36,856 nt of DNA from positions 8,039-44,894 of the IMG/VR virus record IMGVR_UViG_3300001450_008977; one strand, 5' to 3'. Under the pieces are notes generated by a model. The model was not told the origin of the DNA and searched no databases. It saw only the letters and a list, made by a program, of their open reading frames with translations. Below, piece after piece: positions 1 to 36,856 of this stretch. The number at the start of each line of letters is the position of its first letter. The stretch's first letter is position 1. The translations under genes were made by a program, and so were the position numbers. This DNA is from a virus.

Positions 1-291
1 GAAATGAGTATGAAATTAGAGTTTGATTTTATAGATAAAGTATTTGAAATGGGAGACCTAGAGAACTTAACTAAAGACGAGTTAAAGAACTTTATCAGGC
101 ATAGAATTAATACTAAGATGAAGGATTTAGGTTTACAGCCTATAGTTCCTTCTTCTGAGATTGATAAAGGAGCATTAAAAACTATGAAATGGTTTGATGC
201 AGTGATAGCAGGAAAACAACATACTGATTTCTTTGCCAGTAGAGTTACGAATTATTCAAAAGGTCATGTAGACTGGGGATCAGCTTTTTAA
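1..291 (+). CDS. nrdB: Ribonucleotide reductase small subunit, C-terminal part (truncated by window edge)
   Basis: The open frame continues to the left window edge, so this is the 3' end of a longer gene; the ATG codons at 4 and 10 are probably internal. The last 95 residues match the C-terminus of class I NrdB (R2): a helix with 'RHRINTKMKDLGL', then a 'KWFD' segment and a tail 'TDFFASRVTNYSKG'. R2 carries the di-metal radical site that starts catalysis in NrdA; the iron ligands lie upstream of the window. It ends 9 nt before nrdA, consistent with one transcript and a 1:1 complex. I am confident of the family, not of its radical cofactor type. Confidence 0.85.
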   Translation, partial: EMSMKLEFDFIDKVFEMGDLENLTKDELKNFIRHRINTKMKDLGLQPIVPSSEIDKGALKTMKWFDAVIAGKQHTDFFASRVTNYSKGHVDWGSAF

Positions 292-300
292 TTATAATAT

Positions 301-2013
301 ATGAGTGTAACAGTAGATTACTCCCAATGGGAGAAAGGAAAGGATTATCCTGAATGGATGACAGAAGTTTCATTAGCTACAATATCTAATGGATACTTAA
401 TGCATGGTGAAACTCCAAAAAAAGCTTATAAAAGAGTTGCCGATAGAGTAGCTTTAAGATTAGATAGACCTGATTTAGCTGGAAAATTTTTTAGGTATAT
501 ATGGAAAGGATGGTTAAACCTAGCTTCTCCTGTCTTATCTAATACCGGTACCGACAAAGGTTTACCAATATCTTGCTTTGGAATAGATACACCAGATTCT
601 ATTAGAGGAATAGGTTTGACAAATGCTGAATTAATGAGATTAACGTCACTTGGTGGTGGTGTAGGTATTGGTCTTTCTAAAGTACGTGGTAGAGGAGGAA
701 AAATCGGTAACGGAGTAGGTCAATCTGAAGGGGTAGTACCTTGGGCTAAAATTTACGATTCAACTATAATTGCTACTAATCAAGGATCAGTTCGAAGAGG
801 AGCAGCTTCAGTAAATTTAGATATAAATCATCCAGATATACAAGAATTCTTAGAAATTAGACGTCCTAAAGGAGACCCTAATAGACAGTGTCTAAACCTA
901 CATCAATGTGTTGTAGTGGATGATACATTTATGCAGAAACTCGAACATAGAGATCAAGAGGCTATGGATACCTGGATTAAAATACTTAAATCTAGAATGG
1001 AAACGGGAGAACCTTATGTTATGTTTAAAGATAACGTAAACAATGCTAATCCACCTGCATATAAAAAAAATAACTTAGAGGTTACAATGACTAACATCTG
1101 TTCTGAGATAACACTTTTTACAGACGAAGAACATAGCTTTATTTGCTGTTTATCTTCAGTTAACCTTACTAAGTGGCATGAATGGAAAAATTCTGACCTT
1201 ATAGAAACAGCAATTTACTTTCTTGACGGAGTAATGGAAGAGTTTTTAGTTAAAACTAACGGAAAAGAATCTCTAGTAAGGTCTCATAGATCTGCTAAAA
1301 AAGGTAGAGCAATTGGATTAGGTGTATTAGGATGGCATACACTACTACAGAACGAAAGAATACCATTTTCTTCAATAGCGGCAACATCGCTAACTCATCA
1401 GATCTTTTCGGAAATTAAAACTAAAGCAGAATTAGCTTCAAGAAGACTAGCAGATGAGTACGGAGAACCAATTTGGTGTAGAGGTACTGGGATGAGAAAT
1501 AGTCATTTACTTGCTATAGCCCCAACAGTCTCTAATTCTACCCTTACAGGTGGAGTATCTGCCGGTATTGAACCTGTCCCGGCTAATGTATACACTTTTA
1601 ATTCAGCTAAAGGTACTTTTATCAGGAAAAATCCTGCTTTAGAGACCTACTTAGAAGAGAAAGGATCAAATACCGAAGAAGTTTGGGATCAAATTATGAA
1701 AGATAGGGGGAGTATAGCTAATTTACCAGTAGATATCATGCCAGCAGAAGATAAACCTATATTTTTAACATTTGCAGAAATAAATCAATTACAATTAGTA
1801 GAACAAGCTGCTGCTAGACAGAAATATATAGACCAAACTCAGTCACTCAATTTAGCTTTTGATCCTACTGATTCTCCTAAGTTTATCAATGAAGTTCATC
1901 AAGCAGCATGGAGGTTAGGAATTAAAACACTTTACTACTTGAGAACTGATTCAGTAATAAATGGAGACATAGGGTCTCGTACTGAATTAGAGTGTTTATC
2001 CTGTGACGGATAG
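301..2013 (+). CDS. nrdA: Ribonucleoside-diphosphate reductase large subunit (class I)
   Basis: Reduces ribonucleotides to deoxyribonucleotides in the cytoplasm with NrdB. The catalytic triad is visible as N265-x-C267-x-E269 in 'NICSEI'; the redox pair is C92 ('SCFG') and C282/C283 ('CCLSSVNL'); the radical-transfer tyrosine pair is in 'KTLYYLRT' near the C-terminus; and the tail has C565-x-x-C568, which is re-reduced by thioredoxin or glutaredoxin. At 570 aa it is well short of the usual ~750-800 aa: there is no N-terminal ATP-cone, and residue 1 starts almost directly at the catalytic core. From family knowledge this should remove dATP feedback inhibition, useful for a phage needing large dNTP pools. 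A thioredoxin gene follows 170 nt later. Confidence 0.95.
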   Translation: MSVTVDYSQWEKGKDYPEWMTEVSLATISNGYLMHGETPKKAYKRVADRVALRLDRPDLAGKFFRYIWKGWLNLASPVLSNTGTDKGLPISCFGIDTPDSIRGIGLTNAELMRLTSLGGGVGIGLSKVRGRGGKIGNGVGQSEGVVPWAKIYDSTIIATNQGSVRRGAASVNLDINHPDIQEFLEIRRPKGDPNRQCLNLHQCVVVDDTFMQKLEHRDQEAMDTWIKILKSRMETGEPYVMFKDNVNNANPPAYKKNNLEVTMTNICSEITLFTDEEHSFICCLSSVNLTKWHEWKNSDLIETAIYFLDGVMEEFLVKTNGKESLVRSHRSAKKGRAIGLGVLGWHTLLQNERIPFSSIAATSLTHQIFSEIKTKAELASRRLADEYGEPIWCRGTGMRNSHLLAIAPTVSNSTLTGGVSAGIEPVPANVYTFNSAKGTFIRKNPALETYLEEKGSNTEEVWDQIMKDRGSIANLPVDIMPAEDKPIFLTFAEINQLQLVEQAAARQKYIDQTQSLNLAFDPTDSPKFINEVHQAAWRLGIKTLYYLRTDSVINGDIGSRTELECLSCDG

Positions 2014-2043
2014 TTGTCTATTTGAGATTATTTTCGTATATTG
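2014..2043 (+). promoter_or_regulatory. Bacteroidota-type promoter, small gene/thioredoxin operon
   Basis: TTG at 2014-2016, a 20-nt spacer ending TTTTCG, and TATATTG at 2037-2043. The geometry matches the Bacteroidota -33/-7 promoter. The start codon at 2063 gives a short leader of about 15 nt. Confidence 0.8.
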
Positions 2044-2062
2044 TATTATATAAAAACAAGTT

Positions 2063-2185
2063 ATGTCAAATTCTATGAAACAAAATATCACACAAGTAGT
2101 ATCCTGGATGAAAGTTAATAATTTCATGAAAGAAGAGCCAAAAAAGGGTAATAACAGAAAATTTAAAAAGAAATTTAAGAAATGA
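2063..2185 (+). CDS. Small basic protein of unknown function (40 aa)
   Basis: First gene behind a good promoter; its TGA overlaps the thioredoxin start (ATGA), so the two are probably translationally coupled. The protein is MSNSMKQNITQVVSWMKVNN-like at its N-terminus and ends in a Lys/Arg/Phe-rich tail ('RKFKKKFKK'), strongly positively charged and so possibly nucleic-acid or membrane binding. The start at 2063 has the recurrent phage leader 'ACAAGTTATG'. No family recognised. Confidence 0.6.
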   Translation: MSNSMKQNITQVVSWMKVNNFMKEEPKKGNNRKFKKKFKK

Positions 2186-2430
2186 AAGTAATCAAGTTTT
2201 ATGCTGACTGGTGCGGCCCATGTAAAAGTTATGCACCTATATTTGATAAAGTAGTAAATGAAATCAAAGTAGACTATGTTAAAGTAAACTTAGATAAAGA
2301 TACTGATGGTTTAGCTGCTAAGTATAAAATAAGAAGTATACCTGCTACAGTCTTCATTAATGAGGACGGAACATTTACAAAAGAAGTAGGTCTACTGACA
2401 GAAGATAAATTAAAACAATTAATAAAATAA
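2182..2430 (+). CDS. Thioredoxin
   Basis: An 82-aa minimal thioredoxin: beta strand 'VIKFYADW', active site C11-G-P-C14, and the cis-proline loop 'RSIPATVFI' around residues 52-60. It is shorter than E. coli TrxA (~108 aa), lacking the first helix and strand, as is common for phage thioredoxins. It follows nrdA and is a likely reductant for its C-terminal Cys pair. There is no signal peptide, so it is cytoplasmic. Its start overlaps the upstream 40-aa gene by 4 nt. Confidence 0.93.
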   Translation: MKVIKFYADWCGPCKSYAPIFDKVVNEIKVDYVKVNLDKDTDGLAAKYKIRSIPATVFINEDGTFTKEVGLLTEDKLKQLIK

Positions 2431-2433
2431 GTT

Positions 2434-2739
2434 ATGTTAAGAAGACCAGATTCAATCCCAAGTACAGATACTATAATAACTGATCCAGTTTTAGAACCTT
2501 TCTTTATAAGTAAATCTTCAACAGGAGGTTTTACTGTATACGAAAGAGTAATAAAAGGAGATAACGATACAGAGTATATTAAAACAGTATGCTACCCTGG
2601 TAACTTTGGGTATGCTTTAAAAGTTATAGCTGAAGAAAAAACTAACAGTTCTAATAATAAGAGTTTTACTACTATTAAGGACTATGTATTAAAATTTAAA
2701 AGCTATCAAGAAAAGATTACTTCCATTATGGGAGCTTAG
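2434..2739 (+). CDS. Hypothetical protein (101 aa)
   Basis: Starts 3 nt after the thioredoxin stop with the recurrent 'AAGTTATG' context. Soluble, mixed alpha/beta composition, no signal peptide, no cysteine pair. A central stretch 'GGFTVYERVIKGDNDTEYIKTVCY' (shown here only as GGFTVYERV and TVCY) looks like beta strands and the C-terminal 35 residues look helical. I recognise no family. Its stop codon lies inside a possible pseudoknot that precedes queC. Confidence 0.6.
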   Translation: MLRRPDSIPSTDTIITDPVLEPFFISKSSTGGFTVYERVIKGDNDTEYIKTVCYPGNFGYALKVIAEEKTNSSNNKSFTTIKDYVLKFKSYQEKITSIMGA

Positions 2740-2771
2740 CGTTTGCCTATACGCTCAAAATACCTGGCAAA
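2738..2771 (+). promoter_or_regulatory. Possible H-type pseudoknot in the queC leader
   Basis: AGCG(T) at 2738-2742 can pair with (A)CGCT at 2751-2755. The enclosed TTTGCC (2742-2747) can pair with GGCAAA (2766-2771), across an A-rich linker CAAAATACCT. The two helices interleave as in an H-type pseudoknot, 15 nt before the queC start. It does not match the preQ1-I pattern (no C just before the 3' strand of helix 1), so any ligand is unknown. Confidence 0.35.
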
Positions 2772-2786
2772 TTTAATTTATATAAA

Positions 2787-3578
2787 ATGGCAAAAAATGT
2801 TGTAATTAGTCTAAGCGGAGGGATGGACTCCTCAACCTTACTACTCAGATGTTTATCAGAGTATGACAATGTAACTGCAATATCTTTTGATTACGGTCAA
2901 AAGCATAGAGTAGAGCTTGAGAGAGCACAAGAACTAATAAGCTACTTAAAAGATAATGATAAGAACGTTAAATTTCAAGTAATTAAATTAGACGGATTAG
3001 TTAATCTTCTAAACTCAGCCTTAACAGAAGGTGGAGACGATGTACCGGAAGGTCATTACGAAGAGGATAATATGAAAGCTACTGTAGTACCTAATAGAAA
3101 CAAAATATTTGCTTCTTTGGTCCAGGCAGTTGCACTTTCAGAGGCAATGTCTAATGGAAATAATACAGATATCGCATTAGGAATCCATGCTGGAGACCAT
3201 GCAGTATATCCTGATTGCAGACAAGAGTTTAGAGATGCTGACGATAACGCCTTTAGACTAGGTAATTGGGAAGCAGATAAAGTAGATTATTTTACACCTT
3301 ATTTAGAAACTGACAAGTATGGAATTTTACAAGATGGTCAAAAGCTCTGTAGAGAACTTGGCCTTGATTTTAATAGCGTTTATAGTAGGACTAACACTTC
3401 TTATAAGCCTTACCCTAGCGGTAATAGTGATTACAAGTCCGCTTCATCTGTGGAACGAATCGAAGCGTTCATTAAATTGGGTGCGGATGATCCTGTACAG
3501 TACGAAGACGAAAGTGGACCAGTTAATTATGAAGTTGCGAAAACTCATGTTGAAAAGCTTTTAGCTGAATACGCGTAA
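2787..3578 (+). CDS. queC: 7-cyano-7-deazaguanine (preQ0) synthase QueC, lacking zinc cysteines
   Basis: QueC uses ATP and ammonia to turn 7-carboxy-7-deazaguanine into the amide and then the nitrile preQ0. The PP-loop ATP site 'SLSGGMDSS' is at residues 8-16, followed by 'FDYGQKH', and the conserved 'VPNRN' (101-105) and 'GIHAGDHAVYPDCR' regions are present. Length (263 aa) is normal. The C-terminal zinc knuckle, usually four cysteines (C-Y then C-x2-C-x2-C before the conserved R), is replaced by S205, D215, S218 and S221; the surrounding frame (TNTSYKP ... VERIEAF) is intact, so this is substitution, not truncation. It sits with queD, queE, queF, folE and dpdA elsewhere in the window. Confidence 0.9.
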   Translation: MAKNVVISLSGGMDSSTLLLRCLSEYDNVTAISFDYGQKHRVELERAQELISYLKDNDKNVKFQVIKLDGLVNLLNSALTEGGDDVPEGHYEEDNMKATVVPNRNKIFASLVQAVALSEAMSNGNNTDIALGIHAGDHAVYPDCRQEFRDADDNAFRLGNWEADKVDYFTPYLETDKYGILQDGQKLCRELGLDFNSVYSRTNTSYKPYPSGNSDYKSASSVERIEAFIKLGADDPVQYEDESGPVNYEVAKTHVEKLLAEYA

Positions 3579-3586
3579 TACGGAAT

Positions 3587-3659
3587 GCCTCTGAAGCTTA
3601 ATAGGAAAAGCATCTCACTTGTAAAGAGAAGTCTGTAGGTTCGACTCCTACTAGAGGCT
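3587..3659 (+). tRNA. tRNA-Thr (anticodon TGT)
   Basis: Cloverleaf by eye: acceptor GCCTCTG / TAGAGGC (one G-T pair); D stem GCTT/AAGC with GG in the loop; anticodon stem TCTCA/AGAGA with loop CTTGTAA (anticodon TGT at 34-36); T arm GTAGG/CCTAC with loop TTCGACT. Variable loop 5 nt, discriminator T, no encoded CCA. Departures from consensus: A instead of T at position 8 and an A-A mismatch at the base of the anticodon loop (31-39). It lies between queC and a membrane-protein gene. The anticodon would read ACA, the A-ending Thr codon. Confidence 0.85.
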
Positions 3660-3678
3660 CTAATTTTAAAAACAAAAG

Positions 3679-4149
3679 ATGAAATATTTAAAAGAAAAGT
3701 TTGGTAAGTACTTTCAATTTAAAAATACCACTAATGGAACAGATTACCTTTTAAGAGGATTAGCAACCGTATTATTTTTTATCCCAATTGGAATATTCCT
3801 AGGTATAGGAGTTGCTCTAATAGAATCAGATCTAATTATTGCAGGATTACTTATAATGCTAGGATGTTTATTTTTAATTCCAATGATTTGGTTTTCATTA
3901 GCATCAACATATAAAAGAATTAATGCATTTTTTCCTGGAAAAGCAGGATGGTTAGTAGCAGTAACATTTATATACTCTTTTATATTAGAAGGATTTAATC
4001 CTAATAGTGGAATGGAACAATTAAATGAATCAGCTGGAACATTACCTAATGGAGATTACACTACTTACTTAGTATTATTCATACCTTCTTTGGTTTGGAG
4101 TTTATACTTACTATTTGGTAATTCAAAAGTTAAAAAACATATAGGGTAA
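3679..4149 (+). CDS. DUF805-like membrane protein
   Basis: 156 aa with four predicted transmembrane segments (about 27-48, 52-75, 90-105, 129-147). Between TM2 and TM3 the sequence 'STYKRINAFFPGKAGW' resembles the DUF805 signature (R-x-H-D-x-G-x-S-G-W), though the His-Asp is replaced. DUF805 proteins are small inner-membrane proteins of unknown function common in bacteria. Its stop overlaps the next start (TAATG), so it is coupled to the kinase gene downstream. It may be host-derived. Function unknown. Confidence 0.7.
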   Translation: MKYLKEKFGKYFQFKNTTNGTDYLLRGLATVLFFIPIGIFLGIGVALIESDLIIAGLLIMLGCLFLIPMIWFSLASTYKRINAFFPGKAGWLVAVTFIYSFILEGFNPNSGMEQLNESAGTLPNGDYTTYLVLFIPSLVWSLYLLFGNSKVKKHIG

Positions 4150-4595
4150 TGATATTCTGGTTTACAGGTCAACCACATTCTGGAAAAACTACATTAGCTG
4201 ACTCTCTCAAGGATAAATGGATGCCACATGCGTTCCGTATAGATGGAGATGAAATGAGAGAGTTATTTGCTAATAAGGATTATTCAGAGAAAGGAAGATT
4301 AGCAAATATAGATGCAGCACAAAAAATTGCACATTACTTACATAATAAAGGAAAGGACGTGATAGTTTCTCTAGTATCTCCATATATTTACCAACGAGAA
4401 GAGTTTAAAGATAAATTATCCTGGCAATTAAAAGAAATACACGTACATTATAACCCTGAAAATGGAAAAAGAGGACGAGAAAAATACTGGGCTGATGATT
4501 ATATAGCACCTGTCGATAACTTTTTAGATATAGATACTACTTTAGATTCACCAGAGGATTCTTTATTAAAAATATCAAATTACATTTATGGTTAA
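4149..4595 (+). CDS. Adenylylsulfate kinase (CysC)-like P-loop kinase
   Basis: Walker A 'GQPHSGKTT' at residues 7-15, then 'RIDGDEMR' (30-37) matching the APS-kinase 'DGD-x2-R' motif, 'YSEKGRLANI' (45-54) matching the CysC 'F-x3-R-x2-N' region, and strand/loop 'VSLVSPY' (73-79). CysC phosphorylates adenylylsulfate to PAPS; at 148 aa this is shorter than CysC (~200 aa), and no classical ATP sulfurylase is seen nearby, so the real substrate could be another nucleotide or phospho-sugar. It is coupled by overlap to the HAD phosphatase, nucleotidylyltransferase and carbamoyltransferase that follow. A sulfotransferase-like gene lies at 26707. Confidence 0.75.
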   Translation: MIFWFTGQPHSGKTTLADSLKDKWMPHAFRIDGDEMRELFANKDYSEKGRLANIDAAQKIAHYLHNKGKDVIVSLVSPYIYQREEFKDKLSWQLKEIHVHYNPENGKRGREKYWADDYIAPVDNFLDIDTTLDSPEDSLLKISNYIYG

Positions 4596-4932
4596 AAAGA
4601 AAACATACTTTGTAGATATAGACGGTACTATTTTTAAGTACAGAGAATTTGATACATATCTCGATAATCCGGCAGTTGTAATAAAGTCTACAAAACAATT
4701 TTTACAACAAGCAAGAGATGAAGGTCATATGATTATTCTTACAACAGCACGACCGGATACTAAATTTATGAGAGCACAGACTCAATTCGAGCTCATTCAA
4801 GGTAATATACCTTACGATAGATTAATTATGGGAATAGAAAGAGGTCCAAGATACTTAATTAATGATTTATCTCCAAAAGAACCGGGTGATAGAGCAATTT
4901 GTTATAATTTAATAAGAGATGAAGGTATATGA
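4588..4932 (+). CDS. HAD-superfamily phosphatase, small
   Basis: Motif I D10-I-D12-G-T, motif II 'TTARP' (52-56) and a motif IV-like acidic site 'INDLSP' (D93) define a HAD phosphatase of about 114 aa without a large cap domain, similar in layout to the phosphatase half of phage polynucleotide kinase or KdsC-like enzymes. The substrate is not evident; a phosphorylated small molecule handled by the adjacent kinase and nucleotidylyltransferase is likely. The start overlaps the kinase gene by 8 nt and its stop overlaps the next start (ATGA). Confidence 0.82.
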   Translation: MVKKKTYFVDIDGTIFKYREFDTYLDNPAVVIKSTKQFLQQARDEGHMIILTTARPDTKFMRAQTQFELIQGNIPYDRLIMGIERGPRYLINDLSPKEPGDRAICYNLIRDEGI

Positions 4933-5282
4933 AAAAGTATTCAATGTTTATTGGAAGATGGCAACCATGGCATGCCGGTCACCGTTGGTTAATCGATCAA
5001 AGATTAAATCAAGGTAAAAACGTATGGATAGCAATTCGTGATGTAGAACCAAGTGATAACCAACCTTGGACAGCACATGAAGTAATGATGAATATTCAAA
5101 AGGAACTACACGGTCTAATTGTAGAAGGAAGGATATTTATTAGTATAATACCGGACATAGAATCTGTTAACTATGGAAGAGGAGTAGGCTATGACGTTAT
5201 AGAGCATGTACCGCCTACTGAAATTGACGAAGTTTCTGCTACAAAAATTAGAGCAAAAATGAGAAAAGACGGTAAGTTATAA
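4929..5282 (+). CDS. Nucleotidylyltransferase, NMN adenylyltransferase-like
   Basis: N-terminal 'GRWQPWHAGH' (9-18) is the H-x-G-H nucleotide-binding motif with the G-R-x-Q-P form seen in archaeal-type NMN adenylyltransferases, and 'SATKIR' (103-108) is the matching C-terminal motif. At 117 aa it is a minimal single-domain enzyme. It would transfer AMP or CMP to a phosphate-bearing substrate; NAD salvage is one possibility, activation of a modified nucleotide or sugar another. Tightly coupled to the HAD gene (ATGA) and 9 nt before the carbamoyltransferase. Confidence 0.8.
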   Translation: MKKYSMFIGRWQPWHAGHRWLIDQRLNQGKNVWIAIRDVEPSDNQPWTAHEVMMNIQKELHGLIVEGRIFISIIPDIESVNYGRGVGYDVIEHVPPTEIDEVSATKIRAKMRKDGKL

Positions 5283-5291
5283 ACGTTAACT

Positions 5292-6983
5292 ATGCTACAA
5301 TTAGGAATCTCCGCTTTTTATCATGATGCAGCAGCTTGCTTAGTAAAAGACGGTAAAGTAATTAGTGCAATAGAGGAGGAAAGATTTACTGAAATTAAAC
5401 ATGACAGTTCATTTCCTGTTTGCTCCATACAATGGTTATTAAAAAAAGCTAACATCCAGAATATAAACGATATAGACGAAGTATGCTGGTATGAAAATCC
5501 TAAGACTAAGAAGGATAGGGTTGTTAAAACTTTTGCTAAAAAACCTTTTAGAACCTTATTTAATAAACTAAAATTCCTTACTAAGTACTACCTATTATCA
5601 CCAAAAATTCTACTATACTGTTATTTTAACTATACCGGTAAGATTAAATACATAGACCATCACTTATCTCACGGTGCTTTTTCATATTTTACTAGCCCTT
5701 ATAAACATGCAGCTATATTAACTGTTGACGGTGTTGGAGAATGGGAAACTATTACTATATCTAAGGCAGTTAACGGTAAGATTACAAAAAAACTATCGAT
5801 TGATTTTCCTAATTCACTAGGAATGTTATATTCCGCTATTACAGCTTTTTTAGGATTTAAACCAAACGAGGGAGAGTATAAAATTATGGGATTAGCTCCG
5901 TTTGGGAACCCTGATAGGTACTTTGATAAGTTAAATTCTATTTTTAATAATACTGATAGTAAATTTGAAATTGATCAAACCTTTTTCACGTGGGAATATT
6001 CAGATAAGATAATGTTTAATTTAGAACTATGTCAGTTACTAGAACTTGCCCCGAAATTTCCTGAGGAGCCTATGTTACAGGACCATAAAGACTTAGCGGC
6101 AGCATTACAGAAAGTTTATGAATTCCAATTTAGTAAGTTACTTAAAACTGCAAAAAAATTAACTAAAAGTGATAATATCTGCTTAGGAGGAGGATGTGCG
6201 TATAACGGTGTAGCTAATATAAAAGCATACGAATACTTTAAATCAGTACATATACCTTTCGCTCCTTCTGATGCTGGTTCTGCTATAGGTGCTTGTTTAC
6301 ATAGCTATATTAACAATAGTTCAGTAGTCAGCTGGAAAGGTAAACGTAGAAACAATAATAATCCCTATTTAGGTGATTCTTATAAAGATAGCGAAATTAT
6401 ACCGGTATTAAGTTATTTTAGTAACTTCATTAATTTTAAAAGACATCATAATGATGAGCTATTAGTTCACTTAGCTAATGCTATTAATGAAGAGAAAATT
6501 ATTGCATTATTTAGAGAGAGAATGGAATTTGGAGCTAGAGCATTAGGTAATAGGTCAATTATAGCTTCTCCAAAGTATGCCAATATGAGGAAAAGGTTAA
6601 ATAAGATTATTAAAAAAAGAGAAGGTTTTAGACCTTTTGCACCTTCTGTTACCTTAGACAATGCTAAGAAATATTTTGATATTAAAGAACCAGTCCCTTA
6701 TATGAATATAGTAGCTAAAAATAAGAGTAACTTATTTAATGCTGCTACTCATATAGACGGTTCATCGAGAGTACAAACAGTTACAAATCAATCTAATCCG
6801 AACTATTACAAGCTACTTAAAGAAGTAGGTAAAGTAACCGGACATGAAGTTTTACTTAATACTTCATTTAACCTTAAAGATCAGACTATTACTAGAACAC
6901 CGTTACAGGCTATAGAAAGATTTATAAGCTCTGAAATAGATATTCTAGTAATAAATAACTATTTAATAAAACGAAAAAAATGA
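5292..6983 (+). CDS. Carbamoyltransferase, NodU/TobZ family
   Basis: A full-length (563 aa) O-carbamoyltransferase. The N-terminal ASKHA-like domain has 'FYHDAAACLV' at the start, 'EEERFT', the metal/nucleotide motif 'DHHLSHGAF' and 'TVDGVGEW'; the middle has 'EGEYKIMGLAPFG' and 'LGGGCAYNG'; the C-terminal YrdC-like part has 'EFGARALGNRSI', 'GFRPFAPSV' and 'LLNTSFN'. Family members use carbamoyl phosphate and ATP to carbamoylate hydroxyls on sugars or antibiotics. In this cassette the acceptor may be a nucleotide, DNA base or surface sugar; the sequence does not say which. Confidence 0.92.
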   Translation: MLQLGISAFYHDAAACLVKDGKVISAIEEERFTEIKHDSSFPVCSIQWLLKKANIQNINDIDEVCWYENPKTKKDRVVKTFAKKPFRTLFNKLKFLTKYYLLSPKILLYCYFNYTGKIKYIDHHLSHGAFSYFTSPYKHAAILTVDGVGEWETITISKAVNGKITKKLSIDFPNSLGMLYSAITAFLGFKPNEGEYKIMGLAPFGNPDRYFDKLNSIFNNTDSKFEIDQTFFTWEYSDKIMFNLELCQLLELAPKFPEEPMLQDHKDLAAALQKVYEFQFSKLLKTAKKLTKSDNICLGGGCAYNGVANIKAYEYFKSVHIPFAPSDAGSAIGACLHSYINNSSVVSWKGKRRNNNNPYLGDSYKDSEIIPVLSYFSNFINFKRHHNDELLVHLANAINEEKIIALFRERMEFGARALGNRSIIASPKYANMRKRLNKIIKKREGFRPFAPSVTLDNAKKYFDIKEPVPYMNIVAKNKSNLFNAATHIDGSSRVQTVTNQSNPNYYKLLKEVGKVTGHEVLLNTSFNLKDQTITRTPLQAIERFISSEIDILVINNYLIKRKK

Positions 6984-7090
6984 CAGAAGAAGAAAAAGAA
7001 AAAAAATTAAAAGAAAAATTAGATAAAGAGTTTGAAGAAAAATTAAAAGAACTTAAAAAAAGAGACCCTTTTACGTATAAAAACTTTTAA
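6980..7090 (+). CDS. Small Glu/Lys-rich protein (36 aa)
   Basis: ATGA overlap with the carbamoyltransferase stop. The sequence is nearly all Glu, Lys and Leu in a helical, coiled-coil-like pattern, ending 'KRDPFTYKNF'. It is a plausible small charged helix; no family recognised. It is followed directly by the promoter of the next operon. Confidence 0.5.
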   Translation: MTEEEKEKKLKEKLDKEFEEKLKELKKRDPFTYKNF

Positions 7091-7093
7091 ATA

Positions 7094-7125
7094 TTTGGAT
7101 ATAATAAATATTTATCGTATCTTAC
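7094..7125 (+). promoter_or_regulatory. Bacteroidota-type promoter, queD/queE operon
   Basis: TTTG at 7094-7097, a 20-nt spacer ending TTATCG, and TATCTTAC at 7118-7125. The predicted start of transcription is near 7129, leaving a leader of ~47 nt that contains a riboswitch-like fold. Confidence 0.78.
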
Positions 7126-7142
7126 TTAAACATAACAGACAA

Positions 7143-7172
7143 TAGTGTCACAGCACCACTTTAAAAACACGG
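7143..7172 (+). promoter_or_regulatory. Putative preQ1 class I riboswitch, queD/queE operon
   Basis: Helix 1 AGTG (7144-7147) with CACT (7157-7160); loop TCA-CAG-CA-C in which C7156 sits directly before the 3' strand, the position of the ligand-pairing cytidine; then an A-rich tail TTAAAAA and CACGG ending 4 nt before the ATG. C7151 with G7171 and G7153 with C7168 would form helix 2. The loop and tail resemble the Thermoanaerobacter tengcongensis aptamer. Helix 1 is only 4 bp and helix 2 is weak, so this is less certain than the folE copy. Ligand binding would hide the region just before the start codon. Confidence 0.6.
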
Positions 7173-7175
7173 AAA

Positions 7176-7493
7176 ATGGCTATATTTAGAAAAGGCGAAC
7201 AGATACACATCACCGATAAAGATGTAACTGCCGAATTACAAGACCTTGAAGGTCGACAATCAAAGAATATCACATATCAAACTCAGCTTAATGATCTGAA
7301 GTTAGAATTGGTAGAAATTAAAAACTCAACTAGCACAGATTTACCTGATGCTTTTTTACATCAGAGAATTAGCTTTATTAAATCAGCAATTAGACTAGCA
7401 GCTTGTGCTTTTGGTTTCTTTGGTATGATTGAAATAGGGTTTATTGGATTATTTTTAGCAGAATTAGTAGGAATTGGAGAAGAACTAGTATAA
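7176..7493 (+). CDS. Hypothetical protein with C-terminal membrane segment (105 aa)
   Basis: Residues ~15-70 are charged and helical, with heptad-like spacing ('ELQDLEGRQ', 'LNDLKLELVEIKN'); residues ~72-101 are hydrophobic ('RLAACAFGFFGMIEIGFIG') and could be one or two membrane helices. It is the first gene behind the putative preQ1 riboswitch and its stop overlaps queD (TAATG), so it may belong to the deazaguanine pathway, for instance in uptake or anchoring, but I see no known transporter motif. Confidence 0.65.
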   Translation: MAIFRKGEQIHITDKDVTAELQDLEGRQSKNITYQTQLNDLKLELVEIKNSTSTDLPDAFLHQRISFIKSAIRLAACAFGFFGMIEIGFIGLFLAELVGIGEELV

Positions 7494-8005
7494 TGGTATA
7501 TCATAGTAAATTATCAAAAAAAGCAATCCAAAAACCTAAATTTTTGTCTACTAAGGTTTTTGATGGATTTTCTACAGTATTTAGACAGTGGAAAGCAGAT
7601 GGTACTCATTGTAGATTTTTACATGGGTACGGTATATCTTTTAAATTATGGTTTGAAGGAGATTTAGACGAAAGAAACTGGGTATGGGATTTTGGCGGAA
7701 TGAAAAGAGCAAAGACTAAAATAGGAGGTAAGTCTCCTAAAGATTGGTTTGATTATATGTTCGATCATACCTTTATAGTAGCTAATGATGATCCTTTTAA
7801 AGATTCTTTTTTAAAAATGGGAGAAGTAGGAGTAGCTCAAGTTAGAGTTATAGATGCTGTAGGAGCAGAAAGATTCGCAGAGTTTGTTTATAATAAGGTA
7901 AATAAATTTGTGCTTAAGGAAACAAAAGGAAGAGTTAAAATTGCAAAAGTAGAATTTAGAGAACACGGAAAAAACGCAGCCATATATGTCCCTGGGTCGA
8001 ATTGA
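7493..8005 (+). CDS. queD: QueD-like 6-carboxy-tetrahydropterin synthase
   Basis: QueD converts dihydroneopterin triphosphate (from FolE) to 6-carboxy-tetrahydropterin. Visible family features: 'C40-R-F-L-H44-G-Y-G' corresponding to the catalytic Cys and 'LHGH' motif, 'WVWDFGGMK' corresponding to 'DFG-x-LK', and 'FDH' (90-92) for 'LDH'. Two of the three usual zinc histidines are changed: the N-terminal A-H is V-F, and the last His of HGH is Tyr; H39 next to C40 and H44 remain. At 170 aa it is longer than typical QueD (~120). Coupled to its neighbours by TAATG upstream and a 20-nt overlap with queE. Confidence 0.82.
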   Translation: MVYHSKLSKKAIQKPKFLSTKVFDGFSTVFRQWKADGTHCRFLHGYGISFKLWFEGDLDERNWVWDFGGMKRAKTKIGGKSPKDWFDYMFDHTFIVANDDPFKDSFLKMGEVGVAQVRVIDAVGAERFAEFVYNKVNKFVLKETKGRVKIAKVEFREHGKNAAIYVPGSN

Positions 8006-8777
8006 AGATTATAATAAAAATCTACCGATAGTAGAGATTTATACAGCAGTACAGTCAGAAGGTTCCAGAGCAGGGTACCCTACAGTTGTAATTAGAACTA
8101 CTGGCTGTACTCATAGATGTTTTTTTGGAGAAGGAGGGTGGTGTGATAGTTGGTATACAAGTATTCATCCGGAAAAAGGCAAATGGTCTTTTAACGACAT
8201 AGTAAAAATGTATGACGATAATCCTCAAATATCAGAAATGATGTTAACTGGAGGTTCACCGACTATGCATCCTAAATTAGTTAACGAATTAACTCACTTT
8301 GCTAAAGAAAGAGACATATTTATAACTATCGAGACAGAAGGTTCTCATTACTTAGAAACTGATTACCCTATTAATCTACTAAGTATTAGCCCTAAGTTCA
8401 GTAATTCAGTTCCTCAAGATGGAGCTACTTTACCTAATGGACAGAAATTAGAGGGCAGGAGAGCAGAGATGATGATTAAAACGCATAATAGGTTTAGATT
8501 AAACTATGAGGCTATTAAGAAAAGTATTAAATATCATTCAGATTACCACCTCAAACCTGTTTGGGACGGTAAAGACAACAATTCATTAAAGGAAATTATG
8601 GAATGTATATCCCTTCTTGATGCTCCTAAAGATAAAGTCTGGTTTATGCCAGCAGGGGACTCAAGAGCGGCATTATATAAATCATACCCAATACTATTCG
8701 ACTGGGTTAGGGATAACGGGTATAGAATGACCTGGAGACCGCACATTATAGCATTTGAAGATCAAAGAGAAGTATAA
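7986..8777 (+). CDS. queE: QueE-like 7-carboxy-7-deazaguanine synthase (radical SAM)
   Basis: Radical SAM enzyme rearranging 6-carboxy-tetrahydropterin to 7-carboxy-7-deazaguanine. The N-terminus 'PIVEIYTAVQSEGSRAG' is typical of QueE. The cluster cysteines are C41, C45 and C53, in the order C-x3-C-x7-C with D54 following, rather than the plain C-x3-C-x2-C, so there is a 5-residue insertion in the cluster loop. 'LTGGSP' replaces the usual 'GGEP' SAM-binding motif, and 'ETEGS' and 'SPKFS' follow as in the family. A ferredoxin gene lies two genes downstream. The start overlaps queD by 20 nt. Confidence 0.9.
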   Translation: MSLGRIEDYNKNLPIVEIYTAVQSEGSRAGYPTVVIRTTGCTHRCFFGEGGWCDSWYTSIHPEKGKWSFNDIVKMYDDNPQISEMMLTGGSPTMHPKLVNELTHFAKERDIFITIETEGSHYLETDYPINLLSISPKFSNSVPQDGATLPNGQKLEGRRAEMMIKTHNRFRLNYEAIKKSIKYHSDYHLKPVWDGKDNNSLKEIMECISLLDAPKDKVWFMPAGDSRAALYKSYPILFDWVRDNGYRMTWRPHIIAFEDQREV

Positions 8778-8792
8778 TATAAACAATTAAGT

Positions 8793-9002
8793 ATGAAAGA
8801 ACACGTCTACCAATTTTTAAAAAAACAAGCAGAAGCTGATAAAGCAAAAGCATTAGCAAGTTTCACTATCTTAACATCTCACCCTGCTGGAATAGGAGAT
8901 CATTCCACAAAAGACTATTGGGATAACTGTGAAGAAGCATTAAAATTATTATCATCAGCACACGAAAGATTAGAAATATTAGAGAAGTATATTAAAGTCT
9001 AA
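8793..9002 (+). CDS. Hypothetical protein (69 aa)
   Basis: Small soluble, mostly helical protein with a conserved-looking centre 'HPAGIGDHSTKDYW' and helix 'EEALKLLSSAHERLEIL'. It starts 15 nt after queE and its stop overlaps the ferredoxin start (TAATG). I recognise no domain of known function. Its position between two iron-sulfur proteins does not by itself indicate a role. Confidence 0.65.
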   Translation: MKEHVYQFLKKQAEADKAKALASFTILTSHPAGIGDHSTKDYWDNCEEALKLLSSAHERLEILEKYIKV

Positions 9003-9265
9003 TGAGCCATATCATTGGCAGTAAATGCATTGACACAAAGGATGGTGCATGTATACTGGTTTGTCCAATAGAGGATTGTATTCTCGAAGCGGAAGAATCA
9101 ATGTACATTAATCCTGATACGTGCATTGACTGCGGAGCTTGCATCTATGAATGCCCGGTAGAAGCAATCTATGACTCAGAAGAAGAAGCTATTGAACAAG
9201 AGGGCACTAACAAATATGTAAAGAAAAATTACGAATTTTTCGGATTAAATTATGAAAACACTTAG
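9002..9265 (+). CDS. 7Fe ferredoxin (FdxA-like)
   Basis: 87 aa, with the cysteine layout of a 3Fe-4S/4Fe-4S ferredoxin: C9, C17 and C51 for the 3Fe-4S cluster and C21, C41, C44 and C47 for the 4Fe-4S cluster; position 12, a Cys in many two-cluster ferredoxins, is Thr. 'CPIEDC' and 'CIDCGACIYECP' are the key motifs and the tail is acidic. It is a cytoplasmic electron carrier. Being in the same operon as queE, it probably reduces that radical SAM cluster, though it could also serve host enzymes. Third-position C and G are more frequent here than in flanking genes, hinting at separate acquisition. Confidence 0.92.
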   Translation: MSHIIGSKCIDTKDGACILVCPIEDCILEAEESMYINPDTCIDCGACIYECPVEAIYDSEEEAIEQEGTNKYVKKNYEFFGLNYENT

Positions 9266-9860
9266 ATTACTAGTAATACTAGCACTAATGGGCAGCTCCA
9301 ATGAAGGATTATCCCAAGAAAAAAGAGAATGTTGTGAAGACCTTACCGTTGAGACACCTATTTTCACTGTCTTTTACTCAGAGAGTAAACAACAACCAAT
9401 TACCCTAACATATTTATCTACTGATAGACCAAAAAACGTAGATAGGGGTTCTATGAATTTCAGAACAGAAAAAGATTACTACACTTCTGATAATAACGAT
9501 TACAAAGGTTACCCTTATGACAAAGGTCATTTAGCACCTGCTGCTACATTCTCAGATTCAAACGAAAACTTAAAACAGACATTTTCATTCCTTAACTGCG
9601 CATTGCAGAAAGATAAACTTAATAGAGGGGCATGGAGATTATTAGAAGCCGAAGAACGTAAATGGGATGATGAACAAGATTTAGAAATTACCATTAACGT
9701 TATATTTTCAGATTCAGTTATGGCTAACGGAGCCACACTACCTTCAGGTTTCGAAAAGCATATCAAATTTTTAGATGATAATACTACAAAGTGTTTTTAT
9801 TTTCCTAATATAGATCCTATTAAAGAATGGGAAGAATACGAAGTAAATTGTAATGACTAA
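9252..9860 (+). CDS. Secreted DNA/RNA non-specific endonuclease
   Basis: Family NUC1/NucA. The 'DKGHLAPA' block (90-97) is the catalytic D-R-G-H motif with R to K, H93 being the general base; 'FLNCALQKDKLNRGAW' carries the metal-binding Asn (N124) and the N-x4-Q-x4-N-x3-W layout. The N-terminus (KTLRLLVILALMGSSNEGLS, then QEK) is a Sec signal peptide, so the enzyme should act in the periplasm or outside. Cys pairs (27/28 and others) suit an oxidising compartment. Possible roles: degrading incoming competing phage DNA or scavenging nucleotides. It overlaps the ferredoxin gene by 14 nt. Confidence 0.85.
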   Translation: MKTLRLLVILALMGSSNEGLSQEKRECCEDLTVETPIFTVFYSESKQQPITLTYLSTDRPKNVDRGSMNFRTEKDYYTSDNNDYKGYPYDKGHLAPAATFSDSNENLKQTFSFLNCALQKDKLNRGAWRLLEAEERKWDDEQDLEITINVIFSDSVMANGATLPSGFEKHIKFLDDNTTKCFYFPNIDPIKEWEEYEVNCND

Positions 9861-9969
9861 AGACTTATTTATTACACTAATTAAAGAAAAGTTGGAAGAA
9901 GTAGTACCTTCGGGTAATAATACTGTTGCTTATCAACTGCATCCGATGTGGACTATGACTACAACCTAA
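9853..9969 (+). CDS. Small hypothetical protein (38 aa)
   Basis: Start overlaps the nuclease stop by 8 nt, the usual spacing in this genome. N-terminal half helical ('DLFITLIKEKLEEVV'), then 'PSGNNTVAYQLHPMWTM'. No recognised family. Supported only by position and by packing between neighbours, so it may not be translated. Confidence 0.4.
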   Translation: MTKDLFITLIKEKLEEVVPSGNNTVAYQLHPMWTMTTT

Positions 9970-9973
9970 TAGT

Positions 9974-10108
9974 ATGGATACACTAGCAGAACTTTGGCAA
10001 TCAGGAGGATATAAAGAACTCACTAATTGGATTGATGGAGCGATAGGCGTAAGTTTAGTGATGGGTTTATATTACTACAAAAAATGGGTAGATCACAAAT
10101 TTAAATAA
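9974..10108 (+). CDS. Small membrane protein (44 aa)
   Basis: Starts 4 nt after the preceding small ORF and ends 3 nt before the phosphoribosyltransferase. One membrane-like helix 'IDGAIGVSLVMGLYYYKKW' (20-38) followed by a positively charged tail, so the C-terminus is probably cytoplasmic. Function unknown. Confidence 0.5.
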   Translation: MDTLAELWQSGGYKELTNWIDGAIGVSLVMGLYYYKKWVDHKFK

Positions 10109-10111
10109 GTT

Positions 10112-10534
10112 ATGAAAGAAAAGGTTTTTATGTCCTGGAAATGGGTCGACGATCAAATAGAAGAATTAGCAGAAAGATTAAAGGATAAAAAATTAAGATA
10201 TATCTCAGGTATTCCTAGAGGTGGCCTAATACCTGCTATCATGTTAAGTCATAAATTAGGTGTAGCCTACATTCCATTCGACGAAGCTAAGAAGTATGGT
10301 CGACATGATCTTAGATTCAAAAACGAAGATATATTACTAGTAGACGATATATGTGATTCAGGAGTCACTATGAAAGACTATGCTCCTAGATTTATTACAG
10401 CTACTTTATGTATGAGATACATATCAGAAACTATCCCAGAATACTACGGAGAAAAAATAGAAGATGATAGATGGTTAGTATTTCCATGGGAGAGAAATGA
10501 TAGTAATACTAAACAAGATTATTTGGATAATTAA
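10112..10534 (+). CDS. Type I phosphoribosyltransferase
   Basis: 140 aa. Contains the PRPP-binding signature 'ILLVDDICDSGVTM' and the N-terminal 'ISGIPRGGLIPA' loop of xanthine/hypoxanthine-type phosphoribosyltransferases, which join a nucleobase to PRPP. In the deazaguanine operon it could salvage purines feeding GTP, or the guanine released when DpdA swaps bases in DNA; the latter is my inference. It starts behind 'AAATAAGTTATG' and ends just before the folE promoter, whose -33 element overlaps its last codons. Confidence 0.85.
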   Translation: MKEKVFMSWKWVDDQIEELAERLKDKKLRYISGIPRGGLIPAIMLSHKLGVAYIPFDEAKKYGRHDLRFKNEDILLVDDICDSGVTMKDYAPRFITATLCMRYISETIPEYYGEKIEDDRWLVFPWERNDSNTKQDYLDN

Positions 10535-10552
10535 AATATTATTCTTATATTA
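10522..10552 (+). promoter_or_regulatory. Bacteroidota-type promoter, folE-dpdA operon
   Basis: TTTG at 10522-10525 (inside the end of the phosphoribosyltransferase gene), a 20-nt spacer ending TATTCT, and TATATTA at 10546-10552. The predicted transcript starts near 10557, four nt before the riboswitch fold, so the aptamer sits at the extreme 5' end. Confidence 0.82.
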
Positions 10553-10560
10553 TATTAATA

Positions 10561-10594
10561 ATGAGTCGTAGAACCTCATAAAAAAACAAACTAA
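10561..10594 (+). promoter_or_regulatory. preQ1 class I riboswitch, folE leader
   Basis: Every element of the preQ1-I aptamer is visible. Helix 1: ATGAG (10561-10565) with CTCAT (10575-10579), 5 bp. Loop 1: TCG. Helix 2 5' strand: TAG (10569-10571). Loop 2: AA, then the ligand-pairing C at 10574 just before helix 1 closes. Loop 3: eleven nt, A-rich (10580-10590). Helix 2 3' strand: CTA (10591-10593), pairing with TAG. This matches the Bacillus subtilis queC aptamer element by element. The ATG of folE follows at 10595, so ligand binding should block translation initiation, giving feedback control of the first step of preQ1 synthesis. Confidence 0.85.
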
Positions 10595-11308
10595 ATGGCA
10601 AAAAAATTTATAGAAGGTACTGAGTTAGTAGAGCCTGGGTATGCAAATGGTATATCTACTCAACTATATAATAAACAGAGAATAGAAGGTGAAGAAGCAA
10701 GACTAACTGAATTTGAAAAAGAAGACATTATTAATAAAGCAGCTCATAAATTTGGATTATTTTTAGATGAATTAGGCTGTGAATGGAGAAGAGATCCAAA
10801 TTCATCTGATACTCCTAGGAGAGTAGCAAAAGCTTACGTTAATGATTTATGGAAAGGAAGATATGAACCTTTAGATAAGATCACAGCTTTTCCTTCTGAT
10901 GGATATGATGGAATAGTACAAGAAAGTAACATACCAGTTCATTCAATGTGTTCCCATCATCATCAAACTATAGGAGGTAATGTAAGCATAGCATATATTG
11001 CTTCAGCTGAGGGTAAAGTAGTTGGGTTATCAAAGCTTAATAGAATCGTAGAGCAATTCGGTAGAAGAGGTGCTATACAAGAACAACTTACTGTAGCAAT
11101 ACATAATGCAGTAAACAAGATATGTGAAGGTAATTTAGGCGTCGCTGTGATGATTTCAGCTACTCATAACTGTGTTAGTTGTAGAGGAGTCAAACATCAA
11201 GGAGCTTCAATGCAAACAGCTAAATTAACAGGAGCATTCTTAGATGAAGACTCAGCTAAAGCAGAGTTTTATAAAAATATCGAATTAGCTTCAATATGTA
11301 AACATTAA
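10595..11308 (+). CDS. folE: GTP cyclohydrolase I
   Basis: Converts GTP to dihydroneopterin triphosphate, the first step to 7-deazaguanines. The zinc site is present: C119 and H122 in 'HSMCSHHHQ' and C193 in 'HNCVSCRGV'. Core motifs 'VVGLSKLNRIVEQF' and 'QEQLTVAIHNAV' follow the family. Length 237 aa is normal (~190-230). The usual 'CEHH' is 'CSHH', a Glu-to-Ser change. Controlled by its own promoter and by a preQ1-I riboswitch fused to its start codon. It heads the operon that ends with dpdA and the formyltransferase. Confidence 0.95.
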   Translation: MAKKFIEGTELVEPGYANGISTQLYNKQRIEGEEARLTEFEKEDIINKAAHKFGLFLDELGCEWRRDPNSSDTPRRVAKAYVNDLWKGRYEPLDKITAFPSDGYDGIVQESNIPVHSMCSHHHQTIGGNVSIAYIASAEGKVVGLSKLNRIVEQFGRRGAIQEQLTVAIHNAVNKICEGNLGVAVMISATHNCVSCRGVKHQGASMQTAKLTGAFLDEDSAKAEFYKNIELASICKH

Positions 11309-11310
11309 GT

Positions 11311-12111
11311 ATGAAGGTACATAGTTATGGTTGTAGTTTTGTAGCCGGCAACGGTGTAAATACCGAAGTTGAAAGAAAACTTAATGGCACACCGGAATTA
11401 AGAAAGTACAGAGAAGGTTTATCATTTACTGGTCAACTAGCTAAGTTACTTGGTTGTGAATTTAATAATTTCGGAAAGTTAGGGTCTAATCCAAATTATC
11501 TTTTAGATCTAGTTGTTAATCATATAAGTGAAGGTAAGTTTTCTAAAGGTGACTTAGTTATTTGTTGTTTTACTTCTCCTTTAAGAAATACACCGGAATT
11601 CTTTCCTGGTTATTTTGAAAGTAGATCTAAATTAGGAATGAATGCGTTATCGTTTGGATTAAACGAACTAGCTTTCCATGTAAAAAATGAATATCACCAA
11701 TTATCTGAGAGTAACGATTCAGTAAAGCAATCTGTTCTCAACTATAGGAAAAAGTTCTTCACTAATTACTTTGACTACAATATACATTTTGACTATTATA
11801 GCCAGAACTTAGTATATTTTTTACAGTATATGTTTGATCTTTATAAAATTAATCATATCTTTATAGATGCCTTCGATACTTTTATTAGTAACGATGTATA
11901 TGATAAAACAGAATTTATCGATAAAAATAAATACTGGAAATATAAAGAACAGAGTATTTGGAGTTATTTAAATCAATTTGATGATAAAAAATTATTTGAG
12001 AGAGAAGATTTACATGAAACTATACATGAAGGAAAACTTCACCCTTCTGACATAGGGCATAAACTAATAGCCGAAGAGCTATATAAACTATATAATTCAG
12101 TATATGAGTAA
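11311..12111 (+). CDS. SGNH-like hydrolase, paralogue 1
   Basis: 266 aa. Block I 'SYGCSFVAGNG' gives the nucleophile S9; the C-terminal 'LHPSDIGHKLIAEEL' matches SGNH block V with Asp and His. SGNH enzymes remove or transfer acyl groups on carbohydrates or lipids. It is homologous to the protein at 18129: both have 'FIDAF/FIDGF', 'K-x-KYWK(Y/F)' and a 'W-x-x-LN' segment before the C-terminal motif. There is no signal peptide, so it acts in the cytoplasm or on the virion. It lies between folE and a sugar-phosphate cupin, so cell-surface or nucleotide-sugar chemistry is possible. Confidence 0.7.
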   Translation: MKVHSYGCSFVAGNGVNTEVERKLNGTPELRKYREGLSFTGQLAKLLGCEFNNFGKLGSNPNYLLDLVVNHISEGKFSKGDLVICCFTSPLRNTPEFFPGYFESRSKLGMNALSFGLNELAFHVKNEYHQLSESNDSVKQSVLNYRKKFFTNYFDYNIHFDYYSQNLVYFLQYMFDLYKINHIFIDAFDTFISNDVYDKTEFIDKNKYWKYKEQSIWSYLNQFDDKKLFEREDLHETIHEGKLHPSDIGHKLIAEELYKLYNSVYE

Positions 12112-12502
12112 CGTAGACATCAGACCTTGGGGTCAATACGAAGTTCTTAAAGATAGTAAACGCTGTAAGGTAAAGGAAATAGTAGTTAAACCTGGACAGA
12201 GATTATCTTATCAATACCATATTCATAGAGCAGAAATATGGATTATTACCAGAGGAGAACTTACTATTATTTTAGATGACGAAAAAGTATTTAGAAAGTA
12301 TGGCGAATCTATAAAAATACCTAGAGGATCTATGCATAGAGCTTGGAATGAAACTAAGAAAGAAGTAAGATTTATAGAAGTACAAACAGGTACTTATTTT
12401 GGAGAAGACGATATCGTTAGAATGGAAGACGATTACGATAGAATACCCTTAGATATGCCATTACCTCCAGATGGCTGGGAAAGAACAGAAGATTATGACT
12501 AA
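12104..12502 (+). CDS. Cupin, phosphomannose isomerase type II-like
   Basis: 132-aa single cupin. 'RPWGQYEVL', 'VKPGQRLSYQYHIHRAEIW' and 'IPRGSMHRAWN' give the metal-binding H-x-H-x-E and distal His of the cupin, and 'FIEVQTGTYFGEDDIVRMEDDYDR' (quoted only in part here: VQTGTYFGEDDI) is the hallmark of the isomerase half of mannose-1-phosphate guanylyltransferase/isomerases. Likely interconverts a hexose 6-phosphate, or is a related sugar-phosphate epimerase. It fits with several glycosyltransferase and cytidylyltransferase genes in the window. Overlaps the SGNH gene by 8 nt. Confidence 0.83.
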   Translation: MSNVDIRPWGQYEVLKDSKRCKVKEIVVKPGQRLSYQYHIHRAEIWIITRGELTIILDDEKVFRKYGESIKIPRGSMHRAWNETKKEVRFIEVQTGTYFGEDDIVRMEDDYDRIPLDMPLPPDGWERTEDYD

Positions 12503-13037
12503 ACAATTAAAATTATTTGAAGAAGAAGAACTACCTACATGGGTTAACAATGTACCATTTGTTAGCGAGGTAGAAGAGTTTAACGCAACCTTTGGTAAAC
12601 CTAATAATTATGAACCAACAATCCCAGAAAAAAAAGAATGGCAATTTGTTTACGACTTCATACTCGAAGAACTTGAAGAGTATAGAGAGGCTTGCGAACG
12701 GGGCGACATTGTGGAAGTTCTGGATGCTTTGTGCGACATTACTTATGTTTCCCTTGGGAACGGTACTATGTTACATGGCCTTAAGGATAAGATATGGCCA
12801 GCATATCAAGAAGTACAAGGAAGCAATATGTCTAAAGCTTGTAAAACTGAAGAAGAGGCCCTACTTACCGTCAGCAAACGAAGTAAGGAACAAGGTGAGG
12901 CCTGTCATTTTGAAAAACTTAATGAAGGACGGTTTATTGTCTATAGAACGAGAGATAGAAAAGTAATGAAAAGCGTAAATTACTATAGACCTGATTTATC
13001 TCAGTTCTTTACTAATCAAGAAATAAATAATATATGA
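12495..13037 (+). CDS. MazG/HisE-like nucleotide pyrophosphohydrolase
   Basis: All-alpha NTP pyrophosphatase fold, seen in 'SEVEEFNATFGKP', 'ILEELEEYREACERGD', and 'VEVLDALCDITYVSLG', giving the E-x-x-E ... E-x-x-D metal-binding helices. Such phage enzymes remove unwanted or signalling nucleotides. I chose the ATG at 12495 (180 aa) over the one at 12471, which overlaps the cupin gene by 32 nt; 12495 gives an 8-nt overlap typical here. The middle third (about 12690-12960) uses many more G/C-ending codons than the ends, which may be a recombined patch. Confidence 0.82.
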   Translation: MTKQLKLFEEEELPTWVNNVPFVSEVEEFNATFGKPNNYEPTIPEKKEWQFVYDFILEELEEYREACERGDIVEVLDALCDITYVSLGNGTMLHGLKDKIWPAYQEVQGSNMSKACKTEEEALLTVSKRSKEQGEACHFEKLNEGRFIVYRTRDRKVMKSVNYYRPDLSQFFTNQEINNI

Positions 13038-13207
13038 TTAATATAAACGATCACGTAGTGGAAATAGAAGGTAAACAATATGTACCTTTCGATATAGCTG
13101 TAAAAGCAATAAATAATGTACTTGAATCAACTAAAACTATAGATGATTTACATGTTAAATTAGCAGAATCTTTAAAAAACTTAAGCGACCTAAAATTAGA
13201 TGATTAA
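13034..13207 (+). CDS. Small hypothetical protein (57 aa)
   Basis: ATGA overlap with the MazG-like gene and 8-nt overlap with dpdA, so it fits exactly in the gap. It starts with short beta-like strands ('HVVEIEGKQYVPFDIAVKA'), then a helix with regular Leu/Ile spacing. Acidic and soluble. No family recognised; tight coupling to dpdA makes translation likely. Confidence 0.6.
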   Translation: MININDHVVEIEGKQYVPFDIAVKAINNVLESTKTIDDLHVKLAESLKNLSDLKLDD

Positions 13208-14018
13208 AATAGCACACGAAGCACCTTTAGATATCTTTGATGAAGTCCAGAGGTTTACAGATTATGATTATGCATTAGTTCACCTATTAGAAGAAAATCC
13301 TAGATATAGAGATACTTTTGAAAGAGCTATAAAAAAAGGAAGAGAAGTTATATTAGATAATTCTATATTTGAGTTAGAAGAAGCATTTGAAGCGGAAAGA
13401 TTTGCTCAATGGGTTAACCGTCTAAAAGCCTCATGGTATATAATCCCAGATGCTTTAGAGAATATGGCTCTTACTATAGGTCAATGTCAAGATTTTAAAA
13501 GAGACTATCCAAGGTTACATGGAAAGAGTATCGGAGTAGTCCAAGGAAAAGACTATGAAGAGATAAAAAGATGTTATCAATTTATGGATATGGAAGAAGT
13601 TGATATGATTGCTATATCTTTTGACTATTCTTATTATAGCGTTTCTGTCCCGCATCCTAACAAATATGTAAGTTGGATGTTAGGAAGAGTTAAATTATTA
13701 GGAGATCTATTAAAAGACGGTGTGATAAACACTAATAAACCTCATCACTTACTAGGATGTGGGTTACCTCAAGAGTTTGCATTCTATAAGCATGCAGATT
13801 ACAAATGGATTTATTCCCTAGATACTTCTAATCCAATAGTACACGGAATAAAAGGTATTACGTACGGGGATGAAGGTTTATGGAGTAAAGAATCTCAAAA
13901 GTTACATGAGCTAATTAATATGGACTTAGAAGAGATTGACATAGATAAAGTTAAAAATAATATTCAAAAATTTAGATGGTATGCAAACGGAAGGCATAAG
14001 GTGGATAGCGTTCTTTAG
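13200..14018 (+). CDS. dpdA: DpdA-family DNA-guanine transglycosylase
   Basis: Phage DpdA enzymes are TGT-fold proteins that swap guanine in DNA for a 7-deazaguanine base. Visible here: 'ILDNSIFE' (51-58), 'IIPDALEN' with D84, 'GVVQGK' (112-117), 'AISFDYSYY' and 'YSLDTSNP' with D208, which corresponds to the nucleophilic Asp of TGT; 'HLLGCGLP' is the phosphate-binding region. At 272 aa it is shorter than bacterial TGT (~375 aa) and lacks the C-terminal four-ligand zinc site, as expected of phage DpdA. With queC, D, E, F and folE in the same window, a DNA rather than tRNA target is strongly favoured. It overlaps the formyltransferase by 38 nt. Confidence 0.88.
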   Translation: MIKIAHEAPLDIFDEVQRFTDYDYALVHLLEENPRYRDTFERAIKKGREVILDNSIFELEEAFEAERFAQWVNRLKASWYIIPDALENMALTIGQCQDFKRDYPRLHGKSIGVVQGKDYEEIKRCYQFMDMEEVDMIAISFDYSYYSVSVPHPNKYVSWMLGRVKLLGDLLKDGVINTNKPHHLLGCGLPQEFAFYKHADYKWIYSLDTSNPIVHGIKGITYGDEGLWSKESQKLHELINMDLEEIDIDKVKNNIQKFRWYANGRHKVDSVL

Positions 14019-14532
14019 TCAAACTGGAGCGGAAATAGCGGATATAGCTGAAAGTATAGGGAGATGGCCTGATAGAATTATAACTAATGAGAGGCCAACA
14101 CACTTAAGAACTATAGATCCTAGAATAGAAAAAAGAAGTTACTGGACATTTAAAAACTACCCAGATAAGGAAAACTATTTAGATGTTTTACAATATTTTC
14201 CTGATGCTTTAGTTACTCTTCATGGTTGGTTAAGAATTATACCAGGCTTTGTTACAGAAGGAGTTAAGTTGTATAATGGTCATCCTGGTTTAATTACTAA
14301 GTACCCTGACCTTAAAGGTAAAGACCCTCAAATAAAAGCTTATGAACGTGAATATGAAGAGATCGGATCAGTTATACATAAAGTAACAGCAGGAGTAGAT
14401 GAAGGTAAAGTAATTGCTGAAGCTAGTATACCTAATGATGATTTTACTCTTGATGAAGTTTATGATAAATTAAAAGGAGTAAGCTTAGGTTTATGGGTTA
14501 ATTTTCTTAATGATTATTTGAGTCTTCGATAA
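13981..14532 (+). CDS. dpdN: Formyltransferase-fold protein, candidate dPreQ1 formyltransferase
   Basis: 183 aa with the N10-formyl-THF transferase fold of PurN/Fmt: Rossmann start 'IRWIAFFSQTGAEI' (6-19), 'VTLHGWLRIIPGFV' and the catalytic triad N99, H101 ('YNGHPGLI') and D140 ('GVDEGKVI'). It starts inside dpdA and is the last gene of that operon. Phages carrying 7-(formylamino)methyl-7-deazaguanine have such an enzyme (DpdN), acting on the amine of preQ1; a queF is also present to make that amine. Alternatives are a nucleotide-sugar N-formyltransferase or PurN itself. The start at 13981 is needed to keep the first strand. Symbol is tentative. Confidence 0.75.
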   Translation: MQTEGIRWIAFFSQTGAEIADIAESIGRWPDRIITNERPTHLRTIDPRIEKRSYWTFKNYPDKENYLDVLQYFPDALVTLHGWLRIIPGFVTEGVKLYNGHPGLITKYPDLKGKDPQIKAYEREYEEIGSVIHKVTAGVDEGKVIAEASIPNDDFTLDEVYDKLKGVSLGLWVNFLNDYLSLR

Positions 14533-14547
14533 TTTTTTCGTATATTG
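14517..14547 (+). promoter_or_regulatory. Bacteroidota-type promoter, kinase-queF operon
   Basis: TTTG at 14517-14520 within the last codons of the formyltransferase, a 20-nt spacer ending TTTTCG, and TATATTG at 14541-14547; the start codon is at 14562. Confidence 0.82.
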
Positions 14548-14561
14548 AATAAAAAGGTTAT

Positions 14562-15080
14562 ATGGTAAAAAGAATAGCATTAGTAGGAGCTAGTAGTACA
14601 GGGAAGACTACTGTGTATGAACTACTTAAAAATAAATTACCTAAGTACGAATTTATTAATGAATCTACTCGTACAGTAGGTTCTTATGGATTTCCTATTA
14701 ACGAAGCAGGAACTTCTGAGACTCAGTTAGCTATTAGTTCATTTCATCTAGAAGCTTTACTTAATCCTGGTAATATGATATTAGACAGATGTTATATGGA
14801 TCTTGTTGTTTATTCTACTTTCATGGACAAACTTAGTAAAGAAGCTCATAACTATATAGAAGATACTTGGAATAGAGTTAAGAATGAATATACTCATTAT
14901 ATTTATTTCCCTATAGAGTTTGATTCTGTAGACGATGGAGTAAGAAGTATTAATGAAGAATGGAGAGTATCAATTGATAACGAATTTAAATTACTTCTAG
15001 AAGGAGTAAGAAAACCCTACCTTACTGTAACAGGGTCACCATTACAGCGTGTGAATCAAATATTAGAATTTATAAATTAA
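14562..15080 (+). CDS. P-loop nucleoside/nucleotide kinase-like ATPase (NadR/AAA_28 type)
   Basis: 172 aa. Walker A 'GASSTGKTT' at residues 9-17, a Walker B-like 'MILDRCYMDLVVY' in the middle, and an N-terminal strand 'VKRIALV' typical of the NadR ribosylnicotinamide kinase-like family. Such phage proteins phosphorylate a nucleoside or related small molecule. It is directly upstream of queF, so phosphorylation of a deazaguanine nucleoside is conceivable but unproven. First gene after a strong promoter. Confidence 0.75.
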   Translation: MVKRIALVGASSTGKTTVYELLKNKLPKYEFINESTRTVGSYGFPINEAGTSETQLAISSFHLEALLNPGNMILDRCYMDLVVYSTFMDKLSKEAHNYIEDTWNRVKNEYTHYIYFPIEFDSVDDGVRSINEEWRVSIDNEFKLLLEGVRKPYLTVTGSPLQRVNQILEFIN

Positions 15081-15084
15081 AATT

Positions 15085-16023
15085 ATGGAAGAAAAAGGGT
15101 TAAATGCAGACGTTAAAAATTATCAAGAAGTAGTAGATATTGCTTCTAAACATTTAGGAAAAGTAGGCGGTGATGGGTATAAAGATACATACTCACCAGA
15201 ATTATTAGTTAAAGTACCAAGATACTTAAACAGAGAAGGTTACGGACTAACTTCAGACAGTTTTGTAGGAGTAGATACTTGGAACTGTTATGAAGTATCA
15301 GCTATCACTACTAAAGGTCAACCGGTAGCAGGTATGCTTAAAATAGTTTGTCCTTCAAATAGTGAATATCACGTTGAATCTAAGTCAATAAAACTTTATT
15401 TAAATTCATTTAATATGACTCGTATAGCAGATAATGCTAGAGACTGTATTAGCGGTATTGAAGCAAGAGTAAAGAGAGATTTAGATGAGTTACTTGAAAC
15501 TAATACAACTGTTTCTTTTTATGCTAGTGAAGAAGAAGGAAAACCTTTATCTTTTATGAACTATAAAGACTTAGGAGATATAGTAGATCTAGATGAGATA
15601 GACTTTACAGCATTTCAATCCGATGCCTCTCAGTTAAAATCATATAAAGCTAAAAAAGAGAATTTAGCATGGCCTGAATTAAGGTTAAAATCTAACCTTT
15701 TAAGATCTAACTGTAGAGTTACGAATCAACCAGATTGGGGTGATGTATACATTAAGATAAAAGGTGAAAATTTACCTACAGCAGATTCATTGGCAAAGTA
15801 TATAGTTTCACATAGAACCGTAAGTCACTTCCACGAAGAAATTTGTGAAATGGTTTACAAGCATTTAACTGATGCTTTTCAACCAGAGCAGCTTATGGTA
15901 GCATGTTTATATACTAGAAGAGGAGGTTTAGATATTAACCCTGTTAGAGCATCTCATAATATGCTTATCCCAGCTATGTTTGAAGAAAAGGAATTTAGAT
16001 TAGCAAAAACATTAAGGCAATGA
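15085..16023 (+). CDS. queF: NADPH-dependent preQ0 reductase QueF (bimodular type)
   Basis: Reduces the nitrile of preQ0 to the aminomethyl group of preQ1. The 312-aa length matches the two-domain (E. coli YqcD-like) type. Catalytic C210 and D217 lie in 'RSNCRVTNQPDWGDV', E251/E252 in 'HFHEEICE', and the NADPH motif 'ESKSIKLYLNSFN' is at 98-110. All key residues are present, so the enzyme should be active. This fixes the pathway product as preQ1 rather than preQ0. Its stop overlaps the next start (ATGA). Confidence 0.93.
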   Translation: MEEKGLNADVKNYQEVVDIASKHLGKVGGDGYKDTYSPELLVKVPRYLNREGYGLTSDSFVGVDTWNCYEVSAITTKGQPVAGMLKIVCPSNSEYHVESKSIKLYLNSFNMTRIADNARDCISGIEARVKRDLDELLETNTTVSFYASEEEGKPLSFMNYKDLGDIVDLDEIDFTAFQSDASQLKSYKAKKENLAWPELRLKSNLLRSNCRVTNQPDWGDVYIKIKGENLPTADSLAKYIVSHRTVSHFHEEICEMVYKHLTDAFQPEQLMVACLYTRRGGLDINPVRASHNMLIPAMFEEKEFRLAKTLRQ

Positions 16024-16469
16024 GTAAAAAACCAATAGTAGGCTTTACAGCCGGTAATTTTGACCTTCTTCACCCAGGGTATATTTATACTTTTGAGGAT
16101 GCAAAAAAACACTGTGATCACTTTATAGTTTTTTTACAAAGAGACCCGTCTTTAACTAGGTTTAGTAAATATAAACCGGTTATACCTTTATATGAAAGAT
16201 ATAGAGCTTTAATGGCCGTATCTTATGTAGATGAGGTATTTGTATACCAAACTGAAGAAGAGCTTTACAACTTAATAGTAAATTTTAAACCAGATATCAG
16301 GATTCTTGGAGAAGATTACATAGGTAAAACGTTTACAGGAGATGATTTGCCTCCTAAGATCGTATATACGTCTAGAGCTCATAGTTGGTCTACAACAAAA
16401 CTTAAAGATTTAATTACTAAACAAACTATGCAACAAAATCCTGATGTATTAAATAAAGAATATGAGTAA
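16020..16469 (+). CDS. Cytidylyltransferase-like protein (TagD/HldE family)
   Basis: 149 aa. 'TAGNFDLLHPGYIYTFEDA' contains the H-x-G-H-type site (as HPGY, last His changed to Tyr), 'YERYRALMAVSYVDEVF' and 'RILGEDYIGK' are the family's middle motifs, and 'WSTTKLKDLI' is the C-terminal S-T-T motif. Family members make CDP-glycerol or ADP-heptose. With the cupin and glycosyltransferases nearby it may activate a sugar or polyol. The HPGY change at the nucleotide site may lower or alter activity. Confidence 0.82.
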   Translation: MSKKPIVGFTAGNFDLLHPGYIYTFEDAKKHCDHFIVFLQRDPSLTRFSKYKPVIPLYERYRALMAVSYVDEVFVYQTEEELYNLIVNFKPDIRILGEDYIGKTFTGDDLPPKIVYTSRAHSWSTTKLKDLITKQTMQQNPDVLNKEYE

Positions 16470-16719
16470 AGAAATAATTGAAGAAATCGAACTTATAGCT
16501 GAAAGAGTACCTCCAGGAGATAACTGGGAATTAGTTATTGATAGAGAAAATATTATAGATGGGTTAGTACAGACATTAAATACATATGTTAGAAAAACTA
16601 AATTTCAAGGCCACTATAGATTAGAACCTTTAAATGGAAAATTATTCGCTATTAATCAGACAGAAGTAGATATAAAAGAACCTGAACCTGAAAAGTTTGA
16701 TCTATATGGGGAAATGTAA
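16462..16719 (+). CDS. Hypothetical protein (85 aa)
   Basis: Overlaps both neighbours (8 nt upstream, TAATG downstream), so it is part of the operon. Acidic, with 'IIEEIELIAERVPPGDNWELVID' at the N-terminus (partly quoted), a basic centre 'YVRKTKFQGHYR' and an acidic Pro-Glu tail. No family recognised. Confidence 0.65.
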   Translation: MSKEIIEEIELIAERVPPGDNWELVIDRENIIDGLVQTLNTYVRKTKFQGHYRLEPLNGKLFAINQTEVDIKEPEPEKFDLYGEM

Positions 16720-17291
16720 TGTCTCGAATTATAAAAAAATTATCGCATAAGTATCAATTTTTAGAGTTAGAATTAGAAGATACTGAAGAGCAAGCTGAAG
16801 AGTATGCTACTGTCTTTAATAGGTATTTTGGAAAATACTTTATAGATAAAAATGCTGAAATGTGGGTTAATGAAGAGACTGGAGAAGTAAGAAATAAACC
16901 TCCTAGTGAACAAGAAAAAATAAAAAAAAGAAACAAACCTGAAAAATTAAAAAAGATATATAAAATGCTTTCTAAGCACTTACATCCAGATAAAGGAGGT
17001 ACCGATGAAACATTTTCAGAACTAAAACAAGCCTATGATTATAACGATTTATTAAGTTTAGTCAAAATTGCTGGTAATAATAATATAGAAATAGAAGTAA
17101 GTGAAGAAGATATAGAATTAGCTGAAAAGTCTATAAATAGATTACAAAAGTCAATTATTAATTTTCAAAATACTCTAGCCTGGCATTTCTGCACTGGAGA
17201 TAAAAACAAAAAACTCGCTGTTTTACATTCAGTTGAAAAAGAAACAGGAATTAAAATAAAAAAAGAAGATTACCCAGAAGAATTATTATGA
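16719..17291 (+). CDS. J-domain (DnaJ-like) protein
   Basis: 190 aa. The core of a J domain is at about residues 72-106: 'KLKKIYKMLSKHLHPDKGG' with H89-P90-D91, then 'FSELKQAYDYND'. J domains stimulate ATP hydrolysis by Hsp70 (DnaK); the helix before HPD is basic, as required. The N-terminal 70 residues and the C-terminal helix-rich region ('EEDIELAEKSINRLQKSI') are not recognised and may bind a phage substrate. With GroES, GroEL and Hsp20 this makes four chaperone genes. No phage Hsp70 was seen, so the host DnaK is the likely partner. Confidence 0.88.
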   Translation: MSRIIKKLSHKYQFLELELEDTEEQAEEYATVFNRYFGKYFIDKNAEMWVNEETGEVRNKPPSEQEKIKKRNKPEKLKKIYKMLSKHLHPDKGGTDETFSELKQAYDYNDLLSLVKIAGNNNIEIEVSEEDIELAEKSINRLQKSIINFQNTLAWHFCTGDKNKKLAVLHSVEKETGIKIKKEDYPEELL

Positions 17292-18136
17292 ATTATATTT
17301 CCGGAGAAAAATTTCAAGATCTGTGTTCTACTCAAATTTCTGTTCCTGAGTTTTTTCCTTATGAATCTAAACTTAGTAGAGCTCATAGTGCGTATACTTT
17401 TGATAGTTATGACAACTGGGGTCTTATATATGTTAACAATGATTTAATTAAATCTACTATTAAACAAGATCATATAGAAAGCGGACCAGTAGATTTATAC
17501 AGTATGTTAGAAAAAATGAAAAATCCTTTTTCGTTGGTTCTCCACTGTAATGATTCACCAGTTGAAGAAGAAGACTTAAGGTATTTTAATATTCCTAATT
17601 GTAAAAAAATATATGCTCAAAACGTATTGGTAAGAGATGATAGAGTTACTCCTCTTCCTATAGGGCTAGGTAATAGCTGTTGGCCTTATGGAGACTTAGA
17701 TACTTTTGAAAGTATAGACGTACCTTGTAGTAAAACGAAAGAAATATTTTTCAATTTTACAGTAGAAGGTGGATGCAGAGATATAAAAAGACCTGATTGC
17801 TTTAATAGATGTAAAGAGATAGGATTAGTTTGGAGTAAACCTACAGCACAGGAGGAATACTTAAATAAACTTAAAAACCACAAATTCATTATATCACCAG
17901 AAGGCAATGGAGTTGATTGTCATAGAACATGGGAAGCTCTTTATTTAAAGACTATTCCGATAGTTGATAGAAGTTTAGTTACTGAGTATTTTTCTCAATA
18001 TTTTCCTATGGTATTGGTAGATGATTGGAATACTTTTAGTTTAGACCAACTACATGGAGTATATGAAAATGCTGATTGGAGCAATAGCCATCTTTTGGAT
18101 TTTGATAATTACGTAAAAAAATTTATAAATGATTAA
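17288..18136 (+). CDS. Exostosin-like glycosyltransferase
   Basis: 282 aa. The C-terminal 'FIISPEGNGVDCHRTWEAL' then 'LKTIPIV' is typical of the GT47/exostosin-like nucleotide-sugar-binding half (S/C-P-x-G-x-G-x-D-x-x-R-x-W-E). N-terminal half has 'GLIYVNNDLIKSTI' and 'PLPIGLGNS'. It probably transfers a sugar to a surface glycan, virion protein or modified DNA. ATGA overlap with the J-domain gene and an 8-nt overlap with the SGNH gene. No signal peptide. Confidence 0.72.
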   Translation: MNYISGEKFQDLCSTQISVPEFFPYESKLSRAHSAYTFDSYDNWGLIYVNNDLIKSTIKQDHIESGPVDLYSMLEKMKNPFSLVLHCNDSPVEEEDLRYFNIPNCKKIYAQNVLVRDDRVTPLPIGLGNSCWPYGDLDTFESIDVPCSKTKEIFFNFTVEGGCRDIKRPDCFNRCKEIGLVWSKPTAQEEYLNKLKNHKFIISPEGNGVDCHRTWEALYLKTIPIVDRSLVTEYFSQYFPMVLVDDWNTFSLDQLHGVYENADWSNSHLLDFDNYVKKFIND

Positions 18137-19019
18137 TAGGTTAATAACATTTGGGGATAGTTTCACTGAAGGAGAAGGAGCATGGTTAGAAAAAACAGTT
18201 AAAATAGAAAAAAAATATAAAGATAATCCTAGTGAAGGATGTAGTATAATCAGCGAATTTAATTTTAAGTATAGTTGGCCCACTCAATTAGCAAAACTTT
18301 TACAAATTAAAGAATCTTATAAAGTTGGAAATCGAACATATGATACTAAATTTCTGAATGCTGGCTCTTGTGGAGCGTCTAACGATTATATTTTTAATGA
18401 TGTATTTAAAAAAGATTCTCTTTTAGATTTCAATGAAGAAGATCTTATAGTAGTAATGTGGAGTTCAGGAATAAGAAATAAAATTCCTTTCTTTCCTAAG
18501 TCTTTTACAGATAGCGGACCAATAGGATTAGGTTGGTCTTTAAATGAAGTCCTTTCTGATTATGGAAGCATAAATTTTTTAAAAAGATATCATAAGAATG
18601 AAGCAGATATAAAATATATTGACAAAGTTTTATCTCCTTTTATGAAGGATTATTTTAAGAAATATATGACTGTATGTTATGATAGTGCGTATTATAATTT
18701 AGTAAATTTTAACTATATTTATTTTCTTCAAGAATTTTTCAAATATAAAAAATGTCAATATATCTTTATAGATGGTTTTGAAGAGATGAATTCATTTGAT
18801 TCTAATAATGAAAAATGGGGGTTAGTAGACAAGACTAAGTATTGGAAATTTGGAGCCTCTACTGCTTGGGATCATTTGAATAAAATAGGAGGAGATGTAT
18901 TTGAAAATACTGAACTAGCGTTTAGCCCTCCAGGTCAAAGAAATCACCCTAATAGACATGGGTATAAGATTCTAGGAGACTTACTTTACGATTTTTATAA
19001 AAAAAGCTTGTCTCCCTGA
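18129..19019 (+). CDS. SGNH/GDSL-like hydrolase, paralogue 2
   Basis: 296 aa. Block I is 'TFGDSFTEGEGAW' (GDS with S11 as nucleophile), 'NAGSCGASNDYI' resembles block II/III, and 'HPNRHGYKILGDLL' is block V. It shares its middle ('FIDGFEEMNSFDSNNEKW', 'KTKYWKFGASTAWDHLNK') with the SGNH protein at 11311, so the two are diverged paralogues in different operons. It follows a glycosyltransferase, suggesting acyl or sulfate trimming on a glycan. The -33 element of the next promoter overlaps its end. Confidence 0.75.
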   Translation: MINRLITFGDSFTEGEGAWLEKTVKIEKKYKDNPSEGCSIISEFNFKYSWPTQLAKLLQIKESYKVGNRTYDTKFLNAGSCGASNDYIFNDVFKKDSLLDFNEEDLIVVMWSSGIRNKIPFFPKSFTDSGPIGLGWSLNEVLSDYGSINFLKRYHKNEADIKYIDKVLSPFMKDYFKKYMTVCYDSAYYNLVNFNYIYFLQEFFKYKKCQYIFIDGFEEMNSFDSNNEKWGLVDKTKYWKFGASTAWDHLNKIGGDVFENTELAFSPPGQRNHPNRHGYKILGDLLYDFYKKSLSP

Positions 19020-19038
19020 GATATTTTTCTTATCTTTA
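19008..19038 (+). promoter_or_regulatory. Bacteroidota-type promoter before 19061 gene
   Basis: TTG at 19008-19010, a 20-nt spacer ending TTTTCT, and TATCTTTA at 19031-19038; start codon at 19061 behind 'AAAAAGGTTATATTATG', nearly the same leader as before the 14562 gene. Confidence 0.8.
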
Positions 19039-19060
19039 TAGTAAATAAAAAGGTTATATT

Positions 19061-19561
19061 ATGTCAAAAAATTTAAATCTCATACTAGAGTATTGTAATA
19101 AACTTAAAGAGTTAGCTCCACTAGAAGGATTAGACCCTGACCAAGTGTCTGGCTTATACGGTGAGGCTCAAGCTAAAAAAATTATTCTTGAAAAAATAGA
19201 TAAAGGTTATAAACCAGCTCCTCCAAGACAAGATAATATAGACGGTACTGGTGATCTAGGTACTTATTCAGTAAAATTCTTAACTCCTAAGATGGATGTT
19301 AAAAAATCTTCTGAACGAAATCTTATACAGCTTCATTCTGATCTTAATTTTGACTTTTTGACTGTTATATGTGATACAGGAGAAGTATTTAATGTTCCAA
19401 GAGAAAAAATTGTTAATGATAGGGATTTCTATATTAATGAAAGAAGAGAATTAAAAATGATAAACTGGATGACTAATGGACAAAGAAAAAAATGTTCTAT
19501 TAGACCTACTAATGATAATTGGAATACCTTAATTAATAATTATTTAGTTTGTAAATTATAA
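19061..19561 (+). CDS. Hypothetical protein (166 aa)
   Basis: Own promoter, single-gene unit. 'LYGEAQAKKIILEKI' followed by 'GTGDLGTYSVKFLT' resembles the E ... D-x(n)-V-K spacing of PD-(D/E)XK nucleases (restriction-endonuclease-like), but the match is weak. C-terminal half has 'MINWMTNGQRKKCS' and 'NWNTLINNYL'. No secretion signal. Placed just before DNA polymerase, so a nucleic-acid role is possible. Confidence 0.6.
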   Translation: MSKNLNLILEYCNKLKELAPLEGLDPDQVSGLYGEAQAKKIILEKIDKGYKPAPPRQDNIDGTGDLGTYSVKFLTPKMDVKKSSERNLIQLHSDLNFDFLTVICDTGEVFNVPREKIVNDRDFYINERRELKMINWMTNGQRKKCSIRPTNDNWNTLINNYLVCKL

Positions 19562-19577
19562 AAAAATTCTTATATTA
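19548..19577 (+). promoter_or_regulatory. Bacteroidota-type promoter, DNA polymerase (leaderless)
   Basis: TTTG at 19548-19551, a 19-nt spacer ending AATTCT, and TATATTA at 19571-19577. The start codon at 19584 is 13 nt from the first T of the -7 box, so the transcript should start at or 1-2 nt before the ATG. Confidence 0.78.
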
Positions 19578-19583
19578 TATTAT

Positions 19584-21908
19584 ATGCAGTTAGAAAAAAA
19601 GTACTATACGGTCCAAGATAAGGAGACCTTAAAACTCTTACATCAACATATTACTGAATCAGAAGTTATTGCTGTTGATACCGAGACGACTGGTCTTAAT
19701 CCTAGAAAGGATAAGATTGTAGGATGGTCTGTATCCGGTGACGAAGGAATAGGTTTCTACTTACCTACTTTAGTATTTAACTTTGATAAAGACGAACTAG
19801 AATTACAGACTATCGACGGTACTTCTACTGAAACTATATCTAGGAACTTACTTAAGTTACTTAAAGGTAAGAAACTTGTATTTCATAATGCTTCGTTTGA
19901 CGTTCAGTTTATTAAGAACTATTTAGGTGTAGATTTACTTCCTGACGTTTGGGTTGATACTGGTTTACTAGTTCATACAGTTTACGAGGAAGGTGCTTTT
20001 GGTTACGGTAATCCTTTTGGGTTAAAGTCAATTGCAATAATGAATCAGAAAGAGCTTGGCTTAGATGTAGAGAAAGCCGCTAACGAAGAGCAAGTTGAAC
20101 TTAAAGAGAGTATTAAAAAGAACGGTGGCCAGACTACAAAGGCTTTATACGAGATTTATAAAGCTGATTTAGATATATTATCTAAGTATGCTTCTGCAGA
20201 TACCGATCTTACTCTTCGTATATGTAATCTATACCTTAAAAAGCTTAAAGAGGAAGGCTTAGAGAAGTTTTTCTTTGAAGAAGAGGTTATGCCTATCTAC
20301 CGTGAAGTGACTGTACCTATGGAAGCTCAAGGAGTCGATCTTGATATGAACTTACTTAATAAGATACATGACGAGATAGTAATAGATCAAAAAGAGAATA
20401 AAGAGATTGTTATGAAGTCTTTACTTGCTATACCAGAGGTTAAAGAATGGGTAGTAGCTACTTCTATGACTAACTATCCAGTTTCTCATAAAGGTAATTG
20501 GGCTCAAACGCTAGTACAAAGGTACTCTCTACCATTACCTAAGTCCGAAAAGACTGGTAAGTACTCTCTTACTCAAAAGTATATCGAAGAGTTAGATGAC
20601 TCTAGTGTTAAGCAGTTTTTGCTTACCGGAGATCAAAGCCTACTAGAGGACGTTGAGAAAGCACGTTTATCGATGTCGCTATGGAAAGAATCTAACGATG
20701 GAGACTACATTAATATACAGTCAAAGAAGCATTTAGGAGAGATAGTCTTTAAGTATATGGGCATTAAACCTAAAGTATCAGGAGCTAATACTAAATCCGG
20801 TAGAGATAAGTTTGACATGAGTATGGTTGAGGAGTTATCTAAGACTTATGCATGGGCTGAGAACTTACGTATATATAATAAGTTGCTTAAGATTAAGTCT
20901 ACTTACGTAGATAGATTTAGAGATAGGAATGAGGACGGTAGATACTACTTTTACTTTAAGCAGAACGGAACTGTGTCTGGTCGTTATGGATCTGATGCTC
21001 AACAGCTGCCTAAACCTTTAGAAGAAGGAGAAGATGCTCCTATCATTATGAAGTATGTTAATATAGTTAGAGCTTTCTTAACTGCTGGTGATGGTAGAAA
21101 GGTTATCGATGCTGATTACGAATCACTAGAGCCTCATTGCTTTGCATCAGTAACAGGAGATGAGAACCTAAGGGAGATATTTAGAAAAGGATGGGACTTC
21201 TACTCTACTGTTGCTATACAAACTGAGAACTTACAAGGAGTATCTGCTGATAAAAAAGCTGATAACTACCTTAAAAAGCTAGACCCTATTAAACGTAATA
21301 AAGCTAAAGCTTATTCTTTAGGTATTGCCTACGGTATGGAAGCTTATGCTCTTAAAATGACATTAGGTGTAGATCAGAAAGAAGCTGAGAGACTTATCAA
21401 AGGATACCTAGATGGTTTTCCTCAGTTAGCTGAATGGAGAGAGAGATCTAGAGAAGAAGTTAAAGCCTATGGACGTATAACTAACTACGTCGGTAGAATT
21501 AGACATTTGCCTCGAGTTAAGCAGTACTATGAAAAATTCGATAATAAATTAATGGATTGGAGATTTAGAAAGTCGTTAGAACCTACTTACGGTAAAGATA
21601 AGGTTATCAAAGCTTATAGAGACTTTAGAAATGGGCTTAATAACTGCCTTAACTTTCAGTTACAGAGTTTAGCAGCTGCTGTTGTGAATAGAGCTGCTTT
21701 AGTAATTAACCGTAAAGCTAAAGAACTTGGTATAGATGCTTCTGTACAAGCTCAAGTACATGATCAATTGATTATTAACTGCGATAAGAAAGATGTTGCT
21801 ATGTTTGCTCCTATAGTTCAAGAGATTATGGAGACTACTACTCAACTACCTGGCGTTACGTTAAAAGCACCTCCTGAGATATCAGATAACTGGAGAGATG
21901 GACATTAA
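19584..21908 (+). CDS. DNA polymerase, family A, with 3'-5' exonuclease
   Basis: 774 aa. Exonuclease motifs: Exo I D32-x-E34 in 'VDTETTGLNP', Exo II 'FHNASFDVQF', Exo III 'YASADTDLTL'. Polymerase motifs: A at D511 ('DADYESLEPH'), B 'RNKAKAYSLGIAYG' (571-584) with R571 and K575, and C 'QVHDQL' (H726, D727, Q728). Motif C normally reads HDE, so the second acidic residue is Gln here. Tyr577 occupies the position where Phe or Tyr controls ddNTP selection. No 5'-nuclease domain. It is the likely phage replicase, driven by its own apparently leaderless promoter. Confidence 0.95.
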   Translation: MQLEKKYYTVQDKETLKLLHQHITESEVIAVDTETTGLNPRKDKIVGWSVSGDEGIGFYLPTLVFNFDKDELELQTIDGTSTETISRNLLKLLKGKKLVFHNASFDVQFIKNYLGVDLLPDVWVDTGLLVHTVYEEGAFGYGNPFGLKSIAIMNQKELGLDVEKAANEEQVELKESIKKNGGQTTKALYEIYKADLDILSKYASADTDLTLRICNLYLKKLKEEGLEKFFFEEEVMPIYREVTVPMEAQGVDLDMNLLNKIHDEIVIDQKENKEIVMKSLLAIPEVKEWVVATSMTNYPVSHKGNWAQTLVQRYSLPLPKSEKTGKYSLTQKYIEELDDSSVKQFLLTGDQSLLEDVEKARLSMSLWKESNDGDYINIQSKKHLGEIVFKYMGIKPKVSGANTKSGRDKFDMSMVEELSKTYAWAENLRIYNKLLKIKSTYVDRFRDRNEDGRYYFYFKQNGTVSGRYGSDAQQLPKPLEEGEDAPIIMKYVNIVRAFLTAGDGRKVIDADYESLEPHCFASVTGDENLREIFRKGWDFYSTVAIQTENLQGVSADKKADNYLKKLDPIKRNKAKAYSLGIAYGMEAYALKMTLGVDQKEAERLIKGYLDGFPQLAEWRERSREEVKAYGRITNYVGRIRHLPRVKQYYEKFDNKLMDWRFRKSLEPTYGKDKVIKAYRDFRNGLNNCLNFQLQSLAAAVVNRAALVINRKAKELGIDASVQAQVHDQLIINCDKKDVAMFAPIVQEIMETTTQLPGVTLKAPPEISDNWRDGH

Positions 21909-21937
21909 AACTAAAAATAGAGATATTTATTATAAAG

Positions 21938-21970
21938 AGAATCGACTCGAGAGCGATTTTAATTTTTATT
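21938..21970 (+). terminator. Possible terminator after DNA polymerase
   Basis: AGAATCG (21938-21944) pairs with CGATTTT (21954-21960), seven pairs including one G-T, around loop ACTCGAGAG, followed by AATTTTTATT. The stem is A/T-rich, so strength is doubtful. The same loop forms the left arm of an inverted repeat around hsp20. Confidence 0.4.
21945..21955 (+). repeat. Inverted repeat, left arm (hsp20 flank)
   Basis: ACTCGAGAGCG, perfectly complementary to CGCTCTCGAGT at 22428-22438. With flanking bases the RNA pairing extends to 13 bp including a G-U. The two arms bracket the hsp20 gene and are unusually GC-rich for this genome. Confidence 0.75.
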
Positions 21971-22006
21971 AACCGAGTAGCTTAGGCACTCACAAAACAC
22001 AATGAT

Positions 22007-22420
22007 ATGAGTACATTATTTTATGAACGTAATCCGTTCGACATTTTAGTAAGAAATTTTTTCCAAGACGCCAACACTTACAGACCGTTGGCAGAATCCA
22101 AATTACCTCACCCAGTAGATATTTACGAAAAAGAAATAGGTTTAGGCTTAGATATAGCTTGTACCGGGATCTCAAAAGAAGATATCGATATTCAAATAGA
22201 AGGTAATATAATTAGAGTAAATTACGATAAACCAGACGGCGATGATAATACTGGAAAGTATATTCACAAAGGCATCGCTAAAAGATCATTCAACTTAGGT
22301 TGGAAGATAGATAGTAAGTTTAACTTAAGTAAAGCTACAGCTGAATTTAAAAACGGACTATTACAAGTTATTATTCCTTTTGCTAAAGGATCAGAACCAA
22401 AAACTTTGAAAATTAGCTAA
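22007..22420 (+). CDS. Small heat shock protein (Hsp20/alpha-crystallin)
   Basis: 137 aa. The alpha-crystallin domain runs from about residue 37 to 125: 'PVDIYEKEIGLGLDIAC', 'ISKEDIDIQIEGNIIRV', and 'AEFKNGLLQVIIP', the family's A-x-x-x-N-G-L-L motif. It is an ATP-independent holdase preventing aggregation in the cytoplasm. The C-terminal 'KTLKIS' resembles the I-x-I oligomerisation motif. It is separated from the polymerase by a possible terminator, and its leader has a small hairpin (GAGT/ACTC around 21975-21991). No -33/-7 promoter was found, so it may be expressed by read-through. Confidence 0.92.
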   Translation: MSTLFYERNPFDILVRNFFQDANTYRPLAESKLPHPVDIYEKEIGLGLDIACTGISKEDIDIQIEGNIIRVNYDKPDGDDNTGKYIHKGIAKRSFNLGWKIDSKFNLSKATAEFKNGLLQVIIPFAKGSEPKTLKIS

Positions 22421-22427
22421 ACTTTCC

Positions 22428-22438
22428 CGCTCTCGAGT
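22428..22438 (+). repeat. Inverted repeat, right arm (hsp20 flank)
   Basis: CGCTCTCGAGT, reverse complement of 21945-21955. Its last T is the first base of the -33 TTG of the groES promoter. Confidence 0.75.
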
Positions 22439-22467
22439 TGCCTCTTAAATAAATTAATCTTATATTA
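22438..22467 (+). promoter_or_regulatory. Bacteroidota-type promoter, groES-groEL operon
   Basis: TTG at 22438-22440, a 20-nt spacer ending TAATCT, and TATATTA at 22461-22467; start codon at 22486 behind 'AATAAGTTATG'. It abuts the right arm of the inverted repeat. Confidence 0.8.
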
Positions 22468-22485
22468 ATAATAAATAAATAAGTT

Positions 22486-22806
22486 ATGACTAAAAAATTA
22501 ATACCCTCTAATGATAGAGTACTGATTAAACCTTTAGATGAAGGAGAACAAACCTACGGATCCATAGTAATACCAGATTTAGGAAAAGAAAAACCAGAAA
22601 TGGGTACAGTAGTAGCCATCGGGTCTGGTAGATTATCTGAATACGGTAAAATGATTCCTATTAGATCGTGTCATGTAGGAGATACTGTCTTAGTTCCTAA
22701 ATTAGGTACTTTAAGAATAGATTTTGAAGGTGAAGAGTATTTAGTAGCTCAAGATAGAGAAATACTAGCTGTTATTAGGGAAGAAACTAAACATAACGAC
22801 ATATAA
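22486..22806 (+). CDS. groES: Co-chaperonin GroES (Cpn10)
   Basis: 106 aa. 'LIPSNDRVLIKPLDEGE' at the N-terminus and 'GTVVAIGSGRL', 'VGDTVLVPKLGT' and 'EEYLVAQDREILAVI' match Cpn10. The mobile loop, normally ending 'GGIVLP', reads 'TYGSIVIP', enough to engage GroEL. It forms the heptameric lid of the GroEL chamber. Slightly longer than E. coli GroES (97 aa) by an acidic/His C-terminal tail. groEL follows 2 nt later, so the pair is co-expressed and should be self-sufficient. Confidence 0.94.
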   Translation: MTKKLIPSNDRVLIKPLDEGEQTYGSIVIPDLGKEKPEMGTVVAIGSGRLSEYGKMIPIRSCHVGDTVLVPKLGTLRIDFEGEEYLVAQDREILAVIREETKHNDI

Positions 22807-22808
22807 TC

Positions 22809-24452
22809 ATGAGTAAAAAAATTACATTTGCAAACCCTGCAAGGATAGAATTATCTAACGGGGTAAATAAACTAGCTGATGCAGTTACTGCAACTTTAGG
22901 TCCTTCTGGACGTAATGTTATTATAGAACAAGATATGGGTAATCCTATATCTACAAAAGATGGAGTTACAGTAGCTAAATCAATTGTTTTAGAAGATAAA
23001 ATACAAAACTTAGGAGCTCAAATTGTAAAACAAGCTGCTATTAAAACAGCTGATTATGCCGGGGATGGTACTACTACCTCTACATTATTAGCACAATCTA
23101 TATTAGCAGAAGGTTTAGAGAGACTGGAAGCAGGATCAAACGCAGTAGAAATCAAAAAAGGTATTGATGAAGCTACTAAAAAAGTAGTAGAGTACCTTGA
23201 AGGGTATTCAAAAGAAATTACAGATGAGGCGCAATTAAAACAAATTGCTACAATATCTGCTAATAATGACACAGAAGTTGGTGAATTAATTTCAACAGCC
23301 ATGGACAAGGTAGGAAGAGATGGAGTAGTTACGATAGAAGAGTCGAAAACCGGAGAAACGTACTTAGAGACGGTTGAAGGAATGCAGTTCGACAGAGGTT
23401 ATAAGTCTCCATATTTTGTTACTGATAATAACTCTATGACAGCAGTACTGAAAGAACCTTTCGTTCTTATAGTCGATAAAAGACTAAATCAGGTCAAAGA
23501 GTTACTTCCTATCTTGGAGGCTGTTTCTCAACAAAATAAGTCATTATTAATTATTGCTGACGATATAGATGGAGAAGCACTATCTACATTAGTAGTAAAT
23601 AAAATGAGAGGTATCCTAGCATGTGCTGCAGTTAAAGCACCAGAATTCGGTGATAGAAAAAAAGCTATCATGGAGGATATAGCTATTTTAACTGGTGGAC
23701 AAGTTGTTTCTTCTGAGAAAGGTATGAGGTTAGATAAATTTGATACTAAATGGTTGGGTAAAGCTAATAAAGCTACTATTTCTAAAGAATTTACTACTAT
23801 TATAGACGCTAAAGGAGAAGAAGATAAAATTACACAGAAGGTAGAAGAGATAAAAACTCAAATAGATGAATCTACATCACCATTTGAAAAAGAGAATCTA
23901 CAAAATAGATTAGCCAAGTTCATTGGAGGAGTAGCTATCGTTCATGTAGGAGGTCATACAGAGATAGAGATGAAAGAGAAAAAGGATAGAGTCGAAGATG
24001 CTTTACATGCTACAAAAGCAGCATTGGAAGAAGGTATTCTACCCGGGGGAGGAATTGCTCTACTAAACGCAGCAATGCAAATAATACATAATATTCCAGA
24101 GGATAGCAATGAACATATTTCTACCGGTTATGATATTGTTATAAATGCTTGTGAGAAACCTTTTGAAAAGATACTTACAAACGCAGGTATAGAGATAGAA
24201 GACATACACGATATAGAAGCAGAGATTAAAGATAACGGTAACGAATGGGAAGGATATAATCCTAGAATCAAAGAAATAGTTAATATGTTTGAAGCAGGTA
24301 TTATAGACCCAACTAAAGTAACCAGATTGGCATTAGAAAATGCTGCATCTGTGGCAGGAACCTTACTTATTACTGAGGCAGTAGTAACTAAAAACCCTGA
24401 AGATAAAGACGATAAACCAGCTGGTATCGATCCTAGTATGCTATTAGGATAA
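22809..24452 (+). CDS. groEL: Chaperonin GroEL (Cpn60)
   Basis: Full-length 547 aa. ATP-binding 'GDGTTT' at 85-90, 'ATLGPSGRNV' (28-37), the hydrolytic Asp in 'RVEDALHATKAALEEG' and 'PGGGIALL' are all present. Ring-forming chaperonin that folds proteins in an ATP-driven cycle with GroES. The C-terminus ends 'GIDPSMLLG' and lacks the usual Gly-Gly-Met repeats. Complete GroEL genes are rare in phages; capsid or tail protein folding is the obvious use, as shown for T4 gp31 replacing GroES. Confidence 0.97.
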   Translation: MSKKITFANPARIELSNGVNKLADAVTATLGPSGRNVIIEQDMGNPISTKDGVTVAKSIVLEDKIQNLGAQIVKQAAIKTADYAGDGTTTSTLLAQSILAEGLERLEAGSNAVEIKKGIDEATKKVVEYLEGYSKEITDEAQLKQIATISANNDTEVGELISTAMDKVGRDGVVTIEESKTGETYLETVEGMQFDRGYKSPYFVTDNNSMTAVLKEPFVLIVDKRLNQVKELLPILEAVSQQNKSLLIIADDIDGEALSTLVVNKMRGILACAAVKAPEFGDRKKAIMEDIAILTGGQVVSSEKGMRLDKFDTKWLGKANKATISKEFTTIIDAKGEEDKITQKVEEIKTQIDESTSPFEKENLQNRLAKFIGGVAIVHVGGHTEIEMKEKKDRVEDALHATKAALEEGILPGGGIALLNAAMQIIHNIPEDSNEHISTGYDIVINACEKPFEKILTNAGIEIEDIHDIEAEIKDNGNEWEGYNPRIKEIVNMFEAGIIDPTKVTRLALENAASVAGTLLITEAVVTKNPEDKDDKPAGIDPSMLLG

Positions 24453-24474
24453 ACTAGCACAATTAAATTAAATT

Positions 24475-24642
24475 ATGAAAGACGAATTATTTGAACAATT
24501 AGCAACTCAGTTTGCTATCTTAGAGGAGAACAACTCCGGATCTACTAAAGCATCTCAAGCAAGAGCTAGAAAAGCAGCAGGAGAGATCAAAAAATTAATT
24601 ACGCCTTACAAAAAGGCTAATATGGAGGCTACTAAAGCGTAG
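24475..24642 (+). CDS. Histone H1-like (Hc1-type) short DNA-binding protein
   Basis: 55 aa. 'KASQARARKAAGEIKKLITPYKK' (quoted in part: RARKAAGEIKKL) matches the short histone H1/Hc1-like proteins of Bacteroidota, which have an N-terminal acidic helix ('LFEQLATQFAILEEN') and the R-A-R-K helix, but the Lys/Ala-rich C-terminal tail of the host proteins is absent. It may compact or coat DNA. Starts 22 nt after groEL and is the last gene before the strong terminator. Confidence 0.7.
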   Translation: MKDELFEQLATQFAILEENNSGSTKASQARARKAAGEIKKLITPYKKANMEATKA

Positions 24643-24690
24643 GGAGGGCGTTTTTCTCTCTCGACGAAGTCGCCACGCGCATTTTGAACT

Positions 24691-24719
24691 AACCCTACCC
24701 TAATCGGTGGGGTTTTTTT
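24691..24719 (+). terminator. Rho-independent terminator after groEL operon
   Basis: AACCCTACC (24691-24699), loop CTAATC, GGTGGGGTT (24706-24714, one G-T pair), running into a T tract to 24719. The 24643-24690 stretch before it is unusually GC-rich, with possible nested pairs (GCGT/ACGC and GGCG/CGCC). The minus-strand gene ends inside this stem; there is no T tract for that direction. Confidence 0.9.
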
Positions 24720-24925
24720 ATTAATTTACCCTTTTTATTTTTTACAAATTCATCTCCATTTTCATCGAAATATCTATGGAAAGTATTTTCAGGGTTATCA
24801 AAAGAGCGTTTTGCAAGCCACCAAGCAGAAATAATTATAGCAACCATACAACCAGCAAAGAAGTAAAAGATAGAATCACCTCTATCTTCGTTAAACAAAT
24901 CTATTAAATCAATAATACTTCCCAT
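24695..24925 (-). CDS. Small membrane protein (76 aa), only minus-strand gene
   Basis: One membrane helix 'IFYFFAGCMVAIIISAWWLA' at about residues 19-38, a preceding acidic N-terminus ('DLIDLFNEDRGD'), and a basic cytoplasmic tail ending 'KNKKGKLIKKPHRLG'. The composition looks like a real protein, not a shadow, because no plus-strand gene overlaps it. Start at 24925 with an A/T-rich leader. It is convergent with the groEL operon and its stop lies in the terminator stem. Function unknown; a superinfection-exclusion or regulatory role is one possibility. Confidence 0.65.
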   Translation of the reverse strand: MGSIIDLIDLFNEDRGDSIFYFFAGCMVAIIISAWWLAKRSFDNPENTFHRYFDENGDEFVKNKKGKLIKKPHRLG

Positions 24926-24958
24926 ATTTTAATAAATATAAAAAAAAGTGTTAAAAAG

Positions 24959-24988
24959 TTTGGTAGTCTCAATAAATTTTCTATTTAT
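24959..24988 (+). promoter_or_regulatory. Bacteroidota-type promoter, glycosyltransferase (leaderless)
   Basis: TTTG at 24959-24962, a 19-nt spacer ending ATTTTC, and TATTTAT at 24982-24988. The ATG is 12 nt from the first T of the -7 box (24994), so little or no leader is expected. Confidence 0.65.
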
Positions 24989-24993
24989 TATAT

Positions 24994-25677
24994 ATGTTAT
25001 ACGCAACTGTCTGTCATGGTGCAGAGTTTATAAAAAGGTTTGGTAAAGAGATTAATAAAGTAGGTAAAATTGATACCGTTCACGTACTAACCGATCAACC
25101 GCAATATTTCGATAATTGTATTAGTTACCAATATGAGGAGGTAATAGGAAGATCTCAATTTAGTTACTATTCAAAGTTAACGTTCTTATTTAAGCTATTG
25201 CTGGAGTATAAAGAGAGAGTAAATTATGTTGATGCTGATTTTCTGAGAGTTAATTTTAATAAGCTGATAGTAGAGAACGACTCTGCTTTTTACTCATCTG
25301 TTATTATACCTAAACATTTAACAAAGTTAAATAGACTTAAAGGACGGAATAATGCGTATAAAGAGTATTTTGCATTTATGACCGAGCATGGATTAGATAA
25401 ACCATTCAATTATATAACCGAAGCTTTTCTTTCTTTTCCATATTCATCAAAAACTATAGAGATCGCGTGCCGTAGTAAAGAGTTACAAGCCCACATTGAA
25501 GGCATTTTTAACTCTGAAACAGCTGATTGGTCTAGAACCTATTTAAGTAGGTATGCTAAGAATGGTATAGGGTTTGGGGAAGGAACTGCTGTTACAATAT
25601 TAGCAAAAGAGTATAACTTAAATATGATAGGAGTTAAAAATAATTATGATTTACTTATTAATAACAGTTTGATATAA
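24994..25677 (+). CDS. Glycosyltransferase, GT-A-like
   Basis: 227 aa. 'ERVNYVDADFLRVN' carries a D-x-D motif (D80, D82) that binds metal and nucleotide sugar, following a Rossmann-like N-terminal half ('DTVHVLTDQP'). C-terminal 'GFGEGTAVTILAKEYNLNMI' is typical of the acceptor side of small GT-A enzymes. Single-gene unit right after the only minus-strand gene. It could decorate a host surface polymer, a virion protein, or modified DNA. Acceptor unknown. Confidence 0.72.
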   Translation: MLYATVCHGAEFIKRFGKEINKVGKIDTVHVLTDQPQYFDNCISYQYEEVIGRSQFSYYSKLTFLFKLLLEYKERVNYVDADFLRVNFNKLIVENDSAFYSSVIIPKHLTKLNRLKGRNNAYKEYFAFMTEHGLDKPFNYITEAFLSFPYSSKTIEIACRSKELQAHIEGIFNSETADWSRTYLSRYAKNGIGFGEGTAVTILAKEYNLNMIGVKNNYDLLINNSLI

Positions 25678-25697
25678 CTTAATATTTTCATATATTA
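25668..25697 (+). promoter_or_regulatory. Bacteroidota-type promoter, apt operon (leaderless)
   Basis: TTTG at 25668-25671, a 19-nt spacer ending TTTTCA, and TATATTA at 25691-25697. The ATG at 25702 is 11 nt from the first T of the -7 box, exactly where transcription should start. Confidence 0.8.
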
Positions 25698-25701
25698 TAG
25701 T

Positions 25702-26181
25702 ATGGACCTAAAAAAATACATTAAAAAAATATACGACTATCCTGTAGACGGAATAGTATATAGAGACATTCAACCTTTATTAGCTAACTCAGATGCTTTT
25801 ACACATGCTTGCATGCAAATGAGCTCGATGGATGAATCCCCTGATTACTGGGTAGGAATCGAATCAAGAGGATTTTTATTTGCAGCCGGTATAGCTGCTA
25901 TGAGACAAGGAGGAGTTAAGTTAATAAGAAAACCTGGTAAACTGCCAGATAAAAATCTATTTACTTTAGACTATCAATATGAATATGCTTCTGGTTCATT
26001 AGAGATGGCCCCTGGTTCTGGTTCTATAGTGCTAGTCGATGATGTATTTGCTACTGGAGGTACAATGGAGGCAGCGGAAGAGCTTGCGTATACGTGTGGC
26101 TATGATGTGATCGGCAAGGTCTGTTTAATTGATATAGGAATAGCAGATTCTAACGTAAAGTCTTTAATTAAGTATGAGTAG
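25702..26181 (+). CDS. apt: Adenine phosphoribosyltransferase
   Basis: 159 aa. 'DYPVDGIVYRDIQPLL' start, 'GIESRGFLFAAGIA', 'RKPGKLP', 'YEYASGSLEM' and the PRPP site 'IVLVDDVFATGGTMEAAEEL' are the standard Apt series. It makes AMP from adenine and PRPP. The gene directly downstream encodes a nucleosidase that would release adenine, so the pair could recycle adenine from SAH or methylthioadenosine, by-products of SAM-using enzymes such as QueE. The region 26030-26120 has locally higher G+C. Overlaps the next gene by 8 nt. Confidence 0.93.
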   Translation: MDLKKYIKKIYDYPVDGIVYRDIQPLLANSDAFTHACMQMSSMDESPDYWVGIESRGFLFAAGIAAMRQGGVKLIRKPGKLPDKNLFTLDYQYEYASGSLEMAPGSGSIVLVDDVFATGGTMEAAEELAYTCGYDVIGKVCLIDIGIADSNVKSLIKYE

Positions 26182-26710
26182 AATTTTACTACTATCAGCT
26201 ACAGATCTAGAACATGGCGATTCTTATTTGTTTGATAACGAAATACATATTACCGGTATCGGTAAAGTCAATGCAGCTGTAGAAACAGCAAGACTAATTA
26301 ATATTCATAAACCAGAATTAGTAGTAAACTTTGGCTCTTGCGGGGCTGTTAAAGATATTCCTATAGGAGAGGTGTTTAAGATAGGTAAAGTCATTAATGA
26401 TTTAGACGTAATGAATTTAACTAACGATGTAGATATAACTTTACAAGGCAAAGGAGATATAATTTGCTGTACTACTGATCATTTCTATGATAAAAGTAAA
26501 AAAGCACAATCTAATACTTTTCATTATAGAGACGATATAGATATTGTTGATATGGAGTTGTACGGTATTGCTAAAGCATGTCAAACAGCTAGAGTTTTTT
26601 GTCACAGTTACAAATGGGTTAGTGATGATGGTGACATTGATAAATGGAAAGAAAATGCTGCTAATGGTTACGAAGAATTTAAGAGCATATTTAAAGATAC
26701 TTTTTTATGA
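26174..26710 (+). CDS. Methylthioadenosine/SAH nucleosidase-like protein
   Basis: 178 aa, PNP/UDP phosphorylase family. 'GIGKVNAAVETARLI' and 'VVNFGSCGAV' are the N-terminal nucleoside-binding motifs, 'VDMELYGIAKAC' is the ribose-binding M-E region, and 'VSDDGD' holds the catalytic Asp. It cleaves MTA or SAH to adenine. It is shorter than E. coli Mtn (232 aa) in loops, but the catalytic parts are kept. Sits between apt and a sulfotransferase-like gene, with ATGA overlap to the latter. Confidence 0.85.
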   Translation: MSRILLLSATDLEHGDSYLFDNEIHITGIGKVNAAVETARLINIHKPELVVNFGSCGAVKDIPIGEVFKIGKVINDLDVMNLTNDVDITLQGKGDIICCTTDHFYDKSKKAQSNTFHYRDDIDIVDMELYGIAKACQTARVFCHSYKWVSDDGDIDKWKENAANGYEEFKSIFKDTFL

Positions 26711-27324
26711 AAATCTTAATTTTTGCATCGCCTAGATCAGGTTCTACCGAACTTACTTATGCTTTAGCTAAGTTACTTAAATTTAAATTCTCTTTAGAAC
26801 CTTTCAATCCGTTAAATATAAAAGGCTTAACCGAAGACCAGATAAATAATAAAGGCAACAATATTTCGAATAATAAAATTGTTAAGGTTTTAAGTGTTCA
26901 TAGACCTCGTAAATGGTATTTGAACTATATAAGTAAATTTGATAAAGTAATTTACTTAACTAGAAAAAATGCTAAGCTTGCTATAGAAAGTTTTCAATGG
27001 GCTATAAATAACAAAGAACTCAAAAATGCGAAATACCCTACAGTGTCTAAATGGCATATGAGCTATACTTTTAATCCATTAAATATCACTATGGATAAAT
27101 GGGTTGTTGAACATATGACTAAATGTGTAGAAGAAGTTAAGGCAGTTGCTTATTTGAATAAAAAATCGTATATTCTATATGAAGACTTATACTCAGAAGA
27201 TATAACTGTTTTTAATAGCATTGTAGATCAAATTGATTTAGATTTAGATAAAGTAAAATTAAGAGATATGCTTCACCCTAGTAAGAAATATAGAAAACCA
27301 ATTAAACCTAAAACAATTATATAA
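26707..27324 (+). CDS. Sulfotransferase-like P-loop protein
   Basis: 205 aa. N-terminal 'FASPRSGSTELTYAL' (6-20) is the PAPS 5'-phosphosulfate loop of sulfotransferases (S-P-R-S-G-S/T), and 'ESFQWAI' may form the 3'-phosphate site. C-terminal 'YILYEDL' matches the family's conserved Y-E-D-L. It would move sulfate from PAPS to a hydroxyl or amine. A CysC-like kinase at 4149 could supply PAPS, but no ATP sulfurylase is present, so a host supply may be needed. It lies in an adenine-salvage operon. Could instead be a related sugar or lipid sulfotransferase. Confidence 0.72.
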   Translation: MKILIFASPRSGSTELTYALAKLLKFKFSLEPFNPLNIKGLTEDQINNKGNNISNNKIVKVLSVHRPRKWYLNYISKFDKVIYLTRKNAKLAIESFQWAINNKELKNAKYPTVSKWHMSYTFNPLNITMDKWVVEHMTKCVEEVKAVAYLNKKSYILYEDLYSEDITVFNSIVDQIDLDLDKVKLRDMLHPSKKYRKPIKPKTII

Positions 27325-27545
27325 TGAGTGATTCAGTAAAAAAGTACTTAGAAAATCCTACATCAAATTTACTATGTCCTGAAGAGAAAAGAGAAAAAGA
27401 AATATTAGAATTGATAGCATCAGCAGTTGGTGCCGGAAAGATAGCTACAGTAACTGAAAGAGCAGCAGAAGTTCAAAAAGAGTATAATGGAGCTTCTCTT
27501 TTAGTTGGACTTCAAATTGCATGCGATGAAGAAGGAATTATCTAA
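27324..27545 (+). CDS. Hypothetical protein (73 aa)
   Basis: Acidic, helical protein with 'LENPTSNLLCPEEKREKEILELIASAV' (partly quoted) and an Ala-rich centre 'VGAGKIATVTERAAEVQKEY'. TAATG overlap upstream and a 20-nt overlap downstream. No family recognised. Confidence 0.6.
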   Translation: MSDSVKKYLENPTSNLLCPEEKREKEILELIASAVGAGKIATVTERAAEVQKEYNGASLLVGLQIACDEEGII

Positions 27546-28041
27546 AGAAAAATTAGATAGTATTTTATATCAACTATCAATTACCCCTCTAGCTAGTGTA
27601 GAAGAAATGGAAAGAAGAAATGCTCTTAATCCATTTCATAAAAAAAGAACAGAGGAAAAAGGATTTAGATTTCAAAATGTTAACTTAATTCACTTCAGTA
27701 TAGAGAATAAAAACTTAAATAGTTTATTACATGATATCACTAAGGGTAACACAAGAGATATACAATCTATCTACACAGTTGAATTTTCAAAAGGAGACTT
27801 TGGTGAACCTCATCTTGATACTAATTCTAGAACTACATTATCATTGGTCCTAGAAAAAAATAGTATAGGAGGAGACCTTATTATAGGAGATAAGAATGCT
27901 GATTTAAACAAACCTGGTGATTATATTATTTATGATGGTGCTAAAACTATACATTCAGTTAGTAAAGTCACTAAAGGCAGACGTAAATCACTTATAGTTT
28001 TCTATACTAAAAAATTTAAAGAACGAAAAACACTTTACTAA
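27526..28041 (+). CDS. 2-oxoglutarate/Fe(II) oxygenase
   Basis: 171 aa, double-stranded beta-helix type as in prolyl 4-hydroxylase-like enzymes. Iron ligands H96-x-D98 ('EPHLDTN') and H143 ('KTIHSV'); R152 or R153 ('KGRRKS') binds 2-oxoglutarate. Family members hydroxylate proteins, sugars or nucleobases. I chose the ATG at 27526 over an upstream TTG at 27505, which would overlap the preceding gene by 41 nt. It is part of an operon with a sulfotransferase-like and a GNAT-like protein, so a hydroxylate-then-conjugate chemistry is possible. Confidence 0.85.
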   Translation: MKKELSKEKLDSILYQLSITPLASVEEMERRNALNPFHKKRTEEKGFRFQNVNLIHFSIENKNLNSLLHDITKGNTRDIQSIYTVEFSKGDFGEPHLDTNSRTTLSLVLEKNSIGGDLIIGDKNADLNKPGDYIIYDGAKTIHSVSKVTKGRRKSLIVFYTKKFKERKTLY

Positions 28042-28550
28042 TGAAAACACAATTAAGGTTACATAAATCTGATCAACGTGGTTATGAATACGACGATAGG
28101 TACTGGTTTCAACCTCTTTCTAAAAATCATTATAGAGAATGGTATTTTAATGCTACTGATGTTATAAAGAAAATTAATAACGAATTGGAATGGAAAGACT
28201 GTCCTGATATAGATGAATTTAAAAAAAGACTTGAATTCGGCTCTGTATGTCATTTATGGATGTTTGAAGAAAAACCTTTAGGGTGGCACTGGACTAACGA
28301 TAAACATATAACTACAGACTGGAAATCCTCTAATTGTATTTTAGAAGATAATACGATTTACGCAGGTGGAGCATTTTTATCGAAAGAAAAACCTGAAGCT
28401 TCTTCAGCTATTAAATTTTATCGTCAAGGAATTAGATATAATTTTGACTATTATAATAAAGATATTCAGTACCTATATAACGATGATTGGAATCGAGCTT
28501 CTTCTATATTAAGTAGACAATGCGGCTTTACTGAATATAAATTTTTATAG
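28041..28550 (+). CDS. Possible GNAT-like acyltransferase
   Basis: 169 aa. 'HLWMFEEKPLGWHWTND' could be the central beta strand pair and 'IYAGGAFLSKEKPEASSAIK' with 'YRQGIRYNF' the acyl-CoA-binding beta strand and helix, ending '...GFTEYKFL', a layout like GNAT. The usual Q/R-x-x-G-x-G/A loop is not clear, so the call is weak. Last gene of the apt operon (TAATG overlap upstream). Confidence 0.4.
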   Translation: MKTQLRLHKSDQRGYEYDDRYWFQPLSKNHYREWYFNATDVIKKINNELEWKDCPDIDEFKKRLEFGSVCHLWMFEEKPLGWHWTNDKHITTDWKSSNCILEDNTIYAGGAFLSKEKPEASSAIKFYRQGIRYNFDYYNKDIQYLYNDDWNRASSILSRQCGFTEYKFL

Positions 28551-28581
28551 TTGTTTATTTGAGTAAATTTTCTTATATTTA
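28551..28581 (+). promoter_or_regulatory. Bacteroidota-type promoter (leaderless) before 28585 gene
   Basis: TTG at 28551-28553, a 20-nt spacer ending TTTTCT, and TATATTTA at 28574-28581. The ATG is 11 nt from the first T of the -7 box (28585), so transcription should start at the A of ATG. This is one of the closest matches to the full Bacteroidota box. Confidence 0.85.
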
Positions 28582-28584
28582 CTT

Positions 28585-29118
28585 ATGGAACATATCTTAC
28601 CAATGAAGCCTAAATTTACTAGGTCTTTTATAGAACGTACTTTATCTAAACGTTACTTTAAAAAGCCTTACGATAGATTTATGTGGTGGAGAAGCTATAC
28701 CCCTAAGAATAAACCTCTCGATAAACGTAAACCTCTTATAGATAGAATTCTCAATGGTGACTTCGAAGTAGGTCCCTATCTAATGGAGATGGAGTTAGTA
28801 CAGCATAATATGAATGATAAATACTTATCTGCTATTACTACAGGAGGGGAAGTAGATCATAGTAAGTATCATCAAGAGACTTCCATAGATAGAGCTAGAA
28901 TGAAAAGACTATTAGAAGATCACGAAAAAGAAGAAGATAGAAAACTAGATGATATTAAACGTCTGTTTTTAGTTAAGTTTAAAATTACTAGCGAGCAATA
29001 CGATAAAGAAGTACTTAATACTAGTGCTAAAGATTTAGCTGATTTCTATTTTAGAATGGAAAAAAAATACGGAACTTACTGGCAGCCGACTAAAATGTCT
29101 AAACAATCTATTTATTAA
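28585..29118 (+). CDS. Hypothetical protein (177 aa)
   Basis: Very basic N-terminus ('KPKFTRSFIERTLSKRYFKK', 'KNKPLDKRKPL'), followed by charged helices ('DRARMKRLLEDHEKEEDRK'), and 'YFRMEKKYGTYWQPTKMS' at the end. Looks like a soluble, possibly nucleic-acid-binding or structural assembly protein. No family recognised. Own, apparently leaderless, promoter. Confidence 0.65.
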   Translation: MEHILPMKPKFTRSFIERTLSKRYFKKPYDRFMWWRSYTPKNKPLDKRKPLIDRILNGDFEVGPYLMEMELVQHNMNDKYLSAITTGGEVDHSKYHQETSIDRARMKRLLEDHEKEEDRKLDDIKRLFLVKFKITSEQYDKEVLNTSAKDLADFYFRMEKKYGTYWQPTKMSKQSIY

Positions 29119-29129
29119 AAACAATTACT

Positions 29130-29387
29130 ATGAACACTATTTTTATTATTCTAGGTATATTGCTCGTTTCAGGAGGAGTGACTATCTATTTCGTTAAAGC
29201 CGGAAAAATTAAAGACTCCGATGGAGATCTAATCCCTGATGCAGTAGAAGATGCTGTAGAAGACGTCAAAGAAACAGTTGCTGAAGTTAAAGCTAGAGCA
29301 AAGGTTGTAAAAGCGGAAGTTAAAGACGTAGTAAAAGCTGTAAAAGGCAGAAAAAGAAGAGGTCGCAAGCCTAAAGCTAAGAAATAA
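29130..29387 (+). CDS. Membrane-anchored protein with basic RGRKP tail (85 aa)
   Basis: N-terminal membrane helix 'TIFIILGILLVSGGVTIYFV' (3-22), then 'KDSDGDLIPDAVED' (about 28-41), a D-x-D-G-D-x-x-P-D sequence like the calcium-binding thrombospondin type 3 repeat, a Val/Glu/Lys coiled helix with heptad spacing, and a C-terminal 'KGRKRRGRKPKAKK', close to an AT-hook (R-G-R-P/K-P). I infer a membrane-tethered, DNA- or cell-wall-polymer-binding protein; the tail side of the membrane is unclear. Short spacing to neighbours. Confidence 0.65.
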   Translation: MNTIFIILGILLVSGGVTIYFVKAGKIKDSDGDLIPDAVEDAVEDVKETVAEVKARAKVVKAEVKDVVKAVKGRKRRGRKPKAKK

Positions 29388-29409
29388 TCTTAGTATAAAA
29401 AAACAAGTT

Positions 29410-29634
29410 ATGCACAACCAGTTAAATGTCGATATCACCCAAACCCAATCAGTCACCTGCGAAAAATGCGGAGGAGTCTACTTTGAACAAGGACTCATTC
29501 TCAGAAAAGCCTCAGGAATCCTTACAGGAACAGGCAAAACATCCTACATCCCCATCCCGGTCTTTAACTGCCGAGACTGTGGACACGTCAATGAAGAGTT
29601 CAGACCCAAAGAGATCAAGGATCTCAGTTCGTAG
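29410..29634 (+). CDS. Zinc-ribbon protein (74 aa)
   Basis: Two C-x-x-C knuckles, 'CEKCGG' (17-22) and 'CRDCGH' (54-59), separated by ~32 residues, with 'RKASGILTGTGKTSYIPIP' between. Likely a small zinc ribbon for protein or nucleic-acid binding. Preceded by the recurrent 'ACAAGTTATG' leader. Its codons are rich in C-ending choices, unlike its neighbours. A second long frame (29426-29677) overlaps it almost entirely, which may explain the composition. Confidence 0.8.
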   Translation: MHNQLNVDITQTQSVTCEKCGGVYFEQGLILRKASGILTGTGKTSYIPIPVFNCRDCGHVNEEFRPKEIKDLSS

Positions 29635-29677
29635 ATTATTCTCCGGATTACAAGATGAAATTTATTCAGATAAATAA
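29426..29677 (+). CDS. Overlapping-frame protein (83 aa), Ser/Pro-rich with basic C-terminus
   Basis: Reads in the +1 frame relative to the zinc-ribbon gene from an ATG 16 nt inside it and goes on 43 nt past its stop. Composition: 'KPNQSPAKNAEE', 'TSPSRSLTAE', then a basic segment 'DPKRSRISVRRLF' and 'SGLQDEIYSDK'. The part beyond the first frame's stop still looks like protein. It could be a real dual-coded gene or a frame kept open by chance; codon use cannot settle it by eye. The terminator follows 3 nt after its stop, consistent with this being the real end of the transcription unit. Confidence 0.45.
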   Translation: MSISPKPNQSPAKNAEESTLNKDSFSEKPQESLQEQAKHPTSPSRSLTAETVDTSMKSSDPKRSRISVRRLFSGLQDEIYSDK

Positions 29678-29679
29678 TT

Positions 29680-29703
29680 AGAGGCTTCGGCCTCTTTTTT
29701 ATT
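29680..29703 (+). terminator. Rho-independent terminator after 29426 frame
   Basis: AGAGGC-TTCG-GCCTCT (29680-29695) with a UUCG tetraloop, followed by a T run into 29701. Strong and short. Ends the 28585-29677 unit. Confidence 0.93.
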
Positions 29704-29754
29704 AGTCATATTAGCTATTTATTATTAAACCGTTACACCTAAACTTGTTTTCGT

Positions 29755-30009
29755 ATGTTTAATAACTTAAAACTTAAATGGATGGCTTTTACAGACATAT
29801 TCAAAGAAAAAAATGATATCAACGAAAAATCAGTAGTTGGTTTCATGGCATTCGCTATTATGGTACTTTTTGCAGTTGCAGACCTGGTTACAGGTTATGT
29901 AGGTGAAGATTTAGTAATCAATGAATTTATATACGATTCTTTTGTATATATTGTTCTTGGTTCATTCGGTATAGCAGAAGCAGGAAAAATATTTGGCAGT
30001 AAAAAATAA
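29755..30009 (+). CDS. Two-helix membrane protein, holin candidate (84 aa)
   Basis: Membrane helices at about 26-46 ('VVGFMAFAIMVLFAVADLV') and 58-78 ('FIYDSFVYIVLGSFGIAEAG'), charged ends, and short length fit class II holins. It heads the stretch leading to an amidase endolysin that has no signal peptide and so needs a holin. Two starts are possible: 29755, or 29782 (M10), because a promoter-like TTTTCGTATGTTT covers 29749-29760. No -33 element is visible for it. Not proven as a holin. Confidence 0.6.
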   Translation: MFNNLKLKWMAFTDIFKEKNDINEKSVVGFMAFAIMVLFAVADLVTGYVGEDLVINEFIYDSFVYIVLGSFGIAEAGKIFGSKK

Positions 30010-30020
30010 AAATATTTATT

Positions 30021-31238
30021 ATGAAAAAATTAATACTAATCACCCTGTTATGCCTTAGCACCGCAGCTAACGCTCAGGATAAACCTAACCTTTTTAAATC
30101 CATATACGACGATTTCTTAAAATACGGTACAGTTTATGTTGCTGGAGATATATCTAACTCTATTGAAGCAGCAGCACCATCTTACTTTGTAAGAACTAAC
30201 CAAGATGGTAGTTTATATTCTATACCAGATGTAATAGATGTTACACCAGTATATCCATTCGATTATAGACTTGGATTTGGTATTAGAAAACTAGCAAGAT
30301 ATGATTACGAAAGAAAACCTAAAAACTTTTACGACGGAACAGAGAACCAACTAACATTTGCAGCTCCAACATCAGCAGTTAAAGGGTTAGAGTATCAGAT
30401 TCATTTTGAAAAAGAAAGATGGAGAGGTGAAGAATTTCAGAACCATCACTTGTTTTTAAAACATACAGGTAAGTATCATATTGTTAAACTTGAAAGCAGA
30501 GAAGAAGATAAGATAAACCTAGAGTACTTCTCAGCAGAAGTAAGAGCTAGACTACCAATAGGTAAGAAGTTTTCTATATCAGCTGGAGCAATAGCAAGAG
30601 GACATGAAAGAGCATATGGATACAATCCAATTGAAATATGGTTAAATGAAACTAAAATGTACACAGATCCTAACACTGATGAAGAATTTGAATACCCAGC
30701 AAATCCTTGGTACACTTTAGGATTTGAATATGGTTATTCAGACCATTTTACAACTTATACAGATGTTAATACTGGAGCTACAACTCAAGATTGGATTTGG
30801 AAAAATGAAAACGGAGAAATAGTAGCATATTCTGACATTGATTTTAGAGAAAATGTATTCGGAGATTTGATGAATAGGTATAATAACGAAGCTTGGGAGG
30901 AATTAGACTCATGGGTTGAAGTAGCTCCTATCGTTGGATTTGATTTTTATCATTATAAAAGAGACTTCTGGTTACATGGTTATGCAAACTACATACTTCC
31001 TTACCATAAGTACTTTAAAGGAGAAGAAGAGTTTTCTTACCTAAATAGAAATAACTGGGGAAAGGGTGGATTAGTACTAGATAACGATCAAGAACAATGG
31101 GATGATTATTCAGCTGGAATAGCATTTGGTTGGAAAGTAGGAAAAAATATAGGTATATTTGTTGAAGGTGAATATACAAAGATGTGGGATAGTGAATTAT
31201 ATCAATCTACATTCGGTTTAAATTATACCTTTAAATAA
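30021..31238 (+). CDS. Predicted outer-membrane beta-barrel protein
   Basis: 405 aa. A Sec signal peptide (residues 1-18, ending A-N-A before QD) is followed by alternating polar/aromatic strands with many Tyr, Trp and Asn and no long hydrophobic helix, and the protein ends in 'STFGLNYTFK', a barrel-like C-terminal strand with an aromatic near the end. It should be made by the infected cell and inserted in its outer membrane. Possible roles: blocking superinfecting phage, altering permeability, or lysis timing. It is followed by a surface lipoprotein gene 8 nt later. The specific family is not recognised. Confidence 0.72.
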   Translation: MKKLILITLLCLSTAANAQDKPNLFKSIYDDFLKYGTVYVAGDISNSIEAAAPSYFVRTNQDGSLYSIPDVIDVTPVYPFDYRLGFGIRKLARYDYERKPKNFYDGTENQLTFAAPTSAVKGLEYQIHFEKERWRGEEFQNHHLFLKHTGKYHIVKLESREEDKINLEYFSAEVRARLPIGKKFSISAGAIARGHERAYGYNPIEIWLNETKMYTDPNTDEEFEYPANPWYTLGFEYGYSDHFTTYTDVNTGATTQDWIWKNENGEIVAYSDIDFRENVFGDLMNRYNNEAWEELDSWVEVAPIVGFDFYHYKRDFWLHGYANYILPYHKYFKGEEEFSYLNRNNWGKGGLVLDNDQEQWDDYSAGIAFGWKVGKNIGIFVEGEYTKMWDSELYQSTFGLNYTFK

Positions 31239-31246
31239 GAAAGATA

Positions 31247-31822
31247 ATGAAAAAATTAATACTATTTTTAACGCTTATACTTTTCCTTGGATGTTCCAAA
31301 GATGATGTAGCAGAAGAAAGAGAACTATTATTTGAAATAAGTTTAGATGGAGATTCATTTGACCCCTATGAAAGATACTCTATAGTAACTTCTTTTGGAG
31401 GAGAACAATTAGGAGCTAATGGTAAACTAAGAAAAATATTTATTCTATATCTTCAAATAGATGATGGTGAAGCAAGGTTAGATAGACAACACTTTGCAAT
31501 GTACTTATTAGATTCAGATGCAGTAGATGATGGTTCATTATTGGATGTAGGTACTTACACTTGGGAAAGCCCAGATAACAAATATGCTGGTGTAGAAATA
31601 CCTGGTAACGATGAGTATATAGTTTGGAACGAAGTAATAGTAGGAGAAATTGTTAAACCAGATGAAGATAATTTTTATGACCCTTCATTAATTTGTTTAA
31701 CTGTTGAAGGAGAGTTCTACAATCCATATATTCAGAGAACAATGACAGTATCAATGAGATTAGAAAACTTTCCAATAGGACAAGATATAACATCTACTCC
31801 ATATGGGTTTTTATTAGACTAA
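31247..31822 (+). CDS. Surface-exposed lipoprotein (191 aa)
   Basis: N-terminus 'MKKLILFLTLILFLGCSKDD' has a perfect lipobox L-F-L-G-C16 followed by S-K-D-D, a signal that in Bacteroidota sends lipoproteins to the outer leaflet of the outer membrane. The mature part looks beta-rich and acidic ('DDGEARLDRQHFAMYLLDS', 'DVGTYTWES', 'LTVEGEF', 'MTVSMRLENF'), resembling the immunoglobulin-like or DUF-type lipoproteins common in flavobacteria. Next to a predicted outer-membrane barrel, it may cap or shield a phage receptor. Confidence 0.85.
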   Translation: MKKLILFLTLILFLGCSKDDVAEERELLFEISLDGDSFDPYERYSIVTSFGGEQLGANGKLRKIFILYLQIDDGEARLDRQHFAMYLLDSDAVDDGSLLDVGTYTWESPDNKYAGVEIPGNDEYIVWNEVIVGEIVKPDEDNFYDPSLICLTVEGEFYNPYIQRTMTVSMRLENFPIGQDITSTPYGFLLD

Positions 31823-31825
31823 GAA

Positions 31826-32107
31826 ATGGCAAAACAAATAGGAGAGGAGACTAAGATTACCTTAGACCTTAAAACAATTGGATTAATAGTAGTAGGGCTA
31901 TCATCTTTAATAGGAATGTGGTTCGCACTCCAAGCTGACATTGAAGAAGCTAAAGAACTTCCAGCACCAGAGATTCAAAGAATAGAATTTCAAATGAAAG
32001 ATGAAGCTATTAGAGATGCAATTATCAATACTCAGGATGATGTAGAAGAAATAAAAGAACAACTTAAGAAGATAGATGAGAGGTTGTTTGATCTTCAAAA
32101 AAGATAA
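31826..32107 (+). CDS. Single-pass membrane protein with coiled coil (93 aa)
   Basis: Membrane helix 'TIGLIVVGLSSLIGMWFAL' (about 17-35), then a heptad-patterned helix 'IINTQDDVEEIKEQLKKIDERLF' (partly quoted). Start 4 nt after the lipoprotein. Shape is like phage holin accessory or antiholin proteins, but no family is recognised. It may be the lysis-timing partner of the 29755 protein. Confidence 0.6.
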   Translation: MAKQIGEETKITLDLKTIGLIVVGLSSLIGMWFALQADIEEAKELPAPEIQRIEFQMKDEAIRDAIINTQDDVEEIKEQLKKIDERLFDLQKR

Positions 32108-32111
32108 TAAC

Positions 32112-32513
32112 ATGAAAAATTTAATAGTTGCATTATTATTATTATTTTCACTGAGCAATTTCAGCCAGCAAATCTTAACTGATGATAATTTTGAAGAAGC
32201 TATAAATGGTCGATCAGCTTTTCAAGATGATGACATTTCAATAGTAGTTGTAGAGTTTTGGGCCTCATTTAATGATTCTAATTCATTTAGTGATTGGGGT
32301 AAATTAAAAGGTATTAAATACTATAAAGTAGATATTTCTAAATCACCTAAAGCTAAAAAAGACCATAAAGTTAGAACAATTCCACATATTATTATATTTT
32401 TTGACGGGTACGATGAAAAACATTTTAAAGCAGGTTTAGATTTTGCTATAAAGGATTCATGGGAAGACATTCAAGAAGTTATAGATGAACTATTAAACGA
32501 AAGTAAATTTTAA
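32112..32513 (+). CDS. Secreted thioredoxin-fold protein without active-site cysteines
   Basis: 133 aa from ATG 32112; the longer in-frame ORF from 32076 would put extra residues before a clean signal peptide and overlap the upstream gene. The signal peptide runs to the S-Q-Q near residue 20 ('NLIVALLLLFSLSNFSQ'). The mature part keeps thioredoxin landmarks, 'VVVEFWASFN' where F-W-A-x-W-C-G-P-C is expected, and the cis-Pro strand 'VRTIPHIIIFFDG' (P91), but both active-site cysteines are gone. It should be a periplasmic binding or scaffold protein, not a redox enzyme. Confidence 0.78.
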   Translation: MKNLIVALLLLFSLSNFSQQILTDDNFEEAINGRSAFQDDDISIVVVEFWASFNDSNSFSDWGKLKGIKYYKVDISKSPKAKKDHKVRTIPHIIIFFDGYDEKHFKAGLDFAIKDSWEDIQEVIDELLNESKF

Positions 32514-32527
32514 ATAATGTAGTTAAG

Positions 32528-33019
32528 ATGGCAATTATACCAAAAGGAATAGTAATACATAGTATGGGCGAATACCTTCAATGGAAGGACGAGTGGATAA
32601 CAGCCCACGATTTCTTAAAGGAGTTAAAATTATCCGTACATGGATTTATTCACCCTGATGGAACTTATGAGAAAATGATCTCTTCTCCTGGTAAAGCTTT
32701 TCATGCCGGTAAATCAAAATGGGATGGGTTATCTAACCTAAACTCTCATTACTTAGGCTTTGAGTTACTAGTGCCAGGCAAACAGTCGTACTACTCTTTT
32801 ACACAGGCAATTAAACAACCAGGTACTTACTCGGAAGCTCAATTTGAATCAGCACTATCTACTTGTAAATGGTGGATGAAACAATATAATATTCCAGCTT
32901 CTAACATTGTAAGACATTCAGATTGTTCTGGAGATCACGTTAGAGGAGATAGAAAAGGTAAGGTAGATCCAGGATCAGCCTTTGAATGGGAAAGATTTCA
33001 AGCAGCACTAGTTGCTTAA
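32528..33019 (+). CDS. N-acetylmuramoyl-L-alanine amidase (endolysin, Amidase_2/PGRP)
   Basis: 163 aa. Zinc ligands are H11 ('GIVIHSM'), H130 ('IVRHSDC') and D147 in 'KVDPGSAF', the T7-lysozyme-like arrangement. Cuts the amide bond between muramic acid and the stem peptide. No signal peptide and no extra cell-wall-binding domain, so release depends on a holin. Starts a few nt after the thioredoxin-fold gene, in the lysis region, followed directly by a spanin-like pair. Confidence 0.93.
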   Translation: MAIIPKGIVIHSMGEYLQWKDEWITAHDFLKELKLSVHGFIHPDGTYEKMISSPGKAFHAGKSKWDGLSNLNSHYLGFELLVPGKQSYYSFTQAIKQPGTYSEAQFESALSTCKWWMKQYNIPASNIVRHSDCSGDHVRGDRKGKVDPGSAFEWERFQAALVA

Positions 33020-33041
33020 TCGAATTAGTTTTCTTATATTA
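33012..33041 (+). promoter_or_regulatory. Bacteroidota-type promoter, spanin-like genes (leaderless)
   Basis: TTG at 33012-33014, inside the end of the amidase gene, a 20-nt spacer ending TTTTCT, and TATATTA at 33035-33041. ATG at 33047 is 12 nt from the first T of the -7 box. Confidence 0.82.
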
Positions 33042-33046
33042 TAATA

Positions 33047-33403
33047 ATGAACAGAACAAGTGTTATATTACTGTGTCTTACTACTTTAGCTATTTTCTAT
33101 ATAATAGATAAAAAACCTACTATAGATATTGCTAAGTATGAACTTCAAATTAATATTCTTCAACAAAAAATTTTATCATTAGAAACAGTTAATGATAGCT
33201 TACAGGTAGAATCTAAAGAACTAGAGAAAGCAGTAGCAGCTTACGATATTAAAATAGATAATTTAAATAGAAACATAAATGTTATTAAAAAAGAAACTAA
33301 ACAAAAGCTTGATGCTATCGATTATTTCGGTGATGATATGCTTGAGCAGTTTTTCGCAGAACGATATAAAGGCAGACTCTACGAAAACGATACAGTTAAG
33401 TAA
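33047..33403 (+). CDS. Spanin-like (i-spanin/Rz-type) protein
   Basis: 118 aa: one N-terminal membrane helix 'SVILLCLTTLAIFYIID' (5-21), then a periplasmic coiled coil from about 28 to 95 ('LQINILQQKILSLETV', 'LQVESKELEKAVAAYDI'). This is the i-spanin layout: inner-membrane anchor with a helical periplasmic part. It directly follows the endolysin and its 3' end (125 nt) overlaps, in another frame, a second secreted coiled-coil protein. Sequence homology to known Rz is not visible, so the call rests on topology and position. Confidence 0.6.
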   Translation: MNRTSVILLCLTTLAIFYIIDKKPTIDIAKYELQINILQQKILSLETVNDSLQVESKELEKAVAAYDIKIDNLNRNINVIKKETKQKLDAIDYFGDDMLEQFFAERYKGRLYENDTVK

Positions 33404-33719
33404 CCCTATAGCTAAATTAGTTATAAAGGATTTAATACAAGGAGATGCTAGTTCAAAAGAATTAGATGCTATGTTTAAGCTGATATCAGTTACTAACGAA
33501 AAGTTAGTCACACAGTCGGATTTAGTTAATAATCTTAAGACTCAAACTTCTACTTTAAACAGCATTATACTACAGAAAGATAGTCAAATAGACACTCAAG
33601 CTGACTTATCTAAAGATCTACAATCAGCTTTAAAAAAAGCTAATAGGCAAAAGAAACTCTACCAAATAGGATCTGCAATAGGATTAGCTGCCGTACTCCT
33701 TCAAGTGATTGGCAACTAA
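33279..33719 (+). CDS. Secreted coiled-coil protein with C-terminal membrane helix, spanin candidate
   Basis: 146 aa. An N-terminal signal sequence ('LMLSIISVMICLSSFS', starting at M1 or M12) contains one Cys, then a periplasmic coiled coil with heptads ('LVTQSDLVNNLKTQTSTLNS'), and a C-terminal membrane helix 'LYQIGSAIGLAAVLLQVIG'. An N-terminal lipid anchor or signal plus a C-terminal inner-membrane helix is the topology of unimolecular spanins (T1 gp11-like). The 'VMIC' box is not a good lipobox, so lipidation is uncertain. Its start lies inside the preceding gene in a different frame, as in nested spanin genes. Confidence 0.6.
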   Translation: MLLKKKLNKSLMLSIISVMICLSSFSQNDIKADSTKTIQLSNPIAKLVIKDLIQGDASSKELDAMFKLISVTNEKLVTQSDLVNNLKTQTSTLNSIILQKDSQIDTQADLSKDLQSALKKANRQKKLYQIGSAIGLAAVLLQVIGN

Positions 33720-33745
33720 CTTAACTATTTATAATAAACAATATT

Positions 33746-34903
33746 ATGTGGAAAAATGTGAAAAAAGGTTTATTTCCTTTTATTATTGCCTTTTCTGCTC
33801 TATCAGTATCTGCATCAGCAGCATTTTATTCAGTATATGGATTAAGTAAGCTATTTGCAGGAGCACAATTTGAAGTAATTATAATGGCTGGTTCTTTAGA
33901 AGTAGCTAAGTTAGTTATAGCATCGCTTTTATACCAGTACTGGGATACTATAAATAAAGCTCTTAGAGCGTATCTTATTGTGGCTGCTATAGTATTAGTA
34001 GTTATTACTAGTATGGGTATTTATGGATTTTTAAGTGCAGCATATCAAGATACTTATGCTAACTTACTAATTAATGAAAATAAAATAGAATTTTTAGATA
34101 ATAAAGCACAATTTTATGAAGACGATATACAACGCTACGAAAAAGAGCTTACACAAATTAGCAGTAATATTGCTATTCTTTCTAATGCCAAGGCTCAGTC
34201 GATCCAGGTACGAGACACCACGGTTTCTGGGGGCGTTAGATCAACCATCTCTACTGCCGAACTTAGGCTTTCGCAGAAACGTATTGAAGTTGAAGAAGAG
34301 AATAGAAAAGCTGTTCAAGAAAAAAGACAGATAGCTGCTGATAGCTTACAAAAATTTAAATTACAAATACTTAACCTAAATAATAATTCAGAGATAGCTG
34401 GAGAATTAGGACCATTAAAATATTTATCCGGTTTAACAGATACTCCAATGGATGTTATTATTAATATTCTTTTATTAGTAATTATTTTTGTATTCGATCC
34501 TTTAGCAATTTCATTAGTTGTAGCTGCTAATTTTGCTTTTGATATAGCTTACCCTAGGAAATTAAAAAACATATACGGTGAAAAAGAAGTATCTAAAGAA
34601 GAGAGCAGAATCTTTCCTGAAGATTATGATGAAAACAGAATGAATATTATAGGTCAGAATGGTAATGATGGAGATCATTACGATAAAGATAGTAAAGTAA
34701 TAGAAGAAGAGTCTACTGGAGATTTTAAAGACTTTACAAAAAATTATGCTAAGTACATGATTATAGAAAAAGACGGTACTAGAACTTTTTTAGATAAGAA
34801 ACCAAGATTTGAAACTAAACCTAACAGCATTGTTGTTACTCTTGCTGATGGACGAAGAGGTAAAATTAATAGAGGAGACGACAGCAGAATTATCTATATG
34901 TAG
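33746..34903 (+). CDS. Large coiled-coil membrane protein
   Basis: 385 aa. Three membrane helices in the first 100 residues (9-33, 41-65, 74-100), a long coiled coil (about 106-205) that by topology should be periplasmic, a fourth membrane segment (237-268), and a charged cytoplasmic tail rich in Asp, Glu and Lys. The layout resembles DUF4407-type and other bacterial coiled-coil membrane proteins. The region 34190-34285 (residues ~149-180) has strikingly higher G+C and different codon use, with reading frame kept, suggesting a recombined segment. Function unknown. Confidence 0.7.
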   Translation: MWKNVKKGLFPFIIAFSALSVSASAAFYSVYGLSKLFAGAQFEVIIMAGSLEVAKLVIASLLYQYWDTINKALRAYLIVAAIVLVVITSMGIYGFLSAAYQDTYANLLINENKIEFLDNKAQFYEDDIQRYEKELTQISSNIAILSNAKAQSIQVRDTTVSGGVRSTISTAELRLSQKRIEVEEENRKAVQEKRQIAADSLQKFKLQILNLNNNSEIAGELGPLKYLSGLTDTPMDVIINILLLVIIFVFDPLAISLVVAANFAFDIAYPRKLKNIYGEKEVSKEESRIFPEDYDENRMNIIGQNGNDGDHYDKDSKVIEEESTGDFKDFTKNYAKYMIIEKDGTRTFLDKKPRFETKPNSIVVTLADGRRGKINRGDDSRIIYM

Positions 34904-34933
34904 TTGGTTCTTATAGATATTTTTCTTATCTTA
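34904..34933 (+). promoter_or_regulatory. Bacteroidota-type promoter before DUF1599-like gene (leaderless)
   Basis: TTG at 34904-34906, directly after the preceding stop, a 20-nt spacer ending TTTTCT, and TATCTTA at 34927-34933. ATG at 34939 is 12 nt from the first T of the -7 box. Confidence 0.8.
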
Positions 34934-34938
34934 ATTAT

Positions 34939-35289
34939 ATGAAAGAACCTATAAAAGCCCTCCCGGTACTAAAAAAAGAGTACCCACTTATTTACAAAGC
35001 CTATAAAGATATATCAGACGAACAGTTTGAACTATTTGCTAAGAAGCATTTAGACTACGGTATGGGTAATGTAGCCGCTGGTACTCAATTAGTAAATCAA
35101 GAAGAAGTTGACTTCGCTTTAGTTGGACTCTGGTATAGAATATCAGATAAAGTAAATAGATGGAAGAATATGATTCTATCAAATAGAAAAGCTCACAACG
35201 AATCTTTAATAGATACTTTTCAAGACTTAAGTAACTATGGTATTATATCTCAGATAGTACAAAAGGGTTTATGGAAGAAATCTAAATAA
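34939..35289 (+). CDS. DUF1599-like (nucleotide modification associated domain 1) protein
   Basis: 116 aa, helical. 'FELFAKKHLDYGMGNVAAG', then 'ALVGLWYRISDKVNRWKNM' and 'SLIDTFQDLSNYGII' match the F-x-x-K-x-x-D-Y-G ... R-x-x-D-K-x-x-R-x-x-N pattern of DUF1599, a family repeatedly found beside DNA-modification genes in phages. Its biochemical role is not settled. Here it supports the view that this genome carries modified bases. First gene of the last transcription unit in the window. Confidence 0.65.
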   Translation: MKEPIKALPVLKKEYPLIYKAYKDISDEQFELFAKKHLDYGMGNVAAGTQLVNQEEVDFALVGLWYRISDKVNRWKNMILSNRKAHNESLIDTFQDLSNYGIISQIVQKGLWKKSK

Positions 35290-35295
35290 AATATA

Positions 35296-36213
35296 TTGAA
35301 AAGAAAACTAAAAGGACCTGTGAAGGTCGTTTGGGAGAGTAAAATCAAACAAACACCTTCTAAGTTAACTCACATTTCGTATAGTTCTATTAGCACTTAT
35401 AACAAATGTCCTAAGTTATGGGATATGCAATATAGAAAGAGAGCAGTACCGTTTACTCAAAATATCTATACTACTTTTGGTACAGCATTTCATGAAACGT
35501 TACAGCATTACTTAGAGGTAATGTATCATAACTCTGTTAAAGATGCTAATGAAATAGATATTAATAACCTTTTATATGACAATATGATTAAAGCATATAG
35601 ATCAGGTAAGGCAGTTAACGGTCATGAGCACTACTCTAATGCAGATGAACTTAATAGCTTTTGGTTAGACGGTAAACATATATTAGACTTTATTAAAAAG
35701 AAGAGGTCTATATACTTCGGTACTAAGACTATGAAGCTTGCAGGAGTAGAGACATTATTATATCAGCAGATTAAACCAGGTGTGGTATTTAAAGGATTAG
35801 TTGACTTAGTCTTCTATCACCCTAATACTGATACTTGGACAGTTATGGATATAAAGACTTCTACTAGAGGATGGAATGATACTTACAAAAAGAATCCTAA
35901 CCTAACTGCTCAGGTTATCTTATATAGAGAGTTCTTTGCTAAGCAATTTAACATAGACCCTAGTAAGATTAATGTAGAGTTCTTTATAGTTAAAAGAAGA
36001 GTACCTAAAGATGCTGAATTTGCATCTATGCAAAGAAGAGTTCAAGAGTTTAAACCTAACTCAGGCCCTAGAAAAACTAAACAAGTTATAGAGTCTATGA
36101 ATAATTTTTTAACTAATGTATTAGATGATAAAGGTAAGTATTTAGATATAGACCATAGCTGTAAGTCTCCTCTTGGTAAGTGTGATCACTGTTTACCATT
36201 TTCGGGATTTTAG
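35296..36213 (+). CDS. RecB/Cas4-like PD-(D/E)XK exonuclease
   Basis: 305 aa. 'HISYSSISTYNKCPKLWDMQY' (partly quoted) is the N-terminal 'S-x-S-x-x-x-Y-x-x-C-P-x-x-W/Y' of RecB-family nucleases with C38; the nuclease core has H88-type 'FGTAFHETL', D170 ('GLVDLVF') and D185-I-K187 ('VMDIKTS'), with Q at 'LTAQVILYREF'. The C-terminus has C289-x6-C296-x2-C299, which with C38 gives four cysteines placed like the 4Fe-4S 'iron staple' of AddB and Cas4. A role in DNA end processing or recombination is likely. It begins with TTG (35296); no earlier ATG exists in frame. Confidence 0.85.
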   Translation: MKRKLKGPVKVVWESKIKQTPSKLTHISYSSISTYNKCPKLWDMQYRKRAVPFTQNIYTTFGTAFHETLQHYLEVMYHNSVKDANEIDINNLLYDNMIKAYRSGKAVNGHEHYSNADELNSFWLDGKHILDFIKKKRSIYFGTKTMKLAGVETLLYQQIKPGVVFKGLVDLVFYHPNTDTWTVMDIKTSTRGWNDTYKKNPNLTAQVILYREFFAKQFNIDPSKINVEFFIVKRRVPKDAEFASMQRRVQEFKPNSGPRKTKQVIESMNNFLTNVLDDKGKYLDIDHSCKSPLGKCDHCLPFSGF

Positions 36214-36248
36214 CCTATTTATATATAAATATATAAAGATATATAGTT

Positions 36249-36437
36249 ATGATAAGAAATGAAAAATTAACTTCGGTTAAAATTACTCAACCCCTTTTCG
36301 ATCATTTTAAAATGGCTTGCCTTCAAGAAAATTTTTCTTTTAAAAAGCTTGCAGATCGTGCAATTTATTTATACCTTACTGATAAGACCTTTAAGGATAA
36401 GATACATAAACAAAATAATATTAAATACAGTAAATAA
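36249..36437 (+). CDS. Ribbon-helix-helix-like protein (62 aa)
   Basis: 'LTSVKITQPLFDHFKMAC' gives a beta strand followed by a helix and 'FSFKKLADRAIYLYLTD' the second helix, as in ribbon-helix-helix regulators of the Arc/CopG type. It could bind DNA as a dimer and regulate phage transcription. Basic tail. It follows an A/T-rich leader with the palindrome TATTTATA-TATAAATA. Its stop overlaps the next start (TAATG). Confidence 0.65.
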   Translation: MIRNEKLTSVKITQPLFDHFKMACLQENFSFKKLADRAIYLYLTDKTFKDKIHKQNNIKYSK

Positions 36438-36856
36438 TGGTAGAAGGTTATATTGAAAAGAGTAAAAGAAAGAAAATACTTTTACTTAGTGATGATTTAA
36501 GAATGCACTCTGGGATAGCAACAATGTCTAGGGAATTAGTGGTCGGATCAGCGCATAAATACAATTGGTTCCAAGTTGGAGCTGCTCTTAAACATCCAGA
36601 GAATGGAAAACTTGTAGACATTTCTGATGACGTAAATAAAAATGCAGGTATAACTGATGCAAAAGTGCATATTATGCCTTTTGAAGGTTATGGAAATAGT
36701 ACCTTAATTAGAAGCTTACTAGAAAAAGAAAAACCAGATGCTATTTTTATTTTTACTGACCCTAGATACTGGATTTGGTTATTTGAAATTGAAAGAGAAA
36801 TAAGAAATAAAATTCCAATCGTATGGTTAAATATTTGGGATGACTATCCTGCTCCA
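36437..36856 (+). CDS. Glycosyltransferase, GT4-like, N-terminal part (truncated by window edge)
   Basis: 140 codons to the window edge, no stop. N-terminal strand 'KILLLSDDLRMHSGIATMSREL' (partly quoted) has the G-I-A/G-x-x-x loop typical of GT-B (GT4) acceptor domains, followed by 'YNWFQVGAAL', 'PDAIFIFTDPRYW' and 'IPIVWLNIWDDYPAP'. The nucleotide-sugar half would lie beyond the window. The third glycosyltransferase here. Target unknown. Confidence 0.7.
   Translation, partial: MVEGYIEKSKRKKILLLSDDLRMHSGIATMSRELVVGSAHKYNWFQVGAALKHPENGKLVDISDDVNKNAGITDAKVHIMPFEGYGNSTLIRSLLEKEKPDAIFIFTDPRYWIWLFEIEREIRNKIPIVWLNIWDDYPAP

Follow-up and report, generated by a model that had tools for sequence, protein, structure and literature searches.

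A short preQ1-I-like RNA element before folE and queD-queE of a phage with 7-deazaguanine genes

Known preQ1-I aptamers and 7-deazaguanine phages

The described system closest to the RNA of this study is the type II preQ1-I aptamer of Thermoanaerobacter tengcongensis (Tte), in which C9 pairs with G33 and G11 with C30, C7 and A14 contact G11, and G8 faces A31 (PMC10622847, in its available parts). Tte binds preQ0 17-fold more weakly than preQ1, and type III aptamers have a pyrimidine-rich loop and a buried Shine-Dalgarno sequence (PMC11625349, in its available parts). On the phage side, the 7-deazaguanine phages 9g, Dp-1 and HVTV-1 share FolE-QueD-QueE-QueC with the locus described here, some such phages have QueF or QueF-like proteins and some DpdA, and the DNA of Dp-1 and HVTV-1 carries dPreQ1; the available main text of that study contains the word 'riboswitch' 0 times (PMC6884629). 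The que operon of Dp-1 gave no Rfam preQ1 match (E up to 1). The glutamine riboswitch of the methylophage Melnitz and of pelagiphages is also phage-encoded, but differs in ligand, fold and genes (PMC9004378, available parts). No phage preQ1 riboswitch was found in the literature that could be reached, which left out most subscription papers.

The DNA analysed here (the window) is a 36.9-kb part of a virus record 44.9 kb long. The first-pass annotation had placed a class I preQ1 riboswitch on the leader of the phage folE gene and only there. The folE element stands, and a preQ1-I-like RNA does sit on the phage's own 7-deazaguanine genes. However, it is a divergent, shorter variant, and a second copy at 7144-7171, before orf105-queD-queE, had been missed.

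Two elements and the genes beside them

The whole core of element 1 lies at 10561-10590 on the + strand in front of folE (GTP cyclohydrolase I, 10595-11308, + strand, PF01227, E 4.5e-42), and the stretch TAATAATGAGTCGTAGAACCTCATAAAAAAACAAACTAA-ATG stands between a phosphoribosyltransferase-like gene and folE. Helix P1 is formed by ATGAG (10561-10565, +) and CTCAT (10575-10579, +), with the closing base G10565 equivalent to Tte G5. It encloses the loop TCGTAGAAC (10566-10574, +), which was assigned to Tte U6 C7 G8 N9 A10 G11 A13 A14 C15, with U12 absent, on the basis of the composition of 94 distinct 9-nt loops and of 50 from loci found without the motif scan; the Tte roles of these residues were taken from the available parts of PMC10622847 and PMC11625349. 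The 5-bp helix, the loop and the folE ATG after the leader had been read correctly, as had the ligand-type C before the helix closes. The loop begins with U and ends with C and the closing G-C pair is in place, so the ligand-contact nucleotides of preQ1-I aptamers and the U...AC loop on a G-C-closed P1 of type II are all present in the window. The tail continues with the A-rich L3 (A7, 10580-10586, +), which is also the A-tract at -15 to -9 of the folE start codon. CAAACTAA follows, and then the ATG at 10595. The 3' strand of P2 was placed at 10587-10590 (+), where C10587 corresponds to Tte C30, A10588 to A31 and A10590 to position 33. A promoter-like TATATT box occurs twice on the + strand at 10546-10556 (10546-10551 and 10551-10556). 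The model R1 scored element 1, which is among its 77 training sequences, at 40.7 bits (E 7.9e-07, 10559-10593).

Element 2 (7144-7171, +), identified by sequence and by R1, has P1 at 7144-7147/7157-7160 (+), the loop TCACAGCAC at 7148-7156 (+) and a + strand tail with L3 at 7161-7167, C30 at 7168 and G33 at 7171, which would pair with C9 at 7151. R1 gave it 46.9 bits at 7141-7175, element 2 also being a training sequence, and a TATCTT box lies 5' of it at 7118-7123 (+). The predicted energy minimum of element 2 is a different hairpin. In most elements with GTG/CAC stems (64/73 such elements; 7144-7160 and relatives) the last three loop bases are CAC as well, and therefore GTG can pair with the loop, as it does in that predicted minimum. 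With the helix slipped in this way, the C that reads the ligand would be concealed, and this fold could represent the RNA without ligand.

The first gene 3' of element 2 is orf105, a 105-aa ORF (7176-7493, +) with no PHROG match at E 0.001, followed by queD (7493-8005, +; PF01242, phrog_2389) and queE, a radical SAM gene (7986-8777, +; phrog_2076). The window also holds queC (2787-3578, +; PF06508) and queF, for the preQ0 to preQ1 nitrile reductase (15085-16023, +; PF14819/PF14489); the R1 search of the window found no element before either of these two. Among solved chains the QueF protein is closest to 3bp1 (E 7.5e-45), an NADPH-dependent 7-cyano-7-deazaguanine reductase; the SNC...TNQPDWG and FHE stretches are part of the alignment, and the NCBIfam QueF model gave 238.6 bits, under its cut-off of 293.45. 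A DpdA-like base transglycosylase (13200-14018, +) has no Pfam or NCBIfam match and is 69% identical to the protein annotated as DpdA in Flavobacterium phage immuto. In a Foldseek search its predicted structure (pLDDT 90.5) matched DpdA 7ui4 best (E 1.4e-07, TMq 0.61), and the predicted model aligns with tRNA-guanine transglycosylases at Z 17.5 (rmsd 3.1-3.3 over 234-237 residues). Because the phage record encodes QueC, QueD, QueE, FolE and QueF as well as this DpdA-like protein, the phage is probably able to make preQ1 and to place it or a derivative into DNA.

Several other genes of the window deserve mention. A formyltransferase-like ORF (13981-14532, PF00551) lies between the DpdA-like gene and queF, occupies the same place in the immuto annotation and is matched in many relatives of the window; its product might formylate the preQ1 amine and so yield an unusual DNA base. 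A small 4Fe-4S ferredoxin (9002-9265) is encoded shortly 3' of queE and is a possible electron donor for the radical SAM protein QueE. A NodU/TobZ-type carbamoyltransferase with both Pfam domains (5292-6983) lies in the same region and could act in base or glycan modification. A tRNA gene lies at 3587-3660 (+); the match to plastid ycf2 on the opposite strand, under the cut-off of the ycf2 family, is the antisense of this tRNA.

Comparison of the element among relatives and with known types

Folding energy is uninformative for element 1 (MFE -2.8 kcal/mol, z -0.61, 47 of 200 shuffles as good), and it is because of comparative data from relatives that the hairpin at 10561-10594 is judged, from sequence, to be real and conserved. 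Among 79 folE leaders read from the best 80 of 597 loci (one locus begins inside the gene), the loop motif, searched without demanding a stem, occurs within 90 nt of folE in 47 and is absent from 32, and 46 of these 47 leaders have at least four Watson-Crick P1 pairs. A scan of viral contigs (at least 120 stretches) for loop and tail, with the closing pair, the loop ends and the A-run fixed by the search expression and the remaining stem free, gave 140 matches among those listed. FolE, orf105, QueD or QueE starts within 900 nt downstream of 98 of the listed matches, and in this context the stem has at least 4 bp in 97 and 3 in one. Eight listed matches lie too close to the locus end, six of them with a stem, and the 34 elsewhere have stems of at least 4 bp in two cases, 3 in one and 2 or fewer in 31. 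Stems of at least 4 bp thus number 105 among the 140 listed: 97 before pathway genes, 6 at a locus end and 2 elsewhere, and these last two (L099, L124) resemble a locus (L122) whose QueD is 1.1 kb downstream. This placement is in keeping with the genes of queuosine/preQ1 synthesis or uptake that preQ1-I RNAs control. A permuted-loop control on at least 120 stretches gave 120 matches among those listed, of which 7 had a stem, 6 of them near a locus end, and none stood before pathway genes. Variant loops behaved similarly. TCACAG matched 33 times: every one of the 15 matches before pathway genes has a stem, and so do 2 of the others, while 16 have none; TTCG gave 22 matches, 3 before folE, all with stems, and 19 others without.

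The compensating changes expected in relatives were found for helix 1. Over the 77 sequences of alignment A1, P1 pairs are AU in 50, GC in 14 and UA in 13 at one position, and UA in 61 and AU in 16 at another. This alignment holds 76 of 82 unique elements plus that of immuto, six rows being left out as unlike in the loop, and its rows were picked for a 4-bp stem, so 100% P1 pairing there is by construction; the invariance of G5, U6, A10, G11, C15 and C30 is likewise fixed by the search expressions. Many element rows are related, and the p-values given here ignore phylogeny. A chance hairpin in A-rich Bacteroidota-type leaders would fit the fold energy, which is no better than that of shuffles, the A-rich tracts before many other ORFs of the window and the weak R1 matches in the window, some of which are A-tracts before other ORFs. 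It is refuted by the comparative data (stems in pathway context, the permuted control, the folE leaders), and we regard it as extremely improbable.

A set of 95 distinct elements was used for further comparison: 37 stand before folE, for 50 the distance to QueD is no more than 1.6 kb, and 8 were left unassigned. At one locus (L139, 11215-11260) with a different gene order, an element lies directly 5' of queE, with folE about 1 kb further. A TAT[AC]TT box lies within 32 nt 5' of P1 in 87/95 elements (mononucleotide shuffles: mean 16, maximum 26), which fits a transcription start near the hairpin. This box, as at 10546-10556 and 7118-7123, differs from the flavobacterial promoter box TAnnTTTG (PMC9723704, available parts) and possibly marks a phage promoter class. 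The window also leaves open a frame for a leader peptide of six residues inside element 1 (ATG AGT CGT AGA ACC TCA TAA), but only 16 of the 95 elements have an ATG overlapping the 5' strand of P1, and there is none in stems like GGAG or AGTG. A leader peptide was rejected for this reason and is given hardly any credence.

The Rfam preQ1 model RF00522, a search with which had been proposed beforehand, has a gathering cut-off of 39 bits, and element 1 did not reach it (14.0 bits, E 1.1 in a 141-base search). The whole window gave nothing at E<=5. On the whole record element 1 was the best match, yet a coding stretch scored 13.2 bits, and element 2 was not listed. The cut-off was reached in none of 26 element-bearing records hand-picked from loci, where the best score was 21.8 bits (folE element of G335); the folE element was the record's best match in G335, G329 and G331 (21.8, 17.9 and 9.8 bits). 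To call the leader element-for-element a class I aptamer was thus too strong, its loop also being one nt shorter than that of Tte. With 14 bits against a cut-off of 39, the element is likely a shorter variant that would work like preQ1-I type II, and not a member of RF00522.

The dimensions of the family differ from those of type II. The loop has 9 nt in 94/95 elements, P1 has 4 bp in 88/95 (5 bp in element 1), and 78/95 measure 28 nt when counted from the fourth base of P1 through base 33. The same count gives 32 on the Tte sequence. Tte has a ten-nt loop including position 12 and a five-bp P1, and its numbering agrees with the cited residues. The family as a whole thus lacks the ten-nt loop, position 12 and the five-bp P1. 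Shared with Tte are the G5-C16 floor, U6, C7, G8, A10, G11 with C30, A14, C15 after an A, A31, a possible N9-N33 pair and an A-rich L3 that runs on into the region where translation starts. Unlike Tte, the family has a 9-nt loop without U12, a P1 usually of 4 bp, an L3 usually of 7 nt (7 nt in 66/77, 6 in 7, 8 in 3 and 5 in 1), a core of 28 nt and no Shine-Dalgarno G at position 33, and it was seen here in viral sequences only. An H-type pseudoknot and a preQ1-reading C before the P1 3' strand are features in common with types I and III (Can, Eco), whereas type I has UC before P1 and the family AC in 92/94 nine-nt loops.

The pseudoknot had been named as TAG pairing with CTA at 10591-10593 across an 11-nt linker. 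This form of P2 was discarded: a contiguous complement of loop positions 9-11 is found in the tail of only 10/95 distinct elements. Comparison suggests other partners, C10587 with G10571 and A10590 with U10569, with a linker of 7 nt. Loop position 9 pairs with the base at C30+3 (Tte 33) in 58/77 elements (shuffled mean 48.7, p 0.0005, relatedness uncorrected) and is unpaired with it in 19/77, and in these 77 elements offsets +2, +4 and +5 show no excess while +1 is invariant. In the set of 95, which was enriched in C9 by a C9 scan with base 33 left free, N9-N33 pairs in 71 (shuffled 59.4): C9 faces G33 in 13/13, G9 faces C33 in 3/4 and U33 in 1, U9 faces A or G in 53/73 and A9 faces U in 1/5. 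A tree of 49 QueD proteins shows 9 changes at position 9, with C9 recurring in separate parts, and a tree of 37 FolE proteins shows 5. In 51 elements from loci that were found by FolE alone (FolE-only loci) the pair was found in 35 (shuffled 31.9, p 0.12, not significant). G11 and C30 occur in every element used, both set by the search expressions, and so show no variation. P2 would be limited to two canonical pairs at most, and the sequence evidence for its pairing, including the C9-G33 pair of type II, is moderate (p 0.0005 in 77; p 0.12 in 51).

These data bear on another explanation, in which a protein of the phage or of its host would bind the hairpin and repress folE and queDE translation, with no small ligand involved. 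In its favour, a translational operator could well take the form of two similar short hairpins beside two start codons, P1 by itself makes a weak hairpin, and P2 covariation is only moderate. However, an operator would not predict constraints in the tail, where A31 is present in 51/51 of the elements from FolE-only loci and position 9 shows excess pairing with C30+3. The loop also matches the ceiling and pocket residues of preQ1-I (C7 in 48/50, G8 in 46/50 and A14 in 48/50 loops of the FolE-only loci), and the element follows QueF. A protein operator is therefore considered unlikely, and a preQ1-I-like aptamer is preferred.

Among isolated phages one group, immuto (host Flavobacterium sp. LMO8), has the folE element (32317-32351 of MW353176), and element-bearing viruses seem to infect Flavobacterium-like bacteria. 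At E 0.01, R1 found none in 295 genomes from the class of a Flavobacterium genome (G001, behind locus L226), with 23 candidates scored per genome and stricter filters, and none in 39 genomes of the family of G001 with 150 candidates scored each; the positive control, 39/52 viral records, consisted of small records with all candidates scored and does not imply equal sensitivity. The exact loop-and-tail pattern occurred in 2 of the 295 class genomes, where the listed matches enter AAAACA without room for L3, and a backward-read control of the pattern matched once among the matches listed. RF00522 gave none over its cut-off in the 295 genomes, 33 of which had weak matches. A pattern scan of at least 119 genome-contig stretches gave 6 matches with a 4-bp stem, and none of these had any of 19 searched window-protein relatives downstream on the same strand.

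Proposed ligand, proposed mechanism and meaning

QueF converts preQ0 to preQ1. A QueF relative was found in 60 phage records, and the association of the element with QueF was evaluated in 52 records hand-picked from loci, mostly long or varied, with named phages added. The element was found in 39 of the 52, and QueF in 38 of these 39 versus 5 of the 13 without the element (Fisher p 1.4e-5). The sole element-bearing record without QueF, the contig of locus L022, ends 738 nt 3' of folE. When FolE proteins were clustered at 90% identity, window included, QueF accompanied 13/13 clusters with the element versus 4/11 without. The five element-free records with QueF and the 32/79 folE leaders without the motif mean that the switch is dispensable. 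Cellulophaga phages phi13:1 and phiST and Chryseobacterium phage MA9V-3 have folE, no element and no QueF match, and at the Rfam gathering threshold no preQ1 match was found in five stretches (Dp-1, phi13:1, immuto, phiST, MA9V-3). That preQ1 is the phage's own modification precursor, as first proposed, agrees with these genes, since the phage encodes QueF and preQ1 can be made. Since QueF makes preQ1 and the element accompanies QueF, sensing of preQ1 is considered more likely than sensing of preQ0.

The same aptamer could instead bind another 7-deazaguanine, preQ0 or a further modified phage base or nucleotide, with the readout of a guanine-like base by G5 and C15 kept. The preference of Tte for preQ1 over preQ0 is only 17-fold (PMC11625349, available parts), the loop is one nt shorter, so the pocket near the aminomethyl group may differ, and the formyltransferase-like ORF lies next to the DpdA-like gene and queF. 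Such a reading could also draw on a 44.8-kb contig (L070) that has a related hairpin and no QueF match. However, the presence of QueF in 38/39 records with the element, and the absence of the element from 8/9 records without a QueF match, is the pattern of a preQ1 sensor and not of a preQ0 sensor, and another 7-deazaguanine ligand is held to be improbable, if a little less so than the protein operator. The L070 hairpin itself, GGTG UCGUAGUUC CACC before folE (4930-5000), has a longer tail and no R1 match and is perhaps a related sensor for another ligand.

The position of the tail would suit an action on translation. Bacteroidota lack Shine-Dalgarno sequences, and initiation in Flavobacterium johnsoniae is tuned by As at -14 to -11, -6 and -3 and by mRNA structure (PMC6847099, available parts). 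In 72/95 elements the first base of the L3 A-run lies at -11 to -14 and in 76/95 its last base lies at -7 to -10, with A at -10 in 97%; A stands at -12 to -10 in 77-97% of the 95 elements versus 55-63% of 51 other window ORFs. By analogy, L3 is presumed to be the ribosome landing tract of these mRNAs without Shine-Dalgarno sequences. The start codon sits 5-14 nt past C30 in the 95 elements, which leaves no space for a terminator before it and makes translational control the natural reading.

The proposed explanation builds on a conserved loop, a stem with compensating changes, association with the pathway, co-occurrence with QueF and the position of the A-tract; from these, and by analogy with described aptamers, we infer the ligand, its binding mode, the off-switch and the translational action. 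In this view the folE and orf105-queD-queE mRNAs would each carry a miniature riboswitch of the preQ1-I type close to the 5' end, and the phage would make preQ1, probably to modify its own DNA. As long as preQ1 is missing, the A-rich strand that follows the weak hairpin would stay single-stranded and act as the landing tract. Once QueF has made enough preQ1, the base would dock between P1 and P2. There C15 would read its Watson-Crick face, its edge would be read by U6 and an adenine of L3, and the pairs G11-C30 and N9-N33 would close over it. L3 would then lie in the P1 groove and the landing tract would be locked, so that less folE and queDE would be translated. Feedback of preQ1 on translation of folE and queDE is thus most likely, and we put the probability of this explanation as a whole at roughly three in four.

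The odds are slightly in favour of a broader statement: that this is a fourth preQ1-I type, smaller than the known types and carried by phages whose hosts are Flavobacterium-like. In that case the phages would own a riboswitch for DNA hypermodification that acts on mRNAs without Shine-Dalgarno sequences by burying an A-rich landing tract, with two copies that throttle FolE, QueD and QueE when preQ1 is plentiful. The 28-nt core would probably be among the smallest natural aptamers, and its shortness may explain why the Rfam model misses it. In the available main text of a 2024 review of the family the word phage does not occur; the review regards riboswitches on mRNAs that have no Shine-Dalgarno sequence as a challenge and predicts their discovery (PMC11625349). 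The element is a concrete candidate for such a riboswitch, and isolated phages that carry it are available (immuto). If the explanation is true, phages regulate by riboswitch, in the course of infection, a modification pathway of their own that consumes GTP.
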